DNA of 64,000 bases from Pseudomonadota bacterium (lineage in GTDB: Bacteria; Pseudomonadota; Alphaproteobacteria; Rhodobacterales; Rhodobacteraceae). Position numbers and translations under genes: made by a program. Within the stretch, counting starts at the first letter, position 1. Every line of letters starts with the position of its first letter. The notes below the pieces were generated by a model that did not search any database, was not told where the DNA came from, and worked only from the letters and a program-made list of their open reading frames with translations. Location of the stretch: the NCBI GenBank assembly GCA_021845805.1, contig JAJZVD010000011.1, positions 1-64,000 on the forward strand. Reading direction: 5' to 3'. Of the stretch, positions 1 to 64,000 are shown piece after piece.

Positions 1-1
1 G

Positions 2-847
2 ACCGGGCCGAACGGCACGATCGCGCTGGCCGAGGTGGTGGCGGGGGGCCGCGCCGAAACGGTCGAGACGCCGCTTCTGTTTCTCTGCGCGGGGGCGGTG
101 CAGACGCCGCGGCTTCTGCTGCTGTCGGCCAGCGCCGACCTGCCGGGCGGGGTGGCCAACAGTTCGGGGCAGGTGGGGCGCAACTTCATGGAAACGCTGA
201 TGTGGCGGTCGTCGGGGCTGGTGCCGGGGCTGGCCGGAAGCCACCGCGGCCTGCCCGCCGATGCGATCTGCTGGGCGCCCGATGCGGGCGATCCGGGCGG
301 CTTCCGGCTGAACCACACCACGTTGGAGGCCGGGCTGAACGGCCCCATCGCCTATGCCAACCGGCTTTTGGCCGGGCATGGCGAGGCGCTGAAGGCGGCG
401 CTGCGCGCGCGGTTCGGCAGCGCGCTGGCGGTGGGGGCGATCGGCGAGGTTGTGCCCGACGCGCGGTCTGCCGTCACGCTGGACCCCGAACGCCGCGATG
501 CGCTGGGGCTGCCGGTGGCGCGGATCTCGTCGGTGCTGACCGAGGCCGCGCTGGCGCGGCTGCGCCGGATGGCGGCGGCCTGCCGGGCGGTTCTGGCCGA
601 GGCGGGGGCGGAACTGGCCGAAGAGGCCGGAAGCCGCGATGCCTTCACCGCCACGCATGTGTTCGGCACCGCGCGCATGGGCCGCGACCCCGCCACCTCG
701 GTCGCCGATCCGCTGGGCCGGTCGCATGACCACGCGAACCTGTGGATCGCGGATGCCAGCCTGTTCCCCGGCTCGGGCGGGGGCGAGTCGCCCTCGCTGA
801 CGATCATGGCGCTGGCGCTTCGGGCGGCGCGGGCCGCGGCGGGATAG
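2..847 (+). CDS. GMC-family FAD oxidoreductase, C-terminal part (5' truncated by window edge)
   Basis: The reading frame is open from the first bases of the window, so the start lies outside it; about 281 residues are visible. The C-terminal GMC domain is recognisable from THVFGTARMG, followed by a DPLGR stretch and LWIADASLFP, the usual lead-in to the flavin-binding C-terminal motif. GMC enzymes oxidise alcohols or sugars with FAD. One oddity: where family members usually have an Asn-Pro pair next to the catalytic His, this protein reads GESPSLTIMALALR, so the Asn position looks like Ser. The substrate cannot be inferred. A GntR regulator follows about 80 bases downstream, and a promoter between them suggests separate transcription. 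Confidence 0.85.
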   Translation, partial: TGPNGTIALAEVVAGGRAETVETPLLFLCAGAVQTPRLLLLSASADLPGGVANSSGQVGRNFMETLMWRSSGLVPGLAGSHRGLPADAICWAPDAGDPGGFRLNHTTLEAGLNGPIAYANRLLAGHGEALKAALRARFGSALAVGAIGEVVPDARSAVTLDPERRDALGLPVARISSVLTEAALARLRRMAAACRAVLAEAGAELAEEAGSRDAFTATHVFGTARMGRDPATSVADPLGRSHDHANLWIADASLFPGSGGGESPSLTIMALALRAARAAAG

Positions 848-865
848 GGGCGGCCCGTTTCCCCC

Positions 866-881
866 TATTGACATATCAATA
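866..881. promoter_or_regulatory. Palindromic operator upstream of the GntR-type regulator
   Basis: TATTGACATATCAATA has perfect 6-base arms (TATTGA/TCAATA) around a 4-base centre. It overlaps the -35 hexamer of the candidate promoter for the GntR gene, as expected for an autoregulatory operator of a dimeric GntR protein. It is the only AT-rich patch in this neighbourhood. Binding is inferred. Confidence 0.55.
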
Positions 882-895
882 TAGCATTATAGCAT
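868..895 (+). promoter_or_regulatory. Candidate sigma-70 promoter of the GntR regulator and catabolic operon
   Basis: A consensus TTGACA at 868-873 is followed after 16 bases by TAGCAT (890-895), in an AT-rich island inside very GC-rich DNA. It lies about 35 bases upstream of the GntR start codon and overlaps the palindrome at 866-881. Confidence 0.5.
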
Positions 896-930
896 TTCGA
901 CTCGAGGCAACGCCCTCGGACGAAAGGCCC

Positions 931-1746
931 ATGTGCATGGACAAGCCTGTTCTGGATACCCGCGGCGGCATTCCGCTGTTTCATCAGGTGGCCGTTCTTC
1001 TGCGCGACCGGATCCTGTCGGGTGCCCATGCCGAGGGCGACCGCCTGCCGTCCGAGGCCGAGCTGTGCGAGGCCTATGGCGTGTCGCGCATCACGGCGAA
1101 GCGGGCGCTGGACGAGCTGGCCGCCGAGGGGCTGGTGATCCGCGCGCGCGGGCGCGGCACCGTGGTGCGGCGCGCCGCGGGCGTGGTTCCGTTCGAGGTT
1201 TCGGTCGATGGCTGGATCGAGAACATCTCGCGCATGGGCGAGATGACGACGGTGGAGCTGCTGGAATTCGACTACCGCCGGGCGCCGCAATCCGTGGCGC
1301 GCGAGCTGGAACTGGCCCCCGAGACCGAGGTGCAGCGCTCGATCCGGGTGCGTGCGCGCGACGGGGTGCCGCTGTCCTGGCTGGAAACCTGGGTGCCCGC
1401 CGACATCGGGCGCAGCTACACGGCGGCCGACATGGGCGCCAAGCCGCTGTTGCATCTGCTGGAACGGGCCGGTGTGAAGGTGGCCGCGGCGCAGCAGACG
1501 ATTACCGCATCGCTGGCGGTGCCGCAGGTCGCGCAGGCGCTGAAGGTGCAGACCGGCGCCGCGCTGCTGGACGTGCGGCGGGTGGTGCGCGACCGGGCGG
1601 GGCGGCCGGTCGAGTACATCTCGATCCTCTACCGGCCCGACCTTTACCGCTTTGCGATGAACCTGACCCGGGTCGCGGGCGACGACGGCGCGCGTTGGGC
1701 GGCGGACAATCCGCCAACGCGCCCCGCCGAAACGGCGACAGGATGA
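931..1746 (+). CDS. GntR-family transcriptional regulator (HutC/UTRA subfamily)
   Basis: 271 residues, typical for the subfamily. The N-terminal winged helix-turn-helix is clear (PLFHQVAVLLRDRILSG, then LPSEAELCEAYGVSRITAKR). The C-terminal UTRA effector domain runs from about residue 80 (VPFEVSVDGWIENI) to the end (EYISILYRPDLYRFAM). I chose ATG 931 because GAAAGG lies just upstream and the wHTH begins soon after; the frame is open further upstream only as read-through of the preceding gene. It is encoded just before an ABC transporter and catabolic operon on the same strand, so it probably represses that operon and is relieved by the substrate or an intermediate. The palindrome at 866-881 is the likely operator. 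Confidence 0.88.
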   Translation: MCMDKPVLDTRGGIPLFHQVAVLLRDRILSGAHAEGDRLPSEAELCEAYGVSRITAKRALDELAAEGLVIRARGRGTVVRRAAGVVPFEVSVDGWIENISRMGEMTTVELLEFDYRRAPQSVARELELAPETEVQRSIRVRARDGVPLSWLETWVPADIGRSYTAADMGAKPLLHLLERAGVKVAAAQQTITASLAVPQVAQALKVQTGAALLDVRRVVRDRAGRPVEYISILYRPDLYRFAMNLTRVAGDDGARWAADNPPTRPAETATG

Positions 1747-1840
1747 GCAAGACCCCGCGACACCTCCTCCAAGACACCTAACCCTGACAACGACACGGCG
1801 GACCCGCCGCCGGATGGCCCTGAAACAGAGAGGAACTGCG

Positions 1841-3061
1841 ATGACGAGAGCGTTGAAAGGCGGCCTGGACCGCCGCACCTTCCTGGCCGGAACCGCGGCC
1901 ATCACCGGCGCGCTGGCCGCGCCCGGGCTTCTGCGGGCGGCACCCGCCCCGGTGAAGATCGGCCTGATCCACCCGGTCACCGGCGCGCTGTCCTATTCGG
2001 GCGCCCAGTGCCGCGCGGGCGGCCAGATGGCGATCGATGACATCAACGCGGCGGGCGGCATCACGTCGCTGGGCGGCGCGCAGATCGAGGCGATCCTGGG
2101 CGACAGCCTGTCGAAGCCCGATGTCGGCGCTTCGGAAACGGCCAAGGCCGTCGAGGCGGGCGCGGCGGGGATCGTGGCGGGCTACGCCTCGGCCATCACG
2201 CTGGCCACCGCGCAGGAGGCGGCCAAGACCAACACCCCGCATATCGTGGATGTCGGCGTGACCGATGGCATCATCGCGCTTGGCCTGAAGAACGTGTTCC
2301 GCTTCAGCCCCGGCTACGGCAAGATCGCGCAGGACGCGGTGACCGCGCTGGACGAGATCAACAAGGCCGCGGGCGCGCCCGCCAAGACGGTGGTGATCGT
2401 CCACGAGGATTCGGCCTTCGGGACCGGCACGGCGAAGCTTTTGGCGACCGAACTGCCCAAGCATGGCTTCGAGATCCTGAAGGTGATCGCCCATCCGACA
2501 CCGACGCGCGATTTCACCAACATCGCGTTGCAGGTGAAGGCCGCGAACCCCGACATCATCATCCCGGCCAACTATTACAACGAATACGTCCTGTTCGCCC
2601 GCACGATCCAGCAGCAGCAGATCAAGCCGAAGGCGATCTATTCGGTGCTGGGCGGGGCGGCTTCGTCCTACAAGTTCGTCAAGGAATTCCCCGAGGCCGC
2701 CGAGGGGGTGATGGACACCAACCACTGGTTCAACCCGCTGTCGCCGCTGGCACAGGCCCGCAAGGCCGCGACCGAGGCAAAGGGGCTGTTCTACACCTAC
2801 GAGGTCTATCTGACCTACAACGCGGTCGCCCTTCTGGCCGACGCGATCGAGCGGGCGGGGTCGACCGACAAGGACAAGGTGATCGCCGCGCTGAACAGTT
2901 CCACCTGGGACAAGCACGGGATGCCCTATGGCCCGACGCAGTTCGTGAACGGCCAGAACACCGGCGCGCAGGCGGTGAACACGCAGGTTCTGGGGGGCAA
3001 GATCGAGGTGATCCGCCCGGCCGAGTTCGCCTCGGCCAAGGTCAAGTTCCCGCTGGCCTGA
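1841..3061 (+). CDS. ABC transporter substrate-binding protein, branched-chain amino acid/amide type (Tat-exported)
   Basis: 406 residues of the periplasmic-binding-protein type I fold used by LIV/HAAT transporters (mature start APVKIGLIHPVTGALSYSGA). A twin-arginine signal is visible at the N terminus (DRRTFLAG followed by an Ala/Leu-rich segment ending LLRAAPAP), so export of a folded protein by Tat is likely. ATG 1841 is preferred over the upstream in-frame ATG at 1814 because AGAGAGGA precedes it at good spacing and the Tat motif then sits near the N terminus. It heads an operon with two permeases and two ATPases. The ligand is unknown; the downstream enzymes suggest a carboxylate, cyclic amide or hydantoin-like compound rather than an ordinary branched-chain amino acid. 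Confidence 0.9.
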   Translation: MTRALKGGLDRRTFLAGTAAITGALAAPGLLRAAPAPVKIGLIHPVTGALSYSGAQCRAGGQMAIDDINAAGGITSLGGAQIEAILGDSLSKPDVGASETAKAVEAGAAGIVAGYASAITLATAQEAAKTNTPHIVDVGVTDGIIALGLKNVFRFSPGYGKIAQDAVTALDEINKAAGAPAKTVVIVHEDSAFGTGTAKLLATELPKHGFEILKVIAHPTPTRDFTNIALQVKAANPDIIIPANYYNEYVLFARTIQQQQIKPKAIYSVLGGAASSYKFVKEFPEAAEGVMDTNHWFNPLSPLAQARKAATEAKGLFYTYEVYLTYNAVALLADAIERAGSTDKDKVIAALNSSTWDKHGMPYGPTQFVNGQNTGAQAVNTQVLGGKIEVIRPAEFASAKVKFPLA

Positions 3062-3130
3062 CCGTGACCCCGGGGTGGCCCCGCATCGGGGCTGCCCCCT
3101 TCCCCCCCCTCCGCGCAGGGCGCAAGAGCG

Positions 3131-4003
3131 ATGCTGAACCTGACAATCCTGTGGCCCGCGATCCTGAACGGGGTGACGACCGGCGCGCTTTACGCGCTGA
3201 TCGCGCTGGGGCTGACGCTGATCTACGGCGTTCTGCACATCATCAACTTTGCCCATGGGGCGCTGCTGATGGTGGGGCTTTATGCGGTCTATTTCCTGTT
3301 CCGGTTCCTGGGGCTTGATCCCTATGTCTCGCTTCTCGTGGTGCCGCCGGCGATGTTCGTGCTGGGCTACGCGCTTCAGCGCGGCATCATCAGCCGTGCG
3401 GCGCATGGGCGAGACGAAAACATCCTGCTGGTCACGCTGGGCCTGTCGATCGTGATCGAGAACCTGGCGCTGATGCTGTTCTCGTCGGACACCCAGACGG
3501 TCGACACCGCCTACGGCTTTGCCACGGTCGACGTGCTGGGCGCGTTCATCCCGGTGCCGAAGGCGGTGGCCTTCGCGGGCGCGGTGGTCTCCGCGCTGGC
3601 GCTGTGGCTGTTCATGGCGCGCACCGATCTGGGCCGCGCCATCCGCGCCGTCGCGAAAGAGCGCAAGGGCGCGCGGCTGGTGGGCATTGATGTCGAGCAT
3701 GTCTATGCCATGAGCTTCGGGATCGGCGTGGGTGTGCTGGGCATCGCGGCCTGCCTCTTGCTGCCCAGCTATTACGTCACGCCGCAGGTGGGCCACGGCT
3801 TCATCCTGATCGCCTTCACCATCGTGGTGCTGGGCGGCATGGGCAGTTTCGTGGGCGCCCTGATCGGCGGGATCATCATCGGCGTGGTCGAGGCGATCGG
3901 CGGGCTGATGCTGGGCGAGAGCCTGGGGCAGATCGGGATTTTCGCGATCTTCATCCTGATCCTGCTGTTCCGCCCGCAGGGCCTGCTGGGCCAGCGGGGA
4001 TGA
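3131..4003 (+). CDS. livH: ABC transporter permease, LivH family
   Basis: 290 residues, strongly hydrophobic, with about eight membrane spans. The family signature is visible early: NGVTTGALYALIALGLTLIYG followed by INFAHGALLMVG. The cytoplasmic loop RAVAKERKGARLVGIDVEHV contacts the ATPase in this family. It pairs with the LivM-type permease that follows after 7 bases to form the transmembrane channel of the HAAT importer. The symbol denotes family membership only; the substrate is unassigned. Confidence 0.9.
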   Translation: MLNLTILWPAILNGVTTGALYALIALGLTLIYGVLHIINFAHGALLMVGLYAVYFLFRFLGLDPYVSLLVVPPAMFVLGYALQRGIISRAAHGRDENILLVTLGLSIVIENLALMLFSSDTQTVDTAYGFATVDVLGAFIPVPKAVAFAGAVVSALALWLFMARTDLGRAIRAVAKERKGARLVGIDVEHVYAMSFGIGVGVLGIAACLLLPSYYVTPQVGHGFILIAFTIVVLGGMGSFVGALIGGIIIGVVEAIGGLMLGESLGQIGIFAIFILILLFRPQGLLGQRG

Positions 4004-4010
4004 GGGCAGG

Positions 4011-4970
4011 ATGACAAGGCTTTCCCTTCTTCTGGTGGTCTTTGCCGCGCTGGCGCTGGTGCCGCTGGTCGTGACGTCGGAGTTCTGGCTGAACGTCTGC
4101 GTGCTGACCCTGTTCTCGGCGCTGATCGGGCAGGCGTGGAACATCCTGGGCGGCTATGCCGGGCAATTCAGCTTCGGCCATGCGCTGTTTTTCGGGGTGG
4201 GTGCCTATACGGTGGCGGCGTTGCAGGTGCGGCTGGGGGTGAACCCCTGGATCGGGCTGGTGCTGGGCGGGGCGCTGGGGGCTGCGGTGGCGGTGGCGGT
4301 GGGCTGGCTGACGTTCCGCTACGGTCTGCGGGGGTCCTATTTCGCGCTGGTGACGCTGGCCTTCGCCGAAGTATTCCGCATCCTCGCCAATTCGATCCCC
4401 TGGCTCGGCGCGGGCGAGGGGATGATGATCAAGCTCGCGGCAGGGCCCGGGATGCTGCAATTCAAGAACCTGGCCAACTATTACTGGCTGCTGCTGGCGA
4501 TGACGCTGGCCTGCTTTCTGGCGGTGTGGTGGCTTGACCGCTCGCGGCTGGGGGCGCGGATGCTGGCGGTGCGCGACAACGAGGACGCCGCCGCCGCCAT
4601 CGGGGTGGATGCCTTCGCGGTCAAGTTGCAGGCGATGGCGCTGTCGGGGCTGTTCATGGGGCTGGCCGGGGTCTTTTACGCGCAGCGCTACCTTTACCTT
4701 GATCCGGGGCTCGCCTTCGGGCCGACCGAGTCGGTCGAGGCCCTGCTGGTGGCCATCGTGGGCGGCATCGGCTCGCTCTTCGGCCCGCTGCTGGGTGCCA
4801 TCGTGCTGCACGCGCTGAGCGAGGCCGCGCAGGCGGCGCTTGGCGGCCTGCCGGGGGCGAATATGGTGATCTATGGCACGGTCCTGGTGCTGATGGTGCT
4901 GTTCCTGCCGCGGGGCCTTGCCAGCCTGTTCCGCCAGCGGCCGCAGCCGGTGGAGCCCCCCGATGCTTGA
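4011..4970 (+). CDS. livM: ABC transporter permease, LivM family
   Basis: 319 residues with multiple membrane spans. The LivM signature is visible (GQAWNILGGYAGQFSFGHALFFGVGAY in two overlapping parts) along with the ATPase-contact loop (ARMLAVRDNEDAAAAIGVDAF). The gene overlaps the start of the LivG-type ATPase by 8 bases, implying translational coupling. It is the second half of the transmembrane pore of this importer. Confidence 0.9.
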   Translation: MTRLSLLLVVFAALALVPLVVTSEFWLNVCVLTLFSALIGQAWNILGGYAGQFSFGHALFFGVGAYTVAALQVRLGVNPWIGLVLGGALGAAVAVAVGWLTFRYGLRGSYFALVTLAFAEVFRILANSIPWLGAGEGMMIKLAAGPGMLQFKNLANYYWLLLAMTLACFLAVWWLDRSRLGARMLAVRDNEDAAAAIGVDAFAVKLQAMALSGLFMGLAGVFYAQRYLYLDPGLAFGPTESVEALLVAIVGGIGSLFGPLLGAIVLHALSEAAQAALGGLPGANMVIYGTVLVLMVLFLPRGLASLFRQRPQPVEPPDA

Positions 4971-5706
4971 GCTGCGCCACCTGTCCAAGACCTTCGGCGG
5001 CCTGCGCGCGGTCGATGACGTGTCGCTGACGCTGGCCGAGGGCAGCATCGCCGCGCTGATCGGGCCGAACGGGGCGGGCAAGACCACGCTCTTTGCGCTG
5101 ATGACGGGGTTTCACCCCCCCTCGGGCGGCAGCGTGCATTTCCTGGGGCACGACGTGACGGGCGAGAAGCCCTTCCGCATCGCGCGGGCGGGGATGGTGC
5201 GGACCTTCCAGATCGTGCAGCCCTTCGCGGGCCAGACGGTGCGCGAGAACATCGCGGTCGGCGCGCATCTGCACATCGCTGACCGCGCCGCCGCGCTGGC
5301 CAAGGCCGAGGAGGTGGCGCGGAGGGTCGGGCTGGCCGACCGGCTGGACCGCGATGCCGCCGACCTGACGGTGGCCGGGCGCAAGCGGCTGGAGGTCGCG
5401 CGGGCGCTGGCCACAGAGCCGAAGCTGCTGCTGCTGGACGAGGTGATGGCCGGGCTGAACCCGTCGGAGATCCGCGACGTGATTCCGGTGATCCGGGCGA
5501 TCCGTGACAGCGGCATCACCATCCTGCTGATCGAGCATGTGATGCAGGCGGTGATGGAACTGGGCGAGCGGGCCTGGGTCTTGAACCAGGGCCGGCTGAT
5601 CGCCGAGGGCGCGCCGCGCGCGCTGGCCGCCGACCCGGTGGTGATCGAGGCCTATCTGGGGCAGGGGATGGCCCGGCGGCTGGCGAAGGGGCGTGGCGAT
5701 GCTTGA
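4963..5706 (+). CDS. livG: ABC transporter ATP-binding protein, LivG family
   Basis: 247 residues. Walker A is GPNGAGKTTLFALMTG, the signature region is degenerate (LTVAGRKRLEVARAL, as usual for LivG) and Walker B is LLLLDEVMAGLN. ATG 4963 (MLELRHLSKTFGGLRAVDDVS) is the natural family start; an in-frame ATG further upstream at 4918 lies inside the permease gene and is rejected. It overlaps both neighbours, so the five transporter genes form one translational unit. Confidence 0.9.
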   Translation: MLELRHLSKTFGGLRAVDDVSLTLAEGSIAALIGPNGAGKTTLFALMTGFHPPSGGSVHFLGHDVTGEKPFRIARAGMVRTFQIVQPFAGQTVRENIAVGAHLHIADRAAALAKAEEVARRVGLADRLDRDAADLTVAGRKRLEVARALATEPKLLLLDEVMAGLNPSEIRDVIPVIRAIRDSGITILLIEHVMQAVMELGERAWVLNQGRLIAEGAPRALAADPVVIEAYLGQGMARRLAKGRGDA

Positions 5707-6400
5707 GGTTTCCGCCCTGCGGGCCGGGTACGGACCGGTCGAGATCCTCCGCGGCGTCTCGCTTGATCTTGCGGCGGGCGAGATCGTGGCGCTTCTGGGT
5801 GCGAACGGGGCGGGCAAGACCACGTTCAACGGCGTGCTGGCCGGGCTCTTGCGGGCCCGGGCGGGGGCCGTGAGCTTCGAGGGCGCGGCGCTTCCGGCGG
5901 GCGACCCGAAGGCTGCGCTGGATGCGGGCATCGTGCTGGTGCCCGAGGGGCGGCACATCTTCCCCAATCTGACGGTGCGCGAGAACCTGTGGCTGGGCGG
6001 CTACCGGCGCGGGCGGGCGAACCGGGGGCGGAACCTCGAGCGGGTGCTCGACACCTTTCCGCGCCTGCGCGAACGGCTGGGCCAGCGCGCGGGCACCATG
6101 TCGGGCGGCGAACAGCAGATGGTGGCGATCGGCCGCGGCCTGATGGCCGAGCCGCGGCTGCTGATCCTGGACGAGCCGAGCCTTGGCCTGTCGCCGCTGA
6201 TGGTCGAGGAGATGTTCGCGCTGATCGGGCGGCTGAACGGGCAGGGCCTTTCGATCCTGCTGGTGGAACAGAACGTGCATCTGACGCTGGACATCGCGCA
6301 CCGGGGCTTCGTGATGGAAAACGGCCGCATCACCGCCGCGGGCACGGCGGCCGCGCTGGCGTCCGACCCCGAGCTTCAGCGCAGCTATCTGGGGGTATGA
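5699..6400 (+). CDS. livF: ABC transporter ATP-binding protein, LivF family
   Basis: 233 residues. Walker A is GANGAGKTTFNGVLAG, the signature is TMSGGEQQMVAIGRGLM and Walker B is LLILDEPSLGLSP, followed by the switch region ILLVEQNVHLTLDIAHRGFV. ATG 5699 is chosen over GTG 5693 because GAAGGGG sits about 7 bases upstream. It overlaps livG by 8 bases. With LivG it powers the importer. The gene directly after it begins a set of metabolic enzymes with no gap, tying transport to catabolism. Confidence 0.9.
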   Translation: MLEVSALRAGYGPVEILRGVSLDLAAGEIVALLGANGAGKTTFNGVLAGLLRARAGAVSFEGAALPAGDPKAALDAGIVLVPEGRHIFPNLTVRENLWLGGYRRGRANRGRNLERVLDTFPRLRERLGQRAGTMSGGEQQMVAIGRGLMAEPRLLILDEPSLGLSPLMVEEMFALIGRLNGQGLSILLVEQNVHLTLDIAHRGFVMENGRITAAGTAAALASDPELQRSYLGV

Positions 6401-6401
6401 G

Positions 6402-7670
6402 ATGGCGATGACCCTTGCCGAAAAGCTGATCGCCCGCGCGGCGGGGCGCGATGCGGTGCGGGCGGGCGAGATCGTGACCGCGCGCGTGGACCTTGCGATG
6501 ATCCACGACAGCGGCGGCCCCCGCCGGGTAGAGCCGATCCTGAAACGGCTGGGCGTGGGCCTGTGGGACCGCGACCGGGTGGTGCTGATCTCGGATCACT
6601 ATGTGCCGGGCGACGATCCCGATGGCGCGGCGATCCTTGGGCTGACCCGCGACTGGGCGCGGCGCCACGGCGTGACCTTCCACGACGGGCAGGGGATCTG
6701 CCATGTCGTGCTGCCCGAACGCGGCCATGTGGCGCCGGGGATGTTCATCACCGGCGGCGACAGCCATTCGCCCACCGGCGGGGCTTTCGGCGCCTACATG
6801 TTCGGCATCGGCGCGACCGAGATGGCGGGGGTTCTGGCCACGGGCGAGATCTGGGTGCGGGTGCCCGAGACCATCGCGCTGGACTGGCAGGGGCGGCTGC
6901 CGCGCGGGGTTCTGGCCAAGGACATGATCCTGGCGATGTGCGGCCGGCTTGGCATGGATGGCGGGCGGTATCAGGCGATCGAATACACCGGCCCCGCGGT
7001 GCGGGCGCTGGGGATGCAGGAACGGATGACACTGTCGAACATGGCGGCCGAGCTTGGCGCGCAGGCGGGGCTGATCGCGCCGGACGCGGTGACGGCGGAT
7101 TATGTCCGCGCGGCGGGAGGCGACCCGGGCGACTGGGCGCGCTGGCAGGGTGATGCGGGCGCGCCGGTGGCGGAACGGCACACCTTCGACGCCTCGACAC
7201 TCGCCCCTCAGGTGGCCGCGCCGCATTCGCCGGCCAATGCGGGCGACGTGGGCGATCAGGCGGGGCAGGGGCTGGACGTGGTCTATATCGGGGCCTGCAC
7301 GGGGGCGAAACATGCAGACCTTGCCGCGGCGGCCGAGATCCTGCGCGGCAAGCGGCTGGCAAAGGGCATCCGGCTGATGGTCGCCCCCGCCTCGCGCCGC
7401 GATCAGGACCGGGCGGCGGCGGAAGGGATCATGGGCGTCTTCGAGGACGCAGGCGCCACGATCCTGCCCAATGCCTGCGGCATCTGCGCGGGCTATGGCG
7501 GCGCGCGGCTGGGGGCCGACATCCGCTGCCTGTCCACCACCGCGCGGAACTTCAAGGGGCGGATGGGCGATGCCTCCAGCCGGGTCTGGCTGTCCTCGCC
7601 CTATACCGCCGCGGCGTCGGCCATCGAGGGGCGGATCGCCGATCCCCGCCCGCATCTGGAGGGCCGCTGA
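6402..7670 (+). CDS. Aconitase/3-isopropylmalate dehydratase family, large subunit (dimethylmalate dehydratase-like)
   Basis: 422 residues, matching the stand-alone large subunits of the LeuC/homoaconitase/2,3-dimethylmalate dehydratase group. The active-site segment GGDSHSPTGGAFGAYMFG is present, as are the three [4Fe-4S] cysteines: one in the CTGAKHADL segment and two in NACGICAGYGG. The enzyme should dehydrate or isomerise a substituted malate. It is followed at once by its small subunit and then by a PEP-mutase/isocitrate-lyase-family lyase, the same set used for 2,3-dimethylmalate in clostridial nicotinate fermentation. It is not obviously the leucine-biosynthesis enzyme, because no leuB or leuA is nearby. 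The exact substrate is inference. Confidence 0.82.
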   Translation: MAMTLAEKLIARAAGRDAVRAGEIVTARVDLAMIHDSGGPRRVEPILKRLGVGLWDRDRVVLISDHYVPGDDPDGAAILGLTRDWARRHGVTFHDGQGICHVVLPERGHVAPGMFITGGDSHSPTGGAFGAYMFGIGATEMAGVLATGEIWVRVPETIALDWQGRLPRGVLAKDMILAMCGRLGMDGGRYQAIEYTGPAVRALGMQERMTLSNMAAELGAQAGLIAPDAVTADYVRAAGGDPGDWARWQGDAGAPVAERHTFDASTLAPQVAAPHSPANAGDVGDQAGQGLDVVYIGACTGAKHADLAAAAEILRGKRLAKGIRLMVAPASRRDQDRAAAEGIMGVFEDAGATILPNACGICAGYGGARLGADIRCLSTTARNFKGRMGDASSRVWLSSPYTAAASAIEGRIADPRPHLEGR

Positions 7671-7671
7671 C

Positions 7672-8163
7672 ATGGGGCGCATCTCGGGGCGCATCTGGAA
7701 ACTGGGCGACGACGTGGACACCGACGCGCTGGCGCCGGGGCGGTTCATGCACCGCCCGATGGCCGAACTGGCCGCGAACTGCCTGATCGACCTGTCGCCT
7801 GATTTCGCCGCGAACGCGCGCCCGGGCGACCTGATCGTGGCGGGGCGCAACTTTGGCATGGGGTCAAGCCGCGAACAGGCCGCGCAGGCGCTGAAGGACC
7901 GCGGGTTGCAGGGCGTGGTGGCCGAAAGCTTTGCGGGCATCTTCTACCGCAACGCGATCAACCTTGGCCTGCCGGTTTTCGTTGGCCGCGCGAGCGACCT
8001 GCCCGACGGGGCCGAGGCCACGCTGGACGCGGGCGCCGCGGTCCTGCGCCACGCGGGCGGGGCGGTGGCGCTGGAGCCGCTGCCCGACTTCCTGCTGGCG
8101 CTGATCCGTGACGGCGGCCTTGTTCCCCATCTTGAGAAAAGACTTGCAAAGGAGGGCCGCTGA
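7672..8163 (+). CDS. Aconitase/3-isopropylmalate dehydratase family, small subunit (swivel domain)
   Basis: 163 residues, the normal length for LeuD-type swivel subunits. Motifs: GRIWKLGDDVDTDALAPGRF at the N terminus, GRNFGMGSSREQAAQALK (the GSSRE substrate loop) and IFYRNAINLGLPV. ATG 7672 lies one base after the stop of the large subunit. The frame is open upstream but that part overlaps the large subunit and is rejected. Together the two subunits form a heteromeric Fe-S hydro-lyase. The missing leucine-pathway neighbours and the following lyase gene favour a catabolic role. Confidence 0.82.
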   Translation: MGRISGRIWKLGDDVDTDALAPGRFMHRPMAELAANCLIDLSPDFAANARPGDLIVAGRNFGMGSSREQAAQALKDRGLQGVVAESFAGIFYRNAINLGLPVFVGRASDLPDGAEATLDAGAAVLRHAGGAVALEPLPDFLLALIRDGGLVPHLEKRLAKEGR

Positions 8164-8165
8164 CC

Positions 8166-9029
8166 GTGTCCCTGAGAACCCGGCTGAAAGGCCCGTCGAT
8201 CCTTGTCGCGCCCGGCGTCTATGACGGGCTGAGCGCGCGCATCGCCACCCAGTCGGGGGCCGAGGCGCTGTACCTGTCGGGGGCCTCGCTGGCCTATACG
8301 CGCTTCGGCTCGCCCGATCTTGGGCTTGTCGGCATGTCCGAGGTGGCCGATGCCATCGCCGCGATCCGCGACCGGGTGGCGACGCCGCTGATCGTCGATG
8401 CCGATACGGGCTTCGGCAACGCGCTGAACGTGCAGCGCACCATGCGCCGGTTCGAGCGGGCGGGCGCGAATGCGATCCAGCTGGAAGACCAGACCCTGCC
8501 CAAGCGCTGCGGGCATCTGGACGGCAAGACGCTGGTGCCGACAGGCGAGATGACGGGCAAGATCCGCGCCGCCCTTGATGCGCGCGCCGATGACGCGACG
8601 CTGGTGATCGCGCGCACCGATGCCATCGCGGTCGAGGGGTTCGACGCGGCGCTGGCGCGCGCCCATGCCTATGCCGAGGCCGGCGCCGATGTCCTGTTCG
8701 TCGAGGCGCTGCGCGATCAGGACCAGATGCGTCGCGCGGTCGCTGAACTGGGGCCGCGCTGCCCGCTGATGGTGAACATGGTCGAGGGCGGCAAGACCCC
8801 GGCGGCGGATGCTGCCGAGTTGCAGGCGCTGGGGTTCTCGCTGGTGATCTTTCCGGGCGGGGCGGTCCGGGCGGTGGCGCGCACCCTGCAGGACTATTAC
8901 GCGAGCCTTGCCGCGCATGGCAGCAACGCGCCGTTTTCCGGACGCATGTTCGATTTCGCCGGCCTGAACGGCCTGCTTGGCACCCCGGAGATCCTTGCCC
9001 TTGGCGACAGCTATGGAGATGACGCGTGA
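8166..9029 (+). CDS. Isocitrate lyase/PEP mutase family lyase (2,3-dimethylmalate lyase or 2-methylisocitrate lyase-like)
   Basis: 287 residues, the length of short PEP mutase/isocitrate lyase superfamily enzymes. Visible motifs: YLSGASLAYTRFGSPDLG, the metal-binding VDADTGFGN, the catalytic-loop region IQLEDQTLPKRCGH (KRCGH is the superfamily hallmark) and IARTDAIAVEGFD. Members cleave C-C bonds of substituted malates or isocitrates or decarboxylate oxaloacetate. Placement right after a LeuCD-type dehydratase points to a dehydratase-then-lyase sequence as in 2,3-dimethylmalate breakdown. The GTG start at 8166 lies 2 bases after the upstream stop. The gene overlaps the next by 4 bases. Confidence 0.82.
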   Translation: MSLRTRLKGPSILVAPGVYDGLSARIATQSGAEALYLSGASLAYTRFGSPDLGLVGMSEVADAIAAIRDRVATPLIVDADTGFGNALNVQRTMRRFERAGANAIQLEDQTLPKRCGHLDGKTLVPTGEMTGKIRAALDARADDATLVIARTDAIAVEGFDAALARAHAYAEAGADVLFVEALRDQDQMRRAVAELGPRCPLMVNMVEGGKTPAADAAELQALGFSLVIFPGGAVRAVARTLQDYYASLAAHGSNAPFSGRMFDFAGLNGLLGTPEILALGDSYGDDA

Positions 9030-10669
9030 CCCTTGACGCCGTGACGCTGGCCATTCTGAAGGGGCGGCTGGAACAGATTGCCGACGAGATGGATGCCACG
9101 CTCTTCCGTTCGGCCTTCAACCCGATCATCGCCGAAGCGCATGACGCAAGCCACGGGCTTTACGACGCTGCCACGGGCGACACGCTGGCGCAGGGCAAAT
9201 CGGGCCTGCCGATCTTCGTGGGCGTCATGGCCTTCGCGGTGAAGGCGGTGATCGACAAGGCGGCGGAAGAGGGCGGGGCGAAGGATGGCGACGTGTGGAT
9301 CTTCAACGATCCCTATGTCGGCGGCACGCATCTGTCGGATTTCCGGCTGGTGCGGCCCTTCTTCCGCGATGGCCGCGTGTTCTGCTACCTCGCCTCGGTC
9401 GGGCACTGGCATGACGTGGGCGGCAACGTGCCGGGCAACTACAACCCGGTGGCCACCGAAAGCTTTCAGGAAGGAATGCGCATCCCGCCGGTGAAGCTGT
9501 TCGACGCGGGCATCTACCGGCCTGACATCGTGGCGATCCTGTCGGCGAACTCGCGGCTGCCGGTGTCGCTTTACGGCGATCTGAACGGGCAGATCAACGC
9601 GCTGGATCTGGGCGTGAAGCGGATGCACCAGCTTCTGGACGAATATGGCGATGCACGGGTGGCCGAGGCGTTCGGCGCGCTCAAGCGCAGCGCGGCCGAG
9701 ATCATGCGCGCCGAGATCCGCGCGCTGCCCGATGGCACCGTCAGCGTCGAGGACTGGCTGGACAATGACGGCATTACCGATGTGCCGCTGAAGATCGCGC
9801 TGGACCTGACGATCGCGGGCGACCGGCTGACGCTGGACTTCTCGCGCTCGTCGCCCGCCTGCGCGGGGCCGGTGAACATCGCGCGTTCGACCACGGTCGC
9901 GGCCTGCTATGTGGCACTAAAGCACATCTTCACCACCGTGCCCGCCAATGCCGGGGTGCTGGAGCCGGTGACGGTGCTGACCGACCCGGCATCGCTTCTG
10001 GCGGTCGAGGCGCCGAAGCCGGTGGGCGGCTATACCGAAACCATCCTGCGCCTGATCGACGTGGTGTTTCAGGCCGTGGGCCAGATCGCGCCAGACCGCG
10101 CGCCCGCCTGCGCCTATGGCACGATCAACGCGGTCTCGATGGCGGGGACGCGGGCGGATGGCAAACGGTGGGTGCTGTTTTCCTTCTTCGGGGGCGGGCA
10201 CGGCGGGCATTCGGACGGCGACGGGCTGAGCCACGGCAACGCGCCGATTTCCACCGCGACGATCCCGCCGCTGGAAATCCTGGAGGCGGCCTATCCGGTG
10301 AAGTTCACCCAATGGGCGCTGCGCCCGGATTCAGGCGGCGACGGGCAGCACCGGGGGGGCCTTGGCGCGGTCTACGAGATCGAGCTTCTGGCGGATCAGG
10401 CCGACCTGTTCGTCTTTGGCGAACGCGGCCGCCATTCCCCGCGCGGGGCGAACGGCGGGGGCGAGGCGGCGCTGAACCGCTTCACCTATCCGCTGGGGGG
10501 CCAGATGGTGGCCCCACCCATGACCTCGAAACTGCACGGGGCCAAACTTTCCCGCGGCGACCGCATCCGGCTGGAAACCCCGGGCGGCGGCGGCTGGGGC
10601 GACCCCGGCCTGCGCACGCCCGAGGCCCGCGCCCGCGACCTGCACCTTGGCTATGTGACGAAGGGCTGA
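9026..10669 (+). CDS. Hydantoinase/oxoprolinase family, subunit B (HyuB-like)
   Basis: 547 residues, typical for stand-alone hydantoinase B subunits. Early motifs LEQIADEMDATLFRSAFNPI and DPYVGGTHLSDFRLVRP are characteristic, as is the Gly-rich C-terminal LETPGGGGWGDPGLR. With HyuA such proteins form ATP-dependent amidases or carboxylases (N-methylhydantoinase, 5-oxoprolinase, acetophenone carboxylase, caprolactamase). The gene starts with GTG in a 4-base overlap with the lyase gene and is followed after 3 bases by hyuA. Which cyclic amide, imide or ketone is used cannot be decided from sequence alone. Confidence 0.88.
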   Translation: MTLDAVTLAILKGRLEQIADEMDATLFRSAFNPIIAEAHDASHGLYDAATGDTLAQGKSGLPIFVGVMAFAVKAVIDKAAEEGGAKDGDVWIFNDPYVGGTHLSDFRLVRPFFRDGRVFCYLASVGHWHDVGGNVPGNYNPVATESFQEGMRIPPVKLFDAGIYRPDIVAILSANSRLPVSLYGDLNGQINALDLGVKRMHQLLDEYGDARVAEAFGALKRSAAEIMRAEIRALPDGTVSVEDWLDNDGITDVPLKIALDLTIAGDRLTLDFSRSSPACAGPVNIARSTTVAACYVALKHIFTTVPANAGVLEPVTVLTDPASLLAVEAPKPVGGYTETILRLIDVVFQAVGQIAPDRAPACAYGTINAVSMAGTRADGKRWVLFSFFGGGHGGHSDGDGLSHGNAPISTATIPPLEILEAAYPVKFTQWALRPDSGGDGQHRGGLGAVYEIELLADQADLFVFGERGRHSPRGANGGGEAALNRFTYPLGGQMVAPPMTSKLHGAKLSRGDRIRLETPGGGGWGDPGLRTPEARARDLHLGYVTKG

Positions 10670-10672
10670 ACG

Positions 10673-12724
10673 ATGAACCGGAAACCCTATGCGGTCGGCG
10701 TGGATGTCGGCGGCACCTTCACCGACATCTTCGTGCTGAACCAGACCACCGGCGCGGTCGAGATCACGAAACTGCCCTCGACGCTCGACAACCAGTCGCG
10801 CGGGCTGGTGGAAGGGATCGCCCGCAAGATCGACGATTTCGGCACCATCGCCTCGGTCATCCACGGCACCACGACGGGCACCAACGCGCTTCTGGAACGC
10901 AAGGGCGCGGTGACGGGCATGATAACCTCGGCTGGCTTCCGCGACGTGCTGGAGATGCGCCGCCGCGACCGGCCGCAGACCTGGGGCCTCAGGGGCGGCT
11001 ACACCCCCGTCATCCCGCGCGACCTGCGGCTGGAGGTGGCCGAGCGGACCCATGCCGACGGCACCGTGGCCGTTCCGGTCGACCCGGCCGAGGTGCAGGC
11101 CGCGGCGCGGTCGCTGCTGGCGGCGGGTTGCGCCTCGGTCGTGGTGTTCTTCGTGAACTCGTACGCCAACGACGCCAACGAACGCGCGGCGACCGAGGCG
11201 GTGCGCGCGGTCTGGCCGAACCCCTATGTCACCCGCGCGACCGAAATCCTGCCCGAGATCCGCGAATTCGAGCGCGTCTCGACCGGGGCGCTGAATGCCT
11301 ATCTGCAACCCGTCGTGTCGTCCTACATGGACCGGCTGGACGCGGGGCTGGCCGGGCATGGCTTTGCGGGCGATCTTCTGATCGTGCAGTCGAACGGGGG
11401 GGTGATGTCGGTCGATACCGCGCGCGCCTATCCGGTCCGCACCGCGCTTTCGGGCCCGGCCGCGGGGGTGCGAGCGGCGCAGGCCATCGCGGCGGCGGCG
11501 GGGCTTGGCAACATCATCACCTGCGATCTGGGCGGCACCTCGTTCGATGTCTCGCTGATCGCGGACGGCGCGGCGGCGCTGGCGGCGCAGACCGCCATCG
11601 ACTTCGGGCTGGTGGTGCGCACGCCGATGATCGAGATCACCACCATCGGCGCGGGCGGCGGTTCGATCGCCGCGATCGACGCGGGGGGGCTGTTGCAGGT
11701 GGGCCCCGAAAGCGCGGGGTCGAACCCGGGGCCGGTCTGCTACGGCTTCGGCAACACCCGGCCCACGCTGACGGATGCCAACCTTGTGCTGGGCCGGATC
11801 AACGCCGACCGCCCCATCGGCGGCACGCTCGCCCGGCTGGACGTCGAGGCCGCGCGCGCGGCCATCGCGCAGACGGTGGGCGCACCCCTTGGCCTGACGG
11901 TCGAGGCCGCGGCCGAGGCGATCCTGCGAGTGGCCAACGCCAAGATGGCGGGCGCCATCCGGCTGGTGTCGATCGAGCGCGGCCACGACCCCGCGCGGTT
12001 CCACGCGATGCCCTTCGGCGGCGGGGGCGCGCTGCATGTGGGGGCGCTGATCGCCGATTGCGGGCTGAAGGGCGCGCTGGTGCCGCGCTATCCCGGCGTC
12101 ACCTCGGCGCTTGGCTGCGTGGTGGCCGACATGCGCCACGACCGGGTGCGCACGGTGAACCGGATGCTGGACGATCTGGACGCGGGCGCGCTGGGGGCCG
12201 AGATGGCCGAGGTGGCCGCGGGTCTTCAGGCATTGCTGGACCGTGCGGGGGTCAGTTTCGCGGCGGTGGAGGCGGTCTATGAACTGGACATGTTCTATCT
12301 GGGCCAGACCCATACGGTCGCCGTGCCGCTGACCCTGCCCGAAGGCGGGCTGACGCGCGCCGGGATCGCCGCGGCCTTCGATGCGGCCTATGCGGCGGCC
12401 TTCGGGCGGCTTTTGGCGGGCATCCCCAAGCGGGTGATGAACTACCGCGTGGCGGTGATCGGGCGGCGGCCGCCCTTCGACATGGCGGTCTTTGCCCCGA
12501 CCGACGGGCGCGCGGCGGCCGATTGCATCACCGCCCGCCGCCGCGTCTATGGCGCGGGGCACTGGGCCGAGGTTCCGGTCTATGACCGCCTTGCGCTGGC
12601 GGTGGGCGAGGTCGTGCACGGCCCCTGCCTGATGGAACAGCCCGACACCACGATCTTCGTCGACCCCGGCCTGTCGGCGCGGGTGGACGCCTTCGGCAAC
12701 CTCGTGATGGAGCGCAGCGCATGA
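10673..12724 (+). CDS. Hydantoinase/oxoprolinase family, subunit A (HyuA-like, ATP-binding)
   Basis: 683 residues, the usual HyuA length. The N-terminal hydantoinase A domain opens with YAVGVDVGGTFTDIFVLN, followed by the phosphate-binding VIHGTTTGTNALLERKGA. The ASKHA-type core is seen in CDLGGTSFDVSLI and GAGGGSIAAID, and MPFGGGGALH lies near the C-terminal third. It would supply ATP-dependent activation of an amide or lactam for opening with HyuB. It overlaps the isochorismatase-fold gene by 4 bases, so it belongs to the same translational unit. Confidence 0.88.
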   Translation: MNRKPYAVGVDVGGTFTDIFVLNQTTGAVEITKLPSTLDNQSRGLVEGIARKIDDFGTIASVIHGTTTGTNALLERKGAVTGMITSAGFRDVLEMRRRDRPQTWGLRGGYTPVIPRDLRLEVAERTHADGTVAVPVDPAEVQAAARSLLAAGCASVVVFFVNSYANDANERAATEAVRAVWPNPYVTRATEILPEIREFERVSTGALNAYLQPVVSSYMDRLDAGLAGHGFAGDLLIVQSNGGVMSVDTARAYPVRTALSGPAAGVRAAQAIAAAAGLGNIITCDLGGTSFDVSLIADGAAALAAQTAIDFGLVVRTPMIEITTIGAGGGSIAAIDAGGLLQVGPESAGSNPGPVCYGFGNTRPTLTDANLVLGRINADRPIGGTLARLDVEAARAAIAQTVGAPLGLTVEAAAEAILRVANAKMAGAIRLVSIERGHDPARFHAMPFGGGGALHVGALIADCGLKGALVPRYPGVTSALGCVVADMRHDRVRTVNRMLDDLDAGALGAEMAEVAAGLQALLDRAGVSFAAVEAVYELDMFYLGQTHTVAVPLTLPEGGLTRAGIAAAFDAAYAAAFGRLLAGIPKRVMNYRVAVIGRRPPFDMAVFAPTDGRAAADCITARRRVYGAGHWAEVPVYDRLALAVGEVVHGPCLMEQPDTTIFVDPGLSARVDAFGNLVMERSA

Positions 12725-13326
12725 GCGATCTGGACCCGGCCCGCACCGCGCTGCTGATCGTCGATCTGCAGAACGACTTTTTGCACCCCGAGGGCGCCTA
12801 TGGCCGCGCGGGCCAGGCCGCGCCCGCCATCGCGGCGCTGCCCGCCCGCGTCAGGCCCGTGGCCGATGCGCTGCGCGCGCGGGGCGGCTGGATCGTCTCG
12901 ACCCAGTTCACGCTGGTGCCGGGGAAGGGGGGGGAGCCGATGATCTCGCCGCACCTGAGGCGCCTGCGGCCCTTTCTTGGGCGCGGCGATTTCCTGCCCG
13001 GCGCCTGGGGGCACCAACTGGTCGACACGCTGCAACCGGCAGACCTGTCGGTGGAAAAGATCGCCTATTCCGCCTTCTACCAGACCCGGCTGGAATGGAT
13101 GCTGCGCAAGGCGGGGATCGACACGGTCATCCTGTGCGGGATCGTGACAAACGGCGGCGTCGCATCGACCCTGCGCGACGCGCATGTGCGCGACCTGCAC
13201 ACGATCCTGCTGACGGACGGCTGTGCCGCGTTTTCCGACAGCGTCCACGAGACGACGGTGGCCAGCCTTTCCACCCTCACCGAAACCGACACCTGCGCCG
13301 GCATGGCGGCGCGGCTGGCGTCATGA
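12721..13326 (+). CDS. Isochorismatase-fold hydrolase lacking the usual nucleophilic Cys
   Basis: 201 residues with the complete cysteine-hydrolase/isochorismatase fold. The family Asp lies in LLIVDLQNDF (D15) and the Lys in VEKIAYSAF (K113). Most amidohydrolase members (N-carbamoylsarcosine amidase, nicotinamidase, ureidoacrylate amidase) have TNxCVxxT around the catalytic Cys, but this protein reads IVTNGGVAST, so residue 146 is Gly. True isochorismatases, which cleave vinyl ethers, also lack that Cys. Operon context next to a hydantoinase would predict N-carbamoyl or amide hydrolysis, so either the chemistry differs or the protein is not an amidase. Overlaps of 4 bases on both sides show it belongs to the operon. 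Confidence 0.8.
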   Translation: MSDLDPARTALLIVDLQNDFLHPEGAYGRAGQAAPAIAALPARVRPVADALRARGGWIVSTQFTLVPGKGGEPMISPHLRRLRPFLGRGDFLPGAWGHQLVDTLQPADLSVEKIAYSAFYQTRLEWMLRKAGIDTVILCGIVTNGGVASTLRDAHVRDLHTILLTDGCAAFSDSVHETTVASLSTLTETDTCAGMAARLAS

Positions 13327-14714
13327 GCCGCATCCTGCCCCCGCCCGCGCGGTTCGACCTGACGGTGGGATGCGTGGTGATCGGCGCCGGGGCCTGCGGC
13401 ATGGCGGCGGCGCTGAAGCTGGCCGATGCCGGGGCCGAGGCGCTGGTGCTGGAACGCGATCCGCGTCCCGCGGGCAGCACGGCAATGTCATCGGGCTTCG
13501 TGCCCGCTGCCGGAACCGCCGCGCAGGCGGCGCAGGGGATCGCGGACAGCCCCGAACGGTTCCTGCACGATCTGACCGAAAAGACCCACGGGCTTGCCGA
13601 CGCGCGGCTGGCCCGCCTTGCCAGCCGGACGATCGGGCCGGTGATCGACTGGCTGGGCGCGCGGCATGGCATTCCGTGGCAGGTGCTGGACGATTTCCTG
13701 TATCCCGGCCATTCGGTCCACCGGATGCATGCGGTACCCGAGAAAACGGGCCTTGGCCTCATCACCCGGCTTGGCGCCGCGGTCGAGGCGGCGGGGGTGC
13801 CGGTGGTGACCGGCGCGCAGGTGACGGCGCTTTACGCCGAGGGGGGCCGGATCGCGGGCTGCGAGGTGACGCGGCCCGATGGCGCGGTGGAACGGATCGG
13901 GGCGGGGGCGGTGATCCTGGCCTGCAACGGCTATGGCGGGAACCCCGATCTGGTGGCCCGCCACATCCCGATGATGGCCGGCGCGCCCTATTACGGGCAT
14001 CCGGGCAACCAGGGCGATGCGCTTCTGTGGGGGCAGGCGCTGGGGGCGGCGGTGCAGCATCTTTCGGGCTGTCAGGGGCATGGCTCGCTGGCCCATCCGC
14101 ACGGCATCCTGATCACCTGGGCGCTGATGGCCGAGGGCGGTGTGCAGGTGAACCAGGAGGGGCGGCGCTTTTCCAACGAGCACCGCGGCTATTCCGAACA
14201 GGCGGTGGACGTGCTGGCCCAGCCCGGCGGCGTGGCCTGGGACATCTTCGACGACCGTCTGCTGGCGCTTGCGCGCGGCTTCCCCGATTTTCAGGCCGCC
14301 GAGGCGGCGGGCGCGCTGCGCCACGGGGCGGATGCGGGGTCGCTTGCCGCCCAGATCGGCCTGCCGCCCGAGGCGCTGGCCAAGACGCTGGATCACTGCG
14401 CCGCGCTGGCCGCTGGAGAAGGGCAGGACCCCTTCGGCAGGGACTTCACCGCAACGCCCGCCCTGCGCCCGCCCCTGCACGCCGTCCGCGTCACGGGGGC
14501 GCTGTTCCATACGCAGGGCGGGCTGGTGATCGACGACAGCGCCCGGGTGCTGACGGCGGCGGGCGGCACGGTCGCGAATCTCCTGGCCGGGGGCGGGGCG
14601 GCCTGCGGCGTGTCGGGGCCCGAGATCGGGGGCTATCTGTCCGGCAACGGGTTGCTGACCGCGCTGGCCTTCGGCGCGCTGGCAGGCGAAACCGCCGCGC
14701 TCGCCGCCGGCTGA
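13323..14714 (+). CDS. FAD-dependent oxidoreductase, fumarate reductase/succinate dehydrogenase flavoprotein-like
   Basis: 463 residues. The Rossmann FAD motif is VVIGAGACGMAAALKLADAG with the ribose-binding acid in LVLERD; the C-terminal FAD contact is GGGAACGVSGPEIGGYLSGN, typical of the FAD_binding_2 family (flavocytochrome c, 3-ketosteroid and tricarballylate dehydrogenases). It probably introduces or reduces a C=C bond beside a carboxylate or carbonyl. ATG 13323 overlaps the upstream stop by 4 bases; the frame is open further upstream only within the isochorismatase gene. It is the last gene of the catabolic operon and faces a convergent gene 14 bases on. Confidence 0.85.
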   Translation: MSRILPPPARFDLTVGCVVIGAGACGMAAALKLADAGAEALVLERDPRPAGSTAMSSGFVPAAGTAAQAAQGIADSPERFLHDLTEKTHGLADARLARLASRTIGPVIDWLGARHGIPWQVLDDFLYPGHSVHRMHAVPEKTGLGLITRLGAAVEAAGVPVVTGAQVTALYAEGGRIAGCEVTRPDGAVERIGAGAVILACNGYGGNPDLVARHIPMMAGAPYYGHPGNQGDALLWGQALGAAVQHLSGCQGHGSLAHPHGILITWALMAEGGVQVNQEGRRFSNEHRGYSEQAVDVLAQPGGVAWDIFDDRLLALARGFPDFQAAEAAGALRHGADAGSLAAQIGLPPEALAKTLDHCAALAAGEGQDPFGRDFTATPALRPPLHAVRVTGALFHTQGGLVIDDSARVLTAAGGTVANLLAGGGAACGVSGPEIGGYLSGNGLLTALAFGALAGETAALAAG

Positions 14715-14728
14715 CGCGGCGGTTCGCG

Positions 14729-15466
14729 TCACCGCCCCAGCGTCTGCACCACCAGATCCGCCGCGGCCGCGCCTGAAAACTGCTGCTGGCCGGTAATCAG
14801 GTTGCCGTCGCGCAGCGCGAAGGGCTTGAACATGCCGTTCACGACGAAGTTGGTGCCCTTGATCCGGCGGGCCTCGTCCTCGATCCAGAAGGGCTGGATC
14901 TTCTGGCCGACCCAGGCGTCGGCATAGGCTTCCTCGCTGTTGGCAAAGCCGGTCCAGGTCTTGCCCTCGACCAGCAGGGCGCCGGTGGACAGCCGCGTCT
15001 TCAGCAGGATGCAGGTGGCGTGGCAGACGATGGCCACGATCCGCCCCGCCTCGTAGGCGCGCGCCACGAAGGCGTGCAGCGCGGCATCGTCGATCATCGT
15101 CACCATCGGCGACTGGCCGCCCGCCAGGAAGATCGCGTCATAGGCGGTGGGGTCGACCTGGGCGATGGACCGCGTGCCCTTCAGCAGCGCGGCATGCCGG
15201 GCCGAGGTCTTGAACCCCAGCGACAGCAGGTCATGCGCCGAATAGCCCGAGGCGTCTTCCGGGTCCGAGAAGCCGTCGGCCACCAGATCGCCGCCCGCGG
15301 GGCTTACGATCTCGACCTCGTAGCCGGCTTCGGTGAAGGCCCAGTAGGGGTGTGTCAGTTCGGCCCACCAGAAGCCGACAGGCCAGCCGGTGGTCGGCGA
15401 CAGGCCCGGATTGGCGGCGATCATCAGCACCTTCTTCGTGCCGTGCACGTCGATGGATGCAGTCAT
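14729..15466 (-). CDS. DJ-1/PfpI family protein (Hsp31/glyoxalase III-like, class I glutamine amidotransferase fold)
   Basis: 245 residues, close to Hsp31-type proteins and larger than minimal DJ-1. The nucleophile elbow is IVCHATC within GRIVAIVCHATCILLKT, and an acidic residue in FLAGGQSPMVTM matches the family. Such proteins act as protein/DNA deglycases, cofactor-free glyoxalases or holding chaperones. A strong AAGGAG precedes the ATG. It is the third gene of a leftward trio with the truncated SDR and an NADP-binding reductase, divergent from a LysR regulator, which suggests a small reactive-carbonyl or redox-stress operon. Substrate unknown. Confidence 0.82.
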   Translation of the reverse strand: MTASIDVHGTKKVLMIAANPGLSPTTGWPVGFWWAELTHPYWAFTEAGYEVEIVSPAGGDLVADGFSDPEDASGYSAHDLLSLGFKTSARHAALLKGTRSIAQVDPTAYDAIFLAGGQSPMVTMIDDAALHAFVARAYEAGRIVAIVCHATCILLKTRLSTGALLVEGKTWTGFANSEEAYADAWVGQKIQPFWIEDEARRIKGTNFVVNGMFKPFALRDGNLITGQQQFSGAAAADLVVQTLGR

Positions 15467-15490
15467 GTGTCTCTCCTTTGCAGGGTCAGG

Positions 15491-16054
15491 TCAGCGCGCG
15501 AGATGCGCGCCGCCGTCCACGTCCAGCGTGGCGCCGGTCAGGAACGGGTTGGCGATCGCCAGCAGAATCGCCTGGGCGATGTCGTCGGGCGCGCCGACCC
15601 GGCCCGCGGGCAGCCGCGCGGCGGTGGCGGCGAACATGGCGGCGCGCGCCGCGTCCGGCAGGCCGGCGTAGGCCTCGGTCGCGGTCAGGCCGGGCGAGAC
15701 GGTGTTGACCCGGCGGGGGGCCAGTTCGACCGCCAGCACCCGGGCCATCGCCTCGAGCGCGGCCCGCAGTGCGGGCTCGCCCAGGTCGGCGAAGGGCCCC
15801 CAGGCCACCGCGTCGGACGCCGACAGGACCAGATGGTCAACCCCGTCCAGCGTTTCGGCCAGCGCCGCGACCGCGGCCGGGTCGGTATAGTCGAGCATCC
15901 GCCCGGCAACCCCGTCGGGCAGGCGGGCAAGGCTTGCCGCGCTGCGGCCCGTGGCGGTGACCCGCGCGTCCGCGGCCCGAGCGGCGGCGACGGTGGCGCG
16001 GCCGATGCCGCGGGTGCCGCCGACGATCAGGACATGCTGTCCGTCCAGTGTCAT
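15491..16054 (-). CDS. Short-chain dehydrogenase/reductase with internal deletion of the catalytic region
   Basis: 187 residues against about 240 for intact SDRs. The nucleotide-binding motif is normal (VLIVGGTRGIGRAT), as are the mid-region DHLVLSAS and the late VELAPRRVNTVSPGLTATEAY and GATLDVDGGAHLAR. Between FADLGEPALRA and ALEAMARVLAVELAP, however, the stretch that normally carries the catalytic Ser and the YxxxK pair is absent, about 50 residues, with the frame kept. The protein can probably still bind a nucleotide but should not catalyse normal SDR chemistry. A GGAGGG ribosome site and 3-base spacing to the upstream gene keep it translated. It may be a decaying gene or a repurposed binding protein. 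Confidence 0.8.
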   Translation of the reverse strand: MTLDGQHVLIVGGTRGIGRATVAAARAADARVTATGRSAASLARLPDGVAGRMLDYTDPAAVAALAETLDGVDHLVLSASDAVAWGPFADLGEPALRAALEAMARVLAVELAPRRVNTVSPGLTATEAYAGLPDAARAAMFAATAARLPAGRVGAPDDIAQAILLAIANPFLTGATLDVDGGAHLAR

Positions 16055-16057
16055 GGC

Positions 16058-16690
16058 TCAGCCCTCCACCGCCGCAAAGGCCCAGTTCCGGCCCTTGCCG
16101 CGCAGCAGCGCCTGGTTGATCCAGAGCATCCCGAAGGGTTCCAGCAGCCGCGCGCGGACGATGCCGCCGGCATCGAGCGGGGCGAACCCCAGATCGGTCA
16201 GCAGGCCCGCGACCCGGGCCTTGGCGTCCTCGCTGTCGCCCGCCATGACCATCACCGGGCGCTGCGGCAGGTGGTCGTTCTTCGCCATGATCTCGGCGCC
16301 GACCTGGTTCAGCGTCTTGACGACCTGGGCGCCGGGAAGCCAGCCCTGCACGATCTCGCCGCCGCTGGTGCTGTGGCCCAGCGTCAGGCCCAGCACCCCG
16401 TCCACCATGCCCAGCGGGTTCATGCAATCGATCACGATCTTGCCCGCAAGGTCGCCAAGTGCCCTGACCGCGGCGTCCGCCGCACCCCAGGGCAGGGCCA
16501 GGATGACGATCTCTGCCCCCGCCGCCGCGGTCTCGGGGCGGGCGAGGCCCGCGCCGACCTCTGTCGCCAGCGCGACGAGGTCCGCATCCTGCGGGTTTCG
16601 CGCACCAAGGGTGACGGCGTGCCCCTTGCCCGCAAGCCCGCGGGCGATGGCGCTGCCGACATTGCCGGTGCCGATGATCGCGATCCGCAT
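16058..16690 (-). CDS. NADP-binding reductase of the F420-dependent NADP oxidoreductase (NpdG-like) family
   Basis: 210 residues with an N-terminal dinucleotide fold (MRIAIIGTGNVGSAIARGLA) and the family segment VIDCMNPLG, followed by VVKTLNQVGAEIM. Alphaproteobacteria generally lack F420, so members here most likely use NADPH with an unidentified partner. I place the start at 16690 because AAGGAG lies 8-9 bases upstream; the ATG at 16711 has no ribosome site. First gene of a leftward trio whose promoter region (16691-16764) is shared with a divergent LysR gene, the usual layout for a LysR target operon. Confidence 0.8.
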   Translation of the reverse strand: MRIAIIGTGNVGSAIARGLAGKGHAVTLGARNPQDADLVALATEVGAGLARPETAAAGAEIVILALPWGAADAAVRALGDLAGKIVIDCMNPLGMVDGVLGLTLGHSTSGGEIVQGWLPGAQVVKTLNQVGAEIMAKNDHLPQRPVMVMAGDSEDAKARVAGLLTDLGFAPLDAGGIVRARLLEPFGMLWINQALLRGKGRNWAFAAVEG

Positions 16691-16764
16691 TTCAGTTTCT
16701 CCTTGCTGCATTCGGTGCGGCAGAGATATGTCGGATAAGAAAGAAACGATAATGAATAAGAGTC
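16691..16764. promoter_or_regulatory. Divergent promoter region between the reductase operon and the LysR gene
   Basis: 74 bases, locally AT-rich (around GATAAGAAAGAAACGATAATG) compared with the flanks. LysR regulators normally bind T-N11-A boxes in exactly this kind of divergent gap. Several T-N11-A fits exist, so I do not single one out. Confidence 0.4.
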
Positions 16765-17685
16765 ATGTCTGAGTTAAGCACATCCGAATTGAGGCGGATT
16801 GATCTGACCCTGCTGCTGGTGTTCCTGGGGCTGATGCGCCATCGCAAGGCGCTGGAGGTGGCGGCGGATCTGGGGCTGACCCAATCGGCCATCAGCCAGG
16901 CGCTGAAGCGGCTGCGCGACATCTTCGGCGACCCGCTGTTCCTGCGCCGCCCGCACGGGATGGAGCCTACGGCCACGGCGCTGGCGCTCGAGGCGCCGGT
17001 GGCGGCCGCGGTCGAGGCGCTGCGCGGGGCGCTTGGGGCGGTGCGCGCCTTCGAGCCGGGGACTGCCACGGGCCTGTTGCGCCTGGCGGCGCTGGATGCC
17101 GAACAGGCGGTGCTGGTGCCGCCGCTGGCGGCACGGCTGCGGGTGATGGCGCCGGGGCTGACGCTGTCGGTCCTGCCGCTGGGGCGCGCGGCCGCGATGG
17201 AGGCGCTGGCCGAGGGGCGCGCGGAACTGGCGCTCGGCTTCGTCTGGGAACCGCCCGAGGCGATCTCGGGGCAGGCGCTGTACGAGGAATCCTTTCTGGT
17301 GGCCGGGCGGCCCGGTGCGCTGCCCGCGGCCCCGCGGATCGACATCGACAGCTATTGCACGGCCGAACACATCCTGGTGTCGCCGGGCGGCGATCTGCGC
17401 GGTGTGGTCGACGACCAGCTTGCCGCGCTGGGGCGGACGCGGCGGGTGATCCTGGGCCTGCCCGCGTTCCTGCCCGCGCTGGCCGCCTCGGCGGCGTCGG
17501 GCGCGCTGGTCACCCTGCCTGCCCGCGTGGCGCGGGCCTTCGCCCCCGGCTTCGGGCTGGTCACGGCGGACCCGCCACTGCCCGTGCGCCGCTTTGCCGT
17601 CTCGGCCTTCTGGCACCGGCGCAACGACACCGATCCCCGCATCGGCTGGGTCCGGCAGCAACTGGCGGAAATCCTGCGGGGCTGA
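16765..17685 (+). CDS. LysR-family transcriptional regulator
   Basis: 306 residues, standard LTTR length. The N-terminal helix-turn-helix is evident (IDLTLLLVFLGLMRHRKAL, then LGLTQSAISQALKRLRDIFG and DPLFLRRPHGMEPT). The C-terminal effector-binding domain follows. It lies divergent to the NADP-reductase/SDR/DJ-1 trio with a 74-base gap and is probably their regulator. The inducer is not predictable. Confidence 0.88.
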   Translation: MSELSTSELRRIDLTLLLVFLGLMRHRKALEVAADLGLTQSAISQALKRLRDIFGDPLFLRRPHGMEPTATALALEAPVAAAVEALRGALGAVRAFEPGTATGLLRLAALDAEQAVLVPPLAARLRVMAPGLTLSVLPLGRAAAMEALAEGRAELALGFVWEPPEAISGQALYEESFLVAGRPGALPAAPRIDIDSYCTAEHILVSPGGDLRGVVDDQLAALGRTRRVILGLPAFLPALAASAASGALVTLPARVARAFAPGFGLVTADPPLPVRRFAVSAFWHRRNDTDPRIGWVRQQLAEILRG

Positions 17686-17700
17686 CAGCCGCGGCGGGCG

Positions 17701-18621
17701 TTAGCCGCCCGCGCGCGTCCTGTCCTGCACGAACTGGCGCGGGGCGCAGTGGGCCACCCGCTTGAACGCGGCGCTGAAGGCGCTTTCCGACCCGTAGCCC
17801 AGCTCTTGCGCCAGCATGGCAAGCGGCACGCGCGCCGTCAGCATCCGGTCCGCCGCCAGCATCATCCGCCACCGCGTCAGATAGACCATCGCCGGCTCGC
17901 CGACGACCGCCTTGAAGCGCGCGGCGAAGGTCGACCGCGATTGCCCTGCGCAGCGGGCAAGGGCATCGAGCGTCCAGCGCCGCGCGGGGTCGGCATGCAT
18001 GGCCCCGAGCGCCCGGGAAAGCTGCGGGTCCGCCAGCGCAAAGATCCAGCCCGCGCGCTGCCCCGGCGCCGCCCGCAGGTGCTGGCGCAGGGCCTCGACC
18101 AGCAGCGCCTGCGCCAGATGCCCCGCCATCAGCGCGCCGCCGGGCTGCGGGTCGCGCAATTCGGCCATCAGCCGCGCGACCGCGTCTTGCAGCGCCAGCG
18201 CGCCGGCGCCAGCCTCGAAGCGGATCACCGGCGGCAGACCCGCAAGCAGCCGGTCGGCCAGCGGGTTGGCAAAGGCGAAATAGCCGCCGAAGCCGGAGGC
18301 GTGGCCGCCCCCGTCCAGAACGGCCACCTCGCCCGGCGGGACGGCGGCGAAGACATCGCGCGCGTCTCGGGGGGGCAGGTTGGCCGCGCTGCCCATCCGG
18401 TAGGCCTGCCCGCCCGCCAGCAGCAGCATGTCGCCCGCGCCAAGCCGCAGCGGGCCCGGCTGCCCGTCCACCCACAGCAGGAGCGTGCCCGTGCGCACCG
18501 CATAGCATTTCAGCCCGCCCCAGGCCGGATAATCCAGCCGCCAGGACGGCCCCGCGTCAAGCCCGCGGAACCCGTGGCTTGACGGCTTCAGCAGCGACAG
18601 CACGGCAGACAGGGCATCCAT
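17701..18621 (-). CDS. AraC-family transcriptional regulator with N-terminal cupin domain
   Basis: 306 residues. The N-terminal half is a cupin-like sensor (GTLLLWVDGQPGPLRLGAGD, LLLAGGQAYRM). The C-terminal third has the two AraC helix-turn-helix units: WTLDALARCAGQSRSTFAAR and PLAMLAQELGYGSESAFSAA followed by FKRVAHCAPRQF. ATG 18621 gives the family start; the frame stays open upstream but reads antisense to the next gene. It is divergent from the MDR dehydrogenase at 18738, a likely target, and direct repeats in the gap are candidate binding sites. The effector is unknown. Confidence 0.87.
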   Translation of the reverse strand: MDALSAVLSLLKPSSHGFRGLDAGPSWRLDYPAWGGLKCYAVRTGTLLLWVDGQPGPLRLGAGDMLLLAGGQAYRMGSAANLPPRDARDVFAAVPPGEVAVLDGGGHASGFGGYFAFANPLADRLLAGLPPVIRFEAGAGALALQDAVARLMAELRDPQPGGALMAGHLAQALLVEALRQHLRAAPGQRAGWIFALADPQLSRALGAMHADPARRWTLDALARCAGQSRSTFAARFKAVVGEPAMVYLTRWRMMLAADRMLTARVPLAMLAQELGYGSESAFSAAFKRVAHCAPRQFVQDRTRAGG

Positions 18622-18677
18622 GACGGTTCCGGACGATTGATGGGGTTTTCGCGACGCTGCCGCATGGATCGTCTGGC

Positions 18678-18724
18678 CGCAAGCCCCAGATCCCGGACAG
18701 GGCGCAAGCCCCGTTTCCCTGTCC
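18678..18724. promoter_or_regulatory. Direct and inverted repeats in the AraC/MDR divergent region (candidate AraC operator)
   Basis: CGCAAGCCCC occurs twice in direct orientation (18678-18687 and 18703-18712), 25 bases apart, a layout typical of AraC-family half-sites. An 8-base inverted repeat GGACAGGG (18695-18702) / CCCTGTCC (18717-18724) is interleaved with it. The whole 18622-18737 gap is non-coding. Confidence 0.45.
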
Positions 18725-18737
18725 CTGCGAGGTCTCC

Positions 18738-19850
18738 ATGCCGGAAAACGAAGCTCTCTGGCTGCCCGCGAAGGGCGCCGCCTTCCGGCGCGGCCCGGCG
18801 CCGCGAACGCCGCCGCAGGCCGATGAAATCCTTGTGCGGACCCGCGCGGTGGCGGTGAACCCGGTCGATCGCCTGATCCCGGTGATCGGCGGGTTCGTCT
18901 ATCCGTGGCTGTCCTACCCGGCGATCCTCGGGTCGGATGTGGCGGGCGAGGTGGTCGCGGTCGGGCCGGGGGTGACGCGGTTCCGGGTGGGGGACCGTGT
19001 TCTTGGTCATGCGGTCGGCCCCGAGAAGGCGTCGAACCGTGCCGCGGAAGGTGCGTTCCAGTCCTTCGCCCTGCTGCGGGAAAGCATGGCCGCACCGATC
19101 CCGGCGCCGCTGTCCGACGAGGCGGCCGCCGTGCTGCCGCTGGGCCTGTCCACGGCGGCCTGCGCCCTGTTCGAGCCCGATCTGCTATCGCTGCGCTGGC
19201 CCACCGCCGCCACCGGGGCGATGGGCGAGACGATCCTTGTCTGGGGCGGCTCGACCAGCGTGGGCTGCAACGCGATCCAGCTTGCCACCGCGGCGGGCTA
19301 TGACGTCTTTGCGACGGCCTCGCCGCACAACTTCGACCTGCTTCGGCGTCTGGGCGCCGCGGGCGTCTTCGATTACCGCAGCCCTTCGGTCGTGCCCGAC
19401 ATGATCGCGGCGCTGCGCGGGCGCCGGATGGGCGGCGCGCTGGCCATCGGCGCCGGTTCCGCGGCGGCCTGCCTGCGGGTCCTTGGCGCGCTGCCGGGGC
19501 GGCGCTTCGTGGCCACGGCGTCACCCCCGGTCTCGTTCGACGCGGTGCCCGCCGGGCGCGCGCGCCACCTTGCGCCCGTCCTGCTGCGGATGGCGCTGGC
19601 CTCGGGGCGGCTTTGGCTGGCGGCGCGGCGCCGGGGGGTGACGCTGCGGATGATCTGGGGCGGTGCGTTGCTGACCACTGCGACCGGGCCGATGATCTAC
19701 CGCGACTATCTGCCCCGCGCGCTTGCCGAGGGCCGCCACCGTGCCGCGCCCGAGCCCCTGCTGGCGGGCAAGGGGCTGGATGCCATCCCCGCCGCGCTGG
19801 AGATGCAGCGCCGCGGCGTCTCGGCGCGGAAGGTGGTGGTGCGGCTGTAG
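18738..19850 (+). CDS. Zinc-free MDR (quinone oxidoreductase-like) alcohol dehydrogenase family protein
   Basis: 370 residues. The GroES-like N-terminal domain is clear (AVAVNPVDRLIP, YPAILGSDVAGEVVAVGPGV, FRVGDRVLG). The nucleotide-binding domain follows with ILVWGGSTSVGCNAIQLATA. No structural or catalytic zinc ligand pattern is seen, so it resembles enoyl or quinone reductases rather than alcohol dehydrogenases. GAGG lies 7 bases before the ATG. It is divergent to an AraC regulator and convergent with crtB; it marks the edge between ordinary genome and the photosynthesis cluster. Substrate unknown. Confidence 0.85.
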   Translation: MPENEALWLPAKGAAFRRGPAPRTPPQADEILVRTRAVAVNPVDRLIPVIGGFVYPWLSYPAILGSDVAGEVVAVGPGVTRFRVGDRVLGHAVGPEKASNRAAEGAFQSFALLRESMAAPIPAPLSDEAAAVLPLGLSTAACALFEPDLLSLRWPTAATGAMGETILVWGGSTSVGCNAIQLATAAGYDVFATASPHNFDLLRRLGAAGVFDYRSPSVVPDMIAALRGRRMGGALAIGAGSAAACLRVLGALPGRRFVATASPPVSFDAVPAGRARHLAPVLLRMALASGRLWLAARRRGVTLRMIWGGALLTTATGPMIYRDYLPRALAEGRHRAAPEPLLAGKGLDAIPAALEMQRRGVSARKVVVRL

Positions 19851-19864
19851 GCGGCGGCCTTGGC

Positions 19865-20878
19865 TCAGGCGGCGGGGGTGCGCCGGTCCATCGCCTCGAG
19901 ATGGGTCAGAAGCGCGATCAGCCGTTCGCCCCGCCCCTGTTCGCGGGCGGCGGGGCGGCTTGCGGCGTCGACCAGAAACCGGGTTTCGGGCAGGGGGTCG
20001 GCGTGGAGGATCGCGGATTGCGGCATTACGAAGGTCATCCCCGTCTGGGCCATGGCGAGCCCCAGCAGCGCCAGCTTCCGCCCGCGCGTTGTGCGGGCCC
20101 GGACGGTGACGGAATCGTAGCGGTTGCGCGCCACGGCACTGCCGATGGCCGCATAGACATGGCGCGCGGCCATGATGCCGGGGCGGCTGGCGGGCGGCAG
20201 CGCGGCGATCCCCGCCTCGGCCCGCCAGTACAGCCGATCTGCCTCGGCCAGAAGCTGCCGCGTCAGCTGCGACAGCGCGGGCGAGGGGGCGGGATCGGCC
20301 AGCAGGCGCGCAGGCGTCAGGCCCGCGTCCGCCACCCAGTCGGTGGGCAGGTACAGGCGCCCGGCGCGCAGATCCTCGCCGATGTCGCGGGCGATGTTGG
20401 TCAGCTGCATCGCCACGCCCAGGTCGCAGGCCCGCGCCAGCGCATCGGGGTCGCGCACCCGCATCAGGACGCACATCATGGCCCCCACCGAGGCCGCCAC
20501 CCGCGCCGCATAGGCGCGCAGGTCCGACAGGGTGGCATAGCGGCGCCCCGTCGCGTCCCAGGCAAAACCTTCCAGCAGCGCATCGGGCAGGGCGCGGGGC
20601 AGATCGAACGCCCTGACCACCGCGGCAAAGGCCCGGTCGGGCGCCGCCGCGCGCGGGCGGCCCGCGTAGACCAGATCCAGCCGGTCGCGCAGCGACAGCA
20701 CGGCGCGGGCCTTTTCGGGATCCAGATCCACCGCGTCGTCGGCAAGGCGGCAGAAGGCATAGAGCGCCAGCGCCGGGTCGCGCACGCGGGGTGGCAGCAG
20801 CCGCGAGGCGGCGTGGAAGGACAGCGATCCGGTGCGGATCGCGCTGCGGCATTCGGCAAGATCGGCGGGGGCGATCAT
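19865..20878 (-). CDS. crtB: Phytoene synthase
   Basis: 337 residues. It condenses two geranylgeranyl diphosphates to phytoene, the first committed carotenoid step. The two Asp-rich motifs of squalene/phytoene synthases are visible: LADDAVDLDPEKA near residue 48 and NIARDIGEDLRAGRLYLP near residue 170. The gene overlaps crtI by 4 bases (ATGA) and is co-transcribed with it from the crtI/crtA divergent region. In Rhodobacter the next genes are tspO and crtCD; here crtB instead ends at a convergent non-photosynthetic gene, so it is the left border of the cluster. Confidence 0.95.
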   Translation of the reverse strand: MIAPADLAECRSAIRTGSLSFHAASRLLPPRVRDPALALYAFCRLADDAVDLDPEKARAVLSLRDRLDLVYAGRPRAAAPDRAFAAVVRAFDLPRALPDALLEGFAWDATGRRYATLSDLRAYAARVAASVGAMMCVLMRVRDPDALARACDLGVAMQLTNIARDIGEDLRAGRLYLPTDWVADAGLTPARLLADPAPSPALSQLTRQLLAEADRLYWRAEAGIAALPPASRPGIMAARHVYAAIGSAVARNRYDSVTVRARTTRGRKLALLGLAMAQTGMTFVMPQSAILHADPLPETRFLVDAASRPAAREQGRGERLIALLTHLEAMDRRTPAA

Positions 20879-22425
20879 CGCGCCACCGGCTGGGCTGCGG
20901 GCACCAGCTTGCCCAGGACCTCGGCCGAGGTGATGACCCCGGGCAGCCCCGCGCCCGGATGGGTTCCCGCCCCGACAAGGAACAGCCCCGGCAGTTCCTC
21001 GCTGATGTTGTGGGGCCGGAACCAGGCGCTTTGCAGGATGCGCGGTTCGATCGAAAATCCCGATCCGAAGGGCGACAGGTAGCGGTCGCGGAAGGTTTCG
21101 GGGGTGAAGACCTCGGATTCCGTGAGATGCGCGCCAAGGCCGGGCAGCAGCCTGTCTTCCAGCACCGCCTGCACCCGGGCGCGGTAGGGTTCGGCCTCGG
21201 CCGCCCAGTCGACCGCATCGGCATGGCCGAGATGGGGCACCGGCGAGAGCGCGTAGAACGTGTCATCCCCCGCGGGCGCGCAGGACGGATCGGTGACGCT
21301 GGGCCGGTGCACATAAAGCGACATGTCGGGGGCCAGCCGCCCGCGGATGAAGATGTCTTGCAACAGGCCGCGGTAGCGCGGGCCGCTGACGATCGTGTGG
21401 TGGCCGACATCGGGCCACAGGCCACGGGTGCCGCGGGTGCCGAAGTACCAGACGAACAGCCCCATCGACCAGCGCCGCGTGTCCACGTGGCGGTTGGTCC
21501 AGCGCCGCCGCGGGTGGCGCCGCAACAGGCGGGTATAGGTGTGCCCCGCATCGGCATTCGACACCACGACCCCCGCGGTCAGGATCGTGCCGTCGGTCAG
21601 CCGCACCCCGGCGGTGCGGCCGTTGCGGGTCAGGATCTCGTCGGCCTCGGCACCGTAGAGCGTCTGGCCCCCCTGCGCGGTGATGACGCGCGCCATCGCC
21701 TCTGCGATCGCGACGACGCCGCCGATCGCGTAATGGACCCCGAAGGCCTTTTCGAGGTGATTCACCAGCACATACATCGAGGTGACGTGGAACGGATCGC
21801 CGCCGATGAACAACGGGTGGAACGACAGCGCCATGCGCAGCCGCGGGTCGCGCACGCGGCGGGCGACATGGGCATGCACAGACCGGTCGGCCCGCAGCGC
21901 GGCAAAGCGGGGCAGCGCGGCCAGAAGGTCGGCAAAGCGGTGCATCGGGCGGCGGCCCAGATCCTCGAACCCGAAGCCGTAGCGCGCCTCGGCATCGCGC
22001 AGGAAGCGGGTATAGCCCGCCAGATCGCCGGGCGACAGGCGCGCGACCTCGGCCTGCATGGCGGCGGTGTCGGCGCGGGCGGTGAACTGGCTGCCGTCGT
22101 CGAAGCGGATCTGGTAGAACGGGTCCAGCGAGCGCAGATCGACATCGGCATCAAAGTCGCGCCCGCAGGCGGCCCAGAGGTCGCGGAAGACCTGCGGTAC
22201 GGTCACGATGGTGGGGCCCAGATCGAAACGGTGCCCGCCGCGCCAGAGCGCCGATCCGCGCCCGCCGGGCCCCGGCAGGCGGTCGACCACCGTCACCCGG
22301 TAGCCCTTGGCACCCAGGCGCATCGCCGCGGCCAGCCCGCCCAGCCCCGCGCCGATGACAACGGCCGCCGGGGCCTGCGCGGCGGCGGCGGTGGGGGCAA
22401 GATCGGGGCTGATGCGGGTCAGCAT
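20875..22425 (-). CDS. crtI: Phytoene desaturase
   Basis: 516 residues. An FAD-dependent desaturase converting phytoene to neurosporene or lycopene. The N-terminal dinucleotide fold is AVVIGAGLGGLAAAMRLGAK followed by VVDRLPGPGGRGS; the C-terminal bacterial-type desaturase signature is LFLVGAGTHPGAGLPGV. First gene of crtIB; its promoter lies in 22426-22536, where a perfect PpsR-type box (22502-22519) has TTGACA on the crtI strand, suggesting aerobic repression. Confidence 0.96.
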   Translation of the reverse strand: MLTRISPDLAPTAAAAQAPAAVVIGAGLGGLAAAMRLGAKGYRVTVVDRLPGPGGRGSALWRGGHRFDLGPTIVTVPQVFRDLWAACGRDFDADVDLRSLDPFYQIRFDDGSQFTARADTAAMQAEVARLSPGDLAGYTRFLRDAEARYGFGFEDLGRRPMHRFADLLAALPRFAALRADRSVHAHVARRVRDPRLRMALSFHPLFIGGDPFHVTSMYVLVNHLEKAFGVHYAIGGVVAIAEAMARVITAQGGQTLYGAEADEILTRNGRTAGVRLTDGTILTAGVVVSNADAGHTYTRLLRRHPRRRWTNRHVDTRRWSMGLFVWYFGTRGTRGLWPDVGHHTIVSGPRYRGLLQDIFIRGRLAPDMSLYVHRPSVTDPSCAPAGDDTFYALSPVPHLGHADAVDWAAEAEPYRARVQAVLEDRLLPGLGAHLTESEVFTPETFRDRYLSPFGSGFSIEPRILQSAWFRPHNISEELPGLFLVGAGTHPGAGLPGVITSAEVLGKLVPAAQPVAR

Positions 22426-22457
22426 GGAGCGCCTGCGGGTAAGGGCCGGACAATCGG

Positions 22458-22475
22458 CGTCAAGTTATGTTGACA
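22458..22475 (+). promoter_or_regulatory. Near-match PpsR/CrtJ box, crtA side
   Basis: CGT-N12-ACA, one mismatch from the TGT-N12-ACA consensus. It ends in TTGACA (22470-22475) in the crtA direction, so the box would cover the crtA -35. The centre-to-centre distance to the next box is 44 bases, about four helical turns, favouring cooperative binding. Confidence 0.5.
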
Positions 22476-22500
22476 TCAAACTTCCCTCTCGCGCGGCGCT

Positions 22501-23280
22501 GTGTCAATCTACATTTACACATCCGAGGGACTCGCCATCCAAACCGTCACGCTCAGCCTCTTCCGCTTCGCCTCGCTTCCGACGCAGCTCTGGGCTCTGG
22601 CACAGATGGGACTTCTGCGGCCCGCGCTGTCGCGGGTGCCCGGAATCGGCTTCTGGAAGCTCTGCGGCGCAGGCACGGGCGAGGGGTTCACCCCGCTGCC
22701 CGACCGGCGGGTGATGGGCATCCTGGCCACCTGGCCCGACCTGCCCACGGCCGAACGCGCCACGGCCGAGGCCGCGCCGTTCCGGCGGCTGGGGCGGCGG
22801 GCGGCCGAAAGCTGGACCGTTTTCCTGAGCCCCGTGGCCAGCCGCGGGCGCTGGTCGGGAACGGCGCCCTTCCAGCCCGGCGCGCAGGACACCCACGACG
22901 CGCCGCTGGCAGTGCTGACCCGGGCCACGCTACACTGGCGGCACCTGCTGGGTTTCTGGAGCCACGCACCGATGATCAGCCGCGCCATCGGGGCGCATCC
23001 CGATGTCCTGTTCAAGATCGGCATCGGCGAGGTGCCGTGGTTGCAGCAGGTCACCTTCTCGATCTGGCCCGACGCGCCGGGCATGACAGACTTCGCCCGC
23101 GGCGATGGCCCTCACCGCCGCGCCATTGCCGCCGTGCGCGCGGGCGACTGGTTCCGCGAGGAGCTTTACGCCCGCTTCCACGTTCTGGGCACCCGCGGAA
23201 CATGGCCGGGTGCCGGGCGCGTACCGCGCCTCGGCCGCCCGGATTTGCCGCAGCCCACCCCTTCCAAGGACCCCTGCTGA
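22501..23280 (+). CDS. crtA: Spheroidene monooxygenase
   Basis: Up to 259 residues. It adds the keto group at C2 to make spheroidenone under oxic conditions. Family segments: TVTLSLFRFAS at the N terminus, then GIGFWKLCGAGTGEGFTP and ESWTVFLSPVASRG. The start is problematic. GTG 22501 is the only conventional start, but it lies inside the PpsR box and has no ribosome site. From memory, family proteins begin about where codon 13 (ATC at 22537) lies, and GAGGGA stands 6 bases before that ATC. I give the outer boundary; translation may really begin at 22537. The coding frame itself is intact. It is followed with 1-base overlap by bchI. Confidence 0.93.
   Translation: MSIYIYTSEGLAIQTVTLSLFRFASLPTQLWALAQMGLLRPALSRVPGIGFWKLCGAGTGEGFTPLPDRRVMGILATWPDLPTAERATAEAAPFRRLGRRAAESWTVFLSPVASRGRWSGTAPFQPGAQDTHDAPLAVLTRATLHWRHLLGFWSHAPMISRAIGAHPDVLFKIGIGEVPWLQQVTFSIWPDAPGMTDFARGDGPHRRAIAAVRAGDWFREELYARFHVLGTRGTWPGAGRVPRLGRPDLPQPTPSKDPC
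22502..22519 (-). promoter_or_regulatory. PpsR/CrtJ box in the crtI/crtA divergent region
   Basis: TGTCAATCTACATTTACA is a perfect TGT-N12-ACA palindrome, the known recognition pattern of PpsR/CrtJ. Read on the minus strand it ends in TTGACA, a consensus -35 pointing toward crtI. It overlaps the GTG that is the only conventional start available for crtA. Confidence 0.75.
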
Positions 23281-24284
23281 TGCCCAATGCCTTTCCCTTT
23301 GCCGCGATCGTCGGTCAGGACGAGATGAAGCAAGCGTTGATCCTGACCGCGATCGACCCCGGAATCGGGGGCGTGCTGGTGTTCGGCGACCGGGGCACCG
23401 GCAAATCCACCGCCGTGCGCGCGCTCGCGGCCCTGCTGCCACCGATCGAGATGGTCGCGGGCTGCCCGGTGAATGCGCCCACGCTGGCCGACAGCCCCGA
23501 CTGGGCGGGCCTGACCGAAGACCGCCGCGAAAGCCGCCCGACCCCGGTGATCGACCTGCCGCTGGGAGTGACCGAGGATCGCGTCACCGGCGCGCTGGAC
23601 ATCGAGCGGGCCCTGACGCGGGGCGAGCTGGCGTTTCAGCCGGGGCTGCTGGCGCGGGCGAACCGCGGCTATCTCTATATCGACGAGGTGAACCTGCTGG
23701 AAGATCACATCGTCGACCTGCTGCTGGACGTGGCGCAGACCGGCGAGAATGTGGTGGAACGCGAGGGGCTGTCGATCCGCCATCCCGCGCGCTTCGTGCT
23801 GGTGGGTTCCGGCAACCCCGAGGAAGGCGAGTTGCGCCCGCAACTTCTGGACCGGTTCGGCCTGTCGGTCGAGGTCGCCTCGCCCGCCGAGATCGACGCC
23901 CGGGTCGAGGTGATCCGCCGCCGCGACGATTACGACCGCGACCCCGCCGCCTTCTGCGCCGCCTGGGCCGAGACGCAGGCCGCGCTTCAGGCCCGCATCC
24001 TGGCCGCCCGGGCGCGGCTGCGGGGGCTTGATGCGCCCGACGCCGCCCTGCGGGATTGCGCGGCACTTTGCCTTGCGCTGGGGGCCGACGGGTTGCGCGG
24101 CGAACTGACCCTGTTGCGCGCGGCGCGGGCGCTGGCGGCCTATGACGGCGCGGAAGGCGTGGGGCGGGCGCAGATCCGGGCGGTGGCGCCTTCGGCGCTG
24201 CGGCACCGGCTGCGGCGCGATCCGCTGGACGAAAGCGGCAGCACCGCGCGGGTGGCGCGGGTTCTGGACGAGGTGTTCGGATGA
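23280..24284 (+). CDS. bchI: Magnesium chelatase ATPase subunit I
   Basis: 334 residues. AAA+ motor of the BchHID Mg chelatase that inserts Mg into protoporphyrin IX. Walker A is GDRGTGKSTAVRALAAL, Walker B is GYLYIDEVNLLEDHIVD, and sensor 1 lies in VLVGSGNPEEGELRPQLLDR. The ATG overlaps the crtA stop (TGATG). The open frame extends upstream but duplicates crtA in another phase. It overlaps bchD by 4 bases. Confidence 0.96.
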   Translation: MPNAFPFAAIVGQDEMKQALILTAIDPGIGGVLVFGDRGTGKSTAVRALAALLPPIEMVAGCPVNAPTLADSPDWAGLTEDRRESRPTPVIDLPLGVTEDRVTGALDIERALTRGELAFQPGLLARANRGYLYIDEVNLLEDHIVDLLLDVAQTGENVVEREGLSIRHPARFVLVGSGNPEEGELRPQLLDRFGLSVEVASPAEIDARVEVIRRRDDYDRDPAAFCAAWAETQAALQARILAARARLRGLDAPDAALRDCAALCLALGADGLRGELTLLRAARALAAYDGAEGVGRAQIRAVAPSALRHRLRRDPLDESGSTARVARVLDEVFG

Positions 24285-25939
24285 CCGAGGCCACCGACCG
24301 GGCCGCGCTGGCGGCGACGGCGCTGGCGGTGCTGGCGGTCGACCCCGGCGGTCTGGGCGGGCTGTGGCTTCGGGCGCGGGCCTCGGCCCTGCGCGAGGCG
24401 CTGCTGGGCGGCCTGCCCGCCATCGGTCTTCCGCTCCGCCGGATTTCGCCCGCCATCGTCGGCACAAGCCTGGAGGGCACGCCGGACCTTGTGGCGCTGC
24501 TGGCCGGGCGCGGGCTGCGGCCGGTGGCGGGGGTTCTGGACGGCCCCGCGCTTCTGGTGCTGCCGATGGCCGAACGGACCCCGCCCGCGACGGCGGCGCG
24601 GCTGGCGCAGGCGCTGGATGCCGGGCGCGGCCTTTGCCTTGTGGCGCTGGACGAGGGGATCGGGCCCGAGGAACGGCTGCCCCCCGCGCTGGCCGAACGG
24701 CTGGGGCTTGTGGTCGACCTTGACGGGATCGCGGCCACCGCCCTGCCGCCGCCCGACCCGGCCCGGATCGCCACCGCGCGGGCGCGTCTGCCGCAGGTCG
24801 CGACCCCCGTGGAGCTTTGCACCGCCACCGTCGCCGCGGCAGCCGCGCTTGGGATCGACAGCCTGCGCCCGCCGCAGCAGACCCTGCGCGCGGCCCGCGC
24901 CCTGGCCGCGCTGGCAGACCGCGCAACCGTGACCGCAGATGATCTGGCCCTGGCCGGCGCGCTGGTTCTGGCAGCCCGGGCGACCCGCTTTCCCGACGCC
25001 GCGCCACCGGCCGAGGCGGATGCCCCCCCACCCGGAGAGCCCGCGCAGGCGCCCGAGCCCGGTGGCGGGCGGATGGCCGATGCGGTGCTGGCCGCCGCCC
25101 GCGCCGCCTTGCCGGCCGATGCGCTGGACCGGCTGGGCGCGGGCCGCGGTGGCCGCGGGGCGGGTGGGGCCGGAAGCGGTGCGGCCAGGCGGGGCAACCG
25201 CCGCGGTCGGCCGCTGCCGTCGCGCCCCGGCGCCCCCGGCAGCGGCGCGCGGCTTGATCTGGTGGCGACGCTGGCCGCCGCCGCCCCCTGGCAACGGCTG
25301 CGCAAGGGGGAAGGGGCTGCGCCCCTGCCGCTGGCGCTGCGGCGGCAGGATTTCCGCCTGCGCCGGTTCGAGGACCGCAGCGACCGCCTGCTGATCTTCG
25401 TGGTCGATGCCTCGGGCTCGGCTGCGGTCGCCCGGCTGGCCGAGGCCAAGGGCGCGGTGGAGATCCTGCTGGCCGCGGCCTATGCCCGGCGGGACCATGT
25501 TGCGCTGATCGCGTTCCGCGGGGCGGGGGCCGACATCCTGTTGCCACCCACGCGCTCGCTGGTGCAGGCACGGCGGCGGCTGGCGGACCTGCCGGGCGGG
25601 GGCGGAACGCCGCTGGCGTCCGGGCTGGTTGCCGCGCGGGGGCTGGCGCAGCGGGCCCGGGCGCAGGGCATGACGCCCACGCTGATCCTGTTGACCGACG
25701 GGCGGCCGAACGTCCGGCTGGACGGCACCGGCGCCCGCGCGGCGGCGCAGGACGAGGCGATGCGGCTGGCCGCGACGATCCGCGCGGACGGGACCGACGC
25801 GCTGGTGGTGGATGCGGGGCTGCGCCCGCACCCCTGGTTGGCCACGCTGGGTGCCGCGATGGGCGGGCGCACGCTGCCCCTGCCGCGCGCCGAGGCCCGC
25901 GGGCTGTCGGCCGCGGTCGCAGCGGCCCTGGACGGCTAG
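24281..25939 (+). CDS. bchD: Magnesium chelatase subunit D
   Basis: 552 residues, in the range of alphaproteobacterial BchD. It has a degenerate AAA+ domain without a normal P-loop (residues about 1-220), a Pro/Ala/Glu-rich linker (around PPAEADAPPPGEPAQAPEPG) and a C-terminal integrin-I/VWA domain with the MIDAS motif VVDASGSAA. It bridges BchI hexamers and BchH. It sits in the crtA-bchI-bchD-bchO rightward operon, overlapping bchI by 4 bases. Confidence 0.95.
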   Translation: MTEATDRAALAATALAVLAVDPGGLGGLWLRARASALREALLGGLPAIGLPLRRISPAIVGTSLEGTPDLVALLAGRGLRPVAGVLDGPALLVLPMAERTPPATAARLAQALDAGRGLCLVALDEGIGPEERLPPALAERLGLVVDLDGIAATALPPPDPARIATARARLPQVATPVELCTATVAAAAALGIDSLRPPQQTLRAARALAALADRATVTADDLALAGALVLAARATRFPDAAPPAEADAPPPGEPAQAPEPGGGRMADAVLAAARAALPADALDRLGAGRGGRGAGGAGSGAARRGNRRGRPLPSRPGAPGSGARLDLVATLAAAAPWQRLRKGEGAAPLPLALRRQDFRLRRFEDRSDRLLIFVVDASGSAAVARLAEAKGAVEILLAAAYARRDHVALIAFRGAGADILLPPTRSLVQARRRLADLPGGGGTPLASGLVAARGLAQRARAQGMTPTLILLTDGRPNVRLDGTGARAAAQDEAMRLAATIRADGTDALVVDAGLRPHPWLATLGAAMGGRTLPLPRAEARGLSAAVAAALDG

Positions 25940-25943
25940 CGTG

Positions 25944-26813
25944 ATGGTGGCCGCGCCCCCGGATGTGCCGGCCGACTGGCCCAACCGCGCATTGTCGCGC
26001 GGGATCGAGACGCCCGCGATCCGCTGGCATCTGCAGGACAGCGGCGGGGCCGGGCCGGTGCTGCTGCTTCTGCATGGCGCCGGGGCCTCGACCCATAGCT
26101 GGCGCGACCTGCTGCCGATCCTGGGTCGGCAGCGGCGGGTGATCGCGCTGGATCTTCCGGGGCAGGGGTTTTCCCGCCTGCGCGGGCGCGACGGAACCGG
26201 CCTTGCCGAGATGGCCGCCGCGATCCGCGGGCTGATCGCGCGCGAAGGCTGGGACTGTGCCGCGGTGGTGGGCCATTCCGCGGGGGCGGCGGTGGCGCTT
26301 CAGCTGTGCCTAGACCCGGCGCCGCCCCGCGCGGTGATCGGCATCAACGCGGCGCTGGGAAGTTTCGAAGGCGTGTCGGGCCTGCTGTTCCCGCTGATGG
26401 CGCGCGTGCTGGCGGGAACGCCGATGACGGCGCGGCTGTTCGCGGCGACGGCCTCGCCCGCGCGGGCGCAGCGCCTGCTGGCCGAAACCGGATCGCGGAT
26501 CGGCCCCGAGGGCGCCGCGCTTTACCTGCGGCTGATGCGCGATGCCGGGCATGTGGATGCCACGCTGACGATGATGGCGCGCTGGCGGCTTGACGCGCTG
26601 AGCGCGCGCCTGCCGTCGATCGGCCTGCCGGTGCTGTTCATCGTGGGCGATGACGACCGGGCGGTGCCGGCCAGGGTCTCGGTGGCCGAGGCGCGGCGGA
26701 TGCCGCGGGCCGAGGTTGCCCACATGCCGGGCCTTGGGCATCTGTGCCACGAAGAGGCGCCCGAGGCGACGTGCCGGATGATCGAGGCCTTCCTGAGCCG
26801 CGCGGGGGTCTGA
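25944..26813 (+). CDS. bchO: BchO, alpha/beta hydrolase of the Mg-chelatase operon
   Basis: 289 residues. Alpha/beta hydrolase fold with oxyanion segment LLLHGAGASTHSWRDLLP, nucleophile elbow VVGHSAGAAVALQ, a late acid in IVGDDDRAVPA and the His in GLGHLCHEEAPE. BchO is conserved beside bchID but its exact role is unsettled; it has been tied to Mg chelation. ATG 25944 lies 4 bases after bchD (GTG 25941 is an alternative). Upstream open frame overlaps bchD and is rejected. Confidence 0.92.
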   Translation: MVAAPPDVPADWPNRALSRGIETPAIRWHLQDSGGAGPVLLLLHGAGASTHSWRDLLPILGRQRRVIALDLPGQGFSRLRGRDGTGLAEMAAAIRGLIAREGWDCAAVVGHSAGAAVALQLCLDPAPPRAVIGINAALGSFEGVSGLLFPLMARVLAGTPMTARLFAATASPARAQRLLAETGSRIGPEGAALYLRLMRDAGHVDATLTMMARWRLDALSARLPSIGLPVLFIVGDDDRAVPARVSVAEARRMPRAEVAHMPGLGHLCHEEAPEATCRMIEAFLSRAGV

Positions 26814-26882
26814 GCGGCTCTGTTGCGCCGCGGGTTCCACTGCTGATAAACAGGCCCTGTCGCCGCGCACGGAGGCGAGGGA

Positions 26883-27674
26883 ATGGACGACCTGGAATTC
26901 GAATTTCGCAGCGCCCTTTCGGGAAGCTGCGCAAGTTGGCTGCTGGACCGGCTGAGAGCGACGGTCGAGGATGTGGCCGCGGCAGAGGGGACGACCGGGC
27001 GGACCCTGATCGACCATGGTGGCGACATTGCGGTGCTGGAAACCTGCCTGCGGCGCGGCGATGTCGATACCGCCGAACATCTGTGCCGGACGCGCGGGCC
27101 GGACGTGCAGAGCGCGATCCCGGCGTTCGGGCTGATCCTCGAGGTGATCCACCGGATCGAACGCGACTGGCAGGCCGAGCCCGCCCCCGACGGGCCGCTG
27201 ACCTTCGCCTTCTGGAACGTCCAGAACCTGCTGGACCGTCTGCGCCGCCCCGAGGCCCCGGCAGCCGCGGCCCCGCGCGGGACGGTGCTTGTCGCGCTGC
27301 CCGAGGGCGAGGGGCACCAGTTCGGCGCCCGGCTTGTGGCGCAGGAGCTGCGTCGGCAGTCGTGGAACGCCGAGGCGGACCTTACGGCATCGAACGCGGC
27401 GCTGCTGACCCGCGTGGCGCGGGAATGGATCGACGTGGTCGGGCTGTCGGTCGGCCATGACGGCGCATTCGCCGATCTGGCCCATTTCATAACAGATGTT
27501 CGGGAGGCCTCGCTTAACCGCGGGCTTCGTGTCATGATCGGCGGAGCAGCCATCGTTGCAGCACCGCGGGCCTATGCGTTCTTGGGGGCCGATTGTGTGG
27601 CGGGCGAAATTGCGACCGCGGCCGCATATCTTGACAGTGTCCGCCCCGGACGCCGTCTTCAGGATTGGAACTGA
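26883..27674 (+). CDS. AerR/PpaA-like protein with B12-binding (or SCHIC-type) domain, second copy
   Basis: 263 residues. The C-terminal half has the cobalamin-binding-fold layout: TVLVALP, then EGHQFGARLVAQELRR with the conserved H145 of the HxxG motif, then VVGLSVG (187-191) and VMIGGAAIV (218-225). Just upstream, DWQAEPAPDGPLTFAFWNVQ aligns with RWLDDTDSFVAVTIGVSRLQ of the canonical PpaA at 45622, so I read this as a diverged paralogue. PpaA/AerR bind cobalamin (or haem in SCHIC domains) and antagonise PpsR/CrtJ. GAGGGA precedes the ATG. It is followed 3 bases later by a PpsR-like gene, repeating the ppaA-ppsR arrangement. A perfect ACAGG-C-CCTGT repeat lies at 26850-26860. No TGT-N12-ACA box was found upstream. 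Confidence 0.8.
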   Translation: MDDLEFEFRSALSGSCASWLLDRLRATVEDVAAAEGTTGRTLIDHGGDIAVLETCLRRGDVDTAEHLCRTRGPDVQSAIPAFGLILEVIHRIERDWQAEPAPDGPLTFAFWNVQNLLDRLRRPEAPAAAAPRGTVLVALPEGEGHQFGARLVAQELRRQSWNAEADLTASNAALLTRVAREWIDVVGLSVGHDGAFADLAHFITDVREASLNRGLRVMIGGAAIVAAPRAYAFLGADCVAGEIATAAAYLDSVRPGRRLQDWN

Positions 27675-27677
27675 GCG

Positions 27678-28376
27678 ATGAAACCGGTCAAAGACCCGCA
27701 TCCGGCCCGTGGCGCGGAAGCCAGGTCTGCCAATTTGGTGCCGACCGAATCGGTGTTCGACATCGTGATCCTGCTGGACGCGGATCTGCGGGTGACGGAG
27801 CTGAGCGCCGCGGTCGCCCCCGGTGCGAACGGGCTGGGGCACTGGATCGGGCGGCCGGTCGCCGACCTTCTGAGCCCCGAATGCGTGCCGAAGCTGCCGC
27901 TGTTGCTGGCGGATGGCGGCCACCCCGAGACCGCACGCTGGCGCCACCTGAACTTCCTGGACGGCGGCGATGTGCTGCCGTTCCTGGCCAAGTATTTCCC
28001 CCCGGCCCAGCCGGAACGGGCCCAGCGTCTCTTGGGCCTGCGCGACCTGCGCTCGATCAGCGAGATGCAGAAAAGCTACCAGTCGTTGCAGACCGAACTG
28101 GAAAGCTGCCGGGCGCGCGCGCGGGATGCCGCCGACGACAGCCGCAGCGTCCTGATCTCGGCCGCCGCGCGCGACGTGGGGCGCAAGAGCCTGTCGCGCA
28201 TTGTCGAGGAAACGGTGCAATCGCTCGAGCGGCGCTGCCTTGCGGATGCGATCGAGATGTCGGCGGGCGACCTTGCCGCTGCCGCCCGGCTTCTGCGGCT
28301 GAGCGAGGCCGCGCTGATCGAGAAGGCGGCCGGGCTGGGGTTGCCGCTTGGGCTGGCGATGTCGCGCCGCCTGTGA
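27678..28376 (+). CDS. Mini-PpsR: PpsR/CrtJ-like protein lacking both central PAS domains
   Basis: 232 residues against about 465 for PpsR. Residues 25-125 match the PpsR N-domain (FDIVILLDADLRVTELSA, LLGLRDLRSISEMQ). Residues 126-158 match its helical Q-linker (SISEMQKSYQSLQTELES against PIAEMQQQMIEAQLALEQ in the canonical protein). Residues 170-222 match the Fis-type helix-turn-helix region (SLSRIVEETVQSLERRC). PAS1 and PAS2 are missing. C187 corresponds to the redox-active cysteine of the PpsR HTH. The recognition helix SRQSLYVKLRKF of PpsR is here SEAALIEKAAGL, having lost its basic residues. I infer a dimerisation or antirepressor role rather than ordinary DNA binding. It is coupled to the AerR-like gene before it. 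Confidence 0.78.
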   Translation: MKPVKDPHPARGAEARSANLVPTESVFDIVILLDADLRVTELSAAVAPGANGLGHWIGRPVADLLSPECVPKLPLLLADGGHPETARWRHLNFLDGGDVLPFLAKYFPPAQPERAQRLLGLRDLRSISEMQKSYQSLQTELESCRARARDAADDSRSVLISAAARDVGRKSLSRIVEETVQSLERRCLADAIEMSAGDLAAAARLLRLSEAALIEKAAGLGLPLGLAMSRRL

Positions 28377-28383
28377 CGCGGGC

Positions 28384-29004
28384 CTAGGGCAGCGTCAGGG
28401 CCACCTCGTTGCGGCGGTTCCACGGCAGGGTAAAGGGCGAATCGTAGAAGATGTAGACGGGCGCCCCGACCGTTTTCAGGCCAAGCCGTCCGGCAGCCTG
28501 ACGCAGGGCCTCGACCTGACGTTCCAGCGCCGATGCGGTCGGAAACCCGGAAAACCGCAGCACCGCCATCCGCGCCTTCGGAAGTTCGACGAACCGGATG
28601 TTCGGGTTGTTCGGGCGCGGCAGCGTGGCAAGGCTCCAGCCCGAGGGGATGCCGAAGCGGATGGTCCAGCGGCCCTCGCCCGCGGCGGGGTCGGCGGGCG
28701 CTTCGGTGACGGGGGTTGTCATCGCGATCTTGGCAGACCCGTCGTTGCCGCCGAAGATGTAGCCCGCCAGCACCCTGAACCCGCGCGACGCGGCGGTAGA
28801 GCGGTCGCCATCGACCGTCACTTCGGCCACAAGCTGCGGGGGATAGCTGCGCAGCTCGATGCCGTCGACGCTGCGTTCGACCGTATAGGCGGGCGTTTCG
28901 TATCCCTTGTACTCTGCCACCTGCGCCTCCGCCGCCTGGCCGGAACAGAGGGCCAGCACAACCGCGATGGCCGACCAGAGCCCCCTGTTTCCGGTGATCG
29001 TCAT
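28384..29004 (-). CDS. SOUL/HBP family haem-binding protein, exported
   Basis: 206 residues. An N-terminal signal peptide is visible (SAIAVVLALCSGQAAEA then QVAEYKGYET). The SOUL core follows: YTVERSVDGIELRSYPPQLV, GFRVLAGYIFGGNDGSAKIA, MTTPVTEAP and VLRFSGFPTASALERQVEAL. Family members bind haem or tetrapyrroles. It is the last gene of the leftward bchF-to-cycA superoperon, so a role in periplasmic haem or tetrapyrrole handling for cytochromes is plausible but inferred. ATG 29004 is chosen so that the signal peptide is N-terminal. Confidence 0.82.
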   Translation of the reverse strand: MTITGNRGLWSAIAVVLALCSGQAAEAQVAEYKGYETPAYTVERSVDGIELRSYPPQLVAEVTVDGDRSTAASRGFRVLAGYIFGGNDGSAKIAMTTPVTEAPADPAAGEGRWTIRFGIPSGWSLATLPRPNNPNIRFVELPKARMAVLRFSGFPTASALERQVEALRQAAGRLGLKTVGAPVYIFYDSPFTLPWNRRNEVALTLP

Positions 29005-29032
29005 GATCCGGCCCCAGCCCCCCGCACCCCTG

Positions 29033-29251
29033 CTATTGCGTGAAGGCCCAGAACAGGATGACCGGAATTCCGAAGGCGCAGAGAATGCAGAACAGCTGCG
29101 CCATATGCGCCCAGCGGGCCAGCGGGTCGCGCATCGCGCCATCGGCATAGGCTTCGGTCGCCACCGCGATGGCAAGGCTGGGTGCGCTGCGTTCGATCAT
29201 GATGCGGCGTTCAAGTGCCGCCATCCGTTCGGTCGGGTCAATCTCGGACAT
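29033..29251 (-). CDS. Small membrane protein of the PGC, conserved position downstream of cycA
   Basis: 72 residues. A soluble N-terminal helix (MSEIDPTERMAALERRIMIE) precedes one C-terminal membrane span (AHMAQLFCILCAFGIPVILF). AAGGAA lies upstream of ATG 29251. I do not recognise a named family. It sits between cycA and the SOUL gene on the same strand, suggesting a link to cytochrome or photosynthetic membrane functions, but nothing more can be claimed. Confidence 0.7.
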   Translation of the reverse strand: MSEIDPTERMAALERRIMIERSAPSLAIAVATEAYADGAMRDPLARWAHMAQLFCILCAFGIPVILFWAFTQ

Positions 29252-29390
29252 GTACTGGTTCCTTCTCGGCTCTGCCCTGCGCTTCAACATGGCGCGCGGG
29301 GGGGGCCGGTCAAGGCCGGCGGGCACAGAGCGGCCTGCCCGCGAACGAAACGGCGTGAACGAAGGGGCGGGCGGGCGCCCCGGACAACAC

Positions 29391-29423
29391 GATGCGGCCT
29401 GCGCTGGAGACACAGGCCGCATC
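29391..29423 (-). terminator. Strong hairpin downstream of cycA
   Basis: Perfect 11-base arms GATGCGGCCTG/CAGGCCGCATC with an 11-base loop, 57 bases past the cycA stop. A second 9-base stem (29422-29430 with 29444-29452) overlaps it by two bases. No long U-run follows, so it may act as an mRNA-stabilising or partial terminator in the 228-base gap 29252-29479. Confidence 0.6.
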
Positions 29424-29479
29424 GCGCCCGCGCGGCCCGGGCCCGGGCGCGACGGCGGGTGGGTTCGCAGGCGGGGGTC

Positions 29480-29908
29480 TTACGACTTCGGCCCGACGCT
29501 TTGCAGATAGGCCCAGACGCTGGCCGCATCATGGGTCAGATGGAAGCTCATCTTGGCATGCGCGTTCGGGTCCTTGGTGTAGTCGGTCAGGAACTGCTGC
29601 GGGTTCGCCACATAGGTCGTGAAATCGGCCTCGTTCCACTTCAGCCCCATCTCGCCCGCCTTCTTCATGGCGTCGGAATACTGGAAGCCCGGATAGGTGC
29701 CCGCCTGACGGCCGACCACGCCGTACAGGTTCGGCCCGATCACGCCGCCCTTGTTGATCGGCGTGCCATCGGCCCCGATGATGCTGTGGCAGGCCTTGCA
29801 CTGGTTGAAGATCTGCTGCCCCTTGGCCGGGTCGCCTGCGTCCTGCGCCAGGGCCGGTGTGGCCAGTGCCAACAAGGCCGCGGCGGCCAGACTCGTTCTT
29901 GCCTTCAT
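29480..29908 (-). CDS. cycA: Cytochrome c2
   Basis: 142 residues. A signal peptide (SLAAAALLALATPALA, cleavage before QDAGDP) precedes a class I cytochrome c with haem site CKACH and the Met ligand in AKMSFHL. It shuttles electrons from cytochrome bc1 to the reaction centre in the periplasm. Here it can donate to the PufC tetrahaem subunit. GGGAGGA lies upstream of ATG 29908. It lies downstream of hemA in the PGC superoperon, as in several Rhodobacterales. Confidence 0.93.
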   Translation of the reverse strand: MKARTSLAAAALLALATPALAQDAGDPAKGQQIFNQCKACHSIIGADGTPINKGGVIGPNLYGVVGRQAGTYPGFQYSDAMKKAGEMGLKWNEADFTTYVANPQQFLTDYTKDPNAHAKMSFHLTHDAASVWAYLQSVGPKS

Positions 29909-29970
29909 GGTCTTCCTCCCTGATCGTCCGGCGCGTGCCGGGCTTTTTATCAAGCTTTCGATACGCACCA

Positions 29971-29995
29971 GCCGACCCGGCGGATGCGGGTCGGC
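29971..29995 (-). terminator. Hairpin between hemA and cycA
   Basis: Perfect 9-base arms GCCGACCCG/CGGGTCGGC around GCGGATG, 38 bases past the hemA stop. It is followed on the minus strand by an AT-richer stretch (TTGATAAAAAG) that could carry a cycA promoter. Likely a hemA 3' hairpin or processing site. Confidence 0.5.
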
Positions 29996-30033
29996 CTGCA
30001 CATTCCGTTCACGTTCGCGGCACCACGGGCGGG

Positions 30034-31254
30034 TCAGGCCACCGCGCGGGCCAGCGCGCAGCGGCGCCAGAGCGTTCCAAGCGCCTCGGCCAGCCGGTCG
30101 ACCTCGGCGTCGCTGTGCATCGGCGAGGGGGTGAAGCGCAGCCGCTCGGTGCCCTTCGGTACGGTGGGGTAGTTGATCGGCTGCACATAGATGCCGAAGT
30201 CCTGCATCAGGATGTCGGCGATCTGGCGACACTTCACCGGGTCCTTGATCATCACCGGCACGATGTGGCTGGGGTTGCGCAGATGCGGGATGCCCAGCCG
30301 GTCGAGCGCGGCCCGCAGCCGGGCCACCTGGCGGCGCTGGCGCTGGCGCTCGGTGTCGCTGTCCTTCAGGTGCCGGATCGCCGCGCAGGCCCCCGCGGCG
30401 ACCGCGGGCGGCAGGGCGGTGGTGAAGATGAAGCCGCTGGCGAAAGAGCGGATGAAGTCGCAGAGCGCGGCAGAGCCCGCGACATAGCCGCCCATCACCC
30501 CATAGGCCTTGCCCAGCGTGCCCTCGATCAGGGTGATCCGCTTCGCCAGCCCCTCGCGTTCCGAGATGCCGCCGCCGCGCGGGCCGTAGAGGCCCACGGC
30601 ATGCACCTCGTCCAGATAGGTCATGGCGCCGTGCCGCTCGGCCACCTCGACGATCTCGGCCATCGGGCAGATGTCGCCATCCATCGAATAGACACTTTCG
30701 AACGCTACGATCTTCGGCCGGTCGGGCCCGATCGCGGCCAGCTTGCGGTCCAGATCCTCGGGGTCGTTGTGGCGCCAGATGACCTTGTCGGCCCGGCTGT
30801 GGCGGATGCCTTCGATCATGCTGGCGTGGTTGAGCGCATCCGACAGGATCACCGCGCCCGGCAGCCGCGCGCCCAGCGTGCCGAGCGCGGCCCAGTTCGC
30901 GACATAGCCGGAGGTGAAGATCAGCGCCTCGTCCTTGCCATGCAGGTCGGCGATCTCGCGTTCCAGAAGGCGGTGATGGTGGGTGTTTCCCGAAATGTTG
31001 CGGGTGCCCCCCGCACCGGCCCCGCAGGCGGCGACGGCGGCCGTCATGGCGGCCAGCACGTCGGGGTGCTGGCCCATGCCGAGGTAGTCGTTCGAGCACC
31101 AGACGGTCACGTCGGTCTGCTGCGCACCCTCATAGCGCCGCGCGGACGGAAAGGCGCCGCACGTCCGTTCCAGCTCGGCAAAGACCCGGTAGTTCCCCTC
31201 GTGCTTCAGGGCATCGAGCTGGGCCTGGAACAGGGCGTCATAATCCATGGGCAT
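30034..31254 (-). CDS. hemA: 5-aminolevulinate synthase
   Basis: 406 residues, the family length. A PLP enzyme condensing glycine and succinyl-CoA to ALA, the entry to tetrapyrroles in alphaproteobacteria. Visible: [16 protein letters not shown] near the N terminus, [29 protein letters not shown], and the PLP lysine in [16 protein letters not shown]. The PGC copy probably serves bacteriochlorophyll demand. It overlaps the end of puhE by 17 bases. Confidence 0.96.
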
Positions 31255-32041
31255 CCTCCTGTGTCAGCGTCTTGGCAGGTTTGGGCAGCATCCAGCGCCA
31301 CAGCCGTTCATCGGGCAGGGGCAGCGCCATCAGCCAGTGTTCCAGCAGCGCGAGCGCGGTGATCGCGGCCAGCAGCGAAAAGCCCACCGCCTCGGCCGGG
31401 CTTGCGGCGGCGTGCAGCCGTTCCAGCCAGCAGCCAAGCGCCAGCGTGATCAGCGTGACCGACAGCGCGAAGGGCCAGGTGGTCTGCCGGATCCGGAAGT
31501 GACTGGGAAGGTGGCGCAGGGGTTTGGGCAGGAACTCGGTATGGATCTTGCGAACCCCGAAGAAGAGGTTGAGCTTGGCGCTCACCCGGGCGAGGAACAG
31601 GACGATGAAGGTCCAGAACCCGAAGCCGTGCGGCGCCTCGGCGGCGGCCAGGGCAGCGACGACGGTCGCGGCGATCAGCAGGATCTCGTGATAGGCAATG
31701 GTGCCCCAGGCCCGCACGAAGCGTTCCCATTCGGGCGCGCCCGGGGGGCAATCGCGGCGGTTGGGGCCGGTGATGATGCCCGACAGGAAGGCCATCTCGA
31801 TCCAGCCCCAGACCGAAAGTGCGGCGGCGAAGCCCAGGTAGGCAGCGGCCACCGTCGTGTCGTGCCGGGTGGTGGCAAGCCCCCACAGGCCGAAGGCCAG
31901 AAGGGGCAGCCCCAGGATCACGGTCCGGCGGTGCGCCTGCCGGCCACGCTGGTCGGCCCAGCGGACAGCCACGAGGATCGCCCCGGTCGAGAACCACCAG
32001 GCGAAGACCGCAATGGCTGCCGCGATCCACGGAGACGCCAT
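31238..32041 (-). CDS. puhE: PuhE, photosynthetic complex assembly membrane protein
   Basis: 267 residues, with about seven predicted spans. Conserved segments: [36 protein letters not shown] and [20 protein letters not shown]. PuhE tunes bacteriochlorophyll and RC-LH1 production in Rhodobacter. ATG 32041 follows the acsF stop by one base. The open frame continues upstream inside acsF and is rejected. Confidence 0.9.
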
Positions 32042-32042
32042 G

Positions 32043-33134
32043 TCAGTAGGCCGGCTGCAGGCGCGCGTTCTGCGGCACCTGATTGGGCTTGACCGGCACC
32101 AGATAGAGCCCCGCGAAGGCCAGCGCCGAGCGCGCCGCCGCCCCGACCCGCGCGATCCGCCCGCCGATCCCGCCGCGCGCCCGCGCCGCCGCCAGGTCGA
32201 CCATCGCGGCGCGCAGCCGCAGCATGTTGCGACCCCAGGCGGGGTTGTCGATGTCGAGCGTGAAGGGGAACACCTGGCGCGAGATCTCGGAGGTCTTGCG
32301 CAGCACCTCGTGGTCATACCATTCGATGTCGATGCCCAGGGCCTTGTGGAAGGCCGGGCGGGCATGGTCGCGCACGCACATCGTGCCGAACACCGCCACC
32401 AGGAAGAAGCGGATCCACAGCCGGTTCAGCCCCGAGGTCAGCTTCGGGTCGGTCTTCATCAAGAGCGCGAAGGCCTCGCCGTGGCGGAACTCGTCATTGC
32501 ACCACTGCTCGAACCACTTGAAGATCGGGTGGATGCGGTGTTCGGGATGCGCCTCGAGGTGGCGGAAGATCGTGATGTAGCGCGCGTAGCCGATCTTCTC
32601 GCTGAGGTAGGTGGCGTAGTAGATGAACTTCGGCCGGAAGTAGGTGTATTTCTTCGCCTTGGTCAGGAAGCCCAGGTTCACCCCGACCCCGGCCTCGCGC
32701 AGCGCGTCGTTGATGAAGCCGGCATGGCGCGCCTCGTCGCGGGCCATGTACTGGAACAGGCGGCAGATTTCCGGGTTGTTGCCGCGCCGCTTCATCTCCT
32801 TGTACAGCACGCAGCCCGAAAACTCGGCCGTCAGCGACGACACGAGGAAATCTGTCAGTTCCGACTTCAGTTCGGGCTCCATCCCCTCCCAGTCGATCGC
32901 GTCCCATTCGTCGGTCTTGCGGAAGTGGTTGCGGTTGGGGTCGCTGTCCATCTCGGCCAGCAGCGCATCCCATTCGCCGCGCACCGAGCTGACGTCGATG
33001 CGGTCCATCTCGTCGAAATCGGTGGTGTAGAAACGCGGGTCAAGCAGCGTCGTCTGCGCCGCGCGTTCGGTGGTGGCATTGGCGGCGGGCAGCACGTCGG
33101 CGGCGCTGGTCATGTCATGGGTGGCGCGGTTCAT
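32043..33134 (-). CDS. acsF: Aerobic Mg-protoporphyrin IX monomethyl ester oxidative cyclase
   Basis: 363 residues. A di-iron O2-dependent enzyme forming ring E. Carboxylate/His ligands are visible in [10 protein letters not shown] and [12 protein letters not shown], with [12 protein letters not shown] upstream. It is co-encoded with BciE (4-base ATGA overlap), the partner needed in Alphaproteobacteria. No anaerobic BchE is present in this window, so this appears to be the PGC's only cyclase. The start 33134 (MNRATHDM) is set by coupling to bciE. Confidence 0.95.
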
Positions 33135-33427
33135 TGCAGCACCTCGTCGCTGAACGAGAATTCGCACAGGTCCATGAAGCCCGTGTCGCCCGTCAGGCGG
33201 GTCCAGACCCGCTCCAGCCCGCTTGCGCGGCTGATGGTGGCGGTGCGGTCCTCGACCACCAGTTCGCCGAAGGCGGCCTGGACGGGCGAGCCGTGCACCA
33301 GCACCTCGTCGCCCGGAAAGACGACGGCACCGTTGTTGAAGCGCACATGCGCATGAAGGCTTTCGAAGCGGTGGCTGACCTCGACCGTGCAGGGCACGGT
33401 TTCGGTCGATCTCGTGAACAGTCCCAT
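33131..33427 (-). CDS. bciE: BciE, auxiliary subunit of the aerobic cyclase
   Basis: 98 residues ([20 protein letters not shown] at the start, ending [10 protein letters not shown]). The size, its position directly before acsF and its 4-base overlap match the small alphaproteobacterial protein shown to be required for AcsF-type cyclase activity. AAAGGGAA precedes ATG 33427. Identification rests mainly on context and length. Confidence 0.8.
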
Positions 33428-33444
33428 TGCGTTCCCTTTCTCGA

Positions 33445-33912
33445 TCAGTCGAGAAGCCTGGCGAAGGCTCTCGTGTTGTCCGGGCCGAAGCCGATCAGTT
33501 CGGCCCGCCACCCGGTCGCGTCGTCAAGGATCGCGATGCGACCGTCGACGAATTTCACCAGCCGGACGGGGGCGTCTTGCGGCACCCCGTCGATCAGCCG
33601 TTCGCGCGCGATGGCCCGGGCGATGCCCGCGATGAAGCCACCATGCGTGCTGTCATAGGATTGGATCAGCGTGCCGTCGGGCGCGCTGACCACGGCCGAC
33701 CCGTCGGTCTTGCCCGCCAGAACAAGCGGGCGCTCGACCTGGATCGCGACGCCGGTCGGCGCGGATTCGACCGGGCGGTGGACGATGCGCGCGTAGACCA
33801 CGAGCGCCGAACTGGCGAGCACCATCGCCAGCATCCCGCGCAGCAGGACGCGCGGGATCATCTCCTTGTCGGTGCGGCGGGCGGCGCCGAGGCTGGCGGT
33901 GTAGCGTGGCAT
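33445..33912 (-). CDS. puhC: PuhC, RC-LH1 assembly protein
   Basis: 155 residues. One N-terminal membrane span ([20 protein letters not shown]) is followed by a periplasmic domain ([40 protein letters not shown]). PuhC helps organise the RC-LH1 core. ATG 33912 lies 4 bases after puhB; sequence further upstream belongs to puhB. Confidence 0.9.
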
Positions 33913-33916
33913 GGTT

Positions 33917-34546
33917 CTACTCCGCCGCAAGGGGGGCAAGGTGCAGGCGACCGACCTCGGGCTGGCTGACCCGCGCCTCGGCCGCCTCGGCCAGGATCCC
34001 CGCCACACGCGCCGCATCGGGAATGCAGCGCAGCGCAGGTTCGGTGCGGCCCATCCGCCACGGGCGGACATGGGGCCAGCAGACAAGGTAGGACAGCTGC
34101 GTGGTGTCCGGCAGTTCCAGCGCGATCGTGCCGGTTCCGTCGCGCCGCAGGTCCAGCCCGATGGTGTGGATCGCGCGGTAGGGCAGGTTCAGCGTGACGG
34201 TCAGCGCCGCGCCGATCCGCATGGCGACCCGGCGCGTCGTGATCGTGTAGACGGTGGTCCGCGCCAGCACGACGGCGATCAGGCAGAACAGCCCGATCAC
34301 CGCCGCCCCGAGCAGCAGGAACGGCACCGCCGAAAGCACCGCCTGCGACAGCGGATGGCTTTCGGCCACATAGGCGGCCCGCCAGAGCGCGAGCACGACG
34401 AAATAGCCCGCGATCCAGGTCAACCCCATCGAACTGCGCGCCAGGACCCACCAGTCGGGCGCGCCCTGCCAAAGGATGCGTTCGCCCTCGGGCGGCAGTT
34501 CGGGCAGGCCCCGGATCGGTTCGAATGCGAAATCGTCGTGCGTCAC
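33917..34546 (-). CDS. puhB: PuhB, RC assembly protein
   Basis: 209 residues. A membrane protein of the bacterial PH-like family: PPEGERILWQGAPDWWVLAR, then two or three spans, then RTTVYTITTRRVAMRIGAAL and LSYLVCWPHVRPWRMG. It assists reaction-centre assembly. The start is GTG 34546 with AGGAGGA 6 bases upstream and the normal N terminus (THDDFAFEPIRGLPELP). It lies 11 bases after puhA. Confidence 0.92.
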   Translation of the reverse strand: MTHDDFAFEPIRGLPELPPEGERILWQGAPDWWVLARSSMGLTWIAGYFVVLALWRAAYVAESHPLSQAVLSAVPFLLLGAAVIGLFCLIAVVLARTTVYTITTRRVAMRIGAALTVTLNLPYRAIHTIGLDLRRDGTGTIALELPDTTQLSYLVCWPHVRPWRMGRTEPALRCIPDAARVAGILAEAAEARVSQPEVGRLHLAPLAAE

Positions 34547-34557
34547 GGCCCGTCCTC

Positions 34558-35319
34558 CTACAGTTGCGGGTCCTGGCGGTCGCGGCTGGCATAAAGCACG
34601 CCGCCACCGAAGTAGCCGCAGATCCGGTCTTCCTCGAGCAGGGTCACCTGGCTGGCCGAACGGGTTTCCGGCACGCCTGCGAACTGCGCGCCGAAGAGCG
34701 TGCGCACCTTCACCCGGTCGCGCCGGAGCCGGGCAAGCTGCATCGGGATCAGGCGCTTGCCGCGCCCCTCGCTGAGCGTGACCTCGAGGTAGCGCACCAG
34801 CTGTTCGGGCCGGTCCACCCACATGTCCGAGATCACGCCGACCACCGTGTCATCGCCCGCCTGCACCGGAAGGCCGCGCGGGTCGCGCCCGGCCGAGATG
34901 CCGAAATCGGGCAGCCCGGACATCGGCACGATCTTGGGATGGCCGTGGCCGTCAAGCTCGGGCGCGTCGCGGCGCATCGCATAGGAGGCCGGGCCGAGGC
35001 CAAGCGCCATCGGGTCGCCCTGCGGCTCGAACGGGAAACCGTAGGACGGGCTGTCGCGGTGCATGGCGATCGGGCGGCGTTCGCCATCGCGGTTGGGTAC
35101 CGTGACCTCGCCGCGGCCATGCGGCAGGCGGAAGGTCTTCGGCCCCGGCACCGGGAAGAGCCCCTGGTTGGGCGAGGCGGTGCCGTCCTCGCTTTCCAGC
35201 GGGAAGCCTTCGCGCATGTTTTCGGTCTGCAGGTAGTAGATGAGCAGCGCGAAGAAGATCCAGAACATCCAGAGCGTCAGCGAGACCAGATCGAAGTTTC
35301 CGAAGATGTTGGCATGCAT
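34558..35319 (-). CDS. puhA: Photosynthetic reaction centre H subunit
   Basis: 253 residues. One N-terminal span (FDLVSLTLWMFWIFFALLIY), a cytoplasmic PRC-barrel domain and typical motifs YLQTENMREGFPLE and GDDTVVGVISDMWVDRPEQL. It caps the L/M subunits on the cytoplasmic side and shapes proton delivery to QB. Rhodobacter sphaeroides H is of similar size (about 260). It is followed by puhB and preceded by lhaA, the classical order. Confidence 0.97.
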   Translation of the reverse strand: MHANIFGNFDLVSLTLWMFWIFFALLIYYLQTENMREGFPLESEDGTASPNQGLFPVPGPKTFRLPHGRGEVTVPNRDGERRPIAMHRDSPSYGFPFEPQGDPMALGLGPASYAMRRDAPELDGHGHPKIVPMSGLPDFGISAGRDPRGLPVQAGDDTVVGVISDMWVDRPEQLVRYLEVTLSEGRGKRLIPMQLARLRRDRVKVRTLFGAQFAGVPETRSASQVTLLEEDRICGYFGGGVLYASRDRQDPQL

Positions 35320-35343
35320 GGGACAGTTCCCCCAGGGGTTGGC

Positions 35344-36789
35344 TCAGGTCGGGAAATCCGCCAGCCCGATGCGGGGGCTTGCGGCGGTGGACGGGAAATC
35401 GAGCTTGCGGACAAGCGAGCGCACGGCGATCAGCGTGGCGCCCAGAAGACAGATCTCGAGCAGGTAGACGGCATCGTAGCCGGTCGCGATGCCGGTCAGC
35501 CGGGGCCCGAGCCCACCCGACAGAGCAAGGCCGTTCAGCCCGTCCCGCACGACCCCGCCGATGATGATCGCAAGGCCCATCGCGGTGGCCTGCGCGGCTC
35601 CCCAGGCGCCAAGCGCAAGGCCGCGCCCGGCCTGGCCCCGGACCGGCAGGCTCATCGCCGTGGTCAGGGTCGAGACCGAGAAGAGCCCGCCGCCAAGGCC
35701 GATCAACGCGGTGCCGAGGAAGATCAGAAAGACCGACCCGGCCGGATGCGACAAGAGGATGCAGCCGAAGGCGGCAAAGCCCACGACAAGGCCGCGCGCA
35801 CCCATGCGGAAGGGCGCGATGCCGCGGGCAAGCCAGCGGGCGGCAAGCGCAAAGCCCAGAAGCGCCCCCGCGGCCTGGCTGGCCGTCAGCAGCGTGGTGG
35901 CCGAGACCGACAGGCCCATCACCTGGCCACCGTAGGGTTCCAGCAGCACGTCCTGCATGTTGAAGCCCATCGTGCCGAGCGCCACCACAAGCAGAAGCCG
36001 CCCGGCCAGGCCGCCGGCCGCGAAATCGGCCCAGGCGTCGACGAAGCGGGGGCGCGGCTCGCCGCGCTCTGCCGCGGTCATCGGGCGGACCTTTTCCTGC
36101 TTCCACAGCGCGATCACGTTCAGCACCACGGTGGCGACCGCGGTCCCCTGGACCACCTGGATCAGCCGGATCGGGGTGAAATCGCGCAAGAGCGAGCCGA
36201 CGACGATGGCCGAGATGCCCGAGCCCACAAGGAACATGACATAGAGCAGCGCGACCACCCGCGGCCGCGTCTCGTCCGAGGCGCGGTCGGCGGCAAGCGA
36301 CAGGCCCGCGGTCTGGGTCATGTGCATCCCGATGCCGGTCATCAGGAAGGCGATGGCGGCCAGGACCTGCCCGGCCCACCAGGGCCCGTAGGTCTGCTGG
36401 CCCGACAGCACCAGAAGGCAGGCCGGCATGATCGAAAGCCCGCCGAACTGCCAGAGCGTGCCGAACCAGAGGTAGGGCACGCGCTTCCAGCCGATGGCCG
36501 AGCGGTGGTTATCCGACCGGAACCCCAGGAGCGCGCGGAACGGCGCGCTGACGATCGGCAGCGCGATCATCAGCGAGACGACCAGCGCGGGCACGCCAAG
36601 TTCCACGATCATCACGCGGTTCAGCGTGCCCATCAGCATGATCGTTGCCATGCCGACCGAGACCTGAAAGAGCGACAGCCGCAGAAGCTGGTTCAGCGGC
36701 AGCCCTTCCGAGGTGGCGTCCGCGAAGGGCAGCACCTTGGTCAGCACCATCGTCAGCTTGCCGGGCAGGGGCCGGGTACGCGCGGTCAT
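35344..36789 (-). CDS. lhaA: LhaA, LH1 assembly protein (PucC-family MFS)
   Basis: 481 residues, about 12 spans. PucC/LhaA motifs: LNRVMIVELGVPALVVSLMI, FRALLGFRSDNHRSAIGWKR, MNMQ-like FNMQDVLLEPYGGQVMGLSV and GLFSVSTLTTAMSLP. It promotes LH1 antenna assembly, probably delivering bacteriochlorophyll. It overlaps bchM by 4 bases. Confidence 0.94.
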   Translation of the reverse strand: MTARTRPLPGKLTMVLTKVLPFADATSEGLPLNQLLRLSLFQVSVGMATIMLMGTLNRVMIVELGVPALVVSLMIALPIVSAPFRALLGFRSDNHRSAIGWKRVPYLWFGTLWQFGGLSIMPACLLVLSGQQTYGPWWAGQVLAAIAFLMTGIGMHMTQTAGLSLAADRASDETRPRVVALLYVMFLVGSGISAIVVGSLLRDFTPIRLIQVVQGTAVATVVLNVIALWKQEKVRPMTAAERGEPRPRFVDAWADFAAGGLAGRLLLVVALGTMGFNMQDVLLEPYGGQVMGLSVSATTLLTASQAAGALLGFALAARWLARGIAPFRMGARGLVVGFAAFGCILLSHPAGSVFLIFLGTALIGLGGGLFSVSTLTTAMSLPVRGQAGRGLALGAWGAAQATAMGLAIIIGGVVRDGLNGLALSGGLGPRLTGIATGYDAVYLLEICLLGATLIAVRSLVRKLDFPSTAASPRIGLADFPT

Positions 36790-37468
36790 GGCCGAAGCTC
36801 CATCGCCTGCGAGATGTAGAAGCCCGAACTGATGCGCCCCACGGGCCGGAGCGTGCCGCCCGTGCCGGCGGCGGCCAGCGCGTCGGCGATCCGGTCGGCC
36901 CGATGCGGCACGATCGCGGGCGATCGGTTGGCGCGCGGGAAGGCCTTGCCGGCCGCATGCATCAGTTGCAGCAGGGCGGTGCGCGGCGCCAGCGTGAAGA
37001 CCACCGCGCCCCCGGTCCGCCGGATCAGCCCGCCAAGCGCCGCCGCGATGTCGGGGGCGTGGTAGTGGATCAGGCTGTCCATCGCGATCACATAGTCGAA
37101 CCGCCCATGCGCGGGATCAAGCATGTCGCCCGTCAGGAAGTGCACCCGCGGGGCAAGCGCCGCGGGCATGCGCCGGGCTGCGACCTCGAGCAGGCTGGGG
37201 GCGATGTCGACGGCCACCACCTCGGCGCCGCGGCGGGCCAGTTCGATTGCCGTCTGCCCCGCACCGCAGCCCGCATCAAGCACCCGCGCGCCGCCCAGGT
37301 CGGCAGGCAGCCGCGAGAGCATGAGCGCGCGCATCTGGTCGCGGCCTGCGCGCACCGTCTGGCGGATGCGGCTGACGGGCGCGTCCGAGGTGAGCTGTTC
37401 CCAGGTCTGGGCGGCGGTGCGGTCGAAGTAGGTTTCGAGCCGGTCGCGCGTGGTGGCGTAGCTGGTCA

Positions 37469-37469
<1 letters not shown>
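36786..37469 (-). CDS. bchM: Mg-protoporphyrin IX O-methyltransferase
   Basis: 227 residues. A SAM-dependent methyltransferase making Mg-protoporphyrin monomethyl ester for AcsF. The SAM site is VLDAGCGAGQTAIELARRGA; the family N terminus YFDRTAAQTWEQLTSDAPVS is seen. One-base overlap with bchL (TGATG) and 4-base overlap with lhaA. Confidence 0.96.
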
Positions 37470-45274
<7,805 letters not shown>

Positions 45275-45329
45275 CGTTGCCTCCCAGGGCATACCGCATT
45301 GCCCGAAAGTAGGTCCGCCGGCCGCAATG

Positions 45330-45347
45330 TGTCAACTAAAACTTACA
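45330..45347 (-). promoter_or_regulatory. PpsR/CrtJ box and bchF promoter
   Basis: TGTCAACTAAAACTTACA is a perfect TGT-N12-ACA palindrome. On the minus strand it ends in TTGACA, a consensus -35; TACTTT follows 18 bases later as a weak -10. PpsR binding would block bchF transcription in air. Confidence 0.78.
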
Positions 45348-45378
45348 CCAATGTGTATTACACGCGGGTCGGCTACCC

Positions 45379-45402
45379 GAAAAGCGCGCCGCAGCGCTTT
45401 TC
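45379..45402. terminator. Terminator-shaped hairpin inside the bchF/ppaA divergent region
   Basis: Perfect 9-base arms GAAAAGCGC/GCGCTTTTC with a 6-base loop: a GC core flanked by A and T tracts, as in bidirectional intrinsic terminators. No annotated gene ends here, so it could terminate a small or antisense transcript, or insulate the two promoters. Confidence 0.5.
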
Positions 45403-45471
45403 ATTATCTACAGGTTTTATATTAACTATTTTGGAATCTGCCGCAGCACCCGCCGCCACGCAGTCGAGGAG

Positions 45472-45489
45472 TGTCAGTTTTCTTTGACA
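45472..45489 (+). promoter_or_regulatory. PpsR/CrtJ box upstream of ppaA
   Basis: TGTCAGTTTTCTTTGACA is a perfect TGT-N12-ACA palindrome ending in TTGACA toward ppaA, 132 bases before the ppaA start. No convincing -10 follows at normal spacing. It would allow feedback by PpsR on its own regulator pair. Confidence 0.72.
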
Positions 45490-45621
45490 TTCCACCGAAC
45501 ATCCCTCACAGTTGTGTTATCGCTGGTAGAGTGTGCCAGGCTACTGCCTTGAAGTGCCAAAGCTGGATCTGCCGCCTCGCCGCCCAGTCCTTGCCGCGGA
45601 ATTCGGAAGGGAGGGGGTAGA

Positions 45622-46371
45622 ATGCTGGAAGAACAGTCATCAACTGCCTTGCGCCACGGCGCCGGGTCGGGGTTGCTGGAAGGCATGGTGCAAGGTGTTC
45701 TGCCGGAAGTTGCGCGCCGGGTCGCGCGGCGCAGGATCGCCGCGATTTCCACCGAGCTTGCCGACAGGATCTGCGCCGCAGCACTGGCCGCGGCTCCGCA
45801 GGCGCTGGACGCGATGATCGCCGAACTGGAAGCCTCTGGCATCACGAACGCCGAGATCTGCGACCTTGTGATCCCGACGGTCGCCCGCCGCTTCGGCGAA
45901 CGCTGGCTGGATGACACCGACAGTTTCGTGGCCGTCACCATCGGCGTATCGCGCTTGCAGACCCTGCTGCGCGACCGCGAGGAGATGTTGCGGCAGGCGC
46001 CATCGCCCACCGGACGCCGCGTCCTGGTTCTGGTGCCGCATGGCTGCCAGCACACCCTGGGCGCGCATGCGGTTGCGGGGCAATTGCGCCGCGAAGGGCA
46101 CCGCGTGCGGCTGTCGCTGTGCGAGCCGACGGCCGACCTTGCGCGCAGCCTCGCCGGTTTCAAGGCCGACCTCGTGATGGTTTCAGCCGCCGCGTCCAGC
46201 ATGCTGCCCTGTGCGGCCGAGGCAATCAGCTTTCTGCGCAAAGGCTTGGCAGTGGATGCCCCGATTCTGATCGGCGGCCCGATATTTGCGTCTCATTCGG
46301 ACGTTGCGGAACGTACGGGTGCGGATTTGGCGACCGACAGCATTGCGGAAGCGTTAGCCGTGACTGTATGA
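45622..46371 (+). CDS. ppaA: PpaA/AerR, cobalamin-binding antirepressor of PpsR
   Basis: 249 residues. The C-terminal B12-binding fold is seen in RRVLVLVPHGCQHTLGAHAV (H144 of the HxxG motif), LVMVSAAASSM and ILIGGPIFAS. The segment FGERWLDDTDSFVAVTIGVS upstream matches the helical cap. In Rhodobacter AerR/PpaA modulates PpsR/CrtJ according to cobalamin state and light. Its stop overlaps an ATG in the ppsR frame (46368). Regulated by the box at 45472-45489. Confidence 0.93.
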   Translation: MLEEQSSTALRHGAGSGLLEGMVQGVLPEVARRVARRRIAAISTELADRICAAALAAAPQALDAMIAELEASGITNAEICDLVIPTVARRFGERWLDDTDSFVAVTIGVSRLQTLLRDREEMLRQAPSPTGRRVLVLVPHGCQHTLGAHAVAGQLRREGHRVRLSLCEPTADLARSLAGFKADLVMVSAAASSMLPCAAEAISFLRKGLAVDAPILIGGPIFASHSDVAERTGADLATDSIAEALAVTV

Positions 46372-46448
46372 CACCGCATCAGCCTGTTCTGCGGTCGGTC
46401 ATCCCGGCGCGGATGGGACTGGGTTTGCCACGCGTGGGGGACCAATCG

Positions 46449-47879
46449 GTGACTTCGAAGACCTTCCCCGACGAGCCGATGGCGCTGACGGATGTCATTT
46501 CCTGCGATCTCGCCCGTCTTGCGGTGGTCGAGGCCTATGAAATCGTGACCGTCGTCGACCCTGACGGGACCGTGCGATTCGCCCGGACCCGGATGGATCG
46601 CCCGGATCGCTTGGGCGTCGCCACCTGGGCAGAGCGGAATTTCCGCGCGACCCTGACCGAGGAGAGCGTCGTCAAGTTCGATGCGCAATTGGCCGCGCTT
46701 GCCGCCAACGGAACCACGCCGCGGCCGGTCGAGTTGAACCACCCTGCCGACGAAGGCCCGGACGTGCCGGTCAGCTACCGGTTCCATAGCCTGCCTGACC
46801 GGGCGGGCGTGCTGCTGCTGGGGCGCGATCGCCAGCCGATCGCCGAGATGCAGCAACAGATGATCGAGGCCCAGCTTGCGCTGGAGCAGGATTACGAGGA
46901 ACGCCGCCAGTTCGAGACGCGCTATCGGGTGCTGATGGAAGCCACGCGCGATGCGGTGATGTTCGTCTCGGTGGCGACGGGCAAGATCATCGACGCCAAC
47001 CGCGCCGCAGCGCAGCTTCTGGGCGCAGAGGCGCGCGAATTGTCGGGCGCGGCCTTCGCGCATGAATTCGAGGGGCGCCGCCGCGGCGAGTTCACCGAAA
47101 GCCTGACCAGCACGGCCGTTTCCGCCAGCCTGGTGCCGGTACAGGTGACCGCGCGCCGCTCTCGCCGCCGGATCGTGCTGTTCCCCTCGCTCCTGCGGGC
47201 GGCGGGCGAACGGATGCTGCTGTGCCGCCTGGAGCGATTCGACAAGCCCGAGCCCGCGCCGGATGCCCTGAGCGACCGGTTGGCCGCGCTTTATCATGAC
47301 GGGATCGACGCCATCGCCTTTGTCGACATGTCGGGCACCGTCGAGGCCGCGAATGAGGCTTTCCTGAGCCTCGTCGACAGCCCCCACAGCGGCGCCGTGA
47401 CCGGGCGGCCGATTGCGGATTTCCTGGCGCGGGGCGCGCTTGATGCGCGCGTGCTGCTGGATACCGCGCACCGCACCGGGTTCCTGCGCGCCTATGCCGC
47501 GCGAATCGTCGGGCTGAGCGGGGCGCAGGTGGCGGTCGAGATCTCGGCGACCTACCTCGAGGAAAGCGCCAAGCCGCAGGTCGTGCTGGTGCTGCGCGAT
47601 GCCTCGCGGCTCGAGGCGGTCCGGCGCTCGGGCGTGGCGGTGACCGAAAGCTCTGTGCGCAGCGTGATGGACCTGGTGGGCTCTGCCTCGCTGAAGGACA
47701 TCGTGTCGGAAACCACCGACGTGGTCGAACGGCTGTGCATCGAGACGGCGCTGGAACTGACGCGCAACAACCGCGTCGCCGCGGCCGAGCTGCTGGGGCT
47801 CAGCCGACAGAGCCTCTATGTCAAGCTGCGCAAGTTCGAGATGCTCGACCCCGATGGCATAACCGAAGCCGAGGAGTGA
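46449..47879 (+). CDS. ppsR: PpsR/CrtJ, redox-responsive repressor of photosynthesis genes
   Basis: About 476 residues from GTG 46449, near the 464-469 of Rhodobacter proteins. N-domain, Q-linker (PIAEMQQQMIEAQLALEQ), PAS1 (ETRYRVLMEATRDAVMFVSV), PAS2 (AALYHDGIDAIAFVDMSG) and C-terminal Fis-type HTH (RNNRVAAAELLGLSRQSLYV followed by KLRKF). Both redox cysteines appear conserved: one in RMLLCRLERF, one in VVERLCIETALELT. The start is uncertain: GTG 46449 has GGGGGA upstream; ATG 46479 gives 466 residues; ATG 46368 overlaps the ppaA stop and gives 503. It binds TGT-N12-ACA boxes. Confidence 0.94.
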   Translation: MTSKTFPDEPMALTDVISCDLARLAVVEAYEIVTVVDPDGTVRFARTRMDRPDRLGVATWAERNFRATLTEESVVKFDAQLAALAANGTTPRPVELNHPADEGPDVPVSYRFHSLPDRAGVLLLGRDRQPIAEMQQQMIEAQLALEQDYEERRQFETRYRVLMEATRDAVMFVSVATGKIIDANRAAAQLLGAEARELSGAAFAHEFEGRRRGEFTESLTSTAVSASLVPVQVTARRSRRRIVLFPSLLRAAGERMLLCRLERFDKPEPAPDALSDRLAALYHDGIDAIAFVDMSGTVEAANEAFLSLVDSPHSGAVTGRPIADFLARGALDARVLLDTAHRTGFLRAYAARIVGLSGAQVAVEISATYLEESAKPQVVLVLRDASRLEAVRRSGVAVTESSVRSVMDLVGSASLKDIVSETTDVVERLCIETALELTRNNRVAAAELLGLSRQSLYVKLRKFEMLDPDGITEAEE

Positions 47880-47913
47880 GCCGGGCCAAGCTTTTGCTTG
47901 CCGAGACTCGGAG

Positions 47914-47931
47914 TGTCGTGTTTAGTTGACA
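47914..47931 (+). promoter_or_regulatory. PpsR/CrtJ box abutting the bchG start codon
   Basis: TGTCGTGTTTAGTTGACA, a perfect TGT-N12-ACA, ends one base before the bchG ATG at 47933. It contains TTGACA toward bchG, but a promoter using it would start inside the gene, so its mode of action is unusual. Confidence 0.72.
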
Positions 47932-47932
47932 C

Positions 47933-48841
47933 ATGAGTGTCAGCCGAAGCGAACACACAGCGCCCGACCTGCCTGCCCCCTCGGCGGTGCTGGAACTGCT
48001 GAAGCCGATCACCTGGTTTCCGCCCATGTGGGCCTATCTTTGCGGCACCGTATCCTCGGGCATCTCGCCGCTTGCGGCCCCCGGGCTTGTGCTGCTGGGC
48101 ATGGTGCTGGCCGGGCCGGTGGTCTGCGGCATGAGCCAGGCCGCGAACGATTGGTGCGACCGCGGCGTCGACGCCATCAACGAGCCCGGCCGCCCGATCC
48201 CCTCGGGCCGGGTGCCGGGGCGCTGGGGCCTGTGGATCGCACTGGTCATGAGCGCGCTTTCGCTGGCCATCGGGGCGCTGCTTGGCCCCTGGGGCTTCGC
48301 GGCCACTGTCTTCGGCGTCCTGGCCGCCTGGGCCTATTCCGCCCCGCCGATCCGGCTGAAGCGGTCGGGCTGGTGGGGGCCGGGCCTGGTGGGGCTGTGC
48401 TACGAGGGGTTGCCCTGGTTCACCGGCGCCGCCGTCCTGTCGGCAGGGGCGCCCGATCCGGCAATCGTGCTGATCGCGGCGCTGTATGCCCTTGGCGCGC
48501 ATGGCATCATGACGCTCAACGATTTCAAGGCGCTGGATGGCGACCGGCAAACCGGTGTGCGTTCGCTTCCCGTCACGCTGGGGCCTGCGCGCGCGGCACG
48601 GGTGGCCTGTGTCGTCATGGCGCTGCCGCAGATCGCGGCGATCGGGCTGCTGATCCGCTGGGGCCTGCCCTGGCACGCGCTGGTCATCGCGGCCCTTCTG
48701 GCGTTGCAGGTGCTGGCGATGCGGGTGCTCTTGCGCGATCCGAAAGCGAAGGCGCCCTGGTACAATGCAACCGGCGTCTCGCTCTATGTGTTGGGGATGA
48801 TGGTGGCGGCGGTGGCGCTGCGCAGCCTCGGGGGGGCATAA
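47933..48841 (+). CDS. bchG: Bacteriochlorophyll synthase (geranylgeranyl transferase)
   Basis: 302 residues, UbiA family membrane prenyltransferase that esterifies bacteriochlorophyllide a. The diphosphate-binding motif NDWCDRGVDAINEPGRPIPS and the second motif LNDFKALDGDRQTG are present; N terminus LLKPITWFPPMWAYLCGTVS is typical. In Rhodobacter bchE and bchJ normally lie near here; both are absent between ppsR and bchG. Confidence 0.96.
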   Translation: MSVSRSEHTAPDLPAPSAVLELLKPITWFPPMWAYLCGTVSSGISPLAAPGLVLLGMVLAGPVVCGMSQAANDWCDRGVDAINEPGRPIPSGRVPGRWGLWIALVMSALSLAIGALLGPWGFAATVFGVLAAWAYSAPPIRLKRSGWWGPGLVGLCYEGLPWFTGAAVLSAGAPDPAIVLIAALYALGAHGIMTLNDFKALDGDRQTGVRSLPVTLGPARAARVACVVMALPQIAAIGLLIRWGLPWHALVIAALLALQVLAMRVLLRDPKAKAPWYNATGVSLYVLGMMVAAVALRSLGGA

Positions 48842-48842
48842 G

Positions 48843-50132
48843 ATGGGGCTTTCCTGGTTTGCGATCCTTCGTCTGGGGCTGGTTCAGGCTGCCATCGGCG
48901 CCGTGGTGGTGCTGACCACCTCGACCTTCAACCGGCTGATGGTGGTGGAACTGGGCCTGCCCGCGGCGCTGCCCGCGCTGCTGGTCGCGTTCCACTACGC
49001 GGTGCAGATCAGCCGCCCGGCCTGGGGCCACCGTTCGGATCGCGACGGCGCCCGCACGCGCTACATCCTGGCGGGCATGGCCGCGCTGGCGGCGGGCGCG
49101 GTGCTGGCCGCGGCGGCCATCGGGCTCGGCCGCCACGCGCTGACCGCGGGCATCGCGCTGTCGGTACTGGCCTATGCGCTGATCGGGCTGGGGGCAGGGG
49201 CGGCGGGAACCTCGCTTCTTGCGCTGCTGGCCGCGGCAACCGCGCCGCGCCGCCGCGCCGCGGCCGCATCGCTGACCTGGCTGATGATGATCCTCGGAAT
49301 CGCCGGAACCGCGGCCACGGTCGGCCACCTGCTGGACCCGTTCAGCCCTGCCCGCCTGCTGAGGATCGCGGGCGCCGTGGGCCTGATCGCGCTGGCCGTG
49401 ACCGTCATTGCCACCGCCGGGATCGAACGCGGCTGCCCGTCGGCCGCGGGCCGCGCGCCCCGGGGCCGCCTGCGCGAGGCGTTGGCCGAAGCCTGGGCCG
49501 ACCCGCGCGCGCGCCGCTTCACCCTGTTCGTCTTCCTGTCGATGGTCGCCTATTTCCTGCAGGACATGATCATGGAGCCCTTCGCGGGCCTGGTCTTCGG
49601 CTACACGCCCGGGCAGTCGACCTCGCTTGCCGGGGCGCAGCACGGCGGGGTGTTCCTGGGAATGCTGACGGTGGGCGTGGCATCGACCGGGCTGGGGCTC
49701 GGGTCGATGCGGTCCTGGGTAGCGGCCGGATGCCTGGGCTCTGCCGCGGCGCTTGGCGCCATCGCGGCCCTGGGACTGTCGGGGGGCGGGGGGCTGCTGG
49801 GGCCCGCCGCCATGGCACTCGGGCTTTTCAACGGCATGTTCGCGGTTGCCGCCATCGGCGCGATGATGGCGCTGGCGGGCGAGGGCGGCGGCGGGCGCGA
49901 GGGGACGCGGATGGGTCTCTGGGGCGCCGCGCAGGCCATCGCCGCCGGCGTGGGCGGGGTGACCGGCGCCACCGCAGCCGACATTCTTCGGCTCTGGTGG
50001 CCCGCACCCTCGGCCTTTGCCGCGGTGTTCCTGGCCGAAGCCGCGCTGTTCGTACTGGCGGCGGGGCTGGCCCTTCATCTGGTCGAGGCACGGCCGTCCG
50101 CCCGGACGGCACTGCCCATTGCAGGAGAGTGA
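48843..50132 (+). CDS. bch2: Bch2/ORF428, PucC-family MFS protein
   Basis: 429 residues, about 12 spans, homologous in layout to LhaA and PucC: LTTSTFNRLMVVELGLPAAL, FHYAVQISRPAWGHRSDRDG, VAYFLQDMIMEPFAGLVFGY. It is conserved between bchG and bchP in Rhodobacter. Probable pigment-delivery or assembly transporter-like protein. It starts one base after bchG. Confidence 0.9.
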   Translation: MGLSWFAILRLGLVQAAIGAVVVLTTSTFNRLMVVELGLPAALPALLVAFHYAVQISRPAWGHRSDRDGARTRYILAGMAALAAGAVLAAAAIGLGRHALTAGIALSVLAYALIGLGAGAAGTSLLALLAAATAPRRRAAAASLTWLMMILGIAGTAATVGHLLDPFSPARLLRIAGAVGLIALAVTVIATAGIERGCPSAAGRAPRGRLREALAEAWADPRARRFTLFVFLSMVAYFLQDMIMEPFAGLVFGYTPGQSTSLAGAQHGGVFLGMLTVGVASTGLGLGSMRSWVAAGCLGSAAALGAIAALGLSGGGGLLGPAAMALGLFNGMFAVAAIGAMMALAGEGGGGREGTRMGLWGAAQAIAAGVGGVTGATAADILRLWWPAPSAFAAVFLAEAALFVLAAGLALHLVEARPSARTALPIAGE

Positions 50133-50133
50133 C

Positions 50134-51312
50134 ATGGGTCTGGATGTCATCGTGGTGGGCGGCGGGCCCGCCGGGGCGACCGCGGCAGAAGATCTTGCCC
50201 GGGCCGGTTTGCGGGTTGCCCTGCTGGACCGCGGCGGCCGCATCAAGCCCTGCGGCGGCGCCATTCCGCCCCGGCTGATCCGCGACTTCGACATACCCGA
50301 CGAACAGATCGCCGCGCGCATTTCCACCGCGCGGATGATCTCGCCCAGCGGTCGGCGGGTCGACATCGCGATCGAGAACGGCTTCGTCGGCATGGTGGAC
50401 CGCGAGCGGTTCGACCCCTTCCTGCGCAACCGCGCGGCGGCGGCGGGGGCAGAGCTGGTGGCGGGCACCTTCACCGGGCTCTTTCGCAATGGCGCGGGCA
50501 TCCATGTCGCCTATCGCGACAAGGTCAGCGGCGCGGCGGGGCAGTTGTCGGCCCGTCTGGTGATCGGCGCCGATGGCGCGCGCAGCGACGTGGCCCGCGC
50601 CGAGGTGCCGGGCGGCGAGCGGATTCCCTATGTCATCGCCTATCACGAGGTGATCGAGGCGCCAGACGGGGGCGGCTATGACCCCGCGCGCTGCGACGTG
50701 GTCTATGACGGCGCGATCTCGCCGGATTTCTACGGCTGGGTCTTTCCGCACGGCCCGCGGGCCAGCGTCGGCATGGGCACCGCACGCGGCGATGTGGACC
50801 TCAAGCGGGCCACCGCCGACCTGCGCGCCGCAAGCGGCCTTGCCGGTTGCGCCACGCTGCGGCGCGAGGGGGCGCCGCTGCCGCTCAAGCCGCTCGACCG
50901 CTGGGACAACGGCCGCGACGTGGTGCTGGCAGGCGATGCCGCGGGGGTCGTCGCGCCCTCGTCGGGCGAGGGCATCTACTATGCCATGCAGGGCGGTCGG
51001 CTTGCGGCCGAGGCCGCGATGGCGACGCTGTCCTCGGGGCGCGCGCGCGATCTGCGCCTGGCCCGGCAGCGCTTCATGGCCGAGAACAAGACCGTTTTCC
51101 GCGTGCTCGGCGCGATGCAGAATGCCTATTATCGTTCCGACGAGCGGCGCGAGCGCTTCGTGTCGCTCTGCCATGACGGCGACGTGCAGCGGCTGACCTT
51201 CGAGGCCTACATGAACAAGGAACTTGTCCGGGCGCGGCCCATGGCGCATCTGAAGATCGGGCTGAAGAACCTGGCCCACCTGACGCGGCTGGTTTCGCCG
51301 CTGGCGATATGA
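50134..51312 (+). CDS. bchP: Geranylgeranyl bacteriochlorophyll reductase
   Basis: 392 residues. FAD protein reducing the geranylgeranyl tail to phytyl. FAD motif VIVVGGGPAGATAAEDLARA, then RIKPCGGAIPPRLI, and LAGDAAGVVAPSSGEGIYYA. ATG 50134 is set by GGAGAG upstream; frame upstream is inside bch2. It overlaps idi by 4 bases. Confidence 0.96.
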   Translation: MGLDVIVVGGGPAGATAAEDLARAGLRVALLDRGGRIKPCGGAIPPRLIRDFDIPDEQIAARISTARMISPSGRRVDIAIENGFVGMVDRERFDPFLRNRAAAAGAELVAGTFTGLFRNGAGIHVAYRDKVSGAAGQLSARLVIGADGARSDVARAEVPGGERIPYVIAYHEVIEAPDGGGYDPARCDVVYDGAISPDFYGWVFPHGPRASVGMGTARGDVDLKRATADLRAASGLAGCATLRREGAPLPLKPLDRWDNGRDVVLAGDAAGVVAPSSGEGIYYAMQGGRLAAEAAMATLSSGRARDLRLARQRFMAENKTVFRVLGAMQNAYYRSDERRERFVSLCHDGDVQRLTFEAYMNKELVRARPMAHLKIGLKNLAHLTRLVSPLAI

Positions 51313-51833
51313 CCTCGCTGGTTCCTGCCTGGCGGAACGGTCGGCTCTGCGCCCTCGACAAGATGGAGGTCCACCGGCTGGGCCTGCGGCACAAGGCCGT
51401 GTCGGTCTTCGTGACGGCCGGGCAGGACGTTCTGCTGCAACGCCGCGCACTGGCAAAGTATCACACCCCCGGGCTCTGGACCAATGCCTGCTGTACCCAT
51501 CCCGGCTGGGACGAGGCCGCCGCCGCCTGCGCGCAGCGCCGCCTGCGCGAGGAGATGGGCATCACCGGCCTCGCGCCCGTCTTCTGCGACCGGGTCGAGT
51601 ACCGCGCCGATGTGGGCGGCGGGCTGACCGAACACGAGGTGGTCGACATCTTCCGCGCCGAGGCCGCGGCCGACCTTGTCGTCGCCCCTGATCCCGCCGA
51701 GGTGATGGACTGGCGCTGGATGCCGCTGGACGCGCTGCTGGCGGCCCTGCGCGACAGGTCCGGGCAGTTCACGCCCTGGCTGAAGATCTACCTTGACCGG
51801 CACCGCGACAGCATCTTCGCGGCAACCGCCTGA
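51309..51833 (+). CDS. idi: Isopentenyl-diphosphate delta-isomerase, type I
   Basis: 174 residues with a Nudix fold. Active-site Cys in TNACCTHP, Nudix helix RRLREEMGI, and the metal/acid cluster around VEYRADVGGGLTEHEVVDIF. It interconverts IPP and DMAPP for carotenoid and phytyl supply. It ends the rightward ppaA-idi run and converges with dxs 22 bases away, where a CCCGCGCGGG palindrome lies (51834-51843). Confidence 0.95.
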   Translation: MTSLVPAWRNGRLCALDKMEVHRLGLRHKAVSVFVTAGQDVLLQRRALAKYHTPGLWTNACCTHPGWDEAAAACAQRRLREEMGITGLAPVFCDRVEYRADVGGGLTEHEVVDIFRAEAAADLVVAPDPAEVMDWRWMPLDALLAALRDRSGQFTPWLKIYLDRHRDSIFAATA

Positions 51834-51855
51834 CCCGCGCGGGCCCTTACCGGCT

Positions 51856-53769
51856 TTAGGCCCCCGCCGCGCGGAACCGCCCGGCGGCGACCCCCAGCGC
51901 CGACAGCACGGCGTCCGAGATGTCCGCCGCGCCCAGACCCGCCGCCGCATACATGTCTGCCGGGCTCGCCTGGTCGATGAACCGGTCGGGCAGGGTCAGC
52001 GTACGGATGGCGATCCCGCGATCCAGCCGCCCGGTCCGGGCCAGCCAATGCAGGACCTGCGCGCCAAAGCCGCCCTCGGCGCCCTCTTCAACGGTGATCA
52101 GCGCGCCGTGATGGGCGACAAGCTGGGCGATCAGGTCATGATCGAGCGGCTTGGCAAAGCGGGCATCGGCGACGGTCACCGCAAGGCCGCGCGCGGCCAG
52201 CGTCTCGGCCGCGGCGAGGCATTCGCCCAGATGCGCCCCGAAGGACAGGATCGCGGCGGCCGAGCCTTCGCGCACAATGCGACCCTTGCCGATCGCCAGC
52301 GGCTGGCCCGTCGCGGGCAGCGCCACGCCGGTGCCGTTGCCGCGCGGATAGCGGAAGGCAATGGGTCCTGCGTCATGCGCCGCGGCGGTTGCAACCATGT
52401 GCACCAGCTCTGCCTCGTCCGCGGCAGCCATCACGGTGAACCCGGGCAGGTTCGACAGGTAGGCCACATCGAAAGCCCCGGCATGGGTTGCCCCGTCTGC
52501 CCCCACCAGCCCCGCGCGATCGATCGCGAAGCGCACGGGAAGCCCCTGCAGCGCCACGTCATGCACCACCTGGTCATAGGCGCGCTGAAGGAAGGTGGAA
52601 TAGATCGCGCAGAACGGGCGGAGCCCCGCCGCGGCCATCCCGGCGGCAAAGGTCACACCGTGCTGTTCGGCGATGCCCACGTCGAAGACCCGGCGGGGAA
52701 AGCGGCGCTGCATCTCGGACAGCCCGGTTCCATCGGGCATCGCCGCGGTGACGGCGACGATGCGGCCATCGGCGGCGGCGGCCTCGGCCAGCGCATGGCC
52801 GAAGACCGCGGTGTAGCTGGGCGCGCCCGGCTTTGCCTTGGCCTGGGCGCCAGAGGCCACGTCGAAACTGGCCACGCCGTGATACTTGTCGGCCGCGGCC
52901 TCGGCCGGGGCATAGCCCTTGCCCTTGACGGTACAGACATGGATCAGCACCGGCCCGTCGGCCTGCGTCCGGGCGGCGCGCAGCACGGCCAGAAGCTGCG
53001 GCAGGTCATGCCCGTCGACCGGGCCGACATAGGTGAACCCCAGTTCCTCGAACAGCGTTCGCCCGGCCGGGCGGCCAGAGACCAGCTCGCGCGCCCGCCG
53101 CGCGACATCACGGAAGGGGCCGGGCAGGGCCGCTTCGACCCCCTCGGCCACGGCGCGCAGCGCCTGCATGGGGCCGGGCGAATAGAGCTGCGACAGGTAC
53201 AGCGACATCGCTCCGACGGGCGGCGCAATCGACATCTCGTTGTCGTTCAGGATCACGAACAGCCGCCGCTTCTCGGCGCCGGCGTTGTTCATCGCCTCGT
53301 AAGCCATGCCCGCGCTCATCGCTCCGTCGCCGATCACGGCCACGACATCGCCCACGGGCTGGCCCATGTCGCGTGCCACGGCAAAGCCCAGACCCGCCGA
53401 GATCGAGGTCGAGGAATGCGCCGCGCCGAACGGGTCATATTCGGATTCGGTCCGCTTGGTGAAGCCCGACAACCCGCCGCCCTGGCGCAGCGTCGCCATC
53501 CGCGCGCGGCGGCCGGTCAGCACCTTGTGCGGATAGCACTGGTGGCCGACATCCCAGATCAGGCGGTCGAACGGGGTGTTGAATACGGCGTGGATCGCCA
53601 CGGTCAGTTCCACGACGCCCAGCGACGAGCCAAGGTGGCCGCCAGTGCGCGAGACCGTGTCGATGATATCGGCGCGCAGTTCCTGGGCCAGGCGGGTCAG
53701 GTCCGCCACCCCCAGCCAGCGCAGGTCGGCGGGGCAGGCGATGCGGTCAAGTGTCGGGGTCGGTATCAT
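51856..53769 (-). CDS. dxs: 1-deoxy-D-xylulose-5-phosphate synthase
   Basis: 637 residues. TPP enzyme starting the MEP isoprenoid pathway. N-terminal [23 protein letters not shown] motif [20 protein letters not shown], and transketolase C-terminal domain ending with [20 protein letters not shown]. It lies downstream of the puf operon, as in Rhodobacter, linking isoprenoid supply to phototrophy. A 169-base gap with hairpins separates it from pufC. Confidence 0.96.
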
Positions 53770-53823
53770 TCAAGCCTCCCTGGGAAGGGTGGCGCCGCAC
53801 GGGCAAGCCAATCCCGTACGGCG

Positions 53824-53857
53824 CCGGTTTCCTGTTCGCCAACAGGAAGGGAACCGG
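53824..53857 (-). terminator. Bulged hairpin upstream of dxs
   Basis: Arms CCGGTTTCCTGTT and AACAGGAAGGGAACCGG pair around CGCC with a small bulge. Lies in the pufC-dxs gap; could end puf transcription or sit in the dxs leader. No U-run. Confidence 0.5.
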
Positions 53858-53909
53858 GATCTTGCGACCCCGACATCGGCCCCGGGACGTGAAGGGCCGA
53901 TCCGGCGCA

Positions 53910-53931
53910 GGGCGGCGGCATCCCGCCGCCC
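53910..53931 (-). terminator. Hairpin directly after pufC
   Basis: Perfect 9-base arms GGGCGGCGG/CCGCCGCCC around CATC, 7 bases past the pufC stop. Likely 3' terminator or stabiliser of the puf transcript. Confidence 0.6.
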
Positions 53932-53938
53932 CGAAGCA

Positions 53939-55030
53939 TCAGTACTTGGGTGGCGCGCTCGAGGCGAGTTCCGGCCAGTCCTTGATCATGTCGGTGCCGT
54001 TGAGCGGCAGGTGATAGCCCTTGTGACAGGTGTTGCAGGCCAGCTTGGGGGCATCCTGGTGCACCGGGCCCAGCTGTTCGGCGGGGAACACGCTTTGCAG
54101 CGGGACAAGATAGGTGTTGTTCAGCGCGTTCACCATCTGGATACCCAGGAGAGCCGTGGCCCATTGCGGGGTCACCTGCGAGGTATCCCAGAAGGCTCGC
54201 GTCGAGTGGCAGAAGGTGCAGTTCACGTTCAGCGAATTGTCGATGTAGTTCATCAGGCTGAACGTGCGTTCGGTATCCTGGATCGAGGCGGTGTCGGTCT
54301 TGTCGCGCACCGTCTGCGCGCTGACCAGGATGTTCTTGCCCTCCAGCAGATACCGTTCCAGCGCGTCGGAGGGCAGCGAGGTATACTGGCTTTGCAGCGT
54401 CACGCGGTTCTGCACCGCGCCCCAGCCGGCCATGACCTTGTTCACCGGGTCGATCCGGTACCAGACGCCCGAGGGGATGTTCTGGCCGCGGTGGCAGGTA
54501 AAGCAGTTCACCCCCGCCTCACCCACCGACTGGACGTGGCCAGACCAGTTCTCGTTGATGTCCTGGGTCATCTGGATCATCCGCCGGGCGATGACCTTGG
54601 TGTAGAGCTTGTCCTCGGAATAGGTCGAGATGTCGCCATCGCCGTGGCAGAAGGCGCAGCCCTGGTCCGGCGCCACCCACTGCGCCATGGAGACCATGAG
54701 GCGGGTGAAGTTGGCGTCGGTCAGATTGCCGAGAACCTGGACGTTCTTGTAGATGTCCTTGGCCAGCTTGTCGCCGGGTTGCGGCTTGACCGGGTCCTGG
54801 CTGACGTAGTCGGCGGCGGTCGGATCGACCAGCGTCTCTGGGAACTTGACGACCACGGCGCCTTCGCCGCGCGGCCCCGTCTGCATTGAGGCCGTCTTGA
54901 AGGGTTGGCCGATCGTGACGAGTGCCGCGGCGATCATCAGGGCGACGCCGACGACTCCGATCGATACCGCAGGGCGCCAGATGTCCTTGGGGTTGGCCCT
55001 GCTCCAGTCATTCATCCACTTGAGTGCCAC
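53939..55030 (-). CDS. pufC: Reaction-centre tetrahaem cytochrome c subunit
   Basis: 363 residues. Four CxxCH sites: CAFCH (125-129), CFTCH (176-180), CTFCH (271-275), CNTCH (332-336); Met ligand candidates in LMVSMAQWV, RMIQMTQDI and TFSLMNYID; His ligand candidate H165. It re-reduces the special pair. The N terminus carries an uncleaved-looking membrane anchor (AVSIGVVGVALMIAAALVTI) with no lipobox cysteine, unlike lipoprotein-type PufC of Blastochloris. It follows pufM by 3 bases; no pufX. Confidence 0.96.
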   Translation of the reverse strand: MALKWMNDWSRANPKDIWRPAVSIGVVGVALMIAAALVTIGQPFKTASMQTGPRGEGAVVVKFPETLVDPTAADYVSQDPVKPQPGDKLAKDIYKNVQVLGNLTDANFTRLMVSMAQWVAPDQGCAFCHGDGDISTYSEDKLYTKVIARRMIQMTQDINENWSGHVQSVGEAGVNCFTCHRGQNIPSGVWYRIDPVNKVMAGWGAVQNRVTLQSQYTSLPSDALERYLLEGKNILVSAQTVRDKTDTASIQDTERTFSLMNYIDNSLNVNCTFCHSTRAFWDTSQVTPQWATALLGIQMVNALNNTYLVPLQSVFPAEQLGPVHQDAPKLACNTCHKGYHLPLNGTDMIKDWPELASSAPPKY

Positions 55031-55033
55031 GGC

Positions 55034-56002
55034 TCACCCTCCAGTCGCGGAATAGGCCGCATATCCCAGCGCGCCGTCATAGGACGGGGCGAAGTGATGG
55101 GCGACGGCCCAGAGAAACCAGTTGTCGACGACCGTACCGGTCAGAAGAATGCCGATCCCGCCGGTCACCGGGGTCAGGACGGCGAACCACCAGGCCCAGC
55201 GGTGGATCCCCTCCATCGTGGCGTTGAAGCCCATGGTCCAGCGCCAGAACAGCGCCGCCCGTTCCGATGCCGTGCCACGGTCGTAGATCTGCTCCAGTTC
55301 GCGGTCCCCCCCGAAGCGGCTGACCGCCAGGATGGTGCCGGCATGCATCGCAAAGAGCAGCACGGAGCCGTAGAGGAACGCGATCGAGAGGCAGTGGAAC
55401 GGGTCGTAATAGAGATTGCCGTAGCGGATCGAGAAGGCCGCCGTCCAGTCGAGGTGGGGGAAGATGCCATAGGGCACCGCCTCGGACCACGAGCCCATCA
55501 GGATCGGGCGGAACAGGCCCAGCACGAAGATCAGCCACATCAGCGCAAGGTAGGCCCAGGCCACGTGCTTGCCCATCTTGTGTTGCCGGGCAAGCTCGTA
55601 AGTGCGCACCCACCAGGCACAGAGTGCGACAGCGAAGAAGAACCCCGCGATCAGGAACCACCCGCCATCGTTCAGCGGCGGAAAGCTCAGCCCGTATTTC
55701 GGGCTGGGCGGTTCCAGCGCCAGCCAGAAGAGCTGGCGGATGAATTCCGGGATCGACCAGCCGACCTGGGCGAACATGTTCATGCCCACGATGACGAACC
55801 AGATCCCGGCCGAGGCGACGGCGATCACGCCGTACATCCCGAGGTGGACCGGCCCGATCTGGGCGTTCCCGACCCAGCCCAGAAGGCGGCTGATCACCGG
55901 GGTGCCGTAGCGCTCTTCGGCGATGCGGTTGTCATTGTCGATCCCGAGGTCCGGCGCGCCTGCAACCTGCACCTGGGTGAAGATGTTTTGATATTCGGCC
56001 AT
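55034..56002 (-). CDS. pufM: Photosynthetic reaction centre M subunit
   Basis: 322 residues, five membrane helices. Typical segments: [40 protein letters not shown], and [20 protein letters not shown] with the His/Glu iron ligands. Forms the RC heart with PufL. The C-terminal extension typical of species with PufC is present ([13 protein letters not shown]). Confidence 0.97.
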
Positions 56003-56005
56003 GAC

Positions 56006-56845
56006 TTACATCCCTGCCTGGCTTGGCCAGATCGGCAGCGTGAGCCACCAGTTCCACCACTCGGGCCAGCCGTGAGTCCAGACCGGGCCAGAGATCACGA
56101 TACAGACGGCCGACCAGAAGACCGCGTTCAGCGCCAGCAGAAGGCCAACCCGGTGAATGCCGAGCGTGCCGACCGAATAGCCGATGTAGTCGCGGAAGAA
56201 GGTGTCTTCGTGGTCGGGGGTCTTGGCCTCCTCGCCCTTCTCGGGGTTGGCGGCCGACAGGATCAGGCCCCCGTGCAGCGCAAGCGCGAAGGTCGTGGTG
56301 AAGAAAAAGGTCACCGCGATCATATGGGCCGGATTGTAGTGAAAGTGCAGGTAGGCGTAACCGGTGTTCGACACCCAGTCGAGGTGGCTGAAGATGCCGT
56401 AGGGAAAGGCATGCCCCCAGGCCCCCAGCAGGACCGGGCGGATCACCTCGAGGGTGACATAGGCAAGGATCGCGAAGCTGAAGGCGAAGGGCACATGATA
56501 GCCCATGCCCAGCTTGCGGCAGATCTCGACCTCGCGCAGCGCCCAGCTGACAAAGGAGACGAGCGCGCAGATGGTGATCATCTGCCACAGCCCCCCCTCG
56601 CGCAGCGGCGCCAGGCCGAGGCCGTATTTCAGGTCGGGCGGGGCGATGTTGATCAGCCAGGGGTTGAAGGTGCCCTGGATCATCGCGCCGATCAGGATCA
56701 GGAGCGTTCCGAGGCTGGCGAAGAGGGCTGTCGTTACGCCGAAAAATCCGACGTAGAACGGCCCCACCCAGAAATCGAACAGATCGCCGCCGATCAGCGT
56801 GCCCCCGCGAACGCGGTACTTCTTCTCGAAACTGAGCAAAGCCAT
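56006..56845 (-). CDS. pufL: Photosynthetic reaction centre L subunit
   Basis: 279 residues (Rhodobacter sphaeroides about 282). N terminus [20 protein letters not shown], pigment region [22 protein letters not shown]-side [20 protein letters not shown]. Three bases separate it from pufM. Intercistronic hairpins lie just upstream. Confidence 0.97.
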
Positions 56846-56977
56846 GCTGATATCTCCGAAAGCCGCGCGCCGGGTTTCCCGCGGTAGCCGCGCTTCGTTG
56901 GGTCGAGAGCCCGCTGCGGGCAGATGCAGGTCACATGCCCGCAGCGATATCTTGGGGGCCGCCAGGCGGCCCGGCCG
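56846..56977 (-). promoter_or_regulatory. pufA-pufL intercistronic hairpin region
   Basis: 132 non-coding bases with three perfect stems: GGGCCGCC/GGCGGCCC at 56956-56972, GCCCGC/GCGGGC at 56909-56921 and CGCGG/CCGCG at 56880-56892. In Rhodobacter equivalent hairpins protect the pufBA mRNA and set the LH1:RC ratio; the same role is inferred here. Confidence 0.75.
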
Positions 56978-57160
56978 TCACTTGGCCGGTGCCTTCTGGG
57001 CAGCGATGGCGCGTTGGCCGGCGGTCTCGAACCAGTTCAAGCCCGGCGTGCTGAGCACCACGAGGTGGATCATCACGGCAAGCAGGAACAGGAAGACACC
57101 TTGCGCCACGAAGACGCGGCGGGGGTCGAAGATCAGCCAGATCTTGTAGAACTTTGACAT
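56978..57160 (-). CDS. pufA: Light-harvesting 1 alpha chain
   Basis: 60 residues. N-terminal [20 protein letters not shown], one span ([20 protein letters not shown]) with the BChl-ligand His in MIHLVV, and a C-terminal periplasmic tail. It pairs with PufB around the RC. The strong hairpin at 56956-56972 is just beyond its stop. Confidence 0.95.
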
Positions 57161-57173
57161 CTCTTGTGCCCCC

Positions 57174-57323
57174 TCAGAACCACGGTTTCCAGATGTACGT
57201 GGCGATATGAGCCAGCAGGGCGATTGCGGTGAACAGCCACAGCCCGCTCATGTATACCGAGTGCAGTTCCTGAGCCTGCTCGTCGGTGAGACCCGTGAAG
57301 GACAGGTCGGATTTATCAGCCAT
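57174..57323 (-). CDS. pufB: Light-harvesting 1 beta chain
   Basis: 49 residues, found by direct reading (too short for usual ORF cut-offs). It starts [20 protein letters not shown], with His residues in ELHSVYMSG and the BChl ligand in [14 protein letters not shown] at the end. GGAGGAAAG precedes the ATG. Thirteen bases separate it from pufA. Confidence 0.95.
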
Positions 57324-57351
57324 CAACTTTCCTCCGGAGAGTTTGACCGAT

Positions 57352-57369
57352 GCCGCGGGGCCCCGCGGC
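57352..57369 (-). promoter_or_regulatory. pufQ-pufB intercistronic palindrome
   Basis: GCCGCGGGGCCCCGCGGC is an 18-base perfect palindrome in the 119-base pufQ-pufB gap. It likely folds as a stem or marks an mRNA processing site; GC-rich repeats follow at 57405-57420. Confidence 0.6.
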
Positions 57370-57442
57370 CGGGTTGAAGGGGCCGTCCCCCTCGTCTATC
57401 CGTCCGGGCGCGCACGCCCGCACGAATGGTTTGGCCCGCCTG

Positions 57443-57664
57443 TCAGGCGGAGAAGATCGTGGGCGTGATGATCCGCGCGGTCGAGAGCGCGCGGGCCACC
57501 GGGCCGGGACCGCCGCGCACCCGTCCGGTCGCGGCACCGAACAGCCAGCCTATGCATTCGAACGGCAGGGCGGCCGCGAAGATCACCGCGAAATAGACCA
57601 TGAATTCGGCAGGGGGCGTCCGCCCCCTCCGGCGGTCGTCGAAGTCTGACGTATGGTCGGTCAT
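57443..57664 (-). CDS. pufQ: PufQ, bacteriochlorophyll-carrier/regulatory protein
   Basis: 73 residues. One span ([20 protein letters not shown]) between a charged N terminus ([20 protein letters not shown]) and the conserved C-terminal end [17 protein letters not shown]. PufQ stimulates bacteriochlorophyll synthesis. ATG 57664 overlaps bchZ by 4 bases with AAGGAGG upstream. Confidence 0.92.
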
Positions 57665-59154
57665 CGGGAGCCTCCTTCCGACAGGGCGCCCGGTCCGGGG
57701 CCGGGCCCCGGCGCCTGCAGCGCGGCAACGGTTTCCAGGACGACACGTTCGTCCCCGTGAGCGAGGGCGGCCCGCTCTGCCGCGTCGCGCAGGCGGCGGG
57801 CGGCAGAAATGCGGGTCAGCACCGGGTGTTCGGCCACGATCCGGTCCAGCAGCGCCTGCGCATCCGGATCCCACGGAAAGTCGCGGCGCAGCGTGGCGGG
57901 GGTGGCGGCGGCGCTGTCCATCTCGGTGCCCAGCGGCAGGATGTGGAACAGCGCATCGAACAGGGCGTTGCAGACCTCCTGCACCATCCAGGTGGCGCCG
58001 GCATAGCCCATGACCGGGGTGCCGGTCGCCCGGCGGATCGCGGCGCCGGGGAAGCTTGCGGCAATGAAGGCCGGGCGCGGCCCGTGGCCCTGGGCCAGTT
58101 CGGCAAGGTAGATCTTTTCGTTGATCGAGCCCATAACTACCAGCGGCCGATGCCGGTGCAGCAGGGCGCGCACCGCCTCGTTGTCGGTCTTGCGCCCGGC
58201 AAGGCGCGGCACCGCAAACGCGCAGGGCAGGCCCATCTCGGTCTCCAGGAAGTTCCGGATGCCGCGGGTATAGGTTTCGTTCGCAACCACCGCGAAGGAG
58301 GCGGTGCCGAAGAAATCCTGCGTGACCGAGCGCCAGAGATCCCAGAGCGGCTTCAGCGTCGAATGCTTTTCCCGGGCGATGAACGGCTCGGGGTCCAGCC
58401 CCAGCATCTCGCCCAGCGTACGCAGGAAGGCGGTCGTGCTTTCCATCCCGATCGGCGCCTGCAGATAGGGCTTGCCGAGAACTTCGGCCAGCCCGCGACC
58501 GAACTCGCGGTACATGACCACGTTCGCCTCGGCGTCGACCAGGTGGCGCATCTCGGCGACATGGGCGCCCAGCGGCATCACCATGTTCACCTCGGCCCCG
58601 ATCCCCTCGATCAGGCGGCGGATCTCGGCCAGATCCGAGGGCATGTTGAAGGTGCCGTACATCGGGCCGAGGATGTTCACCCGTGGCCTGCCGCCTTCGG
58701 CGCGCGGGGTTTCAAGCGGCATCCGGCCCTTGGTCATCCCGAATTCGGTGAAAAGCCAGGTCATCGCCCGGTCGGCGGCCTGCCACTGGTCCTCGTCGAT
58801 GGTCCGCGGCAGGAACCGCTGGATGTTGGTGCCCATGGGCGTCACCCCGCCGCCGATCATCTCGGCGATCGAGCCGGTGACGACCACGGCGGGCAGCGCC
58901 GGGTCCATCGTCTTCCAGGCCCGCCGCATCGCCCCTTCGGTGCCGTCGCGGCCAAGTTCCTCTTCGCCAAGACCGGTCACCACGATCGGCAGCTCGTGCG
59001 GGGGCAGGGCGTCGGTGTAGTGCAGCACCGAGGTGACCGGCAGGTTCTCGCACCCCACCGGGCCGTCGATCACCACCTGCAGGCCCTTGGTGGCGCAGAA
59101 GGCATAGACCGCCCCCCAGTAGCCGCCCGCCCGGTCGTGGTCTTGCACCAGCAT
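57661..59154 (-). CDS. bchZ: Chlorophyllide a reductase subunit Z
   Basis: 497 residues. NifK-like catalytic subunit with BchY; reduces ring B of chlorophyllide a. N terminus [20 protein letters not shown], then [20 protein letters not shown] with a cluster Cys, and C-terminal [20 protein letters not shown]. One-base overlap with bchY. Confidence 0.97.
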
Positions 59155-60650
59155 CAGATCATCTCCTCGGCCTTGGCGGCGCGGGCCTTCTTTTCCAGCT
59201 TCTTCAGGTTCTGCGCGCGGAACTCGGGCATCAGGTTCGGCTCGCCTTCCCAGACGCCCGCGGTATCGCCGCTGCCCACGCCGCCGAAGAAGGCCCGCAT
59301 CCGATCCATCCGGTCGCGGTTGTCGATGGCGGCATTCACCACCTCGGCCAGCGATCCCGCCCCGGCCGGGCCCATCAGCGGCCGGGCCGAGATGAGGTTG
59401 GTGAAGTAAAGTGCGGGCAGCCCCAGTTCCTTGGCGCGCTGCACCACGGGGGTGGTGCCGATGGCAAGGTCGGGGCGCACGGCCTCCATCGCCGCAAGAT
59501 CGTCTTCGAGGCTGGCGCGAAAGACGACCTTGACACCCTTGGCCACCAGCCAGTCGCGATCGGCGGCCGACCAGGGCGTGCTGGCGCAGGCGGTGCCGAC
59601 ATAGGGCACCCGGGCGCCGCTTTCGATCAGCAGCCGCGCGACGAGCAGCTCCGAACCCTCATACCCCGAGAGCGTGATGGTGCCCGTGATGGGCGTCGCG
59701 GATAGGGCCGCCCGGATCGCAGGAAGGAATGCGGTCTGGGCGGCGGCGACGTGTCGAGAGGGGAGCCCGAACGCATCGCCAATGGCGGCAAGCCAGGCCG
59801 CGGTTCCGTCATGGCCGACGGGGGCAGAGCCGACGATGGCACGGCCCGCGGCCTGAAACTCGCGGATGGCTGCGGTGTAGAAGGGGTGGATCGCCGCCGC
59901 CACGCCGCAATCGAGCGCGGCGTAAAGCTCGCGCCATTCACGGGTGGGAACGGCGGGGCCCACGGCAAGCCCCATCGGGGCCAGCATCGCGCCGATCATC
60001 ATCGGGTCGGCGGGGAACATCTCGCCCAGAAGGGCCACGGTCGGCCGGTCGGCCTTGCCGATGGCCGGGGCCTGCACGGGGCCGGCCTCGATCTCGGTGC
60101 GGGCATAGCGCAGCATGGCGCCGGCCAGCACGTCCTTGGCCTCGGCATGGGTCGGCACGCCGAATCCCGGCACGTCGATCCCCACGATCCGCACGCCGTC
60201 GATTTCCTTCGGCAAGAGCTTCAGCGGCACGCCCGAGGCGGTGGGCACGCAGAGGTTGGTGACCACGATCGCGTCATAGCGTGCGGGGTCGGCCAGCTGG
60301 TGGACGGCGGCGCGGATATCCTCGAACAGCTTGCCGGTGACGAGCGTTTCGGAATTGAAGGGCACATAGCCCACGCTGCGCCGGGCGCCGTAGAAATGGC
60401 TGACGAAGCTCAGCCCGTAGACGCAGCAGGCCGAGCCCGACAGCACCGTGGCCACCCGCCGCATCCGAAGCCCGACGCGCAGGCTGCCGAAGGCCGGGCA
60501 CATGCTTTGCGGCTTGTCATGCGGGCCCTGCGGGTAATCGCGGGCGAAGGCGTCCAACATCTCGGCATTGCCGCTGGCGCGCGCCGCGGCCTCCATCCGG
60601 GCGCTGCCGGATGCGCAGCCCAGGCTGTCGATGGGTGGCTGGTCGGTCAT
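59154..60650 (-). CDS. bchY: Chlorophyllide a reductase subunit Y
   Basis: 498 residues. NifD-like partner of BchZ. Cluster cysteines in [38 protein letters not shown] and [20 protein letters not shown] lies 9 bases upstream of ATG 60650 inside a small coupled ORF. Confidence 0.97.
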
Positions 60651-60727
60651 TTTCCGGCCTCCTTGCGGGGCTTGGCCAGGCGGGCCAGCGCGGCGTCGAG
60701 GCGGGAGAGGGCGTCGAGGTCAAACAT
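60647..60727 (-). CDS. Possible 26-residue leader/coupling ORF between bchX and bchY
   Basis: ATG 60727 overlaps the bchX end by 8 bases; its TGA overlaps the bchY ATG (ATGA). The product begins [20 protein letters not shown], an amphipathic basic helix. No known family. It may simply couple translation and contains the bchY ribosome site. Confidence 0.35.
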   Translation of the reverse strand: MFDLDALSRLDAALARLAKPRKEAGK

Positions 60728-61721
60728 GGTCGTAGACCACTTCCAGAGAGACCTTGGTGGTCTGGTTCTTGCCCCGCATGTCGGTGTCGGTGGCGGGTTC
60801 CAGCACGAAATCGGCCCCCGTCGTCTCGGCGCTGAAGAGGCCGAGCAGCCCGTCCTGGCTGAGCGGGCGGGGGCGCACCGGCGGCGCCACGGCGACGCTG
60901 TCAGCCAGGCCTGCGAACATGTCGCCCCATTGGGTCGCGCGGGTGCCCACGATCTGGTAGGCGGCCGACTTGCGCCGCAGGTCGTCATCGGCGGGAATGG
61001 CCGCAAGGATCGGGATGCCGACCGCCTCGGCAAAGGCCGCGGCCTCGCCCGTGCCGTCATCCTTGTTGATGACGATGCCCGCGACGCCCACGTTGCCGCC
61101 GAGCTTGCGGAAATACTCCACCGCCGAGCAGACGTTGTTGGCGACATAGAGCGACTGGAGGTCGTTCGAGCCGACGATGATGACTTTTTGCGCCATGTCG
61201 CGGGCGATCGGCAGGCCGAAGCCGCCGCAGACCACGTCGCCCAGAAAGTCGAGCAGGACGTAGTCGAAATCCCAGTCGTGGAAGCCCAGCTTTTCCAGCA
61301 GCTCGAAGCCGTGGATGATGCCCCGCCCGCCGCAGCCGCGGCCGACCTCGGGCCCGCCCAGTTCCATCGCGAAGACCCCGCCGCGCTTGAAGCAGACGTC
61401 GCCGATCTTCACCTCTTCGCCCGCCAGCTTCTTGCGGGTGGAGGTTTCGATGATCGTGGGGCAGGCCTTGCCGCCGAACAGAAGGCTGGTGGTGTCGGAT
61501 TTCGGGTCGCAGCCGATCAGCAGCACGCGCTTGCCCATCTCGGCCATCATGTGGCTGAGGTTGGCCAGCGTGAAGGACTTGCCGATCCCGCCCTTGCCGT
61601 AGATCGCGATGATCTGGGTCTTTTTCGTCGGTTCCTGTGCGGGAACCTCCAGCGTGGGCTCGGCCGCCTCAGCCCGCAGCCGGGCATCGAAGTCCTTCAG
61701 ATTCGGCACGTCGAGGGTCAT
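60720..61721 (-). CDS. bchX: Chlorophyllide a reductase iron protein
   Basis: 333 residues. NifH-like ATPase donating electrons to BchYZ. P-loop [20 protein letters not shown], cluster cysteines in [14 protein letters not shown] and [28 protein letters not shown] switch. ATG 61721 overlaps bchC by 4 bases. Confidence 0.97.
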
Positions 61722-62659
61722 TGAACCGCTCCCCACTCCAGGATCATCTTCAGGCAGGCGGGATCGCCGAAGGCCTGTTCGTAGGCGGCCGCCGCCTGGG
61801 ACGCCGGGCGGCGATGCGTGATGAGGCCGCCAAGCGAAAGGGTTCCGGCGTCGATCAGGGCACGGGTGGCGGCCAGGTCGGCGGGCGTCCATTCGGCGGC
61901 AATGCGCAGCCGCGCCTCACGCATGAAGGCGGCAGGGAAGGCAAAGGTCAGCGGCGCGGGGTAGAAGCCGGCCAGGACCAGCTCGCCACCGCGGGCGAGG
62001 CGCGCGATCAGGCTGTCAAGCAGCGCGCCGTTGCCGGAGGCGTCGAAGATCGTGCGGTAGTCGCGGCGCGGATCGGTTTCGGGGTCGATGACCGCGTAAC
62101 CTTCGCCACCCGCCATCCGGTCGGGCGCAACCTCCCACACCGTCGGGGCGGGGCCGCCGGCCGCCAGGGTCAGCCGGGCCAGAAGACGGCCCAGCACCCC
62201 GTGACCCACGATCAGTTCCGGCAGCGCGGTCTGCACACCCGCCAGCGCATGGCGCGCCGTCGCGGCCAGCGCCAGAAGCGCACCTTCCGCGCCGCAGCCG
62301 GGGTCGATCCGGGCCACGCGGGAGCCCCGCGTCACGATCCGGCGTGAGGCCGCACCGAAGAGGCCGCGCGCACCCTCGTAGCAGGCCGCGCCCGGCACGA
62401 AGACCGTCTGGCCCGTCCGCAAGCCGCTGCCCGGTCCGGCCTCGACCACCTCGCCGGTGGCCTCGTAGCCCGGAACAAGCGGGTAACCCATGTGCGGGAA
62501 GGGCGGGATCTGCCCGGTCCAGAACAGCTTTTCCGTACCGGTCGAGATGCCCGTATGGCGCACGTCGACGACGATGTCGTCATCGCCCGGCGCGTTCAGG
62601 CCAAGCTGACCAAGCCGCAAGGCGCGGGGCCCGTCCAGGATGACTGCGGTGGTCAACAT
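61718..62659 (-). CDS. bchC: Bacteriochlorophyllide a dehydrogenase
   Basis: 313 residues. MDR-type oxidoreductase turning the C3 hydroxyethyl into acetyl. GroES-like [20 protein letters not shown] and [20 protein letters not shown]; nucleotide domain [20 protein letters not shown]. First gene of bchCXYZ-puf, whose promoter at 62716-62763 carries a PpsR box. Confidence 0.95.
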
Positions 62660-62715
62660 CTTTCAGCCCTCCTCTCTCTCGCATCCGCATCCAAGACTCG
62701 GCACAGCGGGAGGCT

Positions 62716-62763
62716 AAGAAGTAATCATAAGTTGACATTCTAATCTGTCAACTAAAATGGACA
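62716..62763 (-). promoter_or_regulatory. bchC promoter with PpsR/CrtJ box
   Basis: TGTCAACTAAAATGGACA (62746-62763) is a perfect TGT-N12-ACA box. On the minus strand TTGACA (62751-62746) and TATGAT (62729-62724) are spaced by 16 bases, an excellent sigma-70 promoter with the start near 62716, 57 bases before bchC. A TGT-N8-ACA element lies at 62782-62795. Confidence 0.8.
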
Positions 62764-62812
62764 CTGCCCGAAGTTTACAATTGTCTGCGTTGACAGTCGG
62801 GCGCGGCGGACC

Positions 62813-63928
62813 CTAGCGCGTCGCAAGGACGACCGAGGTCAGGAAGGGCCGCACCGTCGGGATCGCGCGGACCCCGGAAAACCCTGCATCGGTGCAGAGT
62901 TGCGCGATTTCCTCGGCCGAACGGCAGCGGCCGGTGCGCATCGCCAGGGTGTAGAAGGCGAAATAGACATCGCCCGCCATCGTAGGACGGGCCCCGCCCG
63001 ACATGGGTTCCGAGATCAGCAGGCGCCCGCCGGGCGGCAGCGCGGCATGGGCCTGGGACAGCAGCGCCGCCACGGTCGAATCCGCATGATCGTAGAGAAC
63101 CCGGACCATGCTGATCGCATCGGCGCCGCGGGGCAGGGGGTCGGTACGGAACGAGCCCGGACGGATCTCGGCGCGCGCGGCCAGCCCGTGGCGCGCGAAG
63201 CGGGCGGTGGCGCCCGCCACCACCTCGGGCAGGTCGAACAGCATCAGCCGCGGCCCGGTCCAGCGGCGGCCCACCGCCGAGAGAAAGGCGCCGGTTCCGC
63301 CGCCCACATCCATCAGGCAGCCGACCTCGGCAAGGCTGACCGCCCGAAGCGTCTCTTCGGCCACCAGCTCCTGGCTTTCGGCCATCAGATCCGAATAGGT
63401 CGCGGCAACCTCGGGCGCGACGGGGCCCGCCGCGCCGAAGACATAGGGCCAGAACCGGGCAAGTTCGGTGTCGACCTCGCTGCGCAGAAGGGCCACGGGG
63501 TCGGTCAGGTCGCGGTAGAGCACATGGTGATGACGGATCATCGCGCCCAGACCGGGAACCCCCAGGAGCGCCGCGCCGCGCCGGGCCAGGGCATAGCGCC
63601 CGCCCCGCCCCCGGCGCAGCAGGCGCAGGGCCACGCCCGCCTGCAGCAGAATCGCGGCGCGGTCCGCGGCAAGACCCAGAACGGGGGCAAGTTCGGCCGC
63701 GGTGCGGGGCCGGTCGCGCAGCCGGTCAAGCACGCCAAGCTCCACCAGCGCCAGCAGGGCCTGCGAGCCGACGAAGCCCGAGACAAGGCCCATCAGCGCC
63801 TCGCCCTCGCGCCGGGCAAGGCCGCGGGTCGCGGGAAAGCCTGCCGCCCATCGCTGGAACCCGCGCGAGGCGACCAGTTCCAGCATCCAGCGGCGCGGCC
63901 CGGGCGGCCAGGCGGCGCGCCCGAACAT
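62813..63928 (-). CDS. crtF: Hydroxyneurosporene O-methyltransferase
   Basis: 371 residues. SAM-dependent O-methyltransferase of spheroidene synthesis. N-terminal dimerisation wHTH ([20 protein letters not shown]), SAM motif [19 protein letters not shown], catalytic region [20 protein letters not shown] 63928 overlaps the crtE stop (TGATG); GTG 63931 is an alternative. Confidence 0.94.
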
Positions 63929-63999
63929 CACAGCGCCTGACGGACCGGCGCCACCGGCGTCAGGCGTTCCGCCTGGGCCCGCACCATGCGGGCCAGCGC
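63928..63999 (-). CDS. crtE: CrtE (geranylgeranyl diphosphate synthase), C-terminal end only
   Basis: Twenty-three residues plus the stop, ending APVRQAL, run off the right edge of the window (5' end missing). The call rests on the crtE-crtF order and the TGATG overlap, not on motifs. Confidence 0.5.
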
Positions 64000-64000
64000 G

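Follow-up and report, generated by a model that had tools for sequence, protein, structure and literature searches.

The DNA analysed here, a stretch of 64,000 nucleotides (the window), contains the canonical ppaA–ppsR pair at positions 45622–47879 and, after bchO, a second pair that, judged from its sequence, is an ancient paralogue of the ppaA/aerR–ppsR operon and evolves on its own. The first gene of this pair (26883–27674, + strand; open reading frame, profile and BLASTP) encodes an AerR/PpaA-like cobalamin-domain protein of 263 amino acids, the partner. The second gene (27678–28376, + strand; open reading frame, profile and fold model) encodes a protein of 232 amino acids, mini-PpsR, which has an N-domain, a helix and a Fis-type C terminus and lacks PAS1 and PAS2. 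In purple bacteria, photosynthesis is classically switched by redox, light and B12 through PpsR/CrtJ and AerR/PpaA; research is still clarifying the interplay of AerR, oligomer state and redox at PpsR. The explanation that we favour, with confidence approaching an even chance, is that mini-PpsR would modulate full-length PpsR through protein contacts, would have a cobalamin co-regulator of its own and would be expressed under feedback.

The pair begins 69 bp after bchO, and 3 bp separate its two genes. The copies available for comparison in the window are the canonical PpaA (249 amino acids; 45622–46371, + strand; open reading frame and profile) and the canonical full-length PpsR (503 amino acids; 46368–47879, + strand; TIGR02040, 452 bits). 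In the window and in its relatives, the order partner gene–mini-ppsR is that of canonical ppaA–ppsR, but with the ppsR shortened, and the two genes are 2–3 bp apart or overlap in the loci compared. Thus, the second AerR–PpsR-type pair in canonical order after bchO, which had been pointed out in the preliminary description of this DNA, is borne out by the two open reading frames and by their conservation in relatives. The term “miniaturised pair” used there fits the PpsR (232 versus 503 amino acids) but not the B12 protein, which is longer than PpaA (263 versus 249 amino acids). That no system with such a shortened pair had been described agrees with a literature search, which found no paper recognised as describing one. 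In the genus of the window, the pair forms the end of a crtA–bchIDO gene run (the names crtA, bchI and bchD come from reading of the sequence and from the gene order in Roseinatronobacter sp. S2), and in the lineage of genome G338 the pair has no photosynthesis-gene neighbours within the stretches read. The mini-PpsR of Roseinatronobacter sp. S2 is annotated as a hypothetical protein.

Mini-PpsR matches the PpsR-CrtJ model TIGR02040 in two stretches (53.8 bits, E 1.7e-14; best stretch, residues 25–159), far below the equivalog cut-off of 275.4. By BLASTP against the window's own PpsR, the N-domain/Q-linker is found at 1e-5 and the C terminus at 1e-7, and a profile of five minis retrieves N-Q of R. 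sphaeroides PpsR from the PDB (1e-11). The N-domain has a PAS fold (residues 25–123; 27750–28046, + strand), as seen from an AF2 model compared by Foldseek and VIA with 4hh2, 4hh3 and 4l9g (VIA Z 13.6, 13.6 and 13.0, respectively; for 4hh2, 145 residues aligned with an rmsd of 2.8, the C terminus being barely covered by VIA-align). The alignment shows a mini-specific motif, WRHLNF (residues 88–93; 27939–27956, + strand), which in the form WRH[LV]N[FL] is present in all seven minis compared. Model and alignment then place a long helix where PpsR has its Q-linker (residues 125–169; 28050–28184, + strand), followed by the Fis-type C-terminal module (residues 171–219; 28188–28334, + strand), in which Cys187 corresponds to CrtJ Cys420. 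The frame has neither PAS1 nor PAS2 (232 versus 503 amino acids in full-length PpsR).

The part of the protein that reads DNA is strongly changed. The alignment comprised 72 of 83 full-length PpsR frames (the other 11 were cut by locus ends or duplicated another locus) and seven minis (G783, with a score equal to that of G338 and a contig as long as the L098 contig, was left out; the start codon of the G785 mini was set by hand at L132:9166). In the altered helix–turn–recognition-helix segment (residues 197–218; 28266–28331, + strand; from the alignment), N468 has become D and R469, Q481, S482 and Y484 are replaced in 7/7 minis, whereas each has a frequency of 1.00 in the 72 full-length PpsRs. 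Sixteen positions of the reading segment are conserved at 95% or more in full-length PpsRs; the minis keep 6–8 of these, and each full-length PpsR keeps at least 14. The net charge of region 467–492 falls from +3.7 (sd 0.5) in full-length PpsRs to between −2 and +2 in minis. The redox Cys of the HTH region (Cys457 in the numbering used here, CrtJ Cys420) is kept in 7/7 minis; since it is retained, a thiol redox input through mini-PpsR is possible. Mini-PpsR had been said to keep the PpsR N-domain, Q-linker and Fis-type C terminus: the N-domain, a helix in the place of the linker and the Fis scaffold are there, but by alignment the C terminus is one that has kept scaffold positions and not the PpsR-invariant reading residues.

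It had further been suggested that the pair could be a second light/oxygen input. The corresponding explanation, i.e., a further full set of repressor and antirepressor working at ordinary PpsR boxes, would account for the homologous domains, the same gene order, the neighbouring bchO and the retained HTH-region Cys, but it is very improbable given the loss of invariant reading-segment residues, the absence of PAS1 and PAS2 and the lack of a His10-like N-terminal His in the partners (0/6). A repressor of the same boxes is disfavoured by the reading-residue changes, and a light/oxygen input in the form suggested is unsupported, with PAS1, PAS2 and the N-terminal His of the partner missing.

The strongly changed DNA-reading part suggests action by protein contact and not at the usual gene switches. 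Alternatively, mini-PpsR could be a DNA-binding regulator whose altered recognition helix reads private sites, with the AerR-like partner as cobalamin co-regulator, an explanation that we consider unlikely. It would explain why, within lineages, the C-terminal module (last 70 codons) is conserved at least as well as the rest: 58% versus 49% for window–G202, 69% versus 54% for G338–G785, 94% versus 91% for S2–L097 and 96% versus 96% for window–G201. Moreover, Pfam HTH_8 matches 5/5 aligned minis at E ≤ 0.05, and the G785 mini is above the cut-off (24.3 bits; cut-off 22); because of this match, and of basic residues that the G338 and G785 minis have both within the reading helix and following it, DNA binding of some kind is possible. 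The identity of the whole segment 467–488 between mini lineages (0.36–0.45) is also not below that of helix A (0.28–0.41). Against private sites, the recognition helix itself is only 0.10–0.30 identical in five pairs between the three lineages (N-domain identity 0.27–0.30), compared with 0.96 on average among 716 full-length pairs whose N-domains are 0.2–0.3 identical; it falls below helix A clearly in three of the five pairs and marginally in two, and in window–G202 it is 0.40 identical versus 0.79 for helix A. The fall in net charge also speaks against private sites.

The partner retains the B12 fold. Its match to Pfam B12-binding PF02310 (48.7 bits; cut-off 32.1) and its HxxG sequence, H145-Q-F-G148, agree with the preliminary description, which had noted B12-fold motifs including HxxG. 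BLASTP aligns it with the PpaA of the window over 145 columns at 30% identity (E 1e-7), and a profile of five partners finds AerR 7te2 as best PDB match (E 7.2e-18), with AppA next (1.2e-10). Superpositions of the partner model by Foldseek are poor (TM 0.26–0.36 by query, rmsd 8–14.5), and the identity of the partner therefore rests on the PDB profile match. The proposed profile and structure check thus placed both proteins, the minis with PpsR N-Q and the partners with AerR. A predicted four-helix cap (residues 46–121; 27018–27245, + strand; AF2 model with mean pLDDT of 65.5, and alignment to AerR 7te2) precedes the B12-binding Rossmann domain (residues 134–246; 27282–27620, + strand; profiles), in which the HxxG His145 is encoded at 27315–27317. 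Trp96 of the partner corresponds to AerR Trp94 (AerR numbering: PMC9144470) and is invariant in 5/5 aligned rows; the lower axial His in HxxG (AerR His145) is kept in 6/6 partners as HQFG, HDFG or HTFG, aligned to GEQHTLG of AerR. The partner is predicted to bind cobalamin.

According to PMC6199135, His10 of AerR makes cobalamin binding by LAerR light-dependent; SAerR does not have this His. In 6/6 partners the first His is at residue 45 or later, so that a His10-like N-terminal His is absent; SAerR-like, light-independent binding of cobalamin is therefore predicted, and a light-gated LAerR type is unsupported. The absence of an N-terminal His is not peculiar to partners: it is common to 20/55 PpaA rows, the other 35/55 having a His within their first 40 residues, although the starts of these rows are possibly over-long. 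An AppA-like heme sensor was rejected, as SCHIC PF21966 scores 12.7 bits (cut-off 28.6) and the register of the lower His is that of AerR. BLUF is absent from the 263-residue partner; the BLUF match of this genome is a frame of 166 amino acids on another contig, and BLUF proteins in 3/6 genomes are short frames (166–185 amino acids) elsewhere in the genome.

In the mechanism that we favour, mini-PpsR would pair with full-length PpsR through its N-domain and linker to give mixed oligomers, which, being short of a PAS2 and of one reading head, would repress more weakly; the AerR-like partner would tune the action of mini-PpsR according to cobalamin. A more specific form of this idea, plausible but doubtful, is that of a “reader-less” repressor that, without PpsR-box recognition and with a private cobalamin protein, would disarm or retune PpsR by mixed oligomerisation, the gene run being possibly PpsR-controlled. 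This is analogous to Id proteins, which disarm bHLH factors. For PpsR, PMC3949515 describes the N-domain as required for DNA binding and contributing to oligomers, PAS2 as playing a part in tetramers, and AppA as acting through Q-linker binding; PpaA–PpsR binding is described as B12-dependent (PMC10890935). Several points count against the modulator explanation: the possible DNA binding and the identity of segment 467–488 noted above, the diverged linker with its partly kept contacts and the ranks of the host PpsRs (both below), the absence of a partner in G785, and the position of the G338-lineage pair away from photosynthesis genes in the stretches read.

Between mini lineages, no part has diverged more than the linker (identity of 0.05–0.26, compared with 0.47 in full-length pairs whose N-domains are similarly diverged). 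Its hydrophobic positions 158, 161, 165 and 172 are kept in 7/7. The CrtJ Q-linker residues modelled as AerR contacts are only partly kept (Q133 in 5/7, L136 in 0/7, Q140 in 3/7, E144 in 5/7, Y147 in 0/7 and R151 in 2/7, with L136 aromatic in 7/7), so that docking is uncertain. This bears also on the explanation that mini-PpsR is a decoy, whose linker helix would capture AerR/PpaA co-regulators, be it the partner or the canonical PpaA, and so set the amount left for PpsR. The long linker helix, the place at which AppA/AerR-type proteins are held to act in PpsR (PMC9144470, PMC3949515), and the partner gene 2–3 bp away or overlapping would suit a decoy, but it is quite improbable, given that the contacts are only partly kept and that a decoy alone leaves unexplained why the C-terminal module and its Cys are conserved. 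As for a dimer interface shared by mini-PpsR and full-length PpsR, when the 72 full-length proteins are ordered by their similarity to a given mini, the PpsR from that mini's own host takes places 1, 2, 32, 62, 60 and 44, and therefore there is no general support for it.

A PpsR-type box, TGT-N12-ACA (22502–22519, + strand; motif scan), lies upstream of the crtA–bchI–bchD–bchO–pair gene run, so that the pair would be made as PpsR repression eases, giving the feedback of the modulator explanation. The window has 8 such sites versus 3.1 expected (1/100 shuffles reached 8), one of them inside the partner gene (27062–27079). No such box occurs in S2 in the stretch that separates the pair from its neighbouring gene (L056:11818–12006), or upstream of the pair in locus L098, so that PpsR control of the gene run is suggested for the lineage of the window only. 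Neither a sigma-70-like promoter nor a + strand terminator-like site was found at 26700–28600, which is weak evidence.

Mini-PpsR was found in eight genomes (three lineages of one family), with a full-length PpsR frame in 8/8 and the B12 partner in 7/8, G785 being without a partner gene; the pair is thus not confined to the window. Among the matches listed, at least 2/394 sampled genomes of the family have a mini-PpsR, in a survey whose first look scored seven candidates per genome; the scan of the genome collection used one motif, which members like G785 would escape. In plasmid searches, P0002 gave no match and P0005 gave S2 alone. G301 has a PpsR frame of 240 amino acids near a contig end and an HTH piece on another contig, provisionally read as a split full-length PpsR. 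In the PpsR tree (79 rows thinned to 68 at 80% identity), the mini-PpsRs form one clade (99/98); their branches are long, and for such branches treekit gives a warning of possibly false joins. In the B12 tree (86 rows thinned to 85; window PpaA and G338 partner relabelled by hand; the label “other” including PpaA rows whose neighbour escaped the distance rule), the partners form one clade (100/97), and the long-branch warning concerns two other rows. That the pair arose recently by duplication within its host is disfavoured by these clades, which are apart from the window's PpaA and PpsR, although in identity the window mini is nearest to its own PpsR (0.34 versus a median of 0.31).

The least probable of the explanations is a decaying, functionless relic of a duplicated ppaA–ppsR operon. 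It would agree with the missing domains, the lost recognition residues, the missing partner gene in G785 and the rarity of the pair, but the frames are open in three lineages, the mini-specific motif is in 7/7 minis, and dN/dS values for the pair between the window and G201 are 0.121 and 0.126 (0.072 for full-length PpsR), i.e., both genes are under purifying selection. A pseudogene is disfavoured by dN/dS and conservation.

Compared with the PpaA/AerR family (R. capsulatus AerR, C. sphaeroides PpaA, D. shibae PpaA), the partner has the same B12 fold, HxxG His, cap Trp and gene position directly upstream of a PpsR-type gene, but differs in its own clade, the lack of a His10-like His and its shortened PpsR mate. 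At the position of the cap Phe101 of AerR, 4/6 partners have Asp or Ile by our reading of the alignment, and an N-terminal Cys and Trp are invariant in partners (C-x2-W; C-x5-W in G338). Mini-PpsR shares with PpsR/CrtJ the PAS fold of the N-domain, the long linker helix, the Fis-type C terminus and the Cys420 equivalent, and differs in the missing PAS1/PAS2, the replaced N468/R469/Q481/S482/Y484, the WRH[LV]N[FL] motif and the sub-cut-off TIGR02040 score. Rhodopseudomonas palustris CGA009 also has two PpsR-type proteins per cell, PpsR1 and PpsR2, reportedly (by a paper title) both functional repressors; there the second copy is full-length, whereas in the present system one copy is short and comes with an AerR-like partner of its own. 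AppA, the BLUF-SCHIC antirepressor of R. sphaeroides, has a B12-like fold as does the partner, and its fold acts at the PpsR Q-linker; unlike AppA, the partner has the lower His in the AerR register and no fused BLUF. HP1 of Rhodospirillum rubrum, as described in PMC10734443, also belongs to this circle of antirepressors and is divergent; there it is the AerR-type protein that has been reduced, with loss of the cobalamin motif, whereas in the present pair the reduction affects PpsR and the cobalamin His persists.

Photosynthesis gene clusters can thus hold an unannotated regulator, the mini-PpsR of S2 being an example. A natural PpsR consisting of N-domain plus linker, with a B12-type partner, is a dissection tool, as it isolates the part that AppA and AerR are thought to grip. 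If mini-PpsR acts without reading boxes, it would add a protein-level arm to a well-studied circuit.

Two genes follow the bchO-type gene (product an alpha/beta hydrolase according to Pfam), which ends at 26813. The first (26883–27674, +), recognised as an open reading frame with a Pfam domain, starts 69 bp further on and encodes a B12 protein of 263 amino acids (the partner). The second (27678–28376, +), recognised as an open reading frame with a TIGR02040 match, follows after 3 bp and encodes a PpsR relative of 232 amino acids without PAS1 and PAS2 (mini-PpsR). Pfam B12-binding scores 48.7 bits against the partner (cut-off 32.1), and TIGR02040 (PpsR-CrtJ) scores 53.8 bits against mini-PpsR in two stretches, the better being residues 25–159 (cut-off 275.4). 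The partner is 30% identical to the window's canonical PpaA over 145 columns (E 1e-7); mini-PpsR matches canonical PpsR in the N-domain/Q-linker (E 1e-5) and at the C terminus (E 1e-7). Given these profile scores and matches, the likeness to the canonical copies is not due to chance, and the second AerR/PpaA–PpsR-type pair placed after bchO in the preliminary description is indeed present. It had been called miniaturised, which is correct for the PpsR member alone: the B12 protein is not shortened (263 amino acids versus 249 in canonical PpaA). A SOUL heme-binding protein gene (28384–29055, −; PF04832, 146.7 bits) is convergent to the mini-PpsR gene and separates it from a cytochrome c-type and a hemA-type frame (both named by eye). 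A SOUL-like frame is also found downstream of the pair in the congeneric genome G201, and is not found there in its congener G202.

From five sequences, AF2 models mini-PpsR (mean pLDDT 75.5) as a PAS fold followed by one helix of 45 residues and three C-terminal helices. Its top Foldseek matches are the PpsR structures 4l9g, 4hh3 and 4hh2 (E 3.5e-7 to 1.4e-6); VIA-align gives Z 13.6 against 4hh2 (145 aligned, rmsd 2.8) and Z of at most 11.9 against other PAS proteins. A profile of five minis picked up PpsR N-Q (1e-11) and the NtrC HTH (0.0024). Thus, the proposed PpsR N-domain was found both in fold and in profile. For the partner, the model is weak, with a mean pLDDT of 65.5, and Foldseek lists B12 photoreceptors, AerR (7te2) and the AppA SCHIC domain, all with poor superpositions; by profile, AerR comes first, as had been proposed (7.2e-18), with AppA at 1.2e-10.

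The short architecture is rare. A search with the mini-PpsR protein matched 66 of 198 family genomes and, among the matches listed, all frames except the window's own exceeded 400 amino acids. Of 394 family genomes searched by profile, 153 gave a PpsR-type match (E<=1e-8); the short form occurred, among the matches listed, in the window's genome and in G338, and a 240-amino acid PpsR-type frame near a contig end in G301 was taken for a split full-length gene. Among 385 Alphaproteobacteria genomes, 24 matched at E<=1e-10, the only short match being the window's own.

The pair is not confined to the window: mini-PpsR occurs in eight genomes of three lineages, seven of which have the full pair and all of which also have a full-length PpsR frame. 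The first lineage comprises three of the seven genomes of the window's genus (the window's own, G201 and G202), the remaining four having no match to the mini-PpsR query at E<=0.001; in G202 the pair also follows a bchD–bchO run, 67 bp separating bchO from the partner gene. The second was reached by querying plasmids with the B12 protein, which led to plasmid NZ_CP121115.1 of Roseinatronobacter sp. S2. There, the genes for a ‘cobalamin-dependent protein’ (282 amino acids) and a ‘hypothetical protein’ (244 amino acids) overlap by 4 bp where the photosynthesis gene cluster ends, with hemA, puhE and acsF close by. By BLASTP, the PpsR relatives of the window and S2 are 30% identical (E 2e-18) and the B12 proteins 28% (E 6e-22). 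A scan for the motif WRH[LV]NF[LM][DEV][GE] across the genome collection returned eight stretches and four confirmed loci: contigs of G201 and G202, an S2-like MAG (L097), which makes up the second lineage together with S2, and the genome of an uncultured member of the Rhodobacteraceae (L098), whose pair is identical in translation to that of G338. The third lineage comprises three of six genomes of the G338 genus (G338, G783 and G785), with full-length PpsR frames of 477–506 amino acids. In G785, a partner of this clade was not found, only an upstream remnant resembling its C-terminal end (by eye); the mini-PpsR frame is intact (222 amino acids; L132:8100–9170), and the partner seems dispensable for its retention. 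In the G338 lineage, the stretches of L091 and L098 that were read (on contigs about 110 kb and 129 kb long) show no photosynthesis genes around the pair, which is near a transposase-like and an integrase-like frame (by eye); therefore, the module may be mobile.

In the PpsR tree (68 rows), a single branch sets the minis apart (support 99/98; a long-branch warning attaches to them), and in the B12-protein tree (85 rows) a single branch does so for the partners (support 100/97). Neither groups with the window's canonical PpaA or PpsR (genes at 45622–47879). The nearest full-length neighbours in both trees are the ppaA–ppsR products of G015 (L023), but this PpaA branch is very long, and therefore no firm origin is drawn. 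Between the window and G201, dN/dS is 0.121 for the partner, 0.126 for mini-PpsR and 0.072 for full-length PpsR.

All six partners retain HxxG with the lower-ligand His, and none has a His in its first 44 residues; the cap Trp is invariant in five aligned rows. In the parts of PMC6199135 consulted, His10 of R. capsulatus confers light-selective cobalamin binding, and SAerR, without His10, binds every tested cobalamin in light and dark. As the partners, like SAerR, have no such His, their cobalamin binding is predicted by analogy to be light-independent; in a control, 20 of 55 PpaA rows likewise had no His in the first 40 residues. Cys16 and Trp19 (window-copy numbering) are invariant in the partners compared and fall where LAerR has His10; possibly, they form an alternative ligand or redox site. 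The window's genome also encodes a further B12-domain protein related to the partner family (G000:C74:4336–4821, a 284-amino acid frame) and a short BLUF protein (G000:C27:16281–16553, −, a 166-amino acid frame); no BLUF match was found in G782 (G201), G781 (G202) or G338.

Reportedly, R. palustris already provides a case of two full-length PpsRs within a single genome. No shortened PpsR accompanied by an AerR of its own was recognised in the literature searched, mostly passages and listings of open-access papers. The portions consulted describe a MarR-type hypothetical gene after bchO in D. shibae (PMC6052148) and name ppsR and ppaA as two regulators in the Roseobacter clade and in Sphingomonadales (PMC3176799); neither mentions a mini pair.

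What changed in mini-PpsR was determined by aligning 72 full-length PpsRs with seven minis (window PpsR numbering). All seven keep D58, W87, G89, K103, N124, P134 and R153-D154-L155-R156, together with V437, G438, L442, C457 (CrtJ Cys420), A461, A472, A473 and L476. New in all seven are an aromatic residue at L165 and W120-R121-H122, giving WRH[LV]N[FL]; in PpsR, E122 (0.79) and H125 (0.97) prevail there. The linker is the most diverged part between mini lineages (identity 0.05–0.26); its hydrophobic positions 158, 161, 165 and 172 are retained in all seven, and the AerR contacts proposed in PMC9144470, in the part consulted from a model rather than a solved complex, only partly. In the reading segment (helix–turn–recognition helix, 467–488), N468, R469, Q481, S482 and Y484, each at 1.00 in full-length PpsRs, are replaced in every mini, N468 always by D. 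Of its 16 positions conserved to at least 95%, minis keep 6–8 and all full-length proteins at least 14. The net charge of 467–492, +3.7 (sd 0.5) in full-length proteins, drops in minis to values from −2 to +2. In the five mini pairs compared between lineages (N-domain identity 0.27–0.30), the recognition helices have an identity of 0.10–0.30; full-length pairs at N-domain identity 0.2–0.3 average 0.96 (716 pairs).

That mini-PpsR is still a DNA-binding regulator is rather unlikely, although several observations favour it. Over the whole of 467–488, identity in those five pairs (0.36–0.45) is not below that of helix A (0.28–0.41); within lineages, the C-terminal module is conserved as much as the rest of the protein, or more; and the G785 mini passes the Pfam HTH_8 cut-off. 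On recount between lineages, greater divergence than in helix A is confined to the recognition helix and does not extend to the segment as a whole, which slightly strengthens this reading and slightly weakens the one we prefer.

In the sections of PMC3949515 consulted, PpsR constructs without the N-domain fail to bind DNA, PAS2 plays a part in the tetramer, and AppA blocks tetramers by binding the Q-linker. Mini-PpsR has the N-domain and linker helix, lacks PAS2 and the conserved reading residues, and coexists with full-length PpsR; thus, the best explanation, held tentatively, is that it would join full-length PpsR in mixed oligomers, or act as an antirepressor, served by its private cobalamin protein. 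TGT-N12-ACA sites number 8 in the window (3.1 expected), and none was found immediately upstream of the pair in S2 or L098. In the window's lineage, the PpsR-type box at 22502–22519, ahead of the crtA–bchI–bchD–bchO run ending in the pair, suggests that the pair may itself be subject to feedback.
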